Assembly: GCF_002549775.1 (NCBI RefSeq)
Contig: NZ_NMTR01000021.1
Span: 868,001 to 932,000 of the forward strand
Origin: Faecalibacterium langellae
Lineage (GTDB): Bacteria > Bacillota > Clostridia > Oscillospirales > Ruminococcaceae
Direction of reading: 5' to 3'
Length of the DNA: 64,000 bases
Below the pieces are notes generated by a model that saw only the letters and a list, made by a program, of their open reading frames with translations, was not told the DNA's origin and made no database searches. A program made the position numbers and the translations under genes. This document shows positions 1-64,000 of the stretch, piece after piece. Numbering within the stretch: the first letter of the stretch is position 1; each line of letters begins with the position of its first letter.

Positions 1-467
1 AAGCCCTCCTCGCTCTCGCCCAGGCTGAAGGTGCCGCCCGGGTTATAGCGGCAGAAGATATTCTCGGGCACACCGGCCACACGCTCCAGGAATTCCACCA
101 TGGTGGCGTCATCCAAGTTGATGTAAGCGCCCAGCTCATAGGCCTTCTTCATATCCTCCACAGGGGTCTGGTTGGAGGAGAACATGATGTCGCTGCCGGT
201 GAAGCCGCAGGCCTCGCTGAGCATGAGCTCGGTCAGGGACGAGCAATCCACGCCGCAGCCTTCTTCCTTGAGGATCTGCAGGATGACGGGGTTCGGCAGA
301 GCCTTGACGGCAAAATACTCCTTGAAACCCTTGTTCCAGCTGAACGCCTTGTTGATGCGGCGAGCATTCTCGCGGATGCCTTTTTCGTCGTAAACATGGA
401 AGGGCGTGGGCACATCCTCAATGATCGCCTGCGCCATTTCCTCGGTCAGAAACGGTTTCTTTTCCAT
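1..467 (-). CDS. lysA: Diaminopimelate decarboxylase, N-terminal part (runs off the window)
   Basis: This is the last step of lysine synthesis, a PLP-dependent decarboxylation of meso-diaminopimelate in the cytoplasm. About 155 residues are visible. YFAVKA near residue 51 carries the expected PLP-binding lysine (K55), followed by the fold-III decarboxylase signatures GCGVDCSS, SNQTPVED, INLDD and CRYNPGG. The ATG at 467 is preceded by GAGAGGG. The gene lies 44 bases downstream of the sugar-nucleotide dehydratase gene on the same strand and may be co-transcribed with it. The C-terminal half lies outside the window. The fold is shared with ornithine and carboxynorspermidine decarboxylases, so the substrate call rests on the overall motif match. 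Confidence 0.85.
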   Translation of the reverse strand, partial: MEKKPFLTEEMAQAIIEDVPTPFHVYDEKGIRENARRINKAFSWNKGFKEYFAVKALPNPVILQILKEEGCGVDCSSLTELMLSEACGFTGSDIMFSSNQTPVEDMKKAYELGAYINLDDATMVEFLERVAGVPENIFCRYNPGGTFSLGESEEG

Positions 468-511
468 AGTTACATCCCTCTCATTTTATATGCACGCGGC
501 CCATTACCGCA

Positions 512-2410
512 TTACAGCTTCAGATTCTGTCGTGTCGGCGTGAAGGTGGGGATCATCTTCGCCAGCTGCTGCACCACGCCTTCATCGTTGTGGGCAGCGG
601 CGGCTTCCAGCGCCTGCAGCTGCTCGTAGAACTCGGCCAGGTCGATGGTGCGCGGACTTGCCACGAAGATCTTGTTGTGCTGGGTGCGGCGCATCTTGTC
701 CTGCTCCTCATCCATCATCAGTTCTTCGTAGAGCTTCTCGCCCGGGCGCAGGCCCACGATCTTGATCTCCATGTTCACGTCCGGCTCATAGCCGTAAAAG
801 CGGATGAGCTGCTTGGCCAGGTCCATGATCTTGACCGGCTCGCCCATGTCCAGCACATAGATGTTGCCGCTTTCGGCCAGGGCACCCGCCTGCAGCACCA
901 GCTGGGCTGCCTCCGGGATGGTCATGAAGTAGCGCTCGATATTGGGGTCGGTCAGGGTGACGGGGCCGCCCTTTTTGATCTGGGCCTCAAACAGCGGGAT
1001 AACGCTGCCATGGCTGCCCAGCACATTGCCGAAGCGCACGGCCACGCACTTCATGTCGGTGTTGCCCGCAAAGGTCTGGATGAGCATCTCGCAGATGCGC
1101 TTGGTGCAGCCCATGACGCTGGTTGGGTTGACAGCCTTATCCGTGGACAGCTGTACCAGCCGCTCCACGCCGTGCTCGCTGGCGCTCACCAGCAGGTTCT
1201 TGGTGCCCAGCACGTTGTTCTTCACGGCCTCGGCCGGGCTGACTTCCATCAGCGGCACATGCTTGTGGGCCGCCGCATGGAACACCACCGTGGGATGGTA
1301 GGTCTCAAAAACTTCGTCCAGACGCTTTTTGTCACGGATGGAACCGATGAGCACCGTCACCGGGATATCCCGGCCGTACTTCTGCTGCAGCTCCATGAGC
1401 AGCTCATAGGCGCAGTTCTCATAGATATCAAAAATGAGCAGCTTGCCGGGGTGGAAGCGCATCACCTGGCGGCACAGCTCACTGCCGATGGAACCGCCGC
1501 CGCCGGTCACCAGCACCGTCTTGCCGGTGAGGTAGCCGGAGATCTTGTCGGTATCCAGCGTCACCTCGTCGCGAGAGAGGAAGTCTGCCGGGTTCAGTTC
1601 CCGGAAGGCTCCCTGCTGCGGTGCACCGGTGCCCACCAGCTGCGGGTCGCTGAGCACCTGCACCGCACAGTGGGTGCTGACGCACAGGTCGATGACATGG
1701 TTCAGGCGGCTGCCCTTCAGGGTGGGGATGGCAATGATGATGCTGTGGATGCCGTAGCGCTTACACAGCTCCGGGATCTCCTCCAGCGTGCCCTTGACCG
1801 GCACGCCGTGAATGGTCTGGTTCCGCTTGGCGGGGTCATCGTCCACCGCCACCACCGCGTGGCCGTATTCCTTGTTGGATTTGCACACATTGATGGCCCA
1901 GGCACCGGCCTCGCCTGCACCCACGATCATCACGGGGCGGTTGGGGTCCTTGGCCGGGACCCTGCGCAGGCGTTCGCCCAGCGGGTGGTTCAAAAACAAC
2001 CGCCACGCCAGACGGCTGCCGCCCACCAGCAGAAAGATGAGCACTGCCGCCATGCAGTTGGCGGAATTGAACAGCACGCCGTGGATGCACAGGCGGTTGA
2101 CCGCATACACGATGCCGGTGGGCACCGCGATCATTCCCGCCAGACGGAGAAGATCGCGCTCGCCGGCGTACTTCCACAGCACCGAATACAGTCCGCCCGC
2201 CAGAAAGCAGGCCACATACACCGCCACGATCCAGGGCAGGTTCGCATACAGGATGGCACGGTTGTGGGGCCACCAGGCGGCCTCCACCGCACCATCGGCG
2301 CGCAGCAGCAGCGCAAAGTAGAAGCTGAACGCCACGATCAGCGCATCCAGCAGCACCAGCACCGCCCGGCGTGCCAGCACCTGCGGCGTGTTCTTGGTTT
2401 TCTCTTTCAC
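512..2410 (-). CDS. Membrane-anchored NDP-sugar 4,6-dehydratase/epimerase (CapD/PglF/FlaA1 family)
   Basis: Proteins of this family make a 4-keto-6-deoxy sugar nucleotide for capsule or glycan synthesis at the inner face of the membrane. About four hydrophobic helices fill the first 130 residues. A first nucleotide-binding domain follows (VMIVGAGEAGAW), then the catalytic short-chain dehydrogenase domain with TGGGGSIGSE and AAHKHVPLMEVSP. The catalytic segment STDKAVNPTSVMGCTKR has Met where classical enzymes have Tyr, as in the PglF/FlaA1 group. I chose GTG at 2410 because AGAGGA lies seven bases upstream; an in-frame GTG at 2443 would add 11 residues but has poorly spaced ribosome signals. 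The adjacent flippase gene fits a surface polysaccharide role. The sugar made cannot be read from sequence. Confidence 0.85.
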   Translation of the reverse strand: MKEKTKNTPQVLARRAVLVLLDALIVAFSFYFALLLRADGAVEAAWWPHNRAILYANLPWIVAVYVACFLAGGLYSVLWKYAGERDLLRLAGMIAVPTGIVYAVNRLCIHGVLFNSANCMAAVLIFLLVGGSRLAWRLFLNHPLGERLRRVPAKDPNRPVMIVGAGEAGAWAINVCKSNKEYGHAVVAVDDDPAKRNQTIHGVPVKGTLEEIPELCKRYGIHSIIIAIPTLKGSRLNHVIDLCVSTHCAVQVLSDPQLVGTGAPQQGAFRELNPADFLSRDEVTLDTDKISGYLTGKTVLVTGGGGSIGSELCRQVMRFHPGKLLIFDIYENCAYELLMELQQKYGRDIPVTVLIGSIRDKKRLDEVFETYHPTVVFHAAAHKHVPLMEVSPAEAVKNNVLGTKNLLVSASEHGVERLVQLSTDKAVNPTSVMGCTKRICEMLIQTFAGNTDMKCVAVRFGNVLGSHGSVIPLFEAQIKKGGPVTLTDPNIERYFMTIPEAAQLVLQAGALAESGNIYVLDMGEPVKIMDLAKQLIRFYGYEPDVNMEIKIVGLRPGEKLYEELMMDEEQDKMRRTQHNKIFVASPRTIDLAEFYEQLQALEAAAAHNDEGVVQQLAKMIPTFTPTRQNLKL

Positions 2411-2518
2411 GAAAAAGTCCTCTTTTTCCCTCAGCGCAGGCACACTTCCTGCGCCGCTATTTTTGCCGGACCCGGTCCGGCTGCAGGGAGACGATATGCT
2501 CCCACTCCTGTATTATAC

Positions 2519-4102
2519 TCACAATTGCACACCGTGTCCAGAAATTTTACGTTTTTCCCGTCCGTGGAAAATGCTGCACAGCTCTTTGCCCAGCCCCAGC
2601 GGCCAGGCCGCCAGCAGAAACACGGCTGCCATGCCGCTGCCGCCTGCCGCAAGGACCGCCAGCTGAAGCGGCAGTTCGGCGGTCAGCGGGTCGGCAAGAA
2701 CGGTCCGCAGGCCCACACCCGCCGCAGCCGCCAGCACCGCCGCCAGTGCCGGTGCCCCCAGCCAGCGGAAGAACGCGTGGGGCGTCCCGCTGGAAAACAG
2801 CAGCCGTCCGGTGTTGGCCGTGCAGGTGTACAGGCTGGAGAGCAGGATCACCGCCAGAAAGCCTTTCATGCCAAAGCGCGGCAGCAAAAGCACTACCCCC
2901 GCGATGCGCAGGATGGAGTCCCACACGCTGTAGCGGAAGGCCGCCTTCTGCTCCCCCACCCCCTTCATGGCCCCGTCCACCATGCTTTCCAGATACATCA
3001 GCGGCATGGCCGGGGCCAGCGTTTCCAGGTAAAACCCGGCGTCCGCGCTCTGGTACAGCAGCTGTGCTGCCGGACGGCCCCACACCCAGAACAGTGCCCC
3101 GGCCAGCGCGGAGAAGTAGCCGGTGAGCCGCAGCATCCGGTCCAGAAGCGCGTTGAGCCTTTTTGTCTGGCCCAGAATGTGCGCCTGGGTGATCTCCGGC
3201 ATCAGCAGCACCGAAAGGCTGCCCAGCAGCCCGAAGGGAAAGGTCAGCAGCGGCAGGGCCATGCCTTTCAGCTCACCATACTGCTCCAGTGCCGCGCTGC
3301 GCCCGCCCGCCCCGGCCAGATAGACCGCAAGGCAGGCGGGCACCAGCATGTTCTCAGCCGTGTGCAGGGCGCTGGCCAGTGCCCTGCCGCCTTCCACCGG
3401 CCACAGGATGTCCCACAGGCGGCGGCCCGGGTCGGCAGGGCGGACGGCCTTCTGCCCGGCAAAGCAGCGCCGGGCTTCCTGCCGGTAAAACAGCAGCATC
3501 AACACGGAAGAAACCGCCTCGCTGGCTGCCGTGGAAGCCAGCACCAGCGTGCAGCGCAGCCCCACATCTGCCCCTGCCGTGCGGGTGAGGGCCAGCACCA
3601 CCAGCGCAATGCGCACCGCCTGCTCGGCCAGCTGGCTGAGCACATTGGGCGTCACCCGCCGCCGGGCCAGAAAAAAGCCGCGCAGCACCGCCGACACCGC
3701 CATCCAGGGCATGCCCAGTGCCGAGGCCTGCAGTGCACCGGCGGCGCGTACATCACCCAGCCACCATTTTGCCGCAAGGCCAGCCGTGGCCAGCTGTGCC
3801 GCAGTTGCCGCAAACCCCAGCGCCAGCCCGGCCGCCAGCAAGCGTCGCAGCATCCCCCGGGCGCTGCCGCTGTGTTCCGGCGTGCTGAGCTCCTCCGCCA
3901 TGAGCCGCGTTGCCGCCACCGACACACCCGCCGTGGCCAGCGTGACGAACAGCGAATACACCGCTAGAACCAGCTGATACAGGCCCATGCCCTCGCCGCC
4001 CAGCGCGTTTGCCAGCCAGATGCGCAGGCCGAGCCCTGCCAGCCGCAGCACCACATCCGCTCCGGTGAGCAGTGCCGCATTCTTCAAATAGCTCTGCCGC
4101 AT
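2519..4102 (-). CDS. MOP-superfamily polysaccharide/lipid flippase, SpoVB/MurJ-like
   Basis: This is a 527-residue integral membrane protein with roughly 14 hydrophobic segments, the size and layout of the SpoVB/MurJ/Wzx group that moves lipid-linked sugars across the membrane. The N-terminus (KNAALLTGADVVLRLAGLGLR) resembles the SpoVB start. AGGAGGT lies five bases before the ATG. It is followed, about 108 bases on, by the sugar-nucleotide dehydratase gene, which suggests a joint role in a surface glycan. SpoVB proper acts in spore cortex synthesis; whether this organism sporulates cannot be decided here, and a peptidoglycan lipid II role is also possible. Confidence 0.8.
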   Translation of the reverse strand: MRQSYLKNAALLTGADVVLRLAGLGLRIWLANALGGEGMGLYQLVLAVYSLFVTLATAGVSVAATRLMAEELSTPEHSGSARGMLRRLLAAGLALGFAATAAQLATAGLAAKWWLGDVRAAGALQASALGMPWMAVSAVLRGFFLARRRVTPNVLSQLAEQAVRIALVVLALTRTAGADVGLRCTLVLASTAASEAVSSVLMLLFYRQEARRCFAGQKAVRPADPGRRLWDILWPVEGGRALASALHTAENMLVPACLAVYLAGAGGRSAALEQYGELKGMALPLLTFPFGLLGSLSVLLMPEITQAHILGQTKRLNALLDRMLRLTGYFSALAGALFWVWGRPAAQLLYQSADAGFYLETLAPAMPLMYLESMVDGAMKGVGEQKAAFRYSVWDSILRIAGVVLLLPRFGMKGFLAVILLSSLYTCTANTGRLLFSSGTPHAFFRWLGAPALAAVLAAAAGVGLRTVLADPLTAELPLQLAVLAAGGSGMAAVFLLAAWPLGLGKELCSIFHGREKRKISGHGVQL

Positions 4103-4190
4103 GGCGCACCTCCTGCCCAGAATGTTCCGGTTCCAGCATATGAAACGGCCGCGTGGGATATGCTCTGCAAAAGCAAAGCGGCGCGGCGGG

Positions 4191-4219
4191 TTGTTTCCCG
4201 TACATTTTTATGGTATAGT
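4191..4219 (+). promoter_or_regulatory. Sigma-A promoter for the Mrp-like gene
   Basis: TTGTTT at 4191-4196 and TATAGT at 4214-4219 are separated by 17 bases. Transcription would start near 4226, leaving an untranslated leader of about 80 bases. The leader holds an AAGGAGG at 4252-4258 that has no start codon at a normal distance. Confidence 0.6.
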
Positions 4220-4304
4220 AAGGGGGCGGCCTTCCCCGGCCGTATACTATCAAGGAGGAAGCACACGGCAAAGGGCCTTTCTTCCCGCCGTGCGCAAAAA
4301 GAGA

Positions 4305-5138
4305 ATGAGCGAAGAATGTACCCATGACTGCTCCAGTTGCGGAGCAGCATGTTCTTCCCGCAATGCAGCGCCCCAGCACGACGCCCCGAACCCCAACAGC
4401 AGTGTGAAAAAGGTCATCGGCGTGGTGTCCGGCAAGGGCGGTGTCGGCAAGAGCATGACCAGCGCCCTGCTGGCTTGTGCCATGGCCCGCCGCGGCTACC
4501 ACTGCGGTATCCTGGACGCGGACATCACCGGCCCGTCCATCCCGAAGCTGTTCGGCATCCATGGCCGTGCCATGGCCGACGACAAGGGCTGCTGGCCCAT
4601 CCAGAGCCGCATGGGCATTGATGTAATGAGCATCAACCTGCTGGTGGAGAACGAGGAGGACCCCGTTGTGTGGCGCGGCCCGGTCATTGCCGGCGCGGTC
4701 AAGCAGTTCTGGACCGATGTGGTGTGGAAGGACGTGGACTTCCTGTTCGTGGATATGCCCCCGGGCACCGGTGATGTGCCCCTGACCGTGTTCCAGAGCC
4801 TGCCGGTGGATGGCATCGTTGTGGTGGCAAGCCCGCAGGAGCTGGTAAGCATGATTGTGGCAAAGGCTGTGAACATGGCCGAGATGATGAAGGTGCCCAT
4901 GCTGGGCATCGTGGAGAACATGAGCTACATCGTCTGCCCGGACTGCGGCAAGAAGATCAGCGTGTTCGGCAACAGCCATGTGGACGAGGTGGCAGCGAAG
5001 CACGGCCTGCCCGTGCTGGCCAAGTGCCCCATCGACCCGCAGCTGGCGGCTCTTTCCGATGCCGGCATGATTGAGACCTACGGCGGCGAGTATCTGGAAG
5101 GTGCCGCAGATGCCTGCGAAAAGCTGCTGAAGAAGTAA
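4305..5138 (+). CDS. Mrp/NBP35-type Fe-S carrier P-loop ATPase
   Basis: This is a 277-residue cytoplasmic ATPase of the Mrp/ApbC group, which binds and transfers iron-sulfur clusters. The N-terminus has a cysteine cluster (CTHDCSSCGAAC) typical of clostridial NBP35-like forms. The deviant Walker A is GKGGVGKS, the Walker B region is VDMPPGTGD, and a C-terminal CPDCGKK gives the CxxC that bridges a cluster between subunits. The reading frame is open back to 4101, but the Cys-rich start at 4305 matches the family; its ribosome site is weak (AAAAAGAG). The stronger AAGGAGG 47 bases upstream has no nearby start codon, so the exact start is uncertain. It is transcribed alone and ends at a strong terminator. 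Confidence 0.88.
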   Translation: MSEECTHDCSSCGAACSSRNAAPQHDAPNPNSSVKKVIGVVSGKGGVGKSMTSALLACAMARRGYHCGILDADITGPSIPKLFGIHGRAMADDKGCWPIQSRMGIDVMSINLLVENEEDPVVWRGPVIAGAVKQFWTDVVWKDVDFLFVDMPPGTGDVPLTVFQSLPVDGIVVVASPQELVSMIVAKAVNMAEMMKVPMLGIVENMSYIVCPDCGKKISVFGNSHVDEVAAKHGLPVLAKCPIDPQLAALSDAGMIETYGGEYLEGAADACEKLLKK

Positions 5139-5151
5139 AAATCGTTTCTCT

Positions 5152-5187
5152 GCCCTGTGCCGTTTGCGCGGTGCAGGGCTTTTTGTT
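5152..5187 (+). terminator. Intrinsic terminator after the Mrp-like gene
   Basis: A GCCCTG/CAGGGC stem with two inner wobble pairs closes a short loop and is followed by TTTTTGTTT. Confidence 0.8.
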
Positions 5188-5380
5188 TGCAGAAAATATG
5201 GCTTTCTGCGCCTGCAGAATGCAGCAAAATGGAGAAAAGACGTTCTTTTCCGTATTTCTTTTGTTCTGCCAGCGCTTTAAAAAACAAGGTTCTGTGCCGT
5301 TTTTCTCTTTTATTTTTCGTTTTGTGAAGCGGTCTCAACTTTTCATCTGTTTTTTTGAAGCATTTTCTGCTTTCTCGCTA

Positions 5381-5409
5381 TTGTCAAACCCACAGAAATG
5401 CTTTATAAT
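5381..5409 (+). promoter_or_regulatory. Strong sigma-A promoter for gdhA
   Basis: TTGTCA at 5381-5386, a 17-base spacer and a perfect TATAAT at 5404-5409. This gives a 5-prime leader of roughly 150 bases before gdhA, with a GC-rich segment around 5485-5515 but no riboswitch class I recognise. The stretch 5188-5380 upstream is AT-rich and holds no gene. Confidence 0.75.
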
Positions 5410-5538
5410 AATAAAGCGGTCTGCAGCCATAAGCAGGCCGGTGTGTAAGAATGGAAATCCGGAATCGTCCCAAAGCGTTTTAGCAGCGCGTCCGCTGTGC
5501 GGCGGGCCGGGCGGTTTCGTCTTTTTCAAATTTTATAG

Positions 5539-6918
<1,380 letters not shown>

Positions 6919-6940
6919 GATTTTCTGGTGAGTTAAACCG

Positions 6941-6986
6941 CGAGGGCCGATCCTGTTATGTGCAGGGTCGGCCCTCGTTTTGTTTG
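6941..6986 (+). terminator. Intrinsic terminator after gdhA
   Basis: A 15-bp near-perfect stem, CGAGGGCCGATCCTG against its complement around a short loop, is followed by TTTTGTTT. Confidence 0.85.
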
Positions 6987-7004
6987 TGCGCTCTGTTTTA
7001 ATGT

Positions 7005-7050
7005 AAAAGATAAAAGCAGTCCCCCGCAGTCGGTAAGGCCGTGGGGGACT
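7005..7050 (-). terminator. Second terminator-like hairpin downstream of tmRNA (minus strand)
   Basis: AGTCCCCC at 7018-7025 pairs with GGGGGACT at 7043-7050. Read on the minus strand the stem is followed by GCTTTTATCTTTT. It lies about 100 bases beyond the tmRNA terminator and could be a backup stop; the 7051-7145 segment between them shows no convincing gene. Confidence 0.55.
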
Positions 7051-7145
7051 GTTGCGTTGTGAAGCGTGGGCTACCGTCTGCTTCAACTTCTGCACCTCCG
7101 GCACCGACGACGCCGACCACATTTTTGTACCGTTCTCCGACTCCT

Positions 7146-7197
7146 CTAAAAACAAAAATCCCGCAGAATCCGGCGAGTCTTCGTCGAATTCTGCGGG
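7146..7197 (-). terminator. Intrinsic terminator of the tmRNA gene
   Basis: On the minus strand CCCGCAGAAT pairs with ATTCTGCGGG and is followed by ATTTTTGTTTTTAG, directly after the tmRNA 3-prime end. Confidence 0.8.
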
Positions 7198-7214
7198 TTC
7201 TACCGCGTTGCGGT

Positions 7215-7565
7215 TGGTGGAGGCGATGGGAGTCGAACCCATGTCCGAAAAGAGCTCAGTGCAGGTGTCTCCGGGTGCAGGCGATCTACAACATTCCCGC
7301 CGCGCCACGCCGATCGTCAGGCTAGCGCTTTGGTAGCTTCATGAGTTCCTGCCGGTCCGCAAAGCTTAGGTCCGTTCAGGTGCTGTGTCTAAAGGACGCC
7401 CCGGCCCCACACGACACAAGAGTGGGCGGAACGCGCAGCACTCAGGCTGCGAGCAACTGATAATTGTTGTTGTCAGTTAATTTTTTCGGAGGAGTTATAG
7501 AGCAGTTCCCCCACTGCTACCCGCTGCCCAGACCTTGCTCCCCCCGTCGAAACCTTTACGCCCCC
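7215..7565 (-). ncRNA. ssrA: Transfer-messenger RNA (tmRNA)
   Basis: tmRNA rescues stalled ribosomes and tags the incomplete protein, working with SmpB. The 5-prime end GGGGGCGTAAAGGTTTCGAC and the 3-prime end GGTTCGACTCCCATCGCC followed by TCCACCA form the tRNA-like acceptor and T-arm; GGGGGCG pairs with CGCCTCC. The CCA end is encoded. A short reading frame ending in a stop lies at 7442-7474. The gene lies just downstream of smpB on the same strand, with a small hairpin between them. The length of about 351 bases is normal for a one-piece tmRNA. Confidence 0.95.
7442..7474 (-). other. tmRNA tag-peptide reading frame
   Basis: Reading back from the TGA stop, the frame encodes DNNNYQLLAA. The resume codon is most likely GAC, preceded by TTAACT as at the resume site of several Firmicutes tmRNAs, so the full tag would be (A)DNNNYQLLAA. 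The end LLAA replaces the more usual ALAA. The resume codon is inferred, the C-terminal part is direct. Confidence 0.6.
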
Positions 7566-7589
7566 ATAAAAGCACGCCCGAAAGCGTGC
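7566..7589 (-). terminator. Small hairpin between smpB and ssrA
   Basis: On the minus strand GCACGC, loop TTTCG, then GCGTGC is followed by TTTTAT, immediately before the tmRNA 5-prime end. It may be a partial terminator or a processing site. Confidence 0.5.
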
Positions 7590-7629
7590 GGAAAGCTTTG
7601 GTTTTGCGTTGAGACGCAGTCTGAAAGGA

Positions 7630-8112
7630 TCAATAGTATTTGCCGTTGGATTTCATTGCGCGGTCGATGGAGCGCTTGGCGTCGCGCTGTGCGGCGTCGG
7701 CACGCTTGTCGTAGAGCTTTTTGCCCTTGCAAAGTCCCACTTCCATCTTGACGCGGCCATGCTTGAAGTAGAGCGAAAGCGGCACAAGGGTGTAGCCCTG
7801 CAGCTTGCACTGCTGGTGCAGCCGCCGGATCTCGCTCTTGTGGGCCAGCAGACGCCGCACCCGCATGGGGTCCTGATTGAACATGTTGCCGTGGTCGTAA
7901 GGGCTGATGTGCATTCCCTTCACGAGCAGCTCGCCGTCTTCGATATCGACCCAGCTGTCCTTCAGGTTCACGCCGCCGGCACGCAGGCTTTTCACCTCGG
8001 TGCCTTTCAGCTCCACGCCGGTCTCCAGCGCTTCCAGAACGAAGTATTCATGGCGCGCTTCACGGTTGGTGGCGATGGTTTTGGTCGCCGGACGCTCTTT
8101 GGTGGGTGCCAT
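7630..8112 (-). CDS. smpB: SsrA-binding protein
   Basis: SmpB binds the tRNA-like part of tmRNA and brings it to stalled ribosomes. The 160-residue protein has the family landmarks: TNREARHEYFVLE near the start, GVELKGTEVKSLR, a central oligonucleotide-binding barrel, and the basic C-terminal tail KKLYDKRADAAQRDAKRSIDRA that enters the decoding centre. AAAGGAGG lies eight bases before the ATG. It has its own promoter and lies directly upstream of ssrA, a conserved neighbourhood. Confidence 0.97.
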   Translation of the reverse strand: MAPTKERPATKTIATNREARHEYFVLEALETGVELKGTEVKSLRAGGVNLKDSWVDIEDGELLVKGMHISPYDHGNMFNQDPMRVRRLLAHKSEIRRLHQQCKLQGYTLVPLSLYFKHGRVKMEVGLCKGKKLYDKRADAAQRDAKRSIDRAMKSNGKYY

Positions 8113-8150
8113 GGTGCGCGCCTCCTTTCTCCATTCCGGTTTGTTGTATC

Positions 8151-8178
8151 AGTATACCATGTTTCCTCTGATTTTCAA
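8151..8178 (-). promoter_or_regulatory. Sigma-A promoter for smpB (and ssrA)
   Basis: On the minus strand TTGAAA (8173-8178), 16 bases, then TATACT (8151-8156). Confidence 0.65.
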
Positions 8179-8184
8179 GAGGAT

Positions 8185-8220
8185 TTTTTGAAAAAACTGT
8201 AAATTGTTCCCAGTTTACAG
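8185..8220 (-). terminator. Terminator of the dnaX-ybaB-recR operon
   Basis: CTGTAAA/TTTACAG forms a stem on the minus strand that overlaps the recR stop codon and is followed by TTTTTTC. Confidence 0.65.
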
Positions 8221-8814
8221 CTCTGCGCGGTCCGAAAGTGCCCGGTAAAGGGTGTTTTCGTCCACGTATTCCAGGTTTCCGCCCACGGGCAGGCCCTGGG
8301 CCAGACGGGTGGTCTTGATGCCCAGAGGCTTGATGAGCTTTGCCAGGTACATCGCCGTAGCCTCGCCCTCCACCGTGGGGTTCATGGCCATGATGACCTC
8401 TTTCACCTTGTCACCGTGCAGGCGGGCCAGCAGTTCCTTGACGCAGATGTGCTCGGCCGTGACGCCGTTGATGGGGTCCATCAGGCCGTGCAGCACATGG
8501 TACAGGCCATTGTACTCGCGGGTGCGCTCAAACACCTGCACATCGCGGGGCTTTTCCACCACGCAGATCACCGAATCGTCCCGCTTTGCGCTGGAACAGA
8601 TGGGGCAGACGTCCGCCTCGGTGTAGTTCTGGCAGATGCGGCAGCGGTGGATGCGCGTATGGGCGCCCTGAATGGCCTCGGCCAGCTTCTGCGCTTCCTC
8701 GTCGGTCATGCTCATCACCTGGTACGCCATGCGGGTGGCATTTTTGGCCCCGATGCCCTTGAATTTGCTGAATTCTTCGATCAGCCGTTCCAGCGGGGCA
8801 GCCGTATAACCCAT
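8215..8814 (-). CDS. recR: Recombination mediator protein RecR
   Basis: RecR is the DNA-clamp partner of RecO/RecF that loads RecA at gaps. The 199 residues hold an N-terminal helix-hairpin-helix (FKGIGAKNATRMAYQ), a four-cysteine zinc finger (CRICQNYTEADVCPIC) and a Toprim domain (CVVEKPRDVQVFER; MNPTVEGEATAMYLA). The ATG follows GGAGGG by six bases. It is the last gene of the dnaX-ybaB-recR operon, an order conserved across many bacteria. Confidence 0.96.
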   Translation of the reverse strand: MGYTAAPLERLIEEFSKFKGIGAKNATRMAYQVMSMTDEEAQKLAEAIQGAHTRIHRCRICQNYTEADVCPICSSAKRDDSVICVVEKPRDVQVFERTREYNGLYHVLHGLMDPINGVTAEHICVKELLARLHGDKVKEVIMAMNPTVEGEATAMYLAKLIKPLGIKTTRLAQGLPVGGNLEYVDENTLYRALSDRAEL

Positions 8815-8833
8815 GTTCGTCCCTCCTGCCGGA

Positions 8834-9172
8834 TCAGAGACCCGGGATATTCAGGCCGCCGGTCAGCTTGCCCATCTCGGCTTCGGCCGTCTCGTCCACC
8901 TGCTTGACGGTGGCGTTGATGGCAGCCGCCACCATATCTTCCAGCATTTCGATGTCGTCGGGGTCCACAGCCTCGGGCTTGATGGTGATGGACAGCACCT
9001 CGTGCTTGCCGTTCATCTTCACGGTGACCATCTCACCAGCAGCGCTGCCGGTGTACTCGGCGGCTTCCAGCTCGGCCTGTTTTGCCTTCATATCGTCCTG
9101 CATCTTCTGTGCCTGGCGCATGAGGGCGTTCATATCGGGGCGGCCGTAGCCTGCGGGCATTCTTGCTTTCAT
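8834..9172 (-). CDS. YbaB/EbfC family nucleoid-associated protein
   Basis: This is a small DNA-binding protein of 112 residues, lying between dnaX and recR as it does in most bacteria. The N-terminal helix (MNALMRQAQKMQDDMKAKQAEL) and the core GEMVTVKMNGKHEVLSI match the YbaB family. AAGGAG lies eight bases before the ATG. The gap to dnaX is 21 bases and to recR 19 bases, so the three are co-transcribed. The family binds DNA as dimers; its exact role is not settled. Confidence 0.93.
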   Translation of the reverse strand: MKARMPAGYGRPDMNALMRQAQKMQDDMKAKQAELEAAEYTGSAAGEMVTVKMNGKHEVLSITIKPEAVDPDDIEMLEDMVAAAINATVKQVDETAEAEMGKLTGGLNIPGL

Positions 9173-9193
9173 AATTGGTTCTCCTTTTATTCG

Positions 9194-11104
9194 TTACGAT
9201 TTCTTTTTTCGTTCGGTATCTTCAATGGTCACTTCCAGGCCCAGTTTTTCCAGCGCGTGGAGCGACTGCTCGGCGTTGGAAGTGTGCTTTGCAGTGTTCT
9301 TGGGCTCATAAGGGCCGATGGGCACCGCCACGCCGGACACATCCTTGATAAGCTTTTTGATCAGCCGCTGGCTGTCCTTGTTGGCGCGGATGAAATCCCG
9401 GAAGGTCTTGCCGCCGTCGATCAGCACGCGGGTGCCGTCGAAGTAGGCTTTGGACTTGCGCAGGTAGGTGTAGAGCATGGGGTCCTTTTCCTGCAGCTGC
9501 TGCACCACCTTTTCCCAATACGGGAAGGGGTTGACCCCCTCCTGCGCCACCTTGCGAGGCTTGTTCAGCACCGGGTCTGCCGGGTTTTCCGGCACGGGCA
9601 CAGGTTCCGGTCTGGCCGCCGGTTCCGGCTCCTGCGGGAGCTGCGCGGGCGGTTCGGCAGATTCTGCGGACGGTGGGCTCTGCGCGGCAGGTTCGTCCCA
9701 GGGCGGGGCGGCCTCTGCCTGCAGCGGCGGCTCCTCGGGCATAGGGGGCACATCGTCGGCCGGGGCGGGAGCGAGCTCTGCCTGTGCAGAGGGCTCTTTC
9801 ACCGGCGCAGCAGCGGGGGCTGCCTGCGTCTGCACCTGAGACGGTTCTGCCTTCGCTGCAGGCTGCACCACCGGCTCTGCCGCAGGCACCGGCTGTGCCG
9901 TCTCGGCTGCCGGTGCACGGGCAAAGGGCTGCACCGGGGCCGCCGCAAAAGGCTGCGGGGCCGCAGGACGCGGCGCAGGCGCTGCTGCTGTCTGCACGGG
10001 TGCAGCCTGATACACCGGCTGCAGCGGCGGCTCAGACAGGCTGAACAGCGCCAGCTCCAGCTCAATGCGCTGGTCGCTGCCGCGGGTCATATGTTCCAGC
10101 GCATTGCCCAGCGTGCGGATTGCCCGGATGGCCTCCCGCTGGCCCAGCTGCGGGCCTTTTTCCAGATAAAGCGCTTCTTCTTCCGGAGAGACACCAGAGA
10201 GCAGCGCCTGCCCGCCGGGCAGTGCCGCCAGCATCAGGGCGCGGTAATGGGCAATGAGTTCCTCGGTCAGGCGCTTCACATCCACCGACTGCTGGCGCAG
10301 CTGGGCCAGCTCGGCCAGCGCCGTGGCACCGTCCTGCGCTTCCAGCGCGTCCGAAATGTGGAACAGGTAGCTGCGGTCGGTGACGCCCGCCATACGGCGC
10401 ACCACGTCGGCGTCGATCTTTGCCGTGACACCGGCACAGGTGTCCAGAATGGACAGCGCATCGCGCAGGGCACCGTCGGCCAGGCGGGCAATGAGCTCCG
10501 CACCGTCCGGGGTCAGTTCCAGCTTTTCCTCCCCCGCAATATATTCCACCCGGCGGGCGATATCCTCCGGCCCGATGCGGGTGAAGTCGTACCGCTGACA
10601 GCGCGAAAGAATGGTGGCGGGCACCTTCTGAATTTCGGTCGTGGCCAGAATGAAGATGACATGAGCAGGCGGTTCTTCCAGCGTCTTCAGCAGGGCGTTG
10701 AAGGCCGCTGTGGACAGCATGTGCACCTCGTCGATGATGTATACCTTATATCGACAGGCACTGGGGGTGTAGGCGGTTTCGTCGCGCAGGTCGCGGATGT
10801 CATCCACGCCGTTGTTGGAAGCCGCGTCCATCTCCACCACATCGAGGATGCTGCCGTTGTCGATGCCCTTGCAAATTTCGCATTCGCCGCAGGGGTCGCC
10901 GTTGACCGGATGCAGACAGTTGACCGCCTTGGCGAAAATTTTTGCGCAGGTGGTCTTGCCGGTGCCGCGCACGCCGGTGAACAGATAGGCGTGGCCCACG
11001 CGGTTTGCCGTGATCTGGTTCTTCAGGGCCGTGACGATGGCACGCTGGCCCACCACGTCCTCAAAGCGCTGGGGTCTCCACTTGCGGTATAAGGCGCGAT
11101 ACAT
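9194..11104 (-). CDS. dnaX: DNA polymerase III subunits gamma/tau
   Basis: DnaX is the clamp-loader ATPase. The protein has 636 residues. The AAA+ domain shows the Walker A GVRGTGKTT, a four-cysteine zinc module (CLHPVNGDPCGECEIC), Walker B VYIIDEVHML and the sensor region LATTEIQKVPATILSRCQR. A long Ala/Pro-rich linker (roughly residues 370-520) leads to a C-terminal domain that in tau-type proteins contacts the polymerase. I used the ATG at 11104, preceded by GAGAGG, because MYRALYRKWRP is the universal start; the frame is open 37 codons further into the SRP RNA gene but that part is not coding. It heads the ybaB-recR operon. Confidence 0.96.
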   Translation of the reverse strand: MYRALYRKWRPQRFEDVVGQRAIVTALKNQITANRVGHAYLFTGVRGTGKTTCAKIFAKAVNCLHPVNGDPCGECEICKGIDNGSILDVVEMDAASNNGVDDIRDLRDETAYTPSACRYKVYIIDEVHMLSTAAFNALLKTLEEPPAHVIFILATTEIQKVPATILSRCQRYDFTRIGPEDIARRVEYIAGEEKLELTPDGAELIARLADGALRDALSILDTCAGVTAKIDADVVRRMAGVTDRSYLFHISDALEAQDGATALAELAQLRQQSVDVKRLTEELIAHYRALMLAALPGGQALLSGVSPEEEALYLEKGPQLGQREAIRAIRTLGNALEHMTRGSDQRIELELALFSLSEPPLQPVYQAAPVQTAAAPAPRPAAPQPFAAAPVQPFARAPAAETAQPVPAAEPVVQPAAKAEPSQVQTQAAPAAAPVKEPSAQAELAPAPADDVPPMPEEPPLQAEAAPPWDEPAAQSPPSAESAEPPAQLPQEPEPAARPEPVPVPENPADPVLNKPRKVAQEGVNPFPYWEKVVQQLQEKDPMLYTYLRKSKAYFDGTRVLIDGGKTFRDFIRANKDSQRLIKKLIKDVSGVAVPIGPYEPKNTAKHTSNAEQSLHALEKLGLEVTIEDTERKKKS

Positions 11105-11134
11105 AGTCCTCTCCCCTTTCCGGCAAAATAAAAA

Positions 11135-11313
11135 GGACAGCGCTTGACGGGGTTTTGTCCCCGCCTTGCGTAACTCGGCATACGGATGCAGGCTGACTGA
11201 AACGCACGAACGCACTGCTTAAGGCTGCTTGGTTCCCCACCTGACCTGGTTCACAGCGAATCCATCGTACAGGACCCGCATCCGTATGCCGAACCACGCA
11301 GCAGGCGCTGTCC
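11135..11313 (-). ncRNA. ffs: Signal recognition particle RNA
   Basis: The RNA scaffold of SRP, which binds Ffh and targets nascent membrane proteins. On the minus strand GGACAGCGC at the 5-prime end pairs with GCGCTGTCC at the 3-prime end. The long helix GGCATACGGATGC pairs with GCATCCGTATGCC, and the Ffh-binding tip reads CCAGGTCAGG, then GGAACCAAGCAGCC. A small 3-prime hairpin (GGGGACAAAACCCC) may belong to an Alu-like part. A TTTTTATTTT run at the end gives termination. It sits just upstream of dnaX, as in many Clostridia. End points are taken from the closing stem. Confidence 0.9.
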
Positions 11314-11338
11314 GACACATTCTTCTGAATGCCAGAAT

Positions 11339-11367
11339 ATTGTACCATAAATGGGGGCAGATTGCAA
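11339..11367 (-). promoter_or_regulatory. Sigma-A promoter for the SRP RNA
   Basis: On the minus strand TTGCAA (11362-11367), 17 bases, TACAAT (11339-11344), placing the start about 20 bases before the RNA helix. Confidence 0.7.
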
Positions 11368-11393
11368 GAGGGGCAAAACGATTTGGAATCATC

Positions 11394-11482
11394 TCCGCTT
11401 CGCTCTGATAATAACAGCGGTCATTTTATTTTTATTTTAGCGTAATTCGCGGCCCGCATGCCGCGAATTACGCAGTTTTCAC
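11394..11482 (+). repeat. Modular palindromic repeat, copy D (short form)
   Basis: The box TCCGCTTCGCTCTG (11394-11407) is followed by an AT-rich stretch with TTTTATTTTTATTTT, a perfect 13-bp stem (GCGTAATTCGCGG at 11440-11452 against 11461-11473) and AGTTTTCAC. The same order of box, AT run, perfect hairpin and ATTTTCAC is found at 36547-36636, and part of it at 14545-14604. Confidence 0.6.
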
Positions 11483-11525
11483 AGAAAAAGCAAGAGCGGA
11501 ATGACCACAGCCATTCCGCTCTCAA
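11483..11525 (-). terminator. Intrinsic terminator after pta
   Basis: On the minus strand GAGAGCGGAATG pairs with CATTCCGCTCTT and is followed by GCTTTTTC. Confidence 0.8.
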
Positions 11526-11553
11526 GGCATTATTTAATTATATGAAGGACCAA

Positions 11554-12579
11554 TCAGGACTGGCAGGCAGTGATCAGGCTCATCTTGTAGACCTCGTCGG
11601 CGTTGCAGCCACGGGACAGGTCGTTGATGGGAGCGTTCAGGCCCTGCAGGATGGGGCCGTAAGCAGCATAGCCGCCCAGACGCTGTGCGATCTTATAGCC
11701 GATGTTGCCGGCCTCGATGTTGGGGAAGATGAAGGTGTTGGCCTGGCCAGCGACCTTGCTGCCCTTGCACTTGACCTGTGCGACCTCGGGAGCAACGGCA
11801 GCGTCAAACTGCAGCTCACCGTCCACAGCCAGCTCGGGGTCCATCTCCTGTGCCTTGATGACAGCATCGTGGCTCAGAGCGACGGTGCCGCCCTTGCCGG
11901 AGCCCTTGGTGGAGAAGCTCAGCACAGCCACCTTCGGGTCGATGCCGAACAGCTTTGCGGTCTTGGCGGTCTCGATGGCGACCTCAGCCAGCTTTGCGGA
12001 AGCAGCGACCTTGACCTCGCCGGTAGCCTTATCAATGGTATCGGTGTAGTCGATGTTGACGGCGCAGTCGCCCATGGCAATGCGCTTCAGGCCTTCCTCG
12101 CCGCAGTCACGGTCCAGAATGAAGCAGGAGCTCACCAGATGTGCGCCCTTCTTGGTCTTGACCAGCTGCAGAGCGGGGCGGATGGTGTCGGCGGTGGAGT
12201 AGGTAGCGCCGCCCAGCAGGCAGTCGGCCTTGCCCATCTTCACCAGCATGGTGCCGAAGTAGTTGGACTTCTTCAGCAGAGCGGTGCACTCCTCAGCGGT
12301 CTGCTTGCCCTTGCGCAGCTCCACCATGGTGTTGACCATCTCATCGAAGCCGGCGTAGTTCTCGGGGTCGATGATCTCGGCAGCGGAAATATCAAAGTTA
12401 CCGGCGGCAGCAGCAGCCTTGCACTCAGCCTCGTTGCCCACCATGACGACCTTCAGCACGCCCTCAGCCAGCAGCTTTGCAGCAGCCTCCAGGATGCGGG
12501 GATCATTGCCCTCGGTGAAAACGATCGTCTTGGGATTTGCCTTCAGCTGTGCTACCAGCGGCGCAAACATATCAGCCAT
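11554..12579 (-). CDS. pta: Phosphate acetyltransferase
   Basis: Pta converts acetyl-CoA and phosphate to acetyl phosphate for acetate formation and substrate-level ATP synthesis, normally with acetate kinase (not in this window). The protein has 341 residues, the length of the short form without regulatory N-terminal domains. Motifs include VFTEGNDPRILEAA, GGATYSTADTIRPALQ, VLSFSTKGSGKG and the C-terminal QGLNAPINDLSRGC. The ATG at 12579 follows GGAGGT; an upstream in-frame start lacks a ribosome site. Phosphotransbutyrylase is related, but the conserved C-terminal block favours Pta. Confidence 0.93.
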   Translation of the reverse strand: MADMFAPLVAQLKANPKTIVFTEGNDPRILEAAAKLLAEGVLKVVMVGNEAECKAAAAAGNFDISAAEIIDPENYAGFDEMVNTMVELRKGKQTAEECTALLKKSNYFGTMLVKMGKADCLLGGATYSTADTIRPALQLVKTKKGAHLVSSCFILDRDCGEEGLKRIAMGDCAVNIDYTDTIDKATGEVKVAASAKLAEVAIETAKTAKLFGIDPKVAVLSFSTKGSGKGGTVALSHDAVIKAQEMDPELAVDGELQFDAAVAPEVAQVKCKGSKVAGQANTFIFPNIEAGNIGYKIAQRLGGYAAYGPILQGLNAPINDLSRGCNADEVYKMSLITACQS

Positions 12580-12653
12580 TGTGATTACCTCCGAATTTAC
12601 TTTCCAAAATTCGCACCCCGCGCGTGTTGGACACAAGGATGCCTTTCTCTTTT

Positions 12654-12681
12654 ATTCTAGCACAGACGGCAAAAAGTTCAA
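12654..12681 (-). promoter_or_regulatory. Sigma-A promoter for pta
   Basis: On the minus strand TTGAAC (12676-12681), 16 bases, TAGAAT (12654-12659). Confidence 0.6.
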
Positions 12682-12775
12682 GACAAAATTGGCTTTTTGT
12701 GCTATTATTTTAAGAGAAAAAGCGCTTTCATTTGTGAATAAAATATCATACTGTTTCTGAGGGAGATCGACCGCC

Positions 12776-13351
12776 ATGGATTGGGATACATTAAAAACAG
12801 AATGCCTTGCCTGCACGAAGTGTGAGCTGTGCCAAACCCGCACGAATGTGGTGTTTGGGCAGGGCGCGCAGAACGCCGAGGTCCTCTTTGTGGGCGAGGG
12901 CCCGGGCCAGAGCGAGGACGAGCAGGGCCTGCCTTTCGTGGGCCGCAGCGGCCAGCTGCTGGACAAGTACCTGTTCGCCATTGATCTGGACCGCAGCCGG
13001 AACTGCTACATTGCCAACATCGTCAAGTGCCGCCCGCCCCAGAACCGCGACCCCCGGCCCGAAGAAAGCGAAGCCTGCATGCCCTGGCTGCGGGAGCAGT
13101 TCCGCCTGCTGAAGCCGAAGATCGTCGTGTGCCTGGGCCGCATCGCCGCCCAGCGGATGATCAAACCGGATTTTTCCGTCACTCGGGAGCACGGGCAGTT
13201 CTTTGAGAAAGGCGGCATCCTGTTCATGGGCACCTTCCATCCGGCCGCCCTGCTGCGCCAGCCGCAGAACAAGCCCGCCGCCTTTTCAGACTTTGCCGCC
13301 CTGCGGGACACGATCGGTACTGTGTGCGAGCACACCTACCAGGGCGATTGA
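12776..13351 (+). CDS. Uracil-DNA glycosylase, family 4-like (Fe-S)
   Basis: This enzyme removes uracil from DNA to start base-excision repair. The 191-residue protein begins with a cysteine-rich segment (CLACTKCELC), followed by motif A GEGPGQSEDEQGLPFVG, two further cysteines around residues 85 and 101 (KCRPPQNRDPRPEESEAC) that complete a likely 4Fe-4S site, and the second active-site motif GTFHPAALLR. This is the layout of the family 4 enzymes and of the related phage SPO1-type polymerase domain. GGGAG lies about ten bases before the ATG. It is divergent from pta and followed by an unassigned ATPase across a strong hairpin. Confidence 0.9.
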   Translation: MDWDTLKTECLACTKCELCQTRTNVVFGQGAQNAEVLFVGEGPGQSEDEQGLPFVGRSGQLLDKYLFAIDLDRSRNCYIANIVKCRPPQNRDPRPEESEACMPWLREQFRLLKPKIVVCLGRIAAQRMIKPDFSVTREHGQFFEKGGILFMGTFHPAALLRQPQNKPAAFSDFAALRDTIGTVCEHTYQGD

Positions 13352-13364
13352 AATACGGAACCAA

Positions 13365-13404
13365 ACACCTCTCTTTTGCATACTCTAAAGCAAAAGAGAG
13401 GTGT
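13365..13404 (+). promoter_or_regulatory. Perfect 15-bp hairpin covering the ribosome site of the next gene
   Basis: ACACCTCTCTTTTGC (13365-13379) and its exact complement (13390-13404) form a stem with a ten-base loop. The right arm contains AGAGAGG, the ribosome site for the ATG at 13411. No T-run follows, so it is not an ordinary terminator. It could block translation of the ATPase or stabilise the end of the upstream message. Confidence 0.6.
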
Positions 13405-13410
13405 GACACT

Positions 13411-14496
13411 ATGGAAAACGCAAGACCTGTTTCCGTGGATTTTTTCCTGGGCGCGACCACGCCCGCCGGGTTCAAGGGCTATTTTGAGCCGCTGCGCCGT
13501 GAACCCGGGATGCAGATGTACCTGATCAAAAGCGGCCCCGGCTGCGGCAAATCCACCCTGATGAAGCGGCTGGCCCGCACCGCCGAACAGCAGGGCGAGA
13601 CCGTGGAGCGCGTCCACTGCGCCAGCGACCCCGACAGCCTGGACGGCGTCATCCTGCCCGCGCGGCACAAGGCCATCGTGGACGCCACTGCGCCCCATGT
13701 GATGGAGCCGGATGCCCCCGGCGCGGACGAGGTGGTGGTGAGCTTGTACCACACCATCGACGCCGAGGCACTGCACCCCCACGCCGACGATGTGAGGGCC
13801 CTGTTCGCCCGCAACGCCATGCTGCGCAGCCGGGCGGCGCGGTATATCGCTTCGGCCGGGAGTTTGCTGCTGGACAGCCGCCGGGCCGAAGCCTGCAGTG
13901 CAAACTTTGAAAAAGTGCGCCGCTACGTCAAGCGCCTGTGTGCCCGGGTGCTGCCCCGCACCGAGACCTTTGGCAGCGAAGAACTGCGGCTGCTTTCGGC
14001 CATCACGCCGAAGGGCGAAGTGTTCTACCAGGGCACCGCCCAGGCACTGGCCGACAAGTTCGTGGTGTTCCGCGACGACTACGGGGCCGTTTCCCGCCTG
14101 CTGCTGGAGCTGATCCGCGCCGAAGCGCTGGCCCGCGGCCACCACATCATCACCTGCCCCTGCGCCATGCACCCGGAGGATAAGATCGACCACATCCTCA
14201 TCCCGGAACTGCGGCTGGCCTTCCTCACCGACAACCGGTGGCACCCGGTACAGCTGCCCGGTGTGCAGGCCGTGCGCTGCACCCGCTTCCTGGACCGGGA
14301 GAATCTTGCCGCCTACCGCGCACGGCTGCGGTTCAACGAGCGCGCCGCCGCCGAGCTGCTGGAGCAGGCCTGCGCCCTGATGGCCCAGGCCAAGAGCTGC
14401 CACGACGAACTGGAGACCTATTACCGTGCGGCGGTGGATTTTGCAAAGGTAGATGAAGCCGCCAAAGAATGTGCCGGGTTGTTTGGGCTGGAGTAA
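13411..14496 (+). CDS. P-loop ATPase of unassigned function
   Basis: I do not recognise a named function. The 361-residue soluble protein has one clear Walker A (SGPGCGKSTLMKR, residues 41-53) close to the N-terminus after a conserved-looking VDFFLGATTPAGFKGYF. A second domain from about residue 210 (AITPKGEVFYQG) resembles the repeat half of a family of clostridial proteins built from two P-loop-like halves, but its second loop is degenerate: PKGEVFYQG has no GK[ST]. The C-terminal third is helical. The start follows AGAGAGG inside a perfect hairpin. The frame is open upstream, but MENARPVSVDFFLG is the only start with a ribosome site. Signals of secretion or membrane segments are absent. 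Confidence 0.7.
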   Translation: MENARPVSVDFFLGATTPAGFKGYFEPLRREPGMQMYLIKSGPGCGKSTLMKRLARTAEQQGETVERVHCASDPDSLDGVILPARHKAIVDATAPHVMEPDAPGADEVVVSLYHTIDAEALHPHADDVRALFARNAMLRSRAARYIASAGSLLLDSRRAEACSANFEKVRRYVKRLCARVLPRTETFGSEELRLLSAITPKGEVFYQGTAQALADKFVVFRDDYGAVSRLLLELIRAEALARGHHIITCPCAMHPEDKIDHILIPELRLAFLTDNRWHPVQLPGVQAVRCTRFLDRENLAAYRARLRFNERAAAELLEQACALMAQAKSCHDELETYYRAAVDFAKVDEAAKECAGLFGLE

Positions 14497-14509
14497 CACT
14501 ATTTGAAAT

Positions 14510-14770
14510 GGCCACCGCGTGCGCTCTGGCCATAATCAGTGGAAAAATTATTTTTATATTCGCGTTTGTCGCGCCCTGCGGGGCGCTCCAAACGCATTTT
14601 CACGGGTGGGGTCGTGACGGAGACAGAGGTATCTGCTGCACCCGCTCCCCTGCGGGGAGCTGTCGCGCAGCGACTGAGGGGCTTTTGAATCGGAGAAGCG
14701 AAAAAATGCGTTGAGCGAAGCGGCTGGCATTTTTTCGTTTCGACCTCTGCCTTGGGATTATCAAGGGCGA
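14510..14770 (+). repeat. Modular palindromic repeat, copy A
   Basis: It opens with the terminal module GGCCACCGCG...CTCTGGCC (14510-14531). An AT-rich run, a hairpin (14562-14595) with GCGTTTG/CAAACGC and GCGCCC/GGGCGC arms, and ATTTTCACG follow. Further on come AGCGAAGCGG and GCATTTTTTCGTTTCGACCT (14727-14746), nearly the same as GCATCTTTTCGCTTCGACCT in copy B. No convincing gene lies inside. End points are approximate. Confidence 0.6.
14644..14680 (+). repeat. CTGAGGGG hairpin repeat, copy 1
   Basis: GCTCCCC-TGC-GGGGAGC is followed by GTCGC-GCA-GCGAC and TGAGGGG. The reverse complement of 21238-21306 has the same two hairpins in the same order, ending in CTGAGAGGG. This copy is nested within the longer repeat region. 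Confidence 0.55.
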
Positions 14771-15153
14771 GCAGCCCCTTGTTTGCAACGGCGACGACCG
14801 CCGCCAGTGGCGGATACAGGGAGGAGCTGTTGGGGCAGCGGCCTGCAGGATGCGAGTGCCGCCCAAGGCACGAAGCAGACCTAGGGGGCCGCAACCCGTC
14901 GGATCCAGCGCGTCGAAATCGCTGTGACCTTGCTGCGCTGAACACGCAGCATTTGCTCCGCAAACCGGTCTGCGGCTTAAAAGCCCCACTGGGGCTTTCA
15001 TGCCCTCCGGGCACCGCCGTCCTTTCTGGTTCTCTTTTGTGCGGCAAAAGAGAACATATCCGGCGGAGATGTTTCTCATAAAAGCCATCAGACCTGCCCT
15101 ACGCGACTGCACTCTGCACAAGAAGCATTTTCATCTAAAAGGAAGTGAACTCT
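14771..15153 (+). other. Gene-free stretch with several small palindromes
   Basis: Open frames here have no ribosome sites and no family resemblance. Visible structures are AAAGCCCC/GGGGCTTT near 14980-14998, GCCC-TCC-GGGC at 15002-15012, and GTTCTCTTTT against AAAAGAGAAC at 15029-15054. With copy A it makes a gap of more than 650 bases, very long for this window, and it looks like an accumulation of short repeats. Confidence 0.5.
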
Positions 15154-17646
15154 ATGCCCGCCATCCATCTTCCCATCCGGCAGCTGGTGGAATTTCTGCT
15201 GCACACCGGCAGCATCGACAGCCGTTTTGCAGGGTTTGACCGCGCGCTGGAAGGTGCCCGCATCCACCGCAGGCTGCAGAAAGCCGCCGGAGAGGGCTAC
15301 GAAGCCGAGGTGTTCCTCTCTGCCGAACGGGAAGCGGACGGCATTGCTTTCACGCTGGAAGGCCGGGCCGACGGTATTTTTACGGACGAGGGCGGCCCCG
15401 TGACCATCGACGAGATCAAGACCACGGCCGTCCCCTTTGAGGAGATCACCGAGGAGATGAACCCCTGCCACTGGGCGCAGGGCATGGTGTATGCCGCCAT
15501 TTATTCCGACCAGCAAAGCCTTTCCAAAATCAACGTGCGGCTGACCTATTATCAGATCGACACCGACCAGATCATCCGCTTCGTGCGGCACTTTTCCCGG
15601 GAAGAACTGGACACCTTCCTGCGCGGGCTCTTGCAGCAATATGCCCCCTGGGCGCAGCGCCAGTTGGACTGGAGTGTCCGGCGGGCCGAAAGCCTTTCCG
15701 CACTGCGGTTTCCGTTTGCTGAATACCGCCCCGGCCAGCGGGCACTGGCGGGCGAAGTATACCGCGCCTGCCGCGCCGGAAAGGACGCCGACCACAAGGG
15801 CGGCACCCGGCTGTTCTGCCAGGCACCCACCGGAATCGGCAAGACCATGAGCGCCATCTTTCCCGCCCTGCGGTCCATGGGCGAAGGCAGCGGCGAAAAG
15901 CTCTTTTACCTCACCGCCCGCAACACGACCCAGGCCGCCGCCGAGGACGCCATCGCCCGGCTGCGGGCAGCGGACCCCGGCCTTGCGCTGCGCAGCGTGA
16001 CCCTGACCGCCAAGGAAAAGGTCTGCCTGCACCCGGACGCCGAAGGCCGCCCGGCCTGTCTGCCGGAGATGTGCCCCTTCGCCAATGGTTACTACAGCCG
16101 GGTGAAGGACGTGCTGGCCGCCCTGCTGGACGGCCCCGGCAGCTTTGACCGTGCCGCTCTGGCCGACACCGCCCGGCAGTTCTCGGTGTGCCCGTTTGAG
16201 CTGGGGCTGGATCTGAGCGAGTGGTGCGATGTGGTCATTGGCGACTACAACTACCTGTTCGACCCGGTGGTGCATCTGAAGCGGTTCTTTGATGCTTCCG
16301 GCGACTGGCTGTTCCTCATTGACGAGGCGCACAACCTGCCGGACCGTGCCCGGGCGATGTACTCCGCCAGCTTTTCCAAAAGCAGCCTGACCGACGCAAA
16401 GCGCGCCCTCGGCAAGGGCAAAAGTTCCCTGAAAACCGCCCTGAGCAAGGCTGACAAGGCCTTTCTGGAGGCGCGAAAACTCTGCGGAAAGCTGGCACCC
16501 CGGCGTGCTGCACTGGAAACCGCGCCGGAAGAAGCCGCCCAGACCAGCCTTCTGCCCGGACCCGCCGATGCGCCCGCACTGGAACTGCCGGAGCCGATCT
16601 TTGCCCGGGAAGGCACAGTGTTTCTCCGGGAATTGCCCGCCGCATTGCTCACGCCGCTGCGGGCTGTGCAGGCCCCTTTGCAGGACTGGCTGGAAGCAAA
16701 CCCGGATGCGGACGCCCATGCCCAGCTGCTGGACCTCTATTTTGCCGTGCAGGACATCACCCGCGCCGCCGAACGCTACGACAGCCACTTTGTCACCCAG
16801 CTTTCCGCCTACGGCAGTGACCTGACCCTTCACCTGCTCTGCCTGGACCCGGCACCCTTTGTGGACGCCAGCCTTGCCGCCGGGCGCAGCGCCGCGCTGT
16901 TCAGCGCCACCCTCGCCCCGCCGGGCTATTACCGGGGTGTGCTGGGCTGCCCGGACGCCCGGGCCGTGGCGCTGGAAAGCCCATTTCCGGCAGAAAATCT
17001 CGGGTTGTATTGCCTGCCGAATATCTCCACCCGCTACCGCGACCGGGACGCCAGCGTGCAGGCGGTTTCGGACGCTCTGGCCCGACTGGCGCTGAGCAAA
17101 ACCGGCAACTATCTGGCCTTTTTCCCCAGCTATGCCTACCTGCGGCAGGTGCGCGAGGACTTTGCGGCACGGTATCCAGGCATCCGCACCCTTGCGCAGG
17201 AGAGCAAAGCCGACGATGCCGCACGGGCAGAGTTTCTCGCCGCATTTGTGCCGGACCCCAAAGAAACTCTGCTGGGGTTCGGGGTGCTGGGCGGTGTGTT
17301 CGGCGAGGGTGTGGACCTGGCCGGGGACCGGCTCATCGGCTGCGCCATCGTGGGCGTGGGCCTGCCCCAGGTGAACCCCCGGCAGGAGATGCTGCGCCGC
17401 TACTATGACGAACAGAATGGCTGCGGTTTTGACTACGCTTACCGCTTCCCCGGCATGAACAAGGTGCTGCAGGCAGCCGGGCGGGTCATCCGCACGCCGG
17501 AAGACAAGGGCGTGGTGCTGCTTTTGGACGACCGGTTCGCCCTGCCGGAATACGCCCGGCTGTTCCCGCCCCACTGGCGGCACATCCGTTATCTGCGCAG
17601 CAATGACGAGCTGGAACAACAGCTGCATCATTTCTGGCAGAATTGA
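15154..17646 (+). CDS. Fe-S superfamily 2 helicase (XPD/DinG-like) fused to an N-terminal RecB-type nuclease domain
   Basis: The protein has 830 residues. Residues 1-180 carry a PD-(D/E)xK-type nuclease pattern, GRADGIF...IDEIKTT, with the Asp and ExK of the active site. The helicase follows: Walker A APTGIGKT near residue 225, four cysteines (KEKVCLHPD, RPACLPEMCPF, FSVCPFEL) positioned like the XPD 4Fe-4S cluster, the DEAH box LIDEAHNLPD, and C-terminal motifs FSATLAPPGYY, GVLGGVFGEGVDLAG and QAAGRVIRTPEDKG. The ATG follows AAGGAAG by eight bases. Such fusions act on DNA in repair; the exact substrate is unknown. It stands alone between a repeat-rich gap and a terminator. Confidence 0.88.
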   Translation: MPAIHLPIRQLVEFLLHTGSIDSRFAGFDRALEGARIHRRLQKAAGEGYEAEVFLSAEREADGIAFTLEGRADGIFTDEGGPVTIDEIKTTAVPFEEITEEMNPCHWAQGMVYAAIYSDQQSLSKINVRLTYYQIDTDQIIRFVRHFSREELDTFLRGLLQQYAPWAQRQLDWSVRRAESLSALRFPFAEYRPGQRALAGEVYRACRAGKDADHKGGTRLFCQAPTGIGKTMSAIFPALRSMGEGSGEKLFYLTARNTTQAAAEDAIARLRAADPGLALRSVTLTAKEKVCLHPDAEGRPACLPEMCPFANGYYSRVKDVLAALLDGPGSFDRAALADTARQFSVCPFELGLDLSEWCDVVIGDYNYLFDPVVHLKRFFDASGDWLFLIDEAHNLPDRARAMYSASFSKSSLTDAKRALGKGKSSLKTALSKADKAFLEARKLCGKLAPRRAALETAPEEAAQTSLLPGPADAPALELPEPIFAREGTVFLRELPAALLTPLRAVQAPLQDWLEANPDADAHAQLLDLYFAVQDITRAAERYDSHFVTQLSAYGSDLTLHLLCLDPAPFVDASLAAGRSAALFSATLAPPGYYRGVLGCPDARAVALESPFPAENLGLYCLPNISTRYRDRDASVQAVSDALARLALSKTGNYLAFFPSYAYLRQVREDFAARYPGIRTLAQESKADDAARAEFLAAFVPDPKETLLGFGVLGGVFGEGVDLAGDRLIGCAIVGVGLPQVNPRQEMLRRYYDEQNGCGFDYAYRFPGMNKVLQAAGRVIRTPEDKGVVLLLDDRFALPEYARLFPPHWRHIRYLRSNDELEQQLHHFWQN

Positions 17647-17652
17647 TACGAC

Positions 17653-17681
17653 AAAAGGCCGATGCAGCTGCATCGGCCTTT
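17653..17681 (+). terminator. Bidirectional terminator between the helicase and the hydrolase genes
   Basis: AAAGGCCGATGCA and its complement form a 13-bp palindrome with T on one side and A on the other, serving two converging genes. Confidence 0.8.
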
Positions 17682-17698
17682 CTGGTTCCTTCTGGTTT

Positions 17699-18466
17699 TT
17701 ACAGGCAGATCTCTTTGACGAGTGCTGCCCACTGCTCCGGGTGGCAGGCCAGCAATTCTTCGTGCTGCATATCCTGCTCATGGATGATCGGGTGAGCGTA
17801 GTGCTGCGCATACCGCGCGCGGTACTTCTCGCCCATTTTCAGGGCATAGAAAATGTGGATGGCCGTGGGGCCGTCCCAGTGGTCCGGCAGCGGGGTGATC
17901 ATGTCCGAGTAAAACTGGTTTTTGCAGCTCTGCAGCGAAACATAAGGCCGGGCACCGCCCATGATCTCCATGAACTTGTCCACATAGCCCGGCATTTCCT
18001 GCTTGCGCTTCTCCATCTTTTTGTTCAGCAGCTTCGACTTGAATCTGCCGTCCCGCACCACCGGGTAGATCAGCGGCAGGGCAATGTCCGTTTCCAGCTT
18101 TGCAACAAACGGAGATGCCTGGTCCAGGTCTGAACTGCCGAGGATGCCGATCTCCAGCCGGATGTTCTGCCGTGCCGCCAGCAGGCCCACGAAACTGCCG
18201 CCCAGGCTGCAGCCGTAGGCCGCGTGGAGATGGCCGCCCAGGTTCTCGTTGATGTAGGCTTCGATCTTTGCCGCTTCCTCCTCCATCGTGGGGAAAGTGG
18301 TGTCCGGTTCTGTCTCATCAAAGCCGTCGTAGGAGACGCACAGGACGTGAAAATGCGGCTCCAACAGCGGCAGCACCGGCGCAAAATTGCTTTTCCAGTG
18401 GCAGCAGGTACCGGGCAGCAGCATCAGGGTGGGGCCCGCCTTGTTTCCCAGAGAATATACCTTCAT
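17699..18466 (-). CDS. Alpha/beta hydrolase
   Basis: This is a 255-residue soluble protein with an alpha/beta-hydrolase pattern: an oxyanion-hole region LLPGTCCHW near residue 17, the nucleophile elbow YGCSLGGS near residue 84 (Ser in GxSxG form) and a late histidine among several candidates (IIHEQD). The fold is clear from these motifs; the substrate is not. The ATG follows AGGAGG by five bases. It lies 88 bases downstream of the PanE-like gene, with a hairpin terminator between them, so it may have weak separate transcription. Confidence 0.7.
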   Translation of the reverse strand: MKVYSLGNKAGPTLMLLPGTCCHWKSNFAPVLPLLEPHFHVLCVSYDGFDETEPDTTFPTMEEEAAKIEAYINENLGGHLHAAYGCSLGGSFVGLLAARQNIRLEIGILGSSDLDQASPFVAKLETDIALPLIYPVVRDGRFKSKLLNKKMEKRKQEMPGYVDKFMEIMGGARPYVSLQSCKNQFYSDMITPLPDHWDGPTAIHIFYALKMGEKYRARYAQHYAHPIIHEQDMQHEELLACHPEQWAALVKEICL

Positions 18467-18511
18467 GATCTCCTCCTGTTTTCATTGTTTGTTTATACAA
18501 ACTTCATGCCG

Positions 18512-18546
18512 CAAAATGGCGCAGACAGAAGGTTTCTGCCTGCGCC
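18512..18546 (-). terminator. Hairpin terminator after the PanE-like gene
   Basis: On the minus strand GGCGCAG-GCAGAA pairs with TTCTGT-CTGCGCC and is followed by ATTTTGC; the T-run is short. Confidence 0.55.
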
Positions 18547-18554
18547 GGGTCTTG

Positions 18555-19517
18555 TTATCCGTTCGTCTTCTGCAGAGCGTCCCAGGAGGGCATTTCGCTG
18601 CGGAGTTTCTCCCACATGGGCATGGCCGTACCCGCCTGCTTGCGCATGGCCTCAAAGGCATCGTCCAGGTAATGCATCTCGCCCACGGCGTGCATCGCAT
18701 GGTCGGAAGCACACAGACGGCCCAGCGGCGTTTTGGCCATGACAAAGAGCATGGCTTCCATCTGGCGGCGGCCCGCGGTGCCAGGCTTGAAGTTCTCGGT
18801 GTTGTCTGCATCGTTCACCGGGATGCCGATGGCCTTGAGCATTTCGCAGGCCTCATAGGCGGCATCCAGGATCGCACCGCGCTGCTGCTTGGTGGCACGG
18901 CGCAGATCGCCGTTGCAGGCGTAGCAGACGTAACAGATCGGCAGGATGAAGGCCGCATGGCACTTGAGCCATTCGTCCATATCGCCGTAGAAGCTCAGCC
19001 TGTACTTCACACCGTCAAAAGCGGTCTTGAGCCGGGTGCGGAAGGCACCGGAAAGCGGTGCCGTGGCCCCGCCCACCGTCATGCCTGCGCTGGCATAGAC
19101 GCTGACCACGCGGTCGTGTTCGCGGCGTCCTGCGGTGTTCTGGAAACCGAACGCCACCTTATCCGCCGGGCGCTGCATGGCTTCCAGCACCTGCTTTGCC
19201 TGCGGATCGTTGCCCACGAACACAAAGTAGGAGCTCTTGTTCTCCTTGAGGATGGGCAGCACCTGGGGCAGCTGGCCTGCCTGCATCACCACGAACACAA
19301 GGTCATAGCAGTCGTCCGGGGCCAGGGTGTCGATGGTCTGCACACGGTCCACCGTGGTTTTCCGCTGCACCCAGTGGCGGATGGTCAGGCCCTTCTGGTC
19401 GATCATTTCCTTCCACTCACCGCGCGCAAGCAGCGTGACAACGTTCTTTTTGTTCTGGATCAGCGCATGAGCCAGCTCGCAGCCCAAAACGCCCGCACCG
19501 TAAACCAGGATCCTCAT
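18555..19517 (-). CDS. Ketopantoate reductase (PanE/ApbA) family protein
   Basis: The family reduces 2-oxopantoate with NADPH in pantothenate synthesis, but many members have other or unknown substrates. The 320-residue protein has the N-terminal dinucleotide motif YGAGVLG and the two-domain length. The segment where PanE proteins carry the conserved QNG-type motif reads FVFVGNDPQAK here, so I do not assign PanE itself. AAGGAGG lies seven bases before the ATG. It is 30 bases downstream of a small metal-binding protein gene, apparently in one transcript behind a GTTAG-N6-CTAAC dyad. Confidence 0.7.
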   Translation of the reverse strand: MRILVYGAGVLGCELAHALIQNKKNVVTLLARGEWKEMIDQKGLTIRHWVQRKTTVDRVQTIDTLAPDDCYDLVFVVMQAGQLPQVLPILKENKSSYFVFVGNDPQAKQVLEAMQRPADKVAFGFQNTAGRREHDRVVSVYASAGMTVGGATAPLSGAFRTRLKTAFDGVKYRLSFYGDMDEWLKCHAAFILPICYVCYACNGDLRRATKQQRGAILDAAYEACEMLKAIGIPVNDADNTENFKPGTAGRRQMEAMLFVMAKTPLGRLCASDHAMHAVGEMHYLDDAFEAMRKQAGTAMPMWEKLRSEMPSWDALQKTNG

Positions 19518-19547
19518 ACCATTGCCTCCTTCGGTCGTTTTCCGGGG

Positions 19548-19808
19548 TTACTTTTTCAAAAAGGAGAAAAAGCCCTTCTTTTCATAAGGAGCGCTTTTCA
19601 CGCCCTTCACTTCATAGCCGGTGGCATTGATGGCGTCGCGCAGCTTCTGCTCGTCCAGCTCCTGCTCCGACTGGATGACCGTCTGGCCCTTGGTGTGGGA
19701 AGAAGACACCTTCTTCGCCTCCGGGAAGGCCTTGCGCACAGCATCGTTGACATGGCTCTCGCACATGCCGCACATCATACCATCTACATATACAGTTGTT
19801 TCAATCAT
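19548..19808 (-). CDS. Small heavy-metal-associated (HMA) domain protein
   Basis: An 86-residue single-domain protein with the ferredoxin-like HMA fold. The metal loop is GMMCGMC near residues 10-16 (CxxC). The C-terminal extension is basic and hydrophobic (KKGFFSFLKK), possibly membrane-associating. Such proteins carry copper or other soft metals, or assist iron transporters. The ATG follows GGAGGGG. The upstream region (19809-20079) has no gene but carries a dyad at 19857-19872. Confidence 0.82.
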   Translation of the reverse strand: MIETTVYVDGMMCGMCESHVNDAVRKAFPEAKKVSSSHTKGQTVIQSEQELDEQKLRDAINATGYEVKGVKSAPYEKKGFFSFLKK

Positions 19809-19856
19809 TTTATTCCCCTCCAGTGTCTACATGCACTGCACGGCCTGCGCCGGTTT

Positions 19857-19872
19857 GTTAGGGAGTGCTAAC
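19857..19872. promoter_or_regulatory. GTTAG-N6-CTAAC dyad upstream of the HMA-domain gene
   Basis: GTTAG GGAGTG CTAAC, 49 bases upstream of the start codon. The same dyad occurs before two other genes in the window (20758 and 26932). The binding protein is unknown. Confidence 0.45.
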
Positions 19873-20079
19873 CGCCGCTTCAAACAAAACGCTGTCAGGG
19901 CCAGCCCCGGCAGCGGTGCGGAGCGATTCCCTGTTTTTATGGCGGGTCTGCTCAAAAAATGCACGCATGGTTTCTTGCACTTATCATATCACACCGGTGG
20001 GCTAAATGCAAGGCAAAAAATACCCCGTCCCGGTGTTTATTGCAGATGCGCAGGATCCACACTTCCGTTTCGGAAAAGG

Positions 20080-20595
20080 TCAGTATTCGATGCCCTGCCG
20101 GGCTGCAATGCCTTTCTGGTACGGGTGGCGGCGGCACTTCATCTCGGTGACGTAATCCGCCGCGTCCAGCATCCACTGCACAGGCGCGTGGGCCGTCAGC
20201 ACGCACTCCTGCCCGGCCGGGCGCTCCCGCACTGCCCGCTGTAAAAGTTCCGGGTCCACCATGTCCAGTTCCCAGGCACTGCCCGCCTCGTCGAGGATGA
20301 GCAGGTCGGCCGGTTCTGCCATGGCTGCCGCAAGGTTTGCGTCCTGCAGCGCGCGGGTGGCGGCCTTTTCGGCTTCGTTCATTTGGGAAACAAATTTCTG
20401 CCCGGCCTTGCCCCGGTACACCTTTGCGCCCAGCTGTTCCAAAAGCGGGATTTCCCCGCTGCGGCCGCCCTTTAAAAACTGTATGATGACCACCCGTTTC
20501 CCGCTGCCCAGCGCCCGCAGCGCAAGGCCCATGGCGGCCGTGGTCTTGCCCTTGCCGTCGCCGTAGTACAGATGCAAAAGTCCCATCTGTTCCAT
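20080..20595 (-). CDS. cobO: Cob(I)alamin adenosyltransferase, CobO/BtuR type
   Basis: The enzyme adenosylates reduced corrinoids to form the active cofactor. The 171-residue protein shows the P-loop GDGKGKTTAAMG near residue 12, the family segment VVIIQFLKGGRSGE and the LLILDEAGSAWELDMVD block. GGAGGGG lies seven bases before the ATG. No other cobalamin genes are nearby, which fits a scavenging organism that only finishes imported corrinoids. Confidence 0.92.
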   Translation of the reverse strand: MEQMGLLHLYYGDGKGKTTAAMGLALRALGSGKRVVIIQFLKGGRSGEIPLLEQLGAKVYRGKAGQKFVSQMNEAEKAATRALQDANLAAAMAEPADLLILDEAGSAWELDMVDPELLQRAVRERPAGQECVLTAHAPVQWMLDAADYVTEMKCRRHPYQKGIAARQGIEY

Positions 20596-20664
20596 CTTGT
20601 TTCCCCCTCCGCATCGTTTTGTTTTATCCTACCACGCCCTGCGGCCAAAAACAATGCCTGCCGC

Positions 20665-20694
20665 TTGACAAACGACGCTTTTTTATGATACACT
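20665..20694 (+). promoter_or_regulatory. Promoter for the DUF454 gene
   Basis: TTGACA at 20665-20670, an 18-base spacer and TACACT at 20689-20694. A second weaker candidate, TTTCTT then TATATT, would have its -10 exactly inside the dyad at 20758-20773. Confidence 0.55.
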
Positions 20695-20757
20695 GTGCAA
20701 AGTTTGTAAAAGCGAACTCACCGTTTCCGTTGGAGCGGCGTTTCTTTTTGCCAGAAA

Positions 20758-20773
20758 GTTAGTATATTCTAAC
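20758..20773. promoter_or_regulatory. GTTAG-N6-CTAAC dyad upstream of the DUF454 gene
   Basis: GTTAG TATATT CTAAC. The six-base centre could itself be a -10 box. It lies 45 bases before the start codon. Confidence 0.45.
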
Positions 20774-20818
20774 ATTTTCATCTGCCCATTTTTGCCAACC
20801 ACAGAAAGGACACCTGTT

Positions 20819-21235
20819 ATGCATCACCTCAAAAAAGCCTTTTTCATCGCGCTCGGCTGCGTCAGCCTTGCCCTCGGCACCATCGGCATCGTGCTGCCCA
20901 TCCTGCCCACGGTGCCGTTCTACCTGCTCACGGCCTTCTGCTTTGCCAACAGTTCGGAACGGCTGCACGACTGGTTCATCCACACCACCGTGTATAAAAA
21001 GTACATCGGCAGCTATTTCCGCCGCCGCGGCATGACCAAAAAGGCCAAGTGCCTGCTCATCGGCACCGTGACCGCCATCATGGTGCCGGGCTTCATCCTG
21101 ATGGACAAGGTGCCCGTGGGGCGCGCCATCATGCTGGTGGTCTGGGTGGGACACATCTTCTACTTCGGCTTCAAGGTGCAGACCATCACCCAGCAGGAAG
21201 CCGACGAAGCCATGGCGGAAGCACTGGAAGATTAA
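20819..21235 (+). CDS. DUF454 (YbaN-type) small membrane protein
   Basis: A 138-residue membrane protein with a strongly hydrophobic N-terminal pair of segments (FFIALGCVSLALGTIGIVLPILPTVP), the conserved PFYLLTAFCFANSSERLHDW signature of the family, and a second hydrophobic pair near the C-terminus. The family function is unknown; members often sit near haem or iron genes. The start was set at 20819, after AAAGGAC. It is the only plus-strand gene between cobO and glyA and carries the GTTAG dyad in its leader. Confidence 0.85.
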   Translation: MHHLKKAFFIALGCVSLALGTIGIVLPILPTVPFYLLTAFCFANSSERLHDWFIHTTVYKKYIGSYFRRRGMTKKAKCLLIGTVTAIMVPGFILMDKVPVGRAIMLVVWVGHIFYFGFKVQTITQQEADEAMAEALED

Positions 21236-21237
21236 AA

Positions 21238-21306
21238 CCCTCTCAGGCGCTCCGCGCCAGTTCCCCCGAAGGGAGAGCCGGCATCGCACAGCGATGACTG
21301 AGAGGG
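21238..21306. repeat. CCCTCTCAG...CTGAGAGGG hairpin repeat, copy 2
   Basis: A 9-bp outer stem encloses three small hairpins (GGCGC/GCGCC, TTCCC/GGGAG-like, CATCGC/GCGATG). Part of it matches 14644-14680 in inverse orientation. It begins two bases after the DUF454 stop codon. Confidence 0.6.
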
Positions 21307-21313
21307 TCCAAGC

Positions 21314-21353
21314 AAAAAGCACCCGCAGCGTTTCAGCGTTGCAGGTGCTTTTC
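21314..21353. terminator. Bidirectional terminator between DUF454 and glyA
   Basis: AAAAAGCACC and GGTGCTTTT bracket an inner GCA/TGC stem; A-run on one side and T-run on the other serve both converging genes. Confidence 0.7.
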
Positions 21354-21371
21354 TCTATATAAGAATTATTT

Positions 21372-22625
21372 TTACTCGTACAGCGGGAAGTCGTGGGTCA
21401 GCTTCAGCACACGGTCGCTGATCTCGTCCTTCTTCTCGTCGTAGTGCCAGATGCAGTCCGCGATGCAGTCCGCAATGACCTTCATCTCCGCGGGGCCCAT
21501 ACCGCGGGTGGTAACGGCCGGGGTGCCCAGACGCACGCCGGAGGTGACGAACGGGCTGCGGGTCTCACCGGGCACGGTGTTCTTGTTGGCGGTGATATGC
21601 ACGCTGTCCAGACGGGCTTCCAGCTCCTTGCCGGTGCACTCCTCGTCGCGCAGGTCGATCAGCATCAGGTGATTGTCGGTGCCGCCGGACACCAGCTTGA
21701 CGCCCCGGGCCTGCAGCTCAGCGGCCATAGCCTGTGCGTTCTCAACGATCTTGCGGGCATATTCCTTGAACTCGGGCTTGAGCGCCTCGCCGAAGCAGAC
21801 GGCCTTTGCCGCGATGACGTGCTCCAGCGGGCCGCCCTGGGTGCCGGGGAACACCGCGGAGTTGATGCGCTTTGCGATGACCGGGTTGTTGGTCAGGATC
21901 AGGCCGCCGCGGGGGCCGCGCAGAGTCTTGTGGGTGGTGGTGGTCACCACATCGGCATAGGGCACGGGGCTCTGGTGCTGGCCGCCTGCCACCAGACCGG
22001 CGATATGGGCCATATCCACCATCAGGTAGGCGCCGTAGCCGTGGGCGATCTCGGCGATCTTCTCAAAGTCGATGGCGCGGGGGTAAGCGGATGCACCGGC
22101 CACGATCAGCTTGGGGCGCACCTTCTTCACCTGCTTTTCCAGCTCCACATAGTCGATGACGCCGTCGGCATTGACGCCGTAGGAGACGAAGTGGTAGTTC
22201 TTGCCGGACATGTTCACCGGAGAACCGTGGGTCAGATGGCCGCCCTGAGAAAGGTCCATGCCCATGACGGTATCGCCCAGGTCCAGCAGTGCAAAGTAGA
22301 CGGCCAGGTTGGCCTGTGCGCCGGAGTGGGGCTGCACATTGGCATACTTGGCACCGAACAGCTTGCAGGCGCGCTGGATGGCGATGTTCTCCACCTCGTC
22401 CACATAGACGCAGCCGCCGTAGTAGCGCTTGCCGGGCAGGCCCTCGGCATACTTGTTGGTCAGGATGCTGCCCATCGCGGCCATGACAGCCGGAGAGACG
22501 ATGTTCTCGCTGGCAATCAGCTCAATGTTCTGGCGCTGACGGGTCAGCTCACGGTCCATGGCCGCGCCCAGTTCCGGGTCCACGCTGTTGACCAGGCCGA
22601 TGGTATCCATCATTTCGTTGTACAT
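21372..22625 (-). CDS. glyA: Serine hydroxymethyltransferase
   Basis: GlyA moves the serine side-chain carbon to tetrahydrofolate, giving glycine and methylene-THF, the main feed for the folate genes divergent from it. The 417-residue PLP enzyme has the N-terminal [12 protein letters not shown] block, the PLP-lysine motif [14 protein letters not shown] and the C-terminal [12 protein letters not shown]. The ATG at 22625 follows AGAGGGG; the frame is open 14 codons further but without a better site. Confidence 0.97.
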
Positions 22626-22708
22626 TCTAATTACCCCTCTCTTGATACAGACAGATCGTCTTTTCAAGCACCCGGCTCCCGCGCACTGAACCGCAATTGC
22701 TTTCTCTT

Positions 22709-22737
22709 ATCATAGCAGAAAGCTGCAAAACCTTCAA
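22709..22737 (-). promoter_or_regulatory. Sigma-A promoter for glyA
   Basis: On the minus strand TTGAAG (22732-22737), 17 bases, TATGAT (22709-22714). Confidence 0.6.
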
Positions 22738-22757
22738 TCCTCTTTTCGCCAAAAGGC

Positions 22758-22786
22758 TTGCTTTTTTTGCCTGAAGTGTTTATTAT
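22758..22786 (+). promoter_or_regulatory. Promoter for the folate gene cluster
   Basis: TTGCTT (22758-22763), 17 bases, TATTAT (22781-22786); back to back with the glyA promoter. Confidence 0.6.
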
Positions 22787-22863
22787 ACTTGTATAAAAAT
22801 GCAGTGTCGTTTTTGTATATTTTTCAAGGTTGCCCGGTCAGAGATGAAGCGAGGTGTTCTCCA

Positions 22864-23436
22864 GTGACGGTCAGTGAAGAAAAGCAGGCCCAACGCAAAG
22901 CAGGCCGCGCCGCCCGCAAGGCCCTTTCGCCCGAGGTGCGGGCCGCCGCCAATGCCGCCCTGTGCGCGAACCTCTGGCAGCTGGATGCCGTGCAGAAGGC
23001 CCGCACCATCTTATTGTATGCGGCCTTCGGGGCCGAAGCCGACCTTGCCTCCTTTGCTGAGGAAGCACTGCGGCAGGGCAAAGTGCTCGCCTACCCGGTG
23101 TGCGGCGAGGGATATTCGCTCACGGCCGCCGTGCCCGGCCCGGACGGCTGGGAGACGGGGCTTTACGGCATCCGCACGCCGGTGCCGGAGCGGTCGGAGC
23201 TGCTGGAACCGGAAGCGCTGGACCTTGTGCTCGTGCCCTGCACCGCCTTTGACGCGGACTGCCGCCGGGTGGGCATGGGCAAGGGCTACTACGATCGGTA
23301 TCTGCCCCGCTGCAAAAACGCGGCGAAGATCGGCATTGCATTTGAGGTGCAGCGGGTGGACCGCGCCGCCGTGGACGAGCACGACCAGCGGCTGGACGCC
23401 TATGCAACAGAGAGGGGTATCTACACATGGAAATGA
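22864..23436 (+). CDS. 5-formyltetrahydrofolate cyclo-ligase
   Basis: The enzyme uses ATP to turn 5-formyl-THF, a dead-end product made as a side reaction of GlyA, back into methenyl-THF. The protein is 190 residues from a GTG start that follows GAGGTG by seven bases. The N-terminal basic stretch (RKAGRAARKAL), central TRTPVPERSELLEP-like block and the C-terminal GMGKGYYDRYL motif are typical. The last ten bases overlap the next gene, so the two are translationally linked. The placement next to glyA and folD fits its role. Confidence 0.92.
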   Translation: MTVSEEKQAQRKAGRAARKALSPEVRAAANAALCANLWQLDAVQKARTILLYAAFGAEADLASFAEEALRQGKVLAYPVCGEGYSLTAAVPGPDGWETGLYGIRTPVPERSELLEPEALDLVLVPCTAFDADCRRVGMGKGYYDRYLPRCKNAAKIGIAFEVQRVDRAAVDEHDQRLDAYATERGIYTWK

Positions 23437-24062
23437 TGGAACGAACTTGCAGCCAGTTCCTGGCAGAGCTGGCCAGCAAAGCACCCACACCGGGCGGCGG
23501 CGGAACAGCCGCGCTGGTGGGCGCGGCAGGCGTCGCCCTGGGCAACATGGTGGGCAATCTGACCACCGGCAAAAAGAAGTATGCCGCCGTGGAGGAAAAG
23601 ATCCAGGCCCTGAACGCCAAGGCCGAGACCCTGCGCAAAGAGCTGGAAGCACTGGTGCAGGAAGATGCGGAGGCCTTTGCGCCGCTGGCCGCCGCCTACG
23701 GCCTGCCGAAGGACACGCCGGAACAGGCCGCCGACAAAGAGCGCGTTATGGAAACAGCTTTGACTCGGGCCGCGCTCGTCCCGATCAAGATCATGCAGAA
23801 ATGCCTGGAGGGCATCACGCTTGCATATTCCTACGCTGTTGATGGCAGTACAATGGCCATCTCGGATGCAGGCTGTGCCGCAGTGTTGTGCAAAGCCGCC
23901 CTACAGGCTGCAAGCCTGAATGTTTTTGTCAACACAAAGTTGATGACCAATCGGGAATTTGCCACAGCGTTGGAACACACAGCAGAGCAGTTACTGGACG
24001 CAGGGACTTCTTATGCAGACGAAGCGTTCCATTATGTCAACGAAAAACTCCGCAGTAAATAA
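23427..24062 (+). CDS. Cyclodeaminase/cyclohydrolase family protein (FchA-like methenyl-THF cyclohydrolase)
   Basis: The family includes formimido-THF cyclodeaminase and the methenyl-THF cyclohydrolase FchA of acetogens. The 211-residue, mostly helical protein has the signature PTPGGGGTAALVGAAGVALGNMV near residue 20. It overlaps the upstream cyclo-ligase gene by ten bases and is followed 13 bases on by folD. Because that FolD lacks the lysine needed for the cyclohydrolase step, the most economical role here is methenyl-THF to formyl-THF conversion. From about base 23750 the codons become clearly less GC-rich at third positions than in the first half and in the neighbours, suggesting a mosaic gene. 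No histidine-degradation genes are near. Confidence 0.85.
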   Translation: MEMMERTCSQFLAELASKAPTPGGGGTAALVGAAGVALGNMVGNLTTGKKKYAAVEEKIQALNAKAETLRKELEALVQEDAEAFAPLAAAYGLPKDTPEQAADKERVMETALTRAALVPIKIMQKCLEGITLAYSYAVDGSTMAISDAGCAAVLCKAALQAASLNVFVNTKLMTNREFATALEHTAEQLLDAGTSYADEAFHYVNEKLRSK

Positions 24063-24075
24063 AGGAGAAACGATT

Positions 24076-24930
24076 ATGGCAACGATTTTGAAGGGCGCGC
24101 CGGTGGTGGCCGCCATGAACGAACGCAACGCCGCATTGTGCGAACAGCTCAAGGCAAAGGGCGTGGTGCCCACGCTGGCTGTGGTGCGTGTGGGCGAGCG
24201 TGAAGACGACCTCTCCTATGAGCGCGGCGTCATGACCCGCTGCGGCAAGGTGGGCGTGGAGGTGAAGCAGTTCCTGCTGCCCGCCGACGCTTCGCAGGAC
24301 GACCTGCTGAAGGTCATCGCTGAAGTGAACGCCGATGACGCCATCCACGGGTGCCTTTTGTTCCGCCCGCTGCCCAAGCAGTTCGACGACCGCACCGTGC
24401 GCGCGGCCCTTGCCCCGGAAAAGGACATCGACGGCATCACCGACGGTTCGCTGGCCGGTGTGTTCACCAACACCGACCTCGGCTATGCGCCCTGCACGGC
24501 ACAGGCGTGTCTCGAAATTTTGAAGTATTATAGCGTTCCCCTCTCCGGCAAGCGCGCCGTGGTTGTGGGCCGCAGCCTGGTGGTGGGCAAGCCTGCCGCC
24601 ATGATGCTGGACCGCGAGAATGCCACCGTGACCCTCTGCAACTCCCGCACCCAGAACCTGCCCGCCCTCTGCCGGGAAGCGGACGTGGTGGTGGTGGCCA
24701 TGGGCAAGATGGGCGCGGTGGGTGCCGACTGCCTGCGCAAAGGCCAGACCGTCGTGGATGTGGGCATCCATGTCAACGAGGAGGGCAAGCTCTGCGGTGA
24801 CGTAAAGTTTGCCGAAGCGGAGCCGGTGGTGGACGCCATCACCCCGGTGCCCGGCGGTGTGGGCACCGTGACCACCTCGGTGCTGGTGGGCCATGTGGTG
24901 CAGGCCGCTGCGAAAAAGGCCGGGCTGTAA
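24076..24930 (+). CDS. folD: Methylene-THF dehydrogenase (FolD), probably without cyclohydrolase activity
   Basis: FolD normally carries out two steps, methylene-THF to methenyl-THF with NADP, and hydrolysis to 10-formyl-THF. The 284-residue protein has the family blocks LLFRPLP, PEKDIDGITDG, the dinucleotide motif VVGRSLVVGKPAAMML and the C-terminal TPVPGGVGTVTTSVL. In the active-site YxxxK motif the tyrosine is kept (SYERGVMTRC) but the lysine position is valine. That lysine is essential for the cyclohydrolase step in characterised enzymes. The ATG follows AAGGAG by eight bases. It ends the cyclo-ligase, FchA-like, folD operon. Confidence 0.92.
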   Translation: MATILKGAPVVAAMNERNAALCEQLKAKGVVPTLAVVRVGEREDDLSYERGVMTRCGKVGVEVKQFLLPADASQDDLLKVIAEVNADDAIHGCLLFRPLPKQFDDRTVRAALAPEKDIDGITDGSLAGVFTNTDLGYAPCTAQACLEILKYYSVPLSGKRAVVVGRSLVVGKPAAMMLDRENATVTLCNSRTQNLPALCREADVVVVAMGKMGAVGADCLRKGQTVVDVGIHVNEEGKLCGDVKFAEAEPVVDAITPVPGGVGTVTTSVLVGHVVQAAAKKAGL

Positions 24931-24943
24931 CATACACAATATG

Positions 24944-24984
24944 AAAAGAGGCGGTTCCCTTTTGCGGGGAACCGCCTCTTTTTG
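24944..24984. terminator. Bidirectional terminator after folD
   Basis: AAAGAGGCGGTTCCC pairs with GGGAACCGCCTCTTT; T-run on the plus strand and A-run on the other side. Confidence 0.85.
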
Positions 24985-24992
24985 TGCGTTGC

Positions 24993-25334
24993 TCAGTGGT
25001 GGCAGCCGCAGGCATGAGCCTTGGTGCTGGACACCAGCGTGCCGTCCAGATAGGCCTGCACGGCCGCGTCGGCGCTGCCGGTGACGTTGCCGCAGACCTT
25101 GATGCCCGCACCCTGCAGCAGCTCCAGCATAGGCATGCCCAGGCTGCCGCAGATGACCACGTCCACCTGCATGGCGGCCAGCTGACGGCCCAAGGCGTGG
25201 TGGCCCTCCGGTGCGCCGGGCACCAGCTCGGTGCCGGTGACGGCGTTGTTCTCCACGGTATAGACCTTGAAGGTCTTCGTCTGGCCAAAATGCTGGAAGA
25301 TCTGGCCGTTCTCGTAATTGACTGCGATTTTCAT
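24993..25334 (-). CDS. NifX/NifB-type dinitrogenase iron-molybdenum cofactor family protein
   Basis: A 113-residue protein of the small family that binds metal clusters outside nitrogenase as well. It opens MKIAVNYENGQIFQHFGQTKTF, has a glycine-rich VVICGSLGMPMLELLQGAGIKV core and ends in a metal-like CGCHH. AAAAGGAG lies eight bases before the ATG at 25334. No nif genes are nearby, so a role in Fe-S or metal handling, perhaps with the Mrp-type ATPase class, is more likely than nitrogen fixation. It appears to be expressed alone. Confidence 0.85.
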   Translation of the reverse strand: MKIAVNYENGQIFQHFGQTKTFKVYTVENNAVTGTELVPGAPEGHHALGRQLAAMQVDVVICGSLGMPMLELLQGAGIKVCGNVTGSADAAVQAYLDGTLVSSTKAHACGCHH

Positions 25335-25410
25335 AATGATGCTCCTTTTCCGGTGTTTCTCCCCCACTGTACCACAATCCGCACGGCAATGCAAGCGCTC
25401 TGCACACAGC

Positions 25411-25452
25411 AAACGGCCGACCGTCTCAAGAGAAAACGGTCGGCCGTTTTTG
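25411..25452. terminator. Intrinsic terminator between the ABC gene and the NifX-like gene
   Basis: AAACGGCCGACCGT pairs with ACGGTCGGCCGTTT; a T-run follows on the plus strand, a weaker one on the minus strand, the direction of the ABC gene. Confidence 0.65.
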
Positions 25453-25475
25453 CGTTTTTCCGCCGGGGTGCAGGG

Positions 25476-26881
25476 TTACAGCTTCCAGCCTTCGGCCTGC
25501 TTGCGGCCGCCCACAAAGGCGGCGTAGATGCCGGGCTGACCAATCAGCTGCTCATGGGTGCCCTGCTGGACGATGCGGCCGTGGTCGACCACCAGGATCT
25601 GGTCAGCGTGGCACACGGTCTTGAGCCGGTGCGCGATCATGATGATGGTCTTGTCGCGGGTCAGAGCTTCAATGGCCTTCTGCAGACGGTCCTCGTTCTC
25701 GGGGTCCACGTTGGCGGTGGCTTCATCCAGAATGACGATGGGTGCATCTTTCAGCATGGCGCGGGCAATGCTGATGCGCTGCTTTTCGCCGCCGGAGAGC
25801 CGTTTGCCGGCTTCGCCCGCCGGGGTGTCGTAGCCCTGCGGCAGCTTTGCAATGAACTCCTCGCACTGGGCGGCCCGGGCAGCGGTCTTCACCTGCTCAT
25901 CCGTGGCAGCGGGGTTGCCCAGGCGGATGTTTTCCAGCAGCGAGCAGTGGAACAGGTAGTTATCCTGCGTCACAAAGCTGACAAGGCCGGAAAGCTGGGC
26001 AAGCGGCATCTGGCGCACATCCACCCCGCCGATGGTGATGGAGCCTTGCGTCACATCCCAGAACCGGGCGATTAGCTTTGCCACAGTGGATTTGCCGCCG
26101 CCGGAGGGGCCCACCAGCGCCGTGAAGCTGCCCTGCGGCAGGGTCAGGTCGATGCCGTGCAGCACCTCCGGGCCGTCTGCCGAATAGGAAAAATGAACGT
26201 TTTTCAGCTCCACACCGGTGCCCTGCAAAGCGGCAGGCTGGGCCGGTTCCGGCAGGGCGGGCATTTCGAGGAACGCTTCCAGGCTTTCCACGGTGGCTTT
26301 CACCTGCCGCATGTTCTCGGAGAACACTTCCAGCTTGGCCAGCGACCCCACCATGGACATGGACAGCATCACGGCCAGCGCCGCCAGCGCCAGCCGCCAG
26401 TCGATGGCAAACAGCGCAATAAAGCTGACGATGGGCAGCACGATGTGGCCCGCGCCTTCCGGGATCATGTGGGCCAGCGGCGGCTCGATGTTCTCGATCT
26501 TGTCCACGAGAATGCTCTTGATCTCGCCGATGGAGTGCTTTTGCACCTCGCCCAGCGGTGCATGGAGAAAACGCTCCACCAGCCGCAAGCGCAGCCCCTC
26601 CAGAATATTGTAGGCCGCGTGGTGAGAGATGCCGGTGGAAAGGGTGAAGCACAGCACCTTGCCCGCATACGCTGCCAGCGACCACGCGCACCAGCTGATG
26701 ACGGCAGCCTTCGCGGCCGTGCCCGCAGCGAACAGACAGATGACCCGGTACATGCAGAAAAACGGCACCAGCCCCAGAAGGATGCTGACGACTGACAGCA
26801 CAACGGACAGTCCCAGCTCCCCTTTTGCATTTTTTGCGTAGGCGAACAGGGCGCTCATCCAGCTCGACTTTTTTGTTTCAT
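25476..26881 (-). pseudogene. ABC exporter half-transporter, N-terminal frame break and internal deletion
   Basis: The ATPase domain is intact: VGPSGGGKST, FVTQDNYLFHCSL, LSGGEKQRISIARAML and VILDEATANVDP. The membrane domain is short. After LAALAVMLS it jumps to MSMVGSLAKLEVFSENM, so I estimate about 100 residues and two or more helices missing compared with the usual 570-600. The best start is ATG at 26881, seven bases after GGGAGG, but it reads MKQKSRAG and stops at a TGA that overlaps the in-frame ATG at 26858. One more A in the A6 tract would give MKQKKSSWMSALF. The intact frame could be translated from 26858 by coupling (460 residues). The partner half-transporter of such exporters is absent. 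A GTTAG-type dyad lies upstream. Classing it as a pseudogene is a judgement. Confidence 0.65.
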
Positions 26882-26931
26882 GAGGTTTCCTCCCGATGTA
26901 TTTCGTTCCGTCCGGCTTTTCGCTCAAAAAG

Positions 26932-26947
26932 ATTAGTTTGCACTAAC
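26932..26947. promoter_or_regulatory. ATTAG-N6-CTAAC dyad upstream of the ABC gene
   Basis: ATTAG TTTGCA CTAAC, flanked by AAAG and TTT so that the palindrome extends outward. It is the third such site in the window and lies downstream of the probable -10 box, in the leader. Confidence 0.45.
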
Positions 26948-26982
26948 TTTATTAGCCCGAAAAAAGCCTTTCGGCCGCTTTT

Positions 26983-27011
26983 ATTATACCGGGCCCCTCC
27001 TTCTTTTTCCA
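26983..27011 (-). promoter_or_regulatory. Promoter for the ABC gene
   Basis: On the minus strand TGGAAA (27006-27011), 17 bases, a perfect TATAAT (26983-26988). Confidence 0.5.
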
Positions 27012-27071
27012 GCCCGGAACGGTCCATTCTGCTCCAATTGGTTTTCAAGTTTTGGCCGCCGGGCACACAGC

Positions 27072-27110
27072 AAAAAACACCCTCTCTGCCGGGTGCGCAG
27101 AGAAGGTGTA
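27072..27110 (-). terminator. Terminator of the trp operon
   Basis: On the minus strand ACACC-TTCTCTGC pairs with GCAGAGA-GGGTGT and is followed by TTTTTTGC. Confidence 0.8.
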
Positions 27111-27144
27111 CAGTTTTCTATTTCTTCAAAAAAGCAGAAGCGGT

Positions 27145-27910
27145 TTATGCGCGGATGGCGTCCTTCATGCTTTTCACATAGGCACCAATGTGTTCCGGGG
27201 CGTCGGTGCCGTACTGTTCCAGCAGCTTGATGATGGCCGAACCCACGATGGCACCATCGGCGATGCCGGCCATCGTGGTGGCCTGCTCCGGGGTGGAGAT
27301 GCCAAAACCGATGGCGCAGGGCGTTTTGGTATTCTCCCGCACCACCTTCACGATGGACGCAAGGTCGGTTTTGATCTCGCTGCGGGTGCCGGTGACACCC
27401 AGACTGGACACGATGTACAAAAAGCCCTCGGCCTCTTTGGCGATCATGGCAATGCGGTTTTCGGAGGTGGGCGCGATCATCGAGATGAGGTCTACGCCAT
27501 ATTTGCGGCAGATGGGCAGAAATTCGTCCTTTTCCTCATAGGGCAGGTCGGGCAAAATCAGGCCGTCGATGCCGATCTCTGCACAGGTGGAGATGAACTT
27601 CTCGGCCCCGTAGGAGAACACCACGTTTGCGTAGGTCATGAACACCATGGGGATGGTCACATCCCTGCGCACCTCGCGGACGAAATCGAATACCTTATCG
27701 GTAGTGGTGCCTGCCTTCAGCGCCCGGATGTTCGCGCCCTGAATGACCGGGCCCTCGGCGGTGGGGTCGGAGAAGGGGATGCCCAGCTCAATGAGGTCGG
27801 CACCGTTTGCCGCCATGGCACGGACGGCTGCGGCGGTGGTGGCCAGATCGGGGTCACCGCAGGTGATGAACGGGATAAATGCCTTGCCACCAGCAAAGGC
27901 CTTTGCAATG

Positions 27911-27918
<8 letters not shown>
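27145..27918 (-). CDS. trpA: Tryptophan synthase alpha chain
   Basis: TrpA cleaves indole-glycerol phosphate to indole and glyceraldehyde 3-phosphate and channels indole to TrpB. The 257-residue TIM barrel shows [11 protein letters not shown], the catalytic-glutamate block [19 protein letters not shown], a second catalytic aspartate in [13 protein letters not shown], and [10 protein letters not shown]. The ATG at 27918 overlaps the trpB end by eight bases, with GGGAGG inside trpB, so translation is coupled. It is the last gene of the operon. Confidence 0.96.
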
Positions 27919-29101
<1,183 letters not shown>

Positions 29102-29119
29102 GGCGTTTCATTCCTTTCG

Positions 29120-29728
29120 TCATTTGTCGTTTTTTCGCACGGCGGCCACGAATGCCGCCATTTTTGCGGGGTCCTTCTTCCCTGCCGTTTCAATGCCGGA
29201 GCTCACGTCCACCGCATAAGGGTGAAACCGCTTTACGGCGTTCCCTACGGTGTCCGGGCCAAGCCCTCCGGCAAGGAAATAAAGGCGGCTGAATTTGTCC
29301 AAAACGGTCCAGTCAAAAGCCGTGCCGGTTCCGCCTGCGCCGGAGTCCAGCAGAATGAGGTCTGCCGGGCTTTTTTGAGCATTTGCAAGGCTTGCGACAT
29401 CCGTCACACGGAAGGCCTGAATCAGCGGTTTGTTTGTCAATTTTCGCAGGCATTGGATGTAGGTTTCGTCCTCCTGCCCGTGGAGCTGGGCGAGGTCGAG
29501 GATTCCATCATTCAGCAGGCCCGCCACCGTTTCTGGCGCTTCGTTCACGAACACGCCCACAGCCTGAATTTGGGGTGAAAGCTGGGCTTTCAATGCAGCC
29601 GCCATTTCCCGGGAAACCGCCCGTTTGCTCTTGGCCGCAAACACAAAGCCGATGTATTCCGGCTGCAGCGCATTTGCCGCCGCGATATCCTCCGGGCGGG
29701 TCAGGCCGCACAGTTTGATCCTGGTCAT
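29120..29728 (-). CDS. trpF: Phosphoribosylanthranilate isomerase
   Basis: TrpF performs the Amadori rearrangement of phosphoribosylanthranilate. The 202-residue barrel starts with IKLCGLTRPEDI, which holds the catalytic cysteine, has QLHGQED near residue 80, the catalytic aspartate region LILLDSGAGGTGTAFDW and ends with the phosphate site YAVDVSSGIE. Its ATG is one base after the trpC stop. Confidence 0.95.
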   Translation of the reverse strand: MTRIKLCGLTRPEDIAAANALQPEYIGFVFAAKSKRAVSREMAAALKAQLSPQIQAVGVFVNEAPETVAGLLNDGILDLAQLHGQEDETYIQCLRKLTNKPLIQAFRVTDVASLANAQKSPADLILLDSGAGGTGTAFDWTVLDKFSRLYFLAGGLGPDTVGNAVKRFHPYAVDVSSGIETAGKKDPAKMAAFVAAVRKNDK

Positions 29729-29729
29729 C

Positions 29730-30512
29730 TTACAACAGCCCTTTCAATTCCTGCAGCTTCGCGGTCTTGTCCGGGGCCCGCATGAGCGTCTCACCAATGA
29801 GCACCGCGTCCGCGCCGATGGCAGCCAGCTGGGCCACATCCTCGGCGGTCTTCACGCCGCTTTCCGAGACAAAGAGCACATCCTTCGGGATGCGGGCGCG
29901 CAGGCGGCGGCTGTTGGCCGTGTCCACCGTGAAGTCCTTCAGGTTGCGGTTGTTCACACCGAGGATGCGCGCCCCGGCTTTGAGCGCCCGTTCCACTTCG
30001 GCATCGTCGTGGGCCTCTACCAGTGCGGAAAGGCCCAGTGTGTCGCAGATGGCGAGGTATTCCTTGAGCTGCGCATCATCGAGGATCGCACAAATGAGCA
30101 GCACCGCCGAAGCGCCCAGAAGCTTTGCTTCATAGATCATGTATTCATCCACCGTGAAGTCCTTGCGCAGGCAGGGCGTGGAGACGGCGGATGCAATTTC
30201 TTTTAAATAGGTGTCGCTGCCGAGGAACCACTTCGGTTCGGTCAGCACCGAAATGGCGTCCGCCCCGGCGGCCTGGTACTCCTTCGCAATTTGCAGGTAC
30301 GGAAAATCCGGTGCGATCAGCCCCTTGGAGGGCGACGCCTTTTTGCACTCGCAGATGAAGGCAAGGCCCGGCTTTGCCAGCGCTTTTTCGAAGCGGAAGC
30401 CGCCCATCGGCAGGGCCAGCGCCTGCCGTTTCACTTCGGCGGGCGGCAATTGCTGCTTTGCCGTTTCCACCCGCTGCCGGGCGTGTGCGGCCAGCTGGTC
30501 TAAGATGTTCAT
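29730..30512 (-). CDS. trpC: Indole-3-glycerol-phosphate synthase
   Basis: TrpC closes the indole ring. The 260-residue barrel has [13 protein letters not shown] with the catalytic lysine, [51 protein letters not shown] and FVSESGVKT, all in the usual order. The gene overlaps trpD by four bases (ATGA), so it is translated by coupling. Confidence 0.97.
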
Positions 30513-31540
30513 GCGGTCTCCTCCGGGCGGTTGCTCACCTCAATGAACTTTTCCAGCACAGCGGCGGCCTTGCCGCTGTCGATGAGCTGAGCGGCCAGTG
30601 CAATGCCATCGGCCATGGTGTCGGCCTTGCCGCCGATGTAGAGGGATGCACCCGCGTTCAGCAGAACGGCATCCCGCTTCGGGTCCTTCTCGCCTGCCAG
30701 AATGGCACGGGTGATGGCGGCATTCTCCGCCGGGGCACCGCCCACGAGGTCGGCTTTTTCGCAGCGTGCAAGGCCGAACTGCTCCGGCGTGATGGTGTAG
30801 CACTTGTACCAGCCGTCTTTGATCTCGCAGACTTTGGTGGGCGCGCTGAGGGAAATTTCGTCCAGCTTATCCTTGCCGTAGACCACCATACCGCGCTTGA
30901 CGCCCAGGCTGATGAGCACCTGTGCCAGCGGCTCCACAAGGTATTCATCGTAGACGCCCAGCAGCTGCATGGCGGGCGAGCCGGGGTTCGTCAGCGGTCC
31001 AAGGATGTTGAACACGGTGCGGAAGCCCAGCTCCTTGCGGATGGGACCGACGTACTTCATGGAGGTGTGGTACTTCTGGGCGAAGAAGAAGCAGATGCCC
31101 ACTTCGTTCAGCAACTCCACACAGCGGGCGGGGCTTTGCTGGATATTCACGCCCAGCGCTTCCAGACAGTCGGCGGTACCGCACTGGGAAGAAGCCGCCC
31201 GGTTGCCGTGCTTTGCCACCTTCATGCCGCCTGCCGCCGCCACCAGCGCCGATGTGGTGGAGATGTTGAAGCTGTGAGCATTGTCGCCGCCGGTGCCCAC
31301 GATTTCAAAGATGTCCATGCCCGTGTCCACCTTGGTGGCGTGGTCGCGCATGGCGGCGGCGCAGCCTGCGATCTCATCTGTGGTCTCAGCCTTGGCGCTC
31401 TTGGTGGAAAGCGCTGCCAGAAAAGCTGCATTCTGGGTGGGTGTGGTCTCGCCGCTCATGATCTCGTTCATCACGGCATAGGCTTCGTCGTAGGTCAGAT
31501 CCTGCTTATTGACGATCTTTACAATGGCTTCCTTGATCAT
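30509..31540 (-). CDS. trpD: Anthranilate phosphoribosyltransferase
   Basis: TrpD attaches phosphoribose to anthranilate. The 343-residue protein has the PRPP-binding [35 protein letters not shown] and the metal-site region near [11 protein letters not shown]. It starts two bases after the trpG stop. TrpG and TrpD are separate proteins here, not fused as in enteric bacteria. Confidence 0.96.
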
Positions 31541-31542
31541 TT

Positions 31543-32109
31543 TTAACCCTCCATAAAATTCTTTAAAATCAGCCGACCCTGCGGGGTCAGGATGGATTCC
31601 GGGTGGAACTGCACCCCGTAGATGGGGTATTTCGTGTGCTGCACCGCCATCACCTCGCCGTCGGCGGTGCGGGCCGTGATTTTAAGTTCCGGCGGCAGGG
31701 TGGCGGGGTCTGCCGCCAGCGAGTGATACCGCGCCACCAGCAGCGGGGCTTCGCAGCCGCGGAACAGCGGGCACGCGGGGTCAAATTCCACCTCGGACTG
31801 CTTGCCGTGCATGAGCTGCTTTGCGTAGGTGACCGTAGCCCCAAAGGCCGCGCAGATAGCCTGATGCCCAAGGCAGACGCCCAGCGTGGGAATCTCTTTG
31901 CCCAGTGTGTGGGCAGCTTCCAGCGTGATGCCCGCATCCTCCGGTCTGCCGGGCCCCGGCGAAAGGATGATGTGCGCCGGGTGCAAAGCGCGGATCTCGT
32001 CCAAGGTCAGCTCATCGTTGCGGATGACCCGGATGCCGGGGTCCAGCTCGCCCACCAACTGGTAGAGGTTATAGGAAAAGCTGTCGTAGTTGTCGATCAG
32101 CAGCGTCAT
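31543..32109 (-). CDS. trpG: Anthranilate synthase glutamine amidotransferase subunit
   Basis: TrpG supplies ammonia from glutamine to TrpE. The 188-residue class I amidotransferase starts [13 protein letters not shown], has [13 protein letters not shown], the nucleophile GVCLGHQAI and the His-Glu pair in GVQFHPESI. The ATG at 32109 overlaps the trpE stop by four bases. Related PabA proteins serve folate synthesis, and a shared TrpG/PabA role is possible. Confidence 0.96.
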
Positions 32110-33578
32110 ACCCCTTCCTCCTGTGCCTGACGGAGTGCGCTGACCACGGCCTGCGCCTTGTTGATGCACTCCTGATATTCCTTCTCGGGCACCGAGTCCG
32201 CCACGATGCCGGCACCACTGCGGACGAACACCTGTCCGTTTTTCTTGTAGGCGATGCGGATGGCGATGCAGGTGTCCATGTTGCCAGTGAAGTCGATGTA
32301 GCCAATGGCCCCGCCGTAGATGCCGCGCTTGTTGTTTTCCAGTTCTCCGATCAGCTGGCAGGCGCGTATTTTGGGTGCACCGGAAAGAGTGCCTGCCGGA
32401 AGCACTGCTTCGATGGCGTCCAGTGCATCGCATTCCGACCGCAGCTGACCGCGCACGGTGGAGCCGATGTGCATCACATGGGAATACCGCTCGATGGAGT
32501 GCAGCTTTTCCACCTCCACGGTGCCGAAGCGGCTCACCTTGCCCAGATCGTTGCGACCAAGGTCTACCAGCATATTGTGCTCTGCCAGTTCCTTTTCGTC
32601 CGCCAGCAGCTCCGCTTCCAGCGCCTTGTCCTCCGTGTCGGTCCTGCCGCGGGGGCGGGTGCCTGCCAGCGGGAAGGTGTGCGGCACGCCGTCCTCCAGT
32701 TTGACCAGCGTTTCCGGCGAAGCACCGGCCACTTCCACGTCCGTGCCGGAAAAATAGAACATGTACGGCGAAGGATTGATGGTGCGCAGCATCCGGTAGG
32801 CACCCAGCAGGCTGCCCTCGAAGGGTGCCGCCAGCCGGTTGGAAAGCACGATCTGAAATATTTCACCCTCATGGATGGCGTGCTTTGCCTTTTCCACCAT
32901 TGCGCAGTAGGCATCTTTGTCAAACAGGGGCTTTGCTTCGCCCAGCAGCCTGCCCGCCGGTTCCTGCTTCGGGGTGCCGGTCTGCAGCAGCTGTGCCAGC
33001 TGGTTCAGCCGCAGGATGGCTTTGTTGTAGTTCGTTTCCAGTGCGTCCCGCTGCAGCGGCATATTTACGATCAGCACGATCTTCTGCCGCAGGTTGTCGA
33101 AGGCAATGACCTGGTCGAACAGCATCAGGTCCACGTCCTTGAAGTTCTCGGTGTCCTGCGCGTTTGTGCGGGCTTTGGGTTCGCTGTAGCCGAGGTAATC
33201 GTAGGAGAAATATCCCACAAGGCCCCCGGTGAAGGGCGGCAGATAGGCGAAGCGCGGGCTCTTGTACTGCGCCAGAATTTCCCGCAGCGTCTGCGAGGGG
33301 TTCTGCGTTGCAAAGGTGAGCTCTCCGGCTTTCATCCGGCCATTCTGGCAGGTGATCTCCATTTTGGGGTCAAGGCCCAGGAAGGTGTAGCGTCCCCACT
33401 TTTCGCTGGGCTGGGCGCTTTCCAGCAGGTAGCAGTGAGTGGAGACGTTCTTCAGAATTTTCAGCGCTTCAATGGGCGTGCAGATGTCTGCCAGAATCTC
33501 GCAGCTGACCGGCAGCACATCATACCCGCCTGCCAATGCAATGGTTTTTACTTCGTCCAGTGTGGGCCGTATCTTCAT
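32106..33578 (-). CDS. trpE: Anthranilate synthase component I
   Basis: TrpE makes anthranilate from chorismate, the committed step. The 490-residue protein has the feedback-site region LLESAQPSEKWGRYTFLG near residue 50, the chorismate-binding SPYMFYF, PLAGTRPRG, the catalytic MLVDLGRNDLG, VLPAGTLSGAPK and the C-terminal RSGAGIVADS. GGGAGGG lies six bases before the ATG at 33578. The LLES type element suggests tryptophan feedback inhibition. Expression is controlled by the T-box upstream. Confidence 0.97.
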   Translation of the reverse strand: MKIRPTLDEVKTIALAGGYDVLPVSCEILADICTPIEALKILKNVSTHCYLLESAQPSEKWGRYTFLGLDPKMEITCQNGRMKAGELTFATQNPSQTLREILAQYKSPRFAYLPPFTGGLVGYFSYDYLGYSEPKARTNAQDTENFKDVDLMLFDQVIAFDNLRQKIVLIVNMPLQRDALETNYNKAILRLNQLAQLLQTGTPKQEPAGRLLGEAKPLFDKDAYCAMVEKAKHAIHEGEIFQIVLSNRLAAPFEGSLLGAYRMLRTINPSPYMFYFSGTDVEVAGASPETLVKLEDGVPHTFPLAGTRPRGRTDTEDKALEAELLADEKELAEHNMLVDLGRNDLGKVSRFGTVEVEKLHSIERYSHVMHIGSTVRGQLRSECDALDAIEAVLPAGTLSGAPKIRACQLIGELENNKRGIYGGAIGYIDFTGNMDTCIAIRIAYKKNGQVFVRSGAGIVADSVPEKEYQECINKAQAVVSALRQAQEEGV

Positions 33579-33635
33579 GGCTTTTCCCTCCCGGTAAAAC
33601 AAAAACTCCCCCGGCTCGTTCTGCCGAAGGAGGAA

Positions 33636-33975
33636 AAGAAAAACGCCCCAGGCAGAAGAAACCTTCTTCTGTCCGGGACGAATAAAGTTAAAACAATATC
33701 CGCGGTGCCACCCTGACTTCATGGGCATGACCCCATGCACTTGACGAGATGCCAACACATCCCCGGCAACTGACGTATGCCCCCACGTTGCAGAATACTG
33801 TGCGGTGAAAGCACCGCAGTTCCCTGCACCCTCAGCGGTCCATTTCGGGAAAAAGTGACGCAAAGTCACACTTTCCTTGACGAACTGTTTCCGGTCTGCT
33901 TCTCAGCTGCGCAGGCTCTCTGTACAGGCATGGTTCGCCGTTATCTCCGCTTCAACGGTTTAGTGTATTAAATTT
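33636..33975 (-). promoter_or_regulatory. T-box leader, tryptophan-responsive
   Basis: The antiterminator motif AGGGTGGCACCGCGG lies at 33700-33714 (minus strand). A terminator follows at 33636-33679, with a GGACAGAAGAAGG/CTTCTGCC-type stem and GTTTTTCTTTT. The probable specifier is TGG at 33840-33842, in GAAATGGACC on the 3-prime side of stem I, matching tRNA-Trp and the trp genes downstream. Uncharged tRNA-Trp would allow read-through into trpE. Confidence 0.92.
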
Positions 33976-33980
33976 GGCTA

Positions 33981-34009
33981 TATTAAACCACGAAATTTTC
34001 GTTTGTCAA
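33981..34009 (-). promoter_or_regulatory. Promoter of the trp operon
   Basis: On the minus strand a perfect TTGACA (34004-34009), 17 bases, TTAATA (33981-33986). Confidence 0.7.
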
Positions 34010-34056
34010 TACCCTGCCGCGAAATTTTTCAAATTCAACCCATGTTCACGGTAGGT

Positions 34057-34689
34057 TCAGTGTTTCCGGCGGCGGTTCGAGCTGGTAAACCTGACCGCCT
34101 TGGCCGGTTTGCGGCGGCTGTGCAGGGCGCTGTAATAGCCGAATGCCGTGCCGCAAAGGCCGCCCACGATGTGCATGAAGTTTGCCACATTGTCGTGCAC
34201 AAAAATGATGTCATACACCTGCTGGCCGAAGTACAGCGCCGCCACCAGCAGCATGGTGACCGGGATGCCGCCGGAGAATCCCGCCAGCGACGACAGCATG
34301 ATGAGCATGAACACGATGCCGGACGCGCCCAGCAGCCCCGAGCGCGGGAACTGCACACACTGCAGCACGCCGGTGACCAGCGCCGTGAGCACCATGCCGC
34401 ACAAAAGTGGCTTGCTGCCGTACTTTTCTTCCATAGGCGGGCCGATGACCAGAAGCAGCAGCATGTTGTTCAGAAAGTGGTCCCAGTTGGCATGGCCCAG
34501 CACATGGCCGAACAGCCGGATATAAAACAGCGGGTCTTTGAGGGACGAGCGGTAGACGCAGAACAGGTGCATGGTGGTCCAGCCGCCAGTCCACCGGTCG
34601 AGGAACAGCACCAGAAGTGACAGCAGGAAAAAGGTGAGGATGACCGGGGAGTTGTATTGCAGTTCCAGTTTGAGTTTTACTTTTTTCAT
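34057..34689 (-). CDS. Rhomboid family intramembrane serine protease
   Basis: Rhomboids cut membrane proteins within the bilayer. The 210-residue protein has about six hydrophobic helices, a HVLGHANWDHFLNNM segment with the conserved His/Asn loop, the catalytic serine in LLGASGIVF (GxSG) and the catalytic histidine in NFMHIVGGLCG. The C-terminus is a basic tail. It overlaps the CYTH gene by four bases (ATGA), so the two are co-translated, which does not reveal a substrate. Confidence 0.88.
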   Translation of the reverse strand: MKKVKLKLELQYNSPVILTFFLLSLLVLFLDRWTGGWTTMHLFCVYRSSLKDPLFYIRLFGHVLGHANWDHFLNNMLLLLVIGPPMEEKYGSKPLLCGMVLTALVTGVLQCVQFPRSGLLGASGIVFMLIMLSSLAGFSGGIPVTMLLVAALYFGQQVYDIIFVHDNVANFMHIVGGLCGTAFGYYSALHSRRKPAKAVRFTSSNRRRKH

Positions 34690-35174
34690 CCTCTCGTCTC
34701 CACCCAGTATTCGCCCATACTCTGGCCGGGCTGGTTCGTCACTTCATCGTTGAGGTAGTCCCCAAGGCCGCAGCTGTCCGGCTGCCAGGCCAGCGCCGCT
34801 TCCACGGTGGGGTACTCCACCTCGGCATACCAGAACTCCGTCGGCTGCCCTTCGTCCACATGGTTCACTTCCAGCACCATGCCGTCCGGCAGCATGTAGC
34901 TGCGGCGCAGCTTCGGGATGAGGGGCTTGCCGATGATCTTGTGTTCCAGATCGTCAAACAGCGCTTTGTCGATGCTGCGCTCGATCTCCTCACGGGCAAG
35001 ACCGCCGCCGGACTTGAAGCAGAGGATATAGTCCGTTTTGCCGCCGGTGAGCGCTTCTTCCCGGATGCGCACGGTGGGCCGCACGCTGATATACCCCTGC
35101 CGCATGGCAAATTCTTCCTTCAGCGGCAAACCTTCCGGCCAGCCCTTCACCATCCATTTGCGTTCAATTTCCAT
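34686..35174 (-). CDS. CYTH domain protein (triphosphate tunnel type)
   Basis: A 162-residue protein starting with the signature EIERKW, followed by RQGYIS, VRIREEA, YILCFKSGGGLAREEIE and LEVNHVDEG...WYAEVEYP: the alternating acidic and basic strands of the tunnel fold that binds triphosphate groups with metals. Members are inorganic triphosphatases, thiamine triphosphatases or adenylate cyclases; a bacterial protein of this size is most often a tripolyphosphatase. The start at 35174 was chosen because EIERKW is normally at the very N-terminus and GAGGGAA lies upstream. Confidence 0.85.
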   Translation of the reverse strand: MEIERKWMVKGWPEGLPLKEEFAMRQGYISVRPTVRIREEALTGGKTDYILCFKSGGGLAREEIERSIDKALFDDLEHKIIGKPLIPKLRRSYMLPDGMVLEVNHVDEGQPTEFWYAEVEYPTVEAALAWQPDSCGLGDYLNDEVTNQPGQSMGEYWVETRG

Positions 35175-35298
35175 GATGCTTCCCTCTTTCGTGCGGAATT
35201 TTGGCATTTCTTATTTATAATACCATGATTTTATGCTATTATAAAGGGTAGATTTGCATTGAAGTATTTTCACTTTTCTACTTATATAAGGAGTATCC

Positions 35299-36528
35299 AT
35301 GAAAGCAGAACGCACTTACCCCATCTATACCGTCAACAAACACGCCGAGGGCCTGCTGGTAGGCGGCCACCCCTGGGTGTACGAGAACGACATCCTCGCT
35401 GCCCCGGAGACCGAACCCGAAAACGGCACGCTGGCCGATGTGGTCAGCACAAAAGGTTCCTACCTCGGCACCGGTTTCGTCTCGCTCAAGAGCAAAATTC
35501 GCGTGCGGCTGATCTCCCGCAACGCCAACGATACCTTTGACGCCGCCTTCTGGCGCCGTCGGGTGGAATATGCATGGAACTACCGCAAAACTGTGCTGGA
35601 ACCCGCCGACCTTTCCGCCTGCCGCGTCATTTTTGGCGAAGCAGACCAGTTCCCGGGCCTGACCGTGGACCGGTTCAGCAATATCCTCGTCACCCAGACG
35701 TTGAGCGTGGGCATGGAAAAGTTAAAACCCGTGCTGTTCCCTATTCTGGCGGATGTGCTGCGCGCTGACGGTCAGACCATTGACGGCATCTACGAGCGCA
35801 ACGACGAAGCCCTGCGCGCCAAGGAAGGGCTGGAACAGAACAAGGGCTGGTTTGAGCTGCCCGGTGAGACTCATCCGGCAAGCACCCAGACCGAAATTTG
35901 CGAAAATGGCGTCTACTACCATGTGGATTTTGAGAACGGCCAAAAGACCGGTTTCTTCCTGGACCAGAAGTATAACCGCCGGGCCGTGGCACGCATTGCC
36001 GCCGGGCACACCGTGCTGGACTGCTTTACCCATACCGGCAGCTTTGCGCTGAATGCCGCCAAGGGCGGTGCTGCCCGCGTGACCGCCGCCGACATCAGCG
36101 CCGAGGCCATTGCCATGGCCCAGCGCAATGCCCAGCGCAACGGTCTGACCAATATGGACTTTCTCTGTGAGGACACCTTTGAGCTGCTGCCCCGCCTGGA
36201 GAAAGAGGGGCACCCCTACGACTTCATCATCCTCGACCCGCCGGCCTTCACCAAGGCGCGCCGCACCGTGGAGAACGCCATGCGCGGCTACAAGGAGATC
36301 AACTACCGCGCCATGAAGCTGCTGCCCCGCGGCGGATATCTGGCCACGGCCAGCTGCTCCCACTTTGCCACCGAGGAGCTGTTCATCAAGATGCTGCGGG
36401 CCGCTGCAAAGGATGCACACCGCCAGCTGCGGCAGATCGAAGTGAAGCAGCAGGCACCGGACCACCCCATCCTGTGGGGCGTGCCGGAGACGAATTATCT
36501 AAAGTTCTTCCTCTTTCAGGTTATTTGA
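35299..36528 (+). CDS. 23S rRNA cytosine-5 methyltransferase, RlmI-like
   Basis: A 409-residue SAM-dependent methyltransferase. The N-terminal 90 residues form a PUA-like RNA-binding domain (HAEGLLVGGHPWVYENDI). An EEHEE-type domain with FPGLTVDRFSN follows, then the Rossmann methyltransferase: GQKTGFFLDQKYNR, SAM site LDCFTHTGSFALNAAKGGA, and the catalytic region FIILDPPAF and ASCSHFA, where the cysteine is the likely nucleophile. AAGGAG lies five bases before the ATG. It is transcribed alone; the exact modified base is inferred from the family. Confidence 0.88.
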   Translation: MKAERTYPIYTVNKHAEGLLVGGHPWVYENDILAAPETEPENGTLADVVSTKGSYLGTGFVSLKSKIRVRLISRNANDTFDAAFWRRRVEYAWNYRKTVLEPADLSACRVIFGEADQFPGLTVDRFSNILVTQTLSVGMEKLKPVLFPILADVLRADGQTIDGIYERNDEALRAKEGLEQNKGWFELPGETHPASTQTEICENGVYYHVDFENGQKTGFFLDQKYNRRAVARIAAGHTVLDCFTHTGSFALNAAKGGAARVTAADISAEAIAMAQRNAQRNGLTNMDFLCEDTFELLPRLEKEGHPYDFIILDPPAFTKARRTVENAMRGYKEINYRAMKLLPRGGYLATASCSHFATEELFIKMLRAAAKDAHRQLRQIEVKQQAPDHPILWGVPETNYLKFFLFQVI

Positions 36529-36546
36529 CGACGATTTAAAAATTGC

Positions 36547-36781
36547 TCCGCTTCGCTCTGCAATTCATTAAGGTAATTTTATTTTATACTTTCGTGTTTG
36601 GAGCGTCCTGCGGGACGCTCCAAACACATTTTCACGAGAAGGGCCCTTGCGGAGAAATGCATCTTTTCGCTTCGACCTTTCTTGTGAAAAAGAGGTTCAG
36701 AAAAATCCGCAGATTTTTCTTGAACCTCAAAATAAAAAAGAAAGATTCCTCTGAATATGGCCAGAGTGAAACGGCGGCCAT
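36547..36781 (+). repeat. Modular palindromic repeat, copy B (fullest copy)
   Basis: In order: box TCCGCTTCGCTCTG, AT run, 15-bp perfect stem with loop TGCG (36594-36627), ATTTTCACG, GCATCTTTTCGCTTCGACCT, a second hairpin with loop CGCA (36692-36728), AT run, and the terminal module ATGGCC...GGCCAT (36757-36781). Read on the minus strand the second hairpin is followed by TTTTTCAC and could terminate transcription. No gene is seen here. Confidence 0.65.
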
Positions 36782-36874
36782 TTCAAATGGTCTCTTCTTC
36801 CTCAAAAGTCATACCAAGCTCAGAAGCGCCAAAAATCCGAGAGCCTGTTTGTGCAGAATCGTCAGATTTGTCAA

Positions 36875-36903
36875 TTGCGTTTTTGCCTGGCAGAGACTAT
36901 AAT
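36875..36903 (+). promoter_or_regulatory. Promoter upstream of GSIII
   Basis: TTGCGT (36875-36880), 17 bases, perfect TATAAT (36898-36903). The start site near 36910 is only about ten bases before a terminator-like hairpin. Confidence 0.65.
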
Positions 36904-36918
36904 CAAACCATAGACAGC

Positions 36919-36960
36919 AACGGCGCTGTGGGTCACCTCCTGACTCGCAGCGCCGTTTTT
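36919..36960 (+). terminator. Terminator-type leader hairpin before GSIII (attenuator or small RNA)
   Basis: AACGGCGCTG pairs with CAGCGCCGTT and ends in TTTTTG. Inside, GTCA-CCTCC-TGAC makes a small hairpin whose loop is complementary to a Shine-Dalgarno sequence. The RNA from the adjacent promoter would be about 50 bases if terminated here. It could be an attenuator for GSIII or an independent antisense-type RNA. Confidence 0.6.
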
Positions 36961-37055
36961 GTTAGAAAGGCTTTCGTGCTTTGGGGTGCGGCATTGCGGC
37001 AAACCAAACGTAGACGGAAGGGAAAGAAAATAAGATCAAGTAAGGAGTAGGATTT

Positions 37056-39143
<2,088 letters not shown>

Positions 39144-39225
39144 TCGCAAAACAGCGTAACCGAATAGCATCCGTAGGCTGCGGAATCTAAAATTTGCCAT
39201 TCTCCTTTTCCTATTTCTTACACCA

Positions 39226-39273
39226 GCCTAAAGACCTGCTCCCATTCTGAGGGCAGGCCTTTAGGCGTTTTTA
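39226..39273 (+). terminator. Terminator between GSIII and GSI, possibly an attenuator of glnA
   Basis: GCCTAAAG-A-CCTGC pairs with GCAGG-C-CTTTAGGC and is followed by GTTTTTATTT. It ends only 18 bases before the glnA start, and no clear promoter is seen between it and glnA. Confidence 0.75.
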
Positions 39274-39291
39274 TTTGAAAGGGAAATTCTT

Positions 39292-40611
39292 ATGAGTTAT
39301 TCGACCCAACAGGACATCCTGGATTTCGTGGAGGACAACAACGTCAAATTCGTCCGTTTCGCCTTCTGCGATATCTTTGGCACCCAGAAGAACATTGCCG
39401 TGCTGGCCAGCGACCTGCCCAAGGCCCTGGAAGACGGTGTCTGCTTCGACGGCAGCTCCATCGCCGGTTTCATGCATGTGGAAGAAAGCGACCTTGTGCT
39501 GCGGCCGGACCTGTCCACCGTGACCATCCTGCCCTGGCGGCCCACCGAGGGCCGGGTGATGCAGTTCTTCTGCGATGTGGAAAAGCCGGACGGCGCGGCC
39601 TTCGGCGGCAACTGCCGCGGCTTTCTGCGCAGCATGAACCGCAAGTTCAAAAAGCTGGGCCTCACCTGCAACGTGGGTGCCGAGTGCGAGTTCTATCTGT
39701 TCGAGAACGACGACCGAGGCCGCCCCACCCGCATCCCCATCGACTTCGGCGGCTACTTTGACGTGGCCCCGCTGGACGCAGGTGAAAACATCCGCCGCGA
39801 CATCTGCCTGACCATGGAGCAGATGGGCATGAGCCCCCAGCACAGCCACCACGAGAGCGGCAACGGCCAGAACGAGATCGACTGCCACCATGCAGGTCCC
39901 CTCAAGACCGCCGACAATGTGATGATGTTCAAGCAGATCGTGCGCGCCATTGCCATGCGCAGCGGCCTGCACGCCAGCTTTCTGCCCAAGCCCCTGCCGG
40001 ACCAGGCGGGCAGCGGCCTGCACATCAATCTGTCGCTCTACATGGACGGCCGCAACCTGTTCGAAGGCGATATTGCCCCGGACAGCATCGCAGGCAGCTT
40101 CATGGCCGGTGTGCTGGCCCACAGCCGGGAGCTGACCGTGTTCACCAATCCTCTGCCCAACAGCTACCAGCGCTTTGGTTGCGACGAAGCACCCCGCTAT
40201 GTGAGCTGGAGCCGCCAGAACCGCAGCCAGCTGGTGCGCATCCCGCAGGTGAAGGGCGACAACTGCCGCATGGAGCTGCGCAGCCCGGACCCCGCCTGCA
40301 ACCCGTATCTGGCCATCGGCCTGGTGCTGGCCGCCGGGCTGGACGGCATCGAGAACCGCATGGTGCTGCAGGCACCTGTGAACCGCAACCTGTTCCACCC
40401 CGCCGAGGCGGAAGGCCTGGGCCTTGAGACCCTGCCTGCCAGCCTGGAGGAGGCCGTGCAGGCCGCACAGGAAAGCGAATTTTTGCACCGGGTGCTGCCG
40501 GATGAGCTGGCCGCCCGCTACTTCACCGAGGAACTCAAGCGCTGCGAAGCTCTGAAAAACGCTGCCGACCCCGCCGAGTATGAGCGCGTCCATTATTTCA
40601 ACGCCATCTGA
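39292..40611 (+). CDS. glnA: Glutamine synthetase, type I
   Basis: A 439-residue GSI-alpha-sized enzyme. Motifs: DGSSIAGF (Asp-50-type loop), AECEFYLF, the ammonia/glutamate site HHESGNGQNEID, GSGLHINLSL, NSYQRFGCDEAPRYVSW and the ATP-site RMELRSPDPACNPYL. The C-terminal adenylylation region seen in the beta type is not evident, so regulation by feedback or by the ANTAR partner is more likely. Two glutamine synthetases in tandem suggest different ammonia conditions. Confidence 0.94.
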   Translation: MSYSTQQDILDFVEDNNVKFVRFAFCDIFGTQKNIAVLASDLPKALEDGVCFDGSSIAGFMHVEESDLVLRPDLSTVTILPWRPTEGRVMQFFCDVEKPDGAAFGGNCRGFLRSMNRKFKKLGLTCNVGAECEFYLFENDDRGRPTRIPIDFGGYFDVAPLDAGENIRRDICLTMEQMGMSPQHSHHESGNGQNEIDCHHAGPLKTADNVMMFKQIVRAIAMRSGLHASFLPKPLPDQAGSGLHINLSLYMDGRNLFEGDIAPDSIAGSFMAGVLAHSRELTVFTNPLPNSYQRFGCDEAPRYVSWSRQNRSQLVRIPQVKGDNCRMELRSPDPACNPYLAIGLVLAAGLDGIENRMVLQAPVNRNLFHPAEAEGLGLETLPASLEEAVQAAQESEFLHRVLPDELAARYFTEELKRCEALKNAADPAEYERVHYFNAI

Positions 40612-40650
40612 CCCCTATCCAAAAGCGTATAGGAGAAAGGAGCGAAGGAA

Positions 40651-41229
40651 ATGGGACGTGCACTGATCGTAAGCGCCGGTGCAAGCTCCAACGAGTACAT
40701 CTCCGCGCGGCTGACCGAGATGGGCTACAGCCGCCCGGTGATCATTCCAAGCGGAGCCGAAGCCCGGCGGCGCATGACCGAATCGGACTTTGAGCTGATC
40801 GTGGTCAACTCTCCCCTGCCCGATGAATTCGGGCACGAAGTGTGCATCAATGCCGTAGAGAAAACGGATGCCGGTGTGGTGTTTCTGGTCAAAGCAGCAC
40901 AGGCCGACCAGCTGATGGGCCCCCTGAGCGATCAGGGCGTGCTGCTGCTGTCAAAGCCCTTCAACACGGCGTTCTTCATGCAGGTGATGCACATGGCGGA
41001 AGCCAGCAACCACCGGTTGCAGCGCGCCCGGCAGGAGAATGCCCGCCTGCAGGAAAAGATCGCGCAGGTGCGGCTGGTGAGCCGGGCAAAATGCTGCCTT
41101 GTGGAGCACGAACAGATGACCGAGGCCGAAGCGCACCGTTATATTGAAAAGCAGGCCATGGACACCCGCCGTGACCGCACCGAAATTGCCCAGGAAATCC
41201 TTGAAAATTATGAGGACATGGGTGTATAA
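40651..41229 (+). CDS. ANTAR-domain RNA-binding antiterminator with a degenerate receiver domain
   Basis: A 192-residue protein. Residues 1-115 have the receiver fold, but the strand that should end in the phosphorylated aspartate reads ELIVVNSPLPDEFG, so that residue is Asn/Ser and phosphorylation at that position is unlikely. The switch lysine remains (LLSKPF). A short coiled coil (RARQENARLQEKIAQV) leads to the C-terminal three-helix ANTAR domain (MTEAEAHRYIEKQAMDTRRDRTEIAQEIL). ANTAR proteins bind paired RNA hairpins and prevent termination, typically in nitrogen genes. Position next to two glutamine synthetases suggests their leaders as targets. Confidence 0.87.
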   Translation: MGRALIVSAGASSNEYISARLTEMGYSRPVIIPSGAEARRRMTESDFELIVVNSPLPDEFGHEVCINAVEKTDAGVVFLVKAAQADQLMGPLSDQGVLLLSKPFNTAFFMQVMHMAEASNHRLQRARQENARLQEKIAQVRLVSRAKCCLVEHEQMTEAEAHRYIEKQAMDTRRDRTEIAQEILENYEDMGV

Positions 41230-41280
41230 TATTGGATTGGGAAAGAACCTCAAAAAGGAAAAAATAGAGGAGGACATTTT

Positions 41281-42924
41281 ATGGCAGAAAAACAGACCAA
41301 ATTTATTTTCGTCACCGGCGGCGTCGTGTCGGGCCTTGGCAAGGGCATCACGGCTGCTTCGCTGGGCCGCCTGCTGAAGTGCCGCGGCCTGAAGGTGGCC
41401 AGCCAGAAGCTGGACCCCTATGTGAACGTGGACCCCGGCACCATGAGCCCCCTGCAGCACGGTGAGGTGTTCGTCACCGACGACGGCACCGAGACCGACC
41501 TGGACCTGGGCCACTATGAGCGCTTCATCGACGAAAACCTGAACAAATATTCCAACCTGACCACCGGCAAGGTGTACTGGAACGTGCTGAACAAGGAGCG
41601 CCAGGGCGCTTACCTCGGCCAGACCGTGCAGATCATCCCCCACATCACCAACGAGATCAAGAGCTACATCTACAATCTGGCTTCCTCCACCGAAGCCGAT
41701 GTGGTCATCACCGAGATCGGCGGCACCACCGGCGATATCGAGAGCCAGCCCTTCCTGGAGGCCATCCGTCAGGTGGGCCTGGAGCAGGGCCGGGACAACT
41801 GCTGCTTCATCCATGTGGTGCTGGTGCCTTACATTTCCGGCTCGGACGAGTACAAATCCAAGCCTGCCCAGCACTCGGTCAAGGAGCTGCAGGGCATGGG
41901 CGTGAACCCGGATATCATCATCCTGCGTGCCGACGGCAGCGTGGGCGGCGAGATCCGCCGCAAGATCAGCACCTTCTGCAACGTAAAGCCGGAGTGCGTC
42001 ATTGAGAACCTGACCATGCCCAGCCTCTACCAGTGCCCGCTGATGCTGCACACCAACGGTCTGGACGACGTGGTTGTGAAGAAGCTGAAGCTGGACGTGC
42101 CCCCTGCCGACCTGACCGAGTGGAAGCAGGTGGTGAGCCGCATTGCCACCCGCAGCAAGACCTGCAGCATTGCACTGGTGGGCAAGTACGTCAAGCTGCA
42201 CGATGCTTACCTCTCCGTGATGGAAAGCCTGTACCACGCCGGGTTTGAGAACGACAGCCAGGTGGAGATCCGCTGGGTGGAAAGCGAGGACCTGACCGAT
42301 CAGGCCGCCTGCAAGGAAGCCTTTGCGGACGTGGACGGCATCATCGTGCCCGGCGGCTTTGGCGACCGCGGCATTGAGGGCATGATCCAGGCCGCACAGT
42401 ACGCCCGCGAGAACCATGTGCCCTACTTTGGCATCTGCCTGGGCATGCAGATCATGGTGATGGAGTTTGCCCGCGGTGTGCTGGGCTACAAGGACGCCAA
42501 CTCCAGCGAGTTCACGCCGGACGGTGCCCACAACGTCATCTCCCTGATGCCGGACCAGCAGGGCAACATCCCCAAGGGCGGCACCATGCGTCTGGGCAAG
42601 TATCCCTGCGCCGTCAAGCCCGGCACCAAAATGGCCGAGTGCTACGGTGAGGCCGAGATCTGGGAGCGCCACCGCCACCGTTACGAGTTCAACAACGACT
42701 TCCGTCAGGAGATGGAAAACGCCGGACTGGTCATTTCCGGCACCAGCCCGGACGGCCGTCTGGTGGAGACCGTGGAGCTGCCCGGCCGCGACTTCCATCT
42801 GGGTGCCCAGTTCCACCCCGAGTTCAAGAGCCGCCCGAACCACGCGCACCCCCTGTTCAAGGGTTTCATCGCCGCAGCTCTGAAGTTCCGCGCCAGCGAG
42901 CAGCGCAGCCTGCTGCACATGTGA
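41281..42924 (+). CDS. pyrG: CTP synthase
   Basis: PyrG converts UTP to CTP with glutamine as nitrogen donor. The 547-residue protein has the synthetase domain ([41 protein letters not shown]) and a class I amidotransferase domain with GICLGMQ and QFHPEF. GAGGAGG lies seven bases before the ATG. It follows the ANTAR gene by 51 bases with no terminator between, so glutamine-using CTP synthesis may be transcribed with the nitrogen genes. Confidence 0.97.
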
Positions 42925-42930
42925 TCCGTG

Positions 42931-42970
42931 AAAAGAGTGCCATGCCGAAACGCATGGCATTCTTTTTTTG
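42931..42970 (+). terminator. Intrinsic terminator after pyrG
   Basis: AAGAGTGCCATGC pairs with GCATGGCATTCTT and ends in TTTTTTTG. Confidence 0.85.
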
Positions 42971-43017
42971 CCCGGCGTTCATCCGGGCTTTCGGCCCCCT
43001 GCATTGCCCGCCAAGCC

Positions 43018-43046
43018 TTGCAAATCCGGCCGGATTGTGGTATGCT
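43018..43046 (+). promoter_or_regulatory. Promoter of the thiamine genes
   Basis: TTGCAA (43018-43023), 17 bases, TATGCT (43041-43046). Confidence 0.6.
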
Positions 43047-43050
43047 GAGA

Positions 43051-43148
43051 GCGGTAAATAAGGGAGTCTGCCAAAGCAGGCTGAGAGTGGGCTGTGTCGC
43101 CCAGACCTGTGACCTGATTTGGATCATGCCAACGTAGGGAAATACCGC
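43051..43148 (+). promoter_or_regulatory. TPP riboswitch (THI element)
   Basis: The conserved blocks GGGAGTCT, GGCTGAGAGTGGG, CCCAGACC, ACCTGATTTGGATCATGCCA and CGTAGGGAA are in order, and GCGGTA pairs with TACCGC as P1. It binds thiamine pyrophosphate and shuts off thiD-tenA. Confidence 0.95.
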
Positions 43149-43169
43149 TGCAGCTTTGAACACCAAAGG

Positions 43170-43211
43170 TGCGGGCATGTCTTTACGGGCATGTCCGCAT
43201 CTTTTATTTTT
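43170..43211 (+). terminator. Riboswitch-controlled terminator
   Basis: TGCGGGCATG pairs with CATGTCCGCA and is followed by TCTTTTATTTTTA, giving a transcription-termination expression platform for the TPP riboswitch. Confidence 0.75.
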
Positions 43212-43232
43212 ATACAAAGGAAGTTGTGACAG

Positions 43233-44033
43233 ATGAAAACAGCATTGACCATTGCCGGCAGCGATTCCAGCGGCGGCGCAGGCATCCAGGCCGATATCAA
43301 GACCATGACCGCCAACGGCGTGTTTGCCATGAGCGCCATCACCGCCCTCACGGCCCAGAACACCACCGGCGTCACCGATATCTTTGAGACCACCCCGAAG
43401 TTCCTGGGCGAGCAGATCGACGCCATCTTCACCGATATCTACCCCGATGCCGTCAAGATCGGCATGGTGTCCTCGGCGGAGCTGATCGGCGTCATTGCCG
43501 AAAAGCTCAAGGCTTACGATGCAAAGCATATCGTGGTGGACCCCGTGATGGTGGCCACCTCCGGCTCCAAGCTGCTGCGGGACGACGCCGTGCAGGCTCT
43601 GACCGAAAAGCTGCTGCCCATGGCCGAGGTGCTCACCCCGAACATCCCGGAGGCAGAGATCCTCTCCGGCATGACCATCACCGACGCCGCCGGGATGGAA
43701 GCTGCGGCCAAGCGCATCAGCGAGAAGTACGGCTGCGCTGTGCTGTGCAAGGGCGGCCACCAGATCAACGACGCCGACGACCTGCTGTGGCGGGACGGCT
43801 GTGGCAAGTGGTTCCACGGCAAGCGCATTGCGAACCCCAACACCCACGGCACCGGCTGCACCCTTTCCAGCGCCATTGCGTCCAACCTGGCCAAGGGCTA
43901 TGATCTGGACACCTCGGTGGAGCGTGCCAAGGCCTACATTTCCGGCTGCCTGTCTGCCATGCTGGACCTGGGCCACGGCTCCGGCCCGATGGACCACATG
44001 TTTGCTCTGAAAGGAGAGTTCGTTCGTGAGTAA
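43233..44033 (+). CDS. thiD: Hydroxymethylpyrimidine/phosphomethylpyrimidine kinase
   Basis: ThiD phosphorylates the pyrimidine precursor of thiamine twice. The 266-residue ribokinase-fold protein has AGSDSSGGAGIQADIKT at the start, PVMVATSGSKLL, LTPNIPEAEIL and the C-terminal anion hole motif NTHGTGCTLSSAIASNLAKG. AAGGAAG lies nine bases before the ATG. It overlaps tenA by eight bases and is under the TPP riboswitch. Confidence 0.95.
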   Translation: MKTALTIAGSDSSGGAGIQADIKTMTANGVFAMSAITALTAQNTTGVTDIFETTPKFLGEQIDAIFTDIYPDAVKIGMVSSAELIGVIAEKLKAYDAKHIVVDPVMVATSGSKLLRDDAVQALTEKLLPMAEVLTPNIPEAEILSGMTITDAAGMEAAAKRISEKYGCAVLCKGGHQINDADDLLWRDGCGKWFHGKRIANPNTHGTGCTLSSAIASNLAKGYDLDTSVERAKAYISGCLSAMLDLGHGSGPMDHMFALKGEFVRE

Positions 44034-44703
44034 GACGCCTTTTGTGGATGCACTGGTGCAGGAGAGCCTGCCCATCTGGCAGCAGTGCCTGGATTCGGAC
44101 TTTCTGCGCGGGCTGGAGGCCGGCACGCTGGACGAGGACTGTTTCAAGGGCTACATCGTGGATGACAGCCTGTACCTGCGGGAATACGCCCGGGTGTTTG
44201 CCTGGGGTATGACCAAGGCGCAGACCATGGCTGCCATGCGCAACTACTACTCCCTGCTCTCCTTTGTGAACGAGAACGAGGATGTAGCCCGCCTTCAGTA
44301 TCTCAAGCGCTACGGCCTGACCGACGACGACATCCAGAGCCTGCCGCAGCGCCCTGCAAACCGCGCCTACACCGATTACATGATCGAGGCCACAAAGAAC
44401 GGTGAGGGCGAAGCCGAGTGCATTGCAGCCGTGCTGCCCTGCATGCTGAGCTATTTCTGGATCTTCCGGCGGCTTCTGAAGCGCTCGCCCGGTGTGCTGG
44501 ATACGGTGTTTGGTCCGCTGGTGAAGGACTACGCCTCCGACGGCTACGGCGACGCCTGCCAAGCCTGGGCTGACTACGCGGAAAAAGCCTGCGCCGGCCT
44601 TTCGCCGGAGCGCGCTGCCCGCTGCCGCGAGATCTTCAAGGCCTGCTCGGAGTTTGAGCTGGGCTTCTGGCGCATGGCGAACCAGCCGCGCAGCGACCTC
44701 TGA
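44026..44703 (+). CDS. tenA: TenA family thiaminase/aminopyrimidine aminohydrolase
   Basis: TenA releases hydroxymethylpyrimidine from degraded thiamine, which ThiD then uses. The 225-residue helical protein has YIVDDSLYLREYARVF, the AVLPCMLSYFWIF segment with the catalytic cysteine, and the late SEFELGFWRMA block with conserved glutamate. It starts with GTG inside the thiD end, after AAAGGAGAG. The pairing with thiD points to salvage of thiamine pieces; no thiC, thiE or thiM lies in the window. Confidence 0.9.
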   Translation: MSKTPFVDALVQESLPIWQQCLDSDFLRGLEAGTLDEDCFKGYIVDDSLYLREYARVFAWGMTKAQTMAAMRNYYSLLSFVNENEDVARLQYLKRYGLTDDDIQSLPQRPANRAYTDYMIEATKNGEGEAECIAAVLPCMLSYFWIFRRLLKRSPGVLDTVFGPLVKDYASDGYGDACQAWADYAEKACAGLSPERAARCREIFKACSEFELGFWRMANQPRSDL

Positions 44704-44736
44704 ACCATCAAAACCGCAAAAAATTGCCAAAAGCCC

Positions 44737-44767
44737 TTGACTTAAAGTAAACTTCAAGTACTACAAT
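44737..44767 (+). promoter_or_regulatory. MerR-type promoter with operator in a 19-base spacer
   Basis: TTGACT (44737-44742) and TACAAT (44762-44767) are 19 bases apart, the over-long spacing activated by MerR-family regulators. The palindrome ACTTAAAGT-AA-ACTTCAAGT (44740-44759) lies between the two boxes. No merR gene is in the window. Confidence 0.75.
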
Positions 44768-44835
44768 AAAGCTGTTGAAAATCGACCGGTTCCGGCCCGC
44801 CCGGGATCGGCCCATCGTCACAGGAGGCAGCTTTT

Positions 44836-45591
44836 ATGGAAAAGATCGTACAGACCGCTGGCCGCGATGCGCTGGGCGCATTCGCACCGGCATTTGCTCA
44901 CTACAACGACGACGTTCTCTTTGGCGAGAACTGGAACGATGATGCCATCGACCTGAAGACCCGCAGCATCCTCACCGTGGTTGCGCTGATGTCTTCCGGC
45001 GTGACCGATTCCTCGCTGAAGTATCACCTGCAGAACGCCAAGAACCACGGCGTGACCCAGAAGGAGATCGCCGCCATCATCACCCACGTTGCGTTTTACG
45101 TCGGCTGGCCCAAGGGCTGGGCCGTGTTCAACATGGCAAAGGAGATCTGGGCGGTGGAGCCGGAGGACGGCAGCGCCCGGGCAAAGCACCAGGCGTCCAT
45201 GGTGTTCCCCATCGGCGAGCCCAACGTGGCCTATGCGAAGTATTTTATCGGCCAGAGCTATCTGGCCCCCATCTCCACCCAGCAGGTGGGCATCCACAAC
45301 GTGACCTTTGAACCGGGCTGCCGCAACAACTGGCACATCCATCATGCAAAGACCGGCGGCGGCCAGATCCTCATCTGCGTGGCCGGCCGCGGCTACTACC
45401 AGGAGGAAGGCAAGCCCACCGTGGAGCTGAACCCCGGCGACTGCATCAACATCCCCGCCGAGGTCAAGCACTGGCACGGTGCCGCCCCAGACAGCTGGTT
45501 CTCCCACCTCGCCGTCGAGGTGCCCGGCACCGAGTGCTCCAACGAGTGGTGCGAGCCCGTCACCGATGAGGAGTACAGCAAGCTGAAGTAA
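44836..45591 (+). CDS. Carboxymuconolactone decarboxylase-like and cupin domain fusion
   Basis: A 251-residue protein. Residues 1-110 form a CMD domain (LKTRSILTVVALMSSG, then ITHVAFYVGWPKGW) without the CxxC of the AhpD peroxidase group. Residues 150-240 form a cupin with metal ligands in WHIHHAKTGGGQIL and VKHWHG. Such CMD-cupin proteins are common in gut anaerobes and are of unsettled function, often linked to aldehyde or quinone stress. AGGAGG lies eight bases before the ATG. The MerR-type promoter suggests induction by a small reactive compound. Confidence 0.85.
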   Translation: MEKIVQTAGRDALGAFAPAFAHYNDDVLFGENWNDDAIDLKTRSILTVVALMSSGVTDSSLKYHLQNAKNHGVTQKEIAAIITHVAFYVGWPKGWAVFNMAKEIWAVEPEDGSARAKHQASMVFPIGEPNVAYAKYFIGQSYLAPISTQQVGIHNVTFEPGCRNNWHIHHAKTGGGQILICVAGRGYYQEEGKPTVELNPGDCINIPAEVKHWHGAAPDSWFSHLAVEVPGTECSNEWCEPVTDEEYSKLK

Positions 45592-45634
45592 GCTGCACGC
45601 CTGCCCTCCCCTGTCGGCTGGCAAATAAATGCAG

Positions 45635-45684
45635 AAAACCGCCCCGCTGAAAGTAAGACGCTTTCAGTGGGGCGGTTTGTTTTG
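45635..45684. terminator. Bidirectional terminator between the CMD-cupin gene and guaA
   Basis: AAACCGCCCC-CTGAAAG pairs with CTTTCAG-GGGGCGGTTT; TTTGTTTTG follows on the plus strand and an A-run serves the other strand. Confidence 0.85.
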
Positions 45685-45705
45685 TAGTAAGGGGTTGTTC
45701 AGGGG

Positions 45706-47253
45706 TTACTCGAGCTCAATCGTTGCCGGCGGCTTACCGGTGCAATCGTAGAACACGCGGTTGACGTGCTTGACCTCATTGACGATGCGGCTGGTGACCG
45801 TGCCCAGAACATCCCAGGGCATGTTATAGCTCTCAGCGGTCATGAAATCGGTGGTAGTGACAGCGCGCAGAGCCACAGCATAGTCGTAGGTGCGCTCGTC
45901 GCCCATAACGCCCACGCTGCGCATATTAGTCAGGGCTGCGTAGTACTGGTTGATCTCCTTATCCAGACCGGCCTTCGCGATCTCCTCACGCCAGATGGCG
46001 TCGGCATCCTGCACGATGGCGACCTTCTCGGGGGTCACTTCGCCGATGATACGAATACCCAGGCCCGGGCCGGGGAACGGCTGACGGCTGACCAGATATT
46101 CCGGCAGGCCCAGTTCGCGGCCGACCTGACGCACCTCATCCTTGAACAGGTTGCGCAGGGGCTCCACCAGCTCCTTGAAGTCCACGGTGTCGGGCAGGCC
46201 GCCGACATTGTGGTGGCTCTTGATGACGGTGGACTCGCCGCCCAGACCGCTCTCGACCACGTCAGGATAAATGGTGCCCTGTGCCAAAAAATCGACCTTG
46301 CCGATCTTCTTGGCTTCTTCCTCGAACACGCGGATGAACTCCTCGCCGATGATCTTGCGCTTGCGCTCCGGCTCGGTGACGCCTGCCAGCTTGCTGAAGT
46401 AGCGCTCACGGGCATCCACGCAGACAAAGTTGATATCAAAGTTCGGGTTGCCGGGGCCGAACACCGCGCAGACTTCTTCCTTCTCGTTCTTGCGCAGCAG
46501 GCCGTGGTCCACGAACACGCAGGTCAGCTGCTTGCCCACGGCCTTTGCCAGCATGGCGGCCAGCACGGAAGAATCCACGCCGCCGGACAGTGCACACAAC
46601 ACCTTGCCGTCGCCGATCTCCTCGCGCAGAGCCTTGACGTTGTTCTCCACGAAGGAGTCCATCTTCCAGTCGCCGGTGCAGCCGCAGACGTTGTACACGA
46701 AGTTGTGCAGCATCTTCTTGCCCTCGGCAGTGTGCAGCACTTCCGGGTGGAACTGGATCGCATACAGGCCCTTCTCAGCGTTCTCTGCCGCTGCCACCGG
46801 GCAGTTGACCGTGTGGGCCGTGATCTTGAAGCCGGGCGCAGCCTGCTCGATGTAGTCATTGTGGCTCATCCAGCAGATCGTAGAAGGCTGAACATCCGCA
46901 AACATCTTGCTGCTGTTGTCCACAAAGACCTCAGTCTTGCCGTACTCGCGCTCCGGTGCGCGGCAGACGTGACCGCCCAGCAGATGCATCATCAGCTGGC
47001 TGCCGTAGCAGATGCCCAGCACAGGCACGCCCCAGTTGAAGATCTCGGGGTCGATCGTGGGGGAATCCTCCAGATAGACGCTGTTGGGGCCGCCGGTGAA
47101 GATGATGCCCTTGGGGTTCTTCGCCTTGATGACCGACAGATCGGTTTTATAGGAATAGATTTCACAGTAGACATTATTCTCGCGGACACGGCGCGCGATC
47201 AGCTGATTGTACTGGCCGCCAAAGTCCAGCACGATGACAGTTTCATGCTGCAT
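45706..47253 (-). CDS. guaA: GMP synthase (glutamine-hydrolysing)
   Basis: GuaA aminates XMP to GMP. The 515-residue protein has the amidotransferase domain ([17 protein letters not shown]; nucleophile GICYGSQ; QFHPEV), the ATP-pyrophosphatase loop [15 protein letters not shown] and the C-terminal dimer domain ending KPPATIELE. The ATG at 47253 follows GGGAGG. It is monocistronic with an extended -10 promoter. Confidence 0.97.
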
Positions 47254-47300
47254 GATGTTCTCCTCCCTTTTCACTCAATGTGTTTTCTATAGATAGATTT

Positions 47301-47306
47301 AGTATA
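47301..47306 (-). promoter_or_regulatory. Extended -10 promoter for guaA
   Basis: On the minus strand TGCTATACT gives a TGn-extended -10 box; no good -35 is seen at 17 bases. Confidence 0.45.
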
Positions 47307-47353
47307 GCACATCTGACAAATAAAAGCGACATCATTTGTGAATTTTCCTGTTT

Positions 47354-47983
47354 TTATTTTCGAATCGGATGCCGCAGCACGGTTTTCAGCTTTTCCGGAG
47401 CGGTTCGACGCGGGTCACCCAGATAAATTTCATGATGGCGGCGTGTTTCCGAGAAGTCCAGCACACAACCCTGCTCGGCCGCAAAGGCATCCATCTGTGC
47501 CAGCGTCTCCGGCTCGTCATCGTAAGCACCCACATGTAAACACTGCACGCAGAGCCCCTCGTCGTAGGCGAAGAATTCCGCCCTGGAGAAATCCTTTTTC
47601 TTTTTGCGCGTCGCTTCCTGTACGGCCCAGTCGAATTCTTCCCGGGTGACGAACTCCGGCAGGCGGATCATGGATACCCACTCGAAATTTTCCTTATGAG
47701 CGTAGTCCACGCCTTCCACGCCCTGCTGCCGCCACAAACCTTCCAGCGGCGGCACCACATACTCAAAATAGCCGTCGATCTTATGGCTTCCCTTATAGCT
47801 CATCTTGATGGTGAACGCAATACCGTACAGCACCTCCATGGCCGCCTGATACTCCCCTGCCGGGTCGTTCGGGTCGCCTTTGCCGCGCACCGCCACGAAA
47901 TTCATGGGCGGCACTGTTATGAGATGCGGCTTTTTCGGCGGGAGGTAAAACGCCTTATACTCTTTCTTATAATCAAACGGCAT
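47354..47983 (-). CDS. GyrI-like small-molecule-binding domain protein
   Basis: A 209-residue protein of the GyrI-like/SOUL-type group, a fold that binds small hydrophobic or cationic molecules, sometimes hydrolysing them. It starts YKKEYKAFYLPPKKPHLITVP, then NFVAVRGKGDPND. Conserved aromatic positions such as GLWRQ and FEWVSMIRLP are seen, and the C-terminus is RRHHEIYLGDPRR. It overlaps the upstream YjbR-like gene by 11 bases, so they are co-translated. The ligand is unknown. Confidence 0.82.
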   Translation of the reverse strand: MPFDYKKEYKAFYLPPKKPHLITVPPMNFVAVRGKGDPNDPAGEYQAAMEVLYGIAFTIKMSYKGSHKIDGYFEYVVPPLEGLWRQQGVEGVDYAHKENFEWVSMIRLPEFVTREEFDWAVQEATRKKKKDFSRAEFFAYDEGLCVQCLHVGAYDDEPETLAQMDAFAAEQGCVLDFSETRRHHEIYLGDPRRTAPEKLKTVLRHPIRK

Positions 47984-48356
47984 CGTTCTTTTCCCCTTCC
48001 AGAAGTTCTTTCTGCTTCTTTTTGCTGAAACCGCTCAGCACCAGCTGATAGGACTTCTCCAGCATTTCCCGCAGCAGGTCGTCTGGAACGCTTCCATCCG
48101 CTTTGATCGAGTTCCAATGCACCTTATTCATGTAGTAGCCCGGAATGATGTCCTCATACTGTCGGCGCAGGAACTCCCCTTCTGCCGGGTCGAGTTTGAG
48201 GGTAATGTAGACGGCCTTTCCGGTCGCATCATCCAGACAGATGGCTGCAAACAGTTTACCACCGATCTGATAGCGAATCCCGTTCCATTCTGCCTGCAAG
48301 TCCTTTGTCACACTGGGTTTTGCCAGCAAATATTCATCGATCCAAGGATATTTCAT
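47973..48356 (-). CDS. MmcQ/YjbR family protein
   Basis: A 127-residue CyaY-like-fold protein: YLLAKPSVTKDLQAEWN, FAAIC, VYITLKLDPAEGEFLRRQY, and the DIIPGYYMNKVHWNSI block with the conserved tryptophan. Family members are predicted DNA-binding on structural grounds, without proven function. It is the first gene of a two-gene unit with the GyrI-like protein; the upstream promoter carries a long dyad. Together the pair may sense and handle a small compound. Confidence 0.85.
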   Translation of the reverse strand: MKYPWIDEYLLAKPSVTKDLQAEWNGIRYQIGGKLFAAICLDDATGKAVYITLKLDPAEGEFLRRQYEDIIPGYYMNKVHWNSIKADGSVPDDLLREMLEKSYQLVLSGFSKKKQKELLEGEKNDAV

Positions 48357-48398
48357 CTACGATTCCTCCATCCAACAAGATTCGCTCTCCCAATTCCC

Positions 48399-48439
48399 AG
48401 TATATCACAACAACATTATTTTGTAAACAATAAGTTGTT
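48399..48439 (-). promoter_or_regulatory. Promoter with an AACAAC dyad upstream of the YjbR-GyrI pair
   Basis: On the minus strand TTTACA (48422-48427), 17 bases, TATACT (48399-48404). An imperfect palindrome, AACAACTTATT against AATAATGTTGTT, spans 48409-48439 and covers the -35 box. Confidence 0.6.
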
Positions 48440-48486
48440 AGTATGCCATCAAAAAATCCCCTGCCCATACGGACAGAGGATGATAA

Positions 48487-48529
48487 AACAAAAAGAGTCC
48501 TTCCCGCTCTCCGGAACGGGAAGGACTCT
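48487..48529 (-). terminator. Intrinsic terminator after tuf
   Basis: On the minus strand AGAGTCCTTCCCG pairs with CGGGAAGGACTCT and is followed by TTTTTGTTTT. Confidence 0.9.
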
Positions 48530-48574
48530 CGTAAATTTAACCTTTAGCCTTAGGAAAGGCGCGAAGGGTCAAAA

Positions 48575-49777
48575 TCACTCAATGATCTTGCCGACAACGC
48601 CAGAACCAACGGTACGGCCACCCTCACGGATAGCGAAACGCAGGCCTTCTTCCATAGCGACAGGGGTCAGCAGCTCAACGTGCATCATGACGTTATCGCC
48701 GGGCATGCACATCTCGGTGCCTTCGGGCAGAGTGATGATACCGGTCACGTCGGTGGTGCGGAAGTAGAACTGAGGACGATAGTTGGAGAAGAACGGGGTG
48801 TGACGGCCGCCTTCGTCCTTGGTCAGAACGTACACCTGAGACTCGAAGATCTTGTGGGGGTGCACGGAACCGGGCTTAGCCAGAACCTGGCCACGCTCGA
48901 TCTGGGTACGATCAACACCACGCAGCAGAGCGCCGATGTTATCGCCAGCCTCAGCGAAGTCCAGAGACTTACGGAACATCTCCAGACCGGTGATGGTGGT
49001 GCTCAGACGATCGGGCTTGATGCCGACGATCTCCATAGCGTCGCCAACCTTGGCGATACCACGCTCAACACGACCGGTAGCAACGGTACCACGGCCAGAA
49101 ATGGTCATGACATCCTCGATGGGCATCAGGAAGGGCTTGTCCTCCTCACGATCCGGGTTGGGGATGTAGGAGTCAACAGCATCCATCAGCTCCTTGATGC
49201 AAGCGTAAGCAGGATCCTCGGGATCGTTGGGAGCCTCCAGAGCCTTCAGAGCGGAACCACGAATGATCGGGGTGTCGTCGCCCGGGAAGTCGTACTCGGT
49301 CAGCAGCTCACGGATCTCCATCTCGACCAGATCCAGCAGCTCTTCGTCGTCGACCATATCGCACTTGTTCATGAACACAACGATATAGGGCACGCCGACC
49401 TGACGAGCCAGCAGGATGTGCTCACGGGTCTGGGGCATGGGACCATCGGTAGCAGCAACGACCAGAATAGCGCCGTCCATCTGAGCAGCACCGGTGATCA
49501 TGTTCTTAACGTAGTCAGCATGGCCCGGGCAGTCAACGTGAGCGTAGTGGCGCTTCTCGGTCTGGTACTCAACGTGAGCGGAGTTGATCGTGATACCACG
49601 AGCGCGCTCCTCGGGAGCCTTATCGATGTTGGCATAGTCCATGAACTCTGCGTCACCCTTCAGTGCCAGGTACTTGGTGATAGCAGCGGTCAGAGTGGTC
49701 TTGCCGTGGTCAACGTGACCGATGGTGCCGATGTTCACATGCGGCTTAGAACGGTCGAACTTTGCCTTTTCAGCCAT
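48575..49777 (-). CDS. tuf: Elongation factor Tu
   Basis: EF-Tu brings aminoacyl-tRNA to the ribosome. The 400-residue GTPase has GHVDHGKTT, the effector region [20 protein letters not shown] and the barrel domains ending in VVGKIIE. The ATG at 49777 follows GGGAGG. Codon use is strongly biased. It ends the str-type gene group (rpsL, rpsG, fusA, tuf) after a spacer with two hairpins. Confidence 0.98.
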
Positions 49778-49871
49778 TGGAATATCCTCCCTTAATTTCG
49801 GTTTTGATATTTGGTTACAACAACCCTGCGGATGCAGACATTGCATTGCAAGGCTATTCTACTAAATTTGC

Positions 49872-49932
49872 CCTGTAAAATCAAGTGCTTTTACAGGAAA
49901 TTTTGCCGGAGTTACACTACCCCGGCAAAATT
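49872..49932 (-). other. Two stem-loops in the fusA-tuf spacer
   Basis: CCTGTAAAA/TTTTACAGG (49872-49897) and AATTTTGCCGG/CCGGCAAAATT (49899-49932) are perfect 9-bp and 11-bp stems side by side. Neither has a T-run of its own on the minus strand beyond the stem, so partial termination or RNA processing between fusA and tuf is more likely than a full stop. Confidence 0.55.
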
Positions 49933-49951
49933 CATTTTAAATTTAAGGCGA

Positions 49952-52078
49952 TCAAGCCTTGGTGCGGCCAGCAATGATCTGGTCAGCAATGTTCTTGGGC
50001 ACCGGCTCGTAGTGAGACGGCTCCATGACGTACTGGCCACGGCCCTGGGTCTTGGAACGCAGGTCGGTAGCATAGCCGAACATCTGAGCCAGAGGCACAA
50101 ATGCGTTGACACGCTGGGTGCCGGCCATAGCCTCCATGCCCTGGATCTGACCACGGCGTGCATTCAGGTCGCCGATAACATCGCCCAGATACTCATCGGG
50201 GACGATAACTGCAACCTTCATGATAGGCTCAGTGATGATGGGATCAGCCTTGCGCATAGCATCCTTGAATGCCATAGAACCAGCGATGGAGAAGGCCATT
50301 TCAGAGGAGTCGACCTCATGATAAGAACCATCCCACAGGGTGACCTTGACATCAACAACAGGATAGCCAGCCAGGACGCCGGACTTCATAGCACCCTGGA
50401 TACCGTTGTCGATAGCCGGGATGTATTCCTTCGGGATCGCGCCGCCCACGATGGCGTTGACGAACTCGTAACCCTTGCCGGGCTCGTTGGGCTCGATCTT
50501 GATCTTAACGTGACCGTACTGGCCCTTACCACCGGACTGACGTGCGTACTTGGTCTCCTGGTTGGCCTCTTTGCGGATGGTCTCACGGTAAGCAACCTGG
50601 GGTGCACCCACGTTTGCCTCAACCTTGAACTCACGCAGCAGACGGTCAACGATGATCTCCAGGTGCAGCTCGCCCATACCAGCAATGATGGTCTGGCCGG
50701 TCTCCTCATCGGTGTAGGTCTTGAAGGTCGGGTCCTCCTCGGCCAGCTTAGCCAGCGCGATGCCCATCTTCTCGTTGCCGGCCTTGGTCTTGGGCTCGAT
50801 AGCAACGCGGATAACGGGCTCGGGGAACTTCATGGACTCCAGAATGATGGGATGATTCTCATCACACAGGGTATCACCAGTGGTGGTGTTCTTCAGACCG
50901 ACAACAGCAGCGATATCACCTGCATAGCAGCAGTCGATATCCTTGCGGTGGTTGGAGTGCATCTGCAGGATGCGGCCCATACGCTCCTTGTTGTCCTTCA
51001 CGGAGTTGTAGACGGTAGTACCAGCCTCAACCTTACCGGAGTAAACACGGAAGTATGCCAGCTTACCAACGAACGGGTCGGTAGCGATCTTGAAGGCCAG
51101 AGCTGCGAAGGGAGCGTCGTCAGAAGACGGACGGGTCTCCTCCTCCTCAGTCTCGGGGTTCACGCCCTTGATGTCAGGGACATCGGTAGGAGCGGGCATA
51201 TAGTCAACGATAGCGTCCAGCAGCTTCTGCACGCCGCGGTTCTTGTAGGAAGAACCACAGACAACGGGAACCAGGGTGTTTGCGATGGTCTCCTTGCGGA
51301 TAGCCTTCTTCAACTCCTCACGGGTGATCTCCTCACCCTCGAGGTACTTCTCCATCAGTTCCTCGTCGTTCTCGGCAACAGCCTCGACCAGGATGTTACG
51401 GTACTCCTCGGCCTGCTCGACCATATCCTCAGGGATAGGCTCGGTGCGCATGTCGTTGCCCATGTCATCGTAGTAGACCTCAGCGTTCATATCGACCAGG
51501 TCAACGATACCACGGAAGGTATCCTCCTGACCGATGGGCAGCTGAATGGCCACGCCGTTGGCATGCAGACGATCGTGCAGCATCTTGATGCAGCGGAAGA
51601 AGTCAGCACCCATGGTATCCATCTTGTTGACGTACACCATACGGGGGACCTTGTACTCGTCAGCCTGACGCCAGACGGTCTCAGACTGCGGCTCGACACC
51701 GCCCTTAGCAGCCAGAACGGTCACAGAACCGTCCAGAACGCGCAGGGAACGCTGGACCTCAACAGTGAAGTCCACGTGGCCCGGGGTGTCGATGATGTTG
51801 ATGCGGTGACGGTTCTTCTTGAATGCGACCGGATCCTTCTGGGTCTCAGAGTGGCTCCAGTAGCAGGTGGTAGCAGCGGAAGTGATGGTGATACCACGCT
51901 CCTGCTCCTGAACCATCCAGTCCATGGTAGCGCCGCCATCATGAACTTCGCCGATCTTGTGGTTGATGCCGGTGTAGTACAGAATACGCTCGGTAGTCGT
52001 AGTCTTACCAGCATCGATGTGGGCCATAATGCCGATATTTCTCGTCATCTGAAGAGAAACTTCTCTGGGTGTAGCCAT
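49952..52078 (-). CDS. fusA: Elongation factor G
   Basis: EF-G drives translocation and ribosome recycling. The 708-residue GTPase has [32 protein letters not shown] and NKMDTMGAD, followed by the four C-terminal domains. GGAGG lies nine bases before the ATG, 24 bases after rpsG, so it is co-transcribed. Confidence 0.98.
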
Positions 52079-52102
52079 GAAATTAACCTCCTACAGAACA
52101 GA

Positions 52103-52573
52103 TCAATAACGGAAATGAGCGAAAGCCTTGTTAGCTTCTGCCATCTTGTGAGTATCCTCACGCTTCTTCACGGCGTTGCCGGTGTTGTTGGCAGCATCCA
52201 TGATTTCAGCAGCCAGACGCTGAGCCATGGTCTTCTCACCACGGCTGCGGCTGTAGGCAGTCAGCCAGCGCAGGCCCAGGGTCTCACGGCGAGCCGGGCT
52301 GACTTCCAGGGGGACCTGGTAGTTAGCACCGCCGACGCGGCGGGTCTTGCACTCGAGGCTGGGCATGATGTTCTCCATCGCCTTCTCGAAAGTCTCCAGA
52401 GGATCGTTGCCAGTCTTCTCCTGAATCATGGAGAAAGCTTCATAAACGATCTTCTGAGCGACGCCCTTCTTGCCATCCAGCATCACGCTGTTGACCAGAC
52501 GAGTGACCATCTTGGAATTGTAAATAGGATCAGCTAAGACATCGCGCTTAGCAATGTTACCTCTTCTAGGCAT
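52103..52573 (-). CDS. rpsG: 30S ribosomal protein S7
   Basis: S7 nucleates assembly of the small-subunit head. The 156-residue protein shows [49 protein letters not shown] and the [15 protein letters not shown] block. GGAGGG lies just before the ATG at 52573. Confidence 0.98.
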
Positions 52574-52738
52574 CTTTCTTCCCTCCTTCACAGAATGATA
52601 TCATCGGTACTCGAAAGTAATAAAACTCCCGTTGTGTCACAAAGAGCTGACCTTTACATAAACTGTTGCCCTCCGCTTTTTGCAAGCGGACTTGTTATTT
52701 ATATAATGGAAAGCCGTTTATGGCGGTTCGTTCCTCAA

Positions 52739-53167
52739 TTACTTCTTTGCAGCACCGGCCTTAGGACGCTTTGCGCCGTACTTGGAGCGGGCCTGATTAC
52801 GGCCTGCCACACCCTGAGTATCCAGGGTACCACGGATGATGTGGTAACGCACACCGGGCAGGTCCTTAACACGGCCGCCACGGATCAGCACGACGGAGTG
52901 CTCCTGCAGGTTATGGCCGATACCGGGAATGTAAGAGGTGACCTCGATACCATTCGTGAGGCGGACACGAGCAACCTTACGCAGAGCAGAGTTGGGCTTC
53001 TTGGGGGTCATGGTACGAACAGCAGTGCAGACACCACGCTTCTGGGGGCTGTTCAGATCAGAATACTGTTTCTTCTGAGAATTGTAGTTCTTCAGCAGTG
53101 CGGGAGCGGTGCTCTTGGTAGCCAGAACCTGACGGCCCTTGCGTACAAGCTGGTTAAAAGTAGGCAT
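52739..53167 (-). CDS. rpsL: 30S ribosomal protein S12
   Basis: S12 is part of the decoding centre. The 142-residue protein has [17 protein letters not shown] and [13 protein letters not shown]. Lysines at the two positions altered in streptomycin-resistant mutants (K43 and K88 in E. coli numbering) are wild type. AAAGGAG lies six bases before the ATG. It follows a strong promoter and starts the rpsL-rpsG-fusA-tuf unit. Confidence 0.98.
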
Positions 53168-53253
53168 TTTGTTTCTCCTTTCTTAATGATGAACATCGGA
53201 CTTTTTCCGACTTTTTTGCCGCACTATCCCCATGAGGGACGCGCAACAGTTAT

Positions 53254-53282
53254 ATAATACTCGCTTTGGACTGCAATGTCAA
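53254..53282 (-). promoter_or_regulatory. Promoter of the rpsL-rpsG-fusA-tuf unit
   Basis: On the minus strand a perfect TTGACA (53277-53282), 17 bases, TATTAT (53254-53259). The leader to rpsL is about 80 bases. Confidence 0.75.
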
Positions 53283-53373
53283 CAGTTTTCTCAAGATTTT
53301 TTTGTTTTATTCGCAGAAATTTTTTGCGGCGTTTTATATGGCTTTCCCCTTGGGGGAAGGCTCTTGCGCACAC

Positions 53374-53397
53374 GCAAAAAGCCACCCTGCAGGCGGA
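53374..53397 (-). terminator. Probable terminator after rpoC
   Basis: On the minus strand CCGCC-TGCAG-GGTGG is a short stem followed by CTTTTTGCG. A second hairpin (GCTTTCCCC/GGGGGAAGGC) lies about 20 bases further on. Confidence 0.55.
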
Positions 53398-53445
53398 TGC
53401 CCACAGAGCGGCTCATAGTTTTATTTCAGAAAGGGAGTCCTGCGC

Positions 53446-57018
<3,573 letters not shown>

Positions 57019-57150
57019 GAAACGAACCCTTTCTTAATCTCTAGTTGTCTCGATGATACAGGCGGCTTTTCTTTTCTCAGATCACAGCGTCCTCTCCCCT
57101 GCCGCAGCACGCGGGACAGGGGCAGAAAGACCTGTGTTTATTCATCTGGA

Positions 57151-60100
57151 TCAGAAATCCACTTCGTCGGAAGAAGCCGGAGCCTCGGCACCGGAGTTAT
57201 CGTCCTCCAGCACGGAAGGATCATCGAAACCGGCATCGGCGTCCTTAATGTTGTAATCGTTGAGCAGCTCGCTCTCCTGCACGACGGTCTCAGTGCCGGC
57301 CACATCGCGCATGTCGAAGCCGGTCTCCTCGTCGTCGAAGTTCTGGCGCATGTCGATCTCGTTGCCGTCCTTGTCCTGGACCACGACGTCCAGACCCAGG
57401 GACTGCAGCTCCTTCAGCATGACGCGGAAGGACTCGGGGATGCCGGGCTGCGGGATGGGCTCGCCCTTGACGATGGCCTCGTAGGTCTTGACACGGCCCT
57501 CGACGTCATCGGACTTGACGGTCAGGATCTCCTGCAGGGTGTAAGCAGCACCGTAAGCTTCCAGTGCCCAGACTTCCATTTCGCCGAAGCGCTGGCCGCC
57601 GAACTGGGCCTTGCCGCCCAGAGGCTGCTGGGTGACCAGAGAGTAGGGGCCGGTGGAACGTGCATGGATCTTATCATCGACCAGGTGATGCAGCTTCAGG
57701 TAGTACATATAACCGACGGTAACGCGGTTGTCGAACTTCTCACCGGTACGGCCGTCGTAAACGGTGGTCTTGCCGTCGCGGTCCAGCTCGATCTTGGAGA
57801 AGTCGATGATGTGGCCCTTCTCGCCCATGATCTTGGGCAGCTTGGTGGGATAGGCAGGCGCATTCTCGCCGTGCCACATCTCGCGGGCGGTATCGAAGGT
57901 ATCGCCGATATCGTTCTCACGGGCGGAGTCGAAGACGGGGGTCATGACCTTGATGCCGCATGCCTTGGCAGCGTAGCCCAGGTTGACTTCCAGCACCTGA
58001 CCGATGTTCATACGGGAAGGAACGCCCAGGGGGTTCAGCACGATATCCAGCGGGGTGCCGTCGGGCAGGTAGGGCATGTCCTCCTGCGGCAGAATGCGGG
58101 AAACGACACCCTTGTTGCCGTGACGGCCTGCCATCTTATCACCGACGCTGATCTTGCGCTTCTGGGCGATATAGCAGCGGACGACCTCGCGCACGCCGGG
58201 CTGCAGCTCGTCGCTGTTCTCCGGGGTGAACACCTTGACGTCCACGATGATGCCGTATGCGCCATGGGGCACACGCAGAGAGGTATCACGCACTTCGCGT
58301 GCCTTCTCGCCGAAGATGGCGCGCAGCAGGCGCTCCTCGGCGGTCAGCTCGGTTTCGCCCTTCGGGGTGACCTTGCCGACCAGGATATCACCGCTCTTGA
58401 CCTCGGCACCGATGCGGATGATGCCGCGCTCGTCCAGATCCTTCAGCGCATCCTCCGAAACGTTGGGGATGTCGCGGGTGATCTCCTCGGGTCCCAGCTT
58501 GGTGTCGCGGGACTCGGTCTCGTATTCTTCAATATGAATGGAGGTGTACACATCCTCGCGGACGATCTTCTCGTTCAGCAGGACGGCGTCCTCGTAGTTG
58601 TAGCCTTCCCAGGTCATGAAGCCGATCAGAGCGTTCTTGCCCAGAGAGATCTCGCCGTTGCGCATTGCAGGGCCGTCGGCCAGCACCTGACCGGCCTTGA
58701 CGGTCTCGCCCACTTCGACGATGGGGCGCTGGTTGATGCAGGTGCCTGCGTTGGAGCGGGCAAACTTGACCAGAGGATAATCCTCCAGCTCACCCTTGTT
58801 GTTGCGGACAACAACATGGTCGGCATCCATCTTCTCAACGATACCGTCGTTCTTGGCCAGAACAGCGGTGCCGGAGTCGGTAGCTGCCTTGTACTCCATA
58901 CCGGTAGCCACGATGGGCTGCTGGGTGACCATCAGAGGCACTGCCTGGCGCTGCATGTTGGAACCCATCAGAGCACGGTTACAGTCATCGTTCTCCAGGA
59001 AGGGGATGCAGGCGGTAGCGACAGAGACCATCATTCGCGGAGAAACGTCCATGTAATCGACTTTCTCTGCGTCGATTTCCAGGATCTCGTCGCGGCGGCG
59101 GGCAGAAACGCGGGGACGGATGAAGTGCTTGCCTTCGTCCAGCGGCTCGTTGGCCTGTGCGACGACGTATTCATCCTCGACATCTGCGGTCATATATTCG
59201 ACCTCGTCGGTAACGACCTGGTCGATCAGACGGCCGTTCTCGTCGTAGGTCTTCTTCACCTTGCGGTACGGAGCTTCCACGAAGCCGTACTCGTTGATCT
59301 TGGCGTAAGATGCCAGATAGGAGATCAGACCGATGTTGGGGCCTTCAGGAGTCTCGATGGGGCACATACGGCCGTAGTGGCTGTAGTGAACGTCGCGGAC
59401 CTCGAAACCTGCGCGGTCACGGCTCAGACCGCCGGGGCCCAGAGCAGACAGACGGCGCTTGTGGGTCAACTCCGCCAGGGGGTTGTTCTGGTCCATGAAC
59501 TGGGACAGCGGAGAAGAACCGAAGAACTCCTTGATGGCAGCCACCACAGGGCGGATGTTGATCAGGGCCTGCGGAGTGATGACGCTCTGGTCCTGGCTCT
59601 GCAGGGTCATGCGCTCACGGATGACGCGCTCCATGCGGGAGAAGCCGATGCGGAACTGGTTCTGCAGCAGCTCACCGACGCTGCGGATGCGGCGGTTGCC
59701 CAGGTGGTCGATATCATCGGTGGTGCCGATGCCGTGGCCCAGGCCGTTCAGGTAGTTGATGGAAGACAGGATGTCGGCGACGGTGACGGTGCGGCCGATC
59801 AGCTGGTCGTGGTTGCGGCGCAGCATTTCCTTCTGTTCTTCCACGTCCGAGGTGGTGTCCAGGATCTTCTTGATCTCGTCGAAGGAGCAGCGCTCGTTGA
59901 TGCCACACTCCTTCACGTCGAAGGAGAAGAAGCCCTGTGCATCCACACAGCCATTGGTGATGACCTTGACCTTCTTGGCCTCCTCCTTCAGAGAATCCTC
60001 GATCTTCAGCACGACCAGATTCACACCGGCGTTGTCCGCCTTCTCGGCCATCTCGCGGGTGATCTTGGCACCGGCCTCGATCAGCAGCTCGCCGGTCAGC

Positions 60101-60993
60101 GGAGCCACCACATTCTCAGCGGCCACATGGCCGGTGATGCGGCGGGCCAGAGACAGCTTCTTGTTCATCTTGTAGCGGCCGAAACGAGACAGGTCGTAAC
60201 GGTGCGGGTCGAAGAACAGCATGTTGATCTGGCTGGTAGCGGACTCCACCGTGGGAGGCTCGCCCGGGCGCAGCTTGCGGTAAACTTCCAGCAGGCCTTC
60301 GTCCTGGTTCTTGGTGGTATCCTTCTCCAGGGTGGCGAGGATGCGCTCGTCGTCGCCGAAGAAGTTCAGGATGTCCTCGTTGGTGGAAAGGCCCAGTGCA
60401 CGGCACAACACGGTGACGGGCAGCTTGCGGTTCTTATCAATGCGGACATAGAACACGTTGGAAGCATCGGTCTCGTACTCCAGCCATGCACCGCGGTTGG
60501 GGTTCATGGTGGCGCTGTACAGGTCGTTACCCACCTTATCCTTGGCATCGCCGTAGAAAACGCCGGGAGAACGGACCAGCTGGCTGACGATGGCGCGCTC
60601 TGCACCGTTGATCACAAAGGTGCCGGCATCGGTCATCAGCGGGAAATCGCCCATGAAGATCTCCTGATCCTTCACCTCACCGGTCTCCTTGTTCAGCAGA
60701 CGGGCGGTGACGCGCAGGGGAGCCGCATAGGTCACGTCGCGCTCTTTGCACTCCTTGATGCTGTACTTCGGCTCCTTGTCCAGGCGGAAGTCCACAAAGC
60801 TCAGTGCCAGATTGCCGGTGTAGTCCTCAATGGTGCCGATGTCGTGGAAGACCTCTTTCAGGCCTTCGTCCAGGAACCACTGATACGAGTTCTTCTGAAC
60901 CTCGATCAGGTTCGGCATACTGATGACTTCGTCGATGTGGGAGAAGCTCATGCGCTCGGTTTTGCCGAGCTTGACGGGCTTGACTTTCATCAT
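57151..60993 (-). CDS. rpoB: RNA polymerase beta subunit
   Basis: The 1280-residue subunit that, with beta-prime, forms the catalytic cleft. It starts [20 protein letters not shown] after AAGGAG and has the rifampicin region [21 protein letters not shown], with D, H and S at the positions usually changed in resistance, all wild type. The C-terminal block [20 protein letters not shown] is present. The C-terminus is acidic. The gene is preceded by its own promoter rather than by rplJ-rplL, the usual neighbours. Confidence 0.98.
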
Positions 60994-61188
60994 AAAATCA
61001 ACCACTCCTTACTTTTATACTCTACGGGATGTCGTATACACGGGTCAAATTTGAGCAGACACACATAATTCGACCCGCGTCGAAGGGAGCGTTTCGGCGT
61101 TTTTCACAAACTTTCCGGTTTGACCCTTCCAGCTGCCGCCTGCGTACTCCCCTTTTTGGCGCACTAGTCCATTATGTGATACTAATGC

Positions 61189-61217
61189 AGTATACACCCT
61201 AAAAGTCTTGCTGTCAA
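61189..61217 (-). promoter_or_regulatory. Promoter of rpoB-rpoC
   Basis: On the minus strand perfect TTGACA (61212-61217), 17 bases, TATACT (61189-61194). The leader to rpoB is about 190 bases and contains no structure I recognise. The part from 61218 to 61449 is AT-rich with no gene seen. Confidence 0.8.
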
Positions 61218-61449
61218 GCCATTTTTCAGATTTTCACCAAAATAAATTTATTTTTCCGTTCATTTTCGCACGCCCGGAAGCGTGTAGTATATTGCTGTTT
61301 TAGGGCTTGATTTTTTTATTTTGCACGTTCCTGTTCATAATCGCCTTGTGCAATTTGTCTATCTTTGCTCTTGTGTTTTGGAGTATGACTTTTCTGCCGG
61401 CATCCACAGCCCGCAGGCCGGATATGCCGTTGTCCCCTACAGCCCCTTC

Positions 61450-61550
61450 TCGTGAAAAAGCAGCTCAGAAAAGCCCGCAGGCTTTTCTGAGCTGCAAATA
61501 TAAAAAATAAATTTTCCGCTATTGATTGCCAGAGCGCACACGGCGGCAAT
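61450..61550 (+). repeat. Modular palindromic repeat, copy C; also serves as rpoD terminator
   Basis: TCGTGAAAAA leads into a 16-bp perfect stem with loop CGCA (61460-61495), an AT run, and the terminal module ATTGCC...GGCAAT (61525-61550). On the minus strand the stem is followed by TTTTTCACG, which would terminate transcription from rpoD. The hairpin loop is the same as in copy B (36708-36711). Confidence 0.65.
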
Positions 61551-61559
61551 TAAAATCGT

Positions 61560-62639
61560 TCACTCATCCAGATAATCCCGCAGGCGCTTTGCCCGGCTGG
61601 GGTGCCGCAGCTTGCGCAGGGCCTTTGCTTCGATCTGCCGCACCCGCTCCCGCGTCACGTTGAACTCCTTCCCCAGTTCTTCCAGCGTGCGGGCGCGGCC
61701 GTCTTCCAGCCCGAACCGCAGGGTGATGACCCGCTCCTCCCGGGGCGTCAGGCTCTTGAGCACGTTCAGCAGTTCCCGGCGCAGCAGCTGCCGCCCGGCT
61801 TCGTCCACCGGGACGCCTGCTTCCTCATCCTGGATGAAGTCCTCCAGATGGGCGTCTTCTTCCTCGCCCACCGGTGTTTCCAGACTGATGGGGTCCTGCG
61901 CCAGCTGCAGCAGCTCCCGGATGCGGTCCGGCTCCATCTCCAGCTGCACGGCGATTTCCTCTGCGGTGGGCTCCCTGCCGTTTTTGCGCAGCAGCTCACC
62001 CGCCGCCTTTTTCACCCGGTTGATGCTCTCCACCAGATGCACCGGGATGCGGATGGTCCTGCCCTGATCCGCGATGGCCCGGGTGATGGCCTGCCGGATC
62101 CACCAGGTGGCATAGGTGGAGAACTTGAAGCCGCGCTCCGGCTCAAACTTCTCCGCTGCCTTCATCAGGCCGAGGTTCCCCTCCTGGATGAGGTCCAGGA
62201 ACGGCAGTCCCCGGCCCACATAGCGCTTTGCCACCGACACCACCAGCCGCAGGTTCGCCTCGCTCAGGGCGCGGCGGGCCTGTTCGTCCCCGGCCTGCGC
62301 GGCTCGGGCAAGGTCGGCTTCCTGCTCCGCCGTCAGCAGCGGCACCCGGCCGATCTCCTTCAAATAGGTCTTCACCGGGTCGTCCAGCGCCACGCCCTCG
62401 GCCGAAAGCTCGTGCTCCAGCTTGCCGATCTGCCCCTCGTCCAGCGGCAGCAGCTCGTCGTCGGCTTCCGCCAGATGCACGCCCCGGGCCTCCAGCGCGG
62501 TGTACAGTTCGTCCAGCTGCGCCACGTCAAAGTCCCGTTCGTCCATGGCACGGCTGAGCTGCTCCGGCGTCACGGTGTGCCGCCGGGCGTGCGCCGCCAG
62601 CTCCCGGGCCAGTTCTTCTGTCTGCGACAATTTCTGCAT
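61560..62639 (-). CDS. rpoD: Primary sigma factor (RpoD/SigA)
   Basis: The main promoter-recognition subunit. The 359-residue protein has an N-terminal region 1.1-like part, region 1.2 ([16 protein letters not shown]), the region 2 core ([35 protein letters not shown]), region 3 and region 4 ([30 protein letters not shown]). AAAGGAG lies upstream of the ATG. It is short for a primary sigma but normal for Firmicutes. It follows dnaG by 49 bases, as in the classical dnaG-rpoD macromolecular synthesis operon. Confidence 0.97.
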
Positions 62640-62688
62640 GATCCCTGCTCCTTTCCTCTCCTGCTCCAGCCGGAGGGGAAAGCCGGGA

Positions 62689-64000
62689 TCATTCTTCTTG
62701 CGGCAGATTTCCCTGCTTTTTTTCGCGCATCGACTGGATAAAATCGTTCAGCTGTTCGTCGGACATTTCCGCCGCCTTCTGGGCCAGGGGCATCCCCCGG
62801 GCAATGCGGTCCAGATACAGCCGGATATCATCCGGCGTGCAGTTCACGTCGCTGTATTGTGCCGCAAGGTGGCTCAATTCATTCAAGGCTTCCTCGCTGA
62901 CAAAGGCGTGCAGGGTGGTCAGGCTGATCTCGATGCCCTCCTGCCTGCAGCGAAGCATGGCCTCGTAAAGTTCTTTCTGCTGCGGCTGGATGAACCGTTC
63001 CGCAGGCAGCTGGTCCTTGACCAGGTCCAGATAGTGCGGCTCCCGCAAAATGGCCGCCAGCAGCCGCTGCTGCGCGCTGGCAATGCCCAGCGCCTTGCCC
63101 CCGCCCACACTGTAGGGCAGTTTGATCTGGTCCATCTCGCCGGAGCGCAGCACCGCGTTGTTTTTCTCCCACCGGCGCTTGCTGCCCGCCTTTTTCACGG
63201 CGGCGGCCAGCTGGGTCATGATCGCCGTTTTCGAGATGTTGGTCTCCTCGGCCAGACGGCCCGCATACACCTCCTGCTCGGTGGGGCTGGAACGCTCGGC
63301 CAGCATGTCCACGGCGTCCTTCACATATTCCAGCCGCTGGGCATCCTGCGCCAGATCATATTTGTCCCGCAGGCGTTTGAGCCGGAAATCCAGCGCGTTG
63401 CCCACGCCGTCCAGCAAAGCCTTGAAGCGCTCAGCTCCATACTTTTTGATGTACTCGTCCGGGTCCTTCGCGCCGGGGATCTGCAACACGCCCACCTTCA
63501 CCGGGCTGTTGCGGAACATCTCCAGCGAGCGCAGGGTGGCCTTCTGGCCCGCTTCATCCGAGTCGTAGCTCAGGATGACTTCGTCCGCATACTCGCTGAT
63601 GAGCCGCACCTGATCCGGCGTCAGGGCCGTGCCGCAGGCGCACACCGCCGTGTCGATGCCCGCCTGGTGCATGCTGATGACATCCATGTAGCCCTCGCAC
63701 AGCACGAACCGCCGGGACGCGCTGCGCTTTGCGATCTGCAGCGCAAACACCGTCCCGGATTTGTGGTACACCAGCGTTTCCGGGCTGTTGACGTACTTCG
63801 GCTTGGAGTCGTCCATCACGCGGCCGCCAAACGCGATGATGTTGCCGCGCAGGTCAAAGATGGGGGTCATCACCCGCCGCCAGAACAGGCAGTAGACGCG
63901 GCCGGACTGGCTGCGCTTGAACAGGCCGCTGGCGTCCAGCTCCTGCCGGTTGTAGCCCTTGTCGCGCAGGTACTGGTACAGCGCCTGGCCGTCGTCGGGC
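62689..64000 (-). CDS. dnaG: DNA primase, C-terminal part (runs off the window)
   Basis: DnaG makes RNA primers for replication. The visible part, about 436 residues, runs from the end of the catalytic N-terminal region ([20 protein letters not shown]) through the Toprim domain, [16 protein letters not shown] and [12 protein letters not shown], to a C-terminal helicase-interaction domain. The zinc-binding N-terminus lies beyond the window. The frame continues to the last base, so the start is not here. Confidence 0.96.

Follow-up and report, generated by a model that had tools for sequence, protein, structure and literature searches.

Loss of Two Active-Site Residues in FolD and an Adjoining FchA-Type Gene Point to a Probable Split of Dehydrogenase and Cyclohydrolase in Faecalibacterium and Other Bacillota

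Introduction

The yeast enzyme Mtd1, a relative of FolD, is a monofunctional NAD-dependent methylene-tetrahydrofolate (methylene-THF) dehydrogenase without cyclohydrolase activity. The FolD of Clostridium perfringens is likewise reported to be a dehydrogenase only and to need the separate protein FchA (Aluri et al. 2016, Microbiology 162:145-155). The introduction of PMC7219735, with Aluri 2016 as its source, also ascribes a separate FchA to some microbes. In the catalytic scheme described for FolD, a lysine acts as the general acid/base, a glutamine positions this lysine and an aspartate positions the pterin (PMC3338484). The E. coli variant K54N has no detectable cyclohydrolase activity and about 19% of its dehydrogenase activity left, and Q98H is estimated by the authors to keep about 1% of cyclohydrolase activity (PMC5688156).

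Here, we compare these systems with a FolD gene of Faecalibacterium langellae and follow its diagnostic residues, and the presence of an FchA-type partner, through samples of genomes at the levels of order, class and phylum.

Results and Discussion

The FolD of the Window Lacks Two Cyclohydrolase-Site Residues

The window, by which we mean the whole 64,000-nucleotide stretch analyzed (contig NZ_NMTR01000021.1, positions 868,001 to 932,000), encodes on its plus strand (24076-24930) a 284-residue member of the FolD superfamily, in which PF00763 (102.6 bits) and PF02882 (180.8 bits) both score above their curated cut-offs and which we predict to be a dehydrogenase-only methylene-THF dehydrogenase. 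When aligned with four solved FolDs, the protein retains the tyrosine of the YxxxK motif (Tyr48) and carries a valine (Val52, codon gtc, 24229-24231) at the position of the lysine (Lys54 in E. coli), the degenerate motif reading YERGV (24217-24231, plus strand) just as the first-pass annotation of this DNA had described it. The same annotation had held this lysine to be needed for the cyclohydrolase step, and the undetectable cyclohydrolase of E. coli K54N agrees (PMC5688156). A second residue of the cyclohydrolase site, one more than had been reported, is also gone: Phe96 (codon ttc, 24361-24363, plus strand) stands where the four solved FolDs have glutamine (Gln98 in E. coli numbering). With Val52 and Phe96, the protein has neither of the two residues that mark a bifunctional FolD (the YxxxK lysine and Gln98), and it has the features of a monofunctional methylene-THF dehydrogenase, namely Tyr48, Asp119 (24430-24432, plus strand; the substrate-positioning Asp121 in E. 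coli numbering) and the Rossmann NAD(P) domain of PF02882. Models that match the protein bear names calling FolD bifunctional; among the best 25 of 30 matching models, no NCBIfam model of bifunctional FolD reaches its cut-off.

Lysine and glutamine are each absent from these sites in all 81 loci compared (the window's own and 80 relatives from other genome records), which excludes a sequencing accident. Two further columns, window positions 233 and 264 (Arg234 and Pro265 by numbering offset rather than by direct alignment to the E. coli protein), are conserved in 92% and 97% of FolDs that keep the lysine (K+) and in 3% and 4% of those that have lost it (K-less).

The Upstream Gene and a Proposed Division of Labor

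Directly upstream of folD, on the same strand (23427-24062), lies a gene for a 211-residue protein, a putative methenyl-THF cyclohydrolase of the FchA type; its placement by the first-pass annotation in the cyclodeaminase/cyclohydrolase family is borne out by the FTCD_C domain that characterizes FchA (PF04961, 212.3 bits). The gene ends 13 nt before the folD start, with AGGAG in the gap, and its own start is overlapped by 10 nt by the preceding gene for 5-formyl-THF cyclo-ligase (MTHFS; 22789-23436, plus strand; PF01812, 122.5 bits, with TIGR02727 above its cut-off). The fchA and folD pair is probably co-transcribed. The product of 5-formyl-THF cyclo-ligase is also methenyl-THF. The divergent neighbor encodes serine hydroxymethyltransferase GlyA (21372-22667, minus strand; PF00464, 557 bits), and the order GlyA (minus), MTHFS, FchA and FolD (all plus) is found in 9 of the 80 related loci, some of which have short flanks. 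Genes for the alpha and beta subunits of tryptophan synthase, read from the translations, occupy the minus strand at 27145-29101 of the window. The genome as a whole gave one match each for FTCD_C, Fhs and FolD.

We hypothesize that the two-step FolD reaction is divided here over an operon-encoded pair, as the first-pass annotation had proposed, and, from the residue losses and the co-occurrence described below, we regard this reading as very probable. The FolD of the window, its cyclohydrolase presumably lost, would interconvert 5,10-methylene-THF and 5,10-methenyl-THF as a dehydrogenase only, FchA, with its FTCD_C fold, would convert methenyl-THF to 10-formyl-THF and back, and the pair, together with Fhs, would join C1 units from serine and glycine, formate, and purine or formyl-Met synthesis.

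K-less FolDs Occur in Genomes with FTCD_C

The class sample comprises 196 genomes (completeness of at least 90% requested), with FTCD_C above the cut-off in 70 and a FolD match in 185. Residues were read in the best FolD of each of these 185 genomes and in the second copies of G017 and G195; the set omits a duplicate locus (L124, in G155) and weak second FolD matches in G155 and G061. It divides into 119 copies with lysine, glutamine and aspartate, 67 K-less copies and a single broken copy (L222/L325, in G195) that was assigned to neither group. All 67 K-less FolDs belong to genomes with FTCD_C, and 117 of the 119 K+Q+ copies to genomes from which it is absent. The exceptions are G062, in which the neighbors of FTCD_C are, by eye, cysteine-synthase-like and ABC-transport genes, and G017 (family f8), which carries both FolD types. 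FTCD_C is also present in G085 and G169, in which the class search found no FolD match. The partner adjoins the K-less FolD on the same strand in 34 of the 67 genomes, lying upstream in 33 of these, and is non-adjacent in the other 33. Six FolDs of family f38 (L243, L244, L248, L250, L253 and L273) have Lys54 replaced by glutamine and Gln98 kept; their genomes have FTCD_C, non-adjacent to FolD.

Fhs bears on a different reading of the pair, according to which a K-less FolD serves chiefly in reduction, with formate as the starting point (through Fhs, FchA and FolD), in the style of the methyl branch of the Wood-Ljungdahl pathway, rather than providing 10-formyl-THF from serine. The presence of Fhs in the genome speaks for such a flux, as do at least 12 of the 34 adjacent pairs (compared by eye), in which Fhs and FTCD_C are less than 1 kb apart. 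Against it, Fhs is above the cut-off in 183 of the 196 class genomes, a near-universality because of which it does not track the split and was rejected as its marker, and the neighbors of FchA in the window are MTHFS before it and GlyA nearby, with no Fhs. We consider a mainly reductive role unlikely, while allowing it an appreciable share of the probability; it concerns direction alone and can hold together with the division of labor between FolD and FchA.

The order sample (147 genomes, 25 with FTCD_C and 139 with FolD) contains 21 FolDs that are K-less by residue, all in FTCD_C genomes; the other 118 consist of 39 read by residue, all K+Q+, and 79 called K+ by their low score against the window FolD alone. 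Two genomes combine a K+ FolD with FTCD_C (G255 and G339), and in both, FTCD_C adjoins a formiminotransferase gene, with urocanase also near in G255, which points to histidine breakdown. The order search found FTCD_C and no FolD in G268 and G312, the FTCD_C of the latter being linked to the formiminotransferase domain FTCD_N.

The distribution of the two FolD types is patchy, both being present in 12 families (f1, f2, f4, f5, f8, f16, f28, f37, f39, f53, f70 and f76), within which FTCD_C tracks the K-less FolD (hand-compiled from the class and order samples) with the exception of G339 (f5, histidine-linked FTCD_C) and G017 (f8, two FolD types). Within f1, the family of the window, FTCD_C is found in 5/5 K-less genomes versus 0/8 K+ genomes. 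Against the pairing, the sole FTCD_C of G340 is of the histidine-linked type, although in this genome the contig ends 167 bases away from FolD.

The 80 related loci, the best of 140 similarity candidates, were picked for likeness to the window FolD and hence are not an independent sample. FchA lies upstream on the same strand in 66 of them (gaps of up to 787 bases), and the remaining 14 all come from genomes with FTCD_C elsewhere. By title, 20 of the 80 belong to Treponema or other Spirochaetes (for example L017), four to Coriobacteria/Eggerthellaceae and one to Synergistaceae; nearly all are metagenome bins, and the spirochaete titles among the nearest FolD loci suggest transfer between phyla. 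Co-occurrence of K-less FolDs with the partner family had been set beforehand as a check, and it was complete in the class sample (67/67), the order sample (21/21) and the related loci (80/80); a body of K-less FolD genomes without the partner, which would count against the split, did not appear in the samples read.

A Second Residue Signature and the Limits of the Rule

The phylum sample comprises 199 genomes, 116 with FTCD_C and 197 with FolD. Residues were read in the 29 best-scoring FolDs besides that of the window and in 30 loci of 25 selected genomes. The top 25 scorers are K-less and all come from FTCD_C genomes. Among the matches listed, 24 further neighboring pairs of FolD and FTCD_C were recognized by eye, and none of the 14 that were read by residue keeps both lysine and glutamine. 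Twelve of these 14, from other Bacillota classes (L382, L384-L388, L390-L392 and L395-L397), keep the lysine and have Gln98 replaced by glutamate (YAxxK with xELPLP), with FchA downstream, a combination that we term type B; their relatives L389 and L393, the other two, have lost both residues. We term type A the FolDs in which K54 is replaced by A, V, I, L or M and Q98 mostly by F, L or M, and in which FchA, when adjacent, is usually upstream. The FolDs of L402 and L403, both in FTCD_C genomes, have the motifs YRGQV and LPLRPFP, and FTCD_C adjoins FolD in L403.

The converse association is looser. FTCD_C stands alongside an intact K+Q+ FolD in G444, G376, G366 and G410 of the phylum sample, and these genomes, together with G062, G017, G255 and G339, show that FTCD_C is not diagnostic alone. 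G439 and G362 have K-less FolD copies and no FTCD_C, each of these genomes also having an intact K+Q+ copy; these are the sole such cases among the FolDs read, multi-copy families such as f97 lying outside the read set. In the K-less paralogs of G439 (L398/L408) and G362 (L399/L407), DVEG replaces DVDG in the Asp121 region. Among the FolDs read, the rule that survives is that a sole readable FolD lacking the K/Q pair was not found in any genome without FTCD_C, and that a genome may have FTCD_C without having a K-less FolD.

The Partner as Cyclohydrolase or Cyclodeaminase

The FTCD_C fold is shared with cyclodeaminases, and a further explanation must therefore be weighed, in which FolD retains enough cyclohydrolase through another residue and the FTCD_C protein is a formimino-THF cyclodeaminase of histidine or purine breakdown. 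Named cyclodeaminases (1tt9 and 1o5h) are among the structural matches of the window protein, ranking behind its best PDB match, the methenyl-THF cyclohydrolase 7vg4 (E 5.4e-39). The NCBIfam FchA equivalog NF045657 scores 196.7 bits on the window protein, under its cut-off of 275, and does not separate it from two histidine-linked FTCD_Cs that score 176 and 189. The FTCD_C tree does separate them, placing the five FTCD_N-linked proteins read in a clade of their own (support 99) and the window FchA within a set of eight FolD-linked rows (support 99). Formiminotransferase (FTCD_N), whose presence in the genome would mark a formimino-THF cyclodeaminase, has no match in the window's own genome, which is 99.99% complete by the tool's figure; with Fhs present and formiminotransferase absent, a role in the histidine pathway is unlikely, and for this genome we rejected it on the absence of FTCD_N. 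In the class sample, FTCD_N is absent from 41 of the 67 K-less genomes and present in 26, so FTCD_C may have two roles in the latter. The viability of E. coli K54N without cyclohydrolase, for which spontaneous hydrolysis was invoked (PMC5688156), also speaks for the cyclodeaminase explanation. Set against the loss of both catalytic residues from the window FolD, the missing FTCD_N and the want of any K/Q-less sole FolD without FTCD_C among those read, the cyclodeaminase explanation seems to us very improbable.

That the window FolD is instead decaying or paralogous, with the true bifunctional enzyme elsewhere in the genome, has a precedent in the K-less extra copies that G439 and G362 hold beside an intact FolD, and is scarcely credible here, the gene being the single FolD match of a genome 99.99% complete (by which a second FolD was ruled out) and its product 85-94% identical to those of the seven nearest related loci, all titled Faecalibacterium. 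We accordingly retain the split between a dehydrogenase-only FolD and FchA as the preferred reading.

Probable Repeated Replacement of Bifunctional FolD

In a FolD tree of the class set built with the motif columns removed, one change explains the distribution of K and non-K sequences, and the six K-to-Q FolDs of f38 branch first, as if the lysine had been lost before Gln98; their position shifts once other classes are added. The wider tree (107 rows, with class rows sampled in part and 12 long-branch rows outside the sampling) requires three changes between K+Q+ FolDs and the rest when the paralogs are excluded. In it, type B and its two derived members form a clade (support 100/96), the full type-A set is weakly supported (76/60), and a single origin of all FchA-partnered FolDs is not rejected by the AU test (p 0.391).

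A tree of 167 K-less FolDs requires three placements for the five members of f1, with G340 on a long branch. From these placements we infer that bifunctional FolD was replaced horizontally in f1, probably more than once, and the pair of the window may itself have arrived in this way. G195, in which an intact K-less FolD is accompanied by a K+ copy that an in-frame stop interrupts (loci L324 and L325), is a possible transition in which replacement is seemingly under way.

Taken more broadly, FchA in Bacillota may have taken over the cyclohydrolase function from FolD by way of two or more chemically distinct lesions (types A and B), type-A genes moving horizontally and replacing bifunctional FolD, and gut bacteria with type A being insensitive to carolacton. 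We advance this combined proposal tentatively, with its chances a little short of even.

Implications for Inhibitors and Metabolic Models

Faecalibacterium is known as one of the main producers of butyrate in the human gut. Carolacton binds FolD via K54, and the dehydrogenase of E. coli K54N is insensitive to it (PMC5688156); with this anchor gone, FolD inhibitors resembling carolacton are predicted to have no effect on gut bacteria of type A, which would be intrinsically insensitive. The prediction draws on the loss of Lys54 and on the rarity of another contact, Pro265 (numbered by offset), which 4% of K-less FolDs keep. If the prediction holds, split versus bifunctional FolD would mark naturally insensitive versus sensitive commensals, and a test of K54 and Q98 would allow FolDs beyond the reach of K54-dependent inhibitors to be predicted. 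Combined with the presence of FchA, the same test would correct metabolic models and predict dependence on FchA, and the paired switch in 12 families would offer natural replicates for the dismantling of a bifunctional enzyme.

Comparison with Known Systems

We found no literature joining Faecalibacterium, FolD and methenyltetrahydrofolate cyclohydrolase, and no comparison of K-less FolD with FchA across genomes in titles and abstracts, a coverage that takes in few subscription journals. The laboratory counterparts, E. coli K54N and Q98H, were obtained as carolacton-resistant variants and concern the same two residues as the window FolD, with cyclohydrolase abolished or nearly so and some dehydrogenase persisting; unlike the window FolD, they are single changes selected in the laboratory and have no partner enzyme (PMC5688156). 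In acetogens, FchA and FolD are encoded in one Wood-Ljungdahl cluster (fhs-fchA-folD; PMC10213532, PMC12003927, PMC3633928), FolD being called a methylene-THF dehydrogenase in PMC10213532 and bifunctional in PMC12003927 and PMC3633928, and the fchA product a cyclodeaminase in PMC3633928, with no residue test in the passages cited; the window pair, in contrast, does not lie beside a Wood-Ljungdahl cluster. Yeast Mtd1 is eukaryotic and very distant from the window FolD (PDB 1edz, E 2.9e-8).

The trio reported for C. perfringens, which consists of a FolD annotated as bifunctional, a separate FchA and Fhs, is complete in the window's own genome (FolD, FTCD_C and Fhs). The likeness is one of described function and gene set, and a difference is that the pair in the window is preceded by an MTHFS gene. 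The principle of a separated FolD and FchA is thus already known from other anaerobes, C. perfringens being the reported case, and the possible novelty here lies in the two-residue rule, in the type-B signature and in the inferred recurrent replacement of bifunctional FolD.
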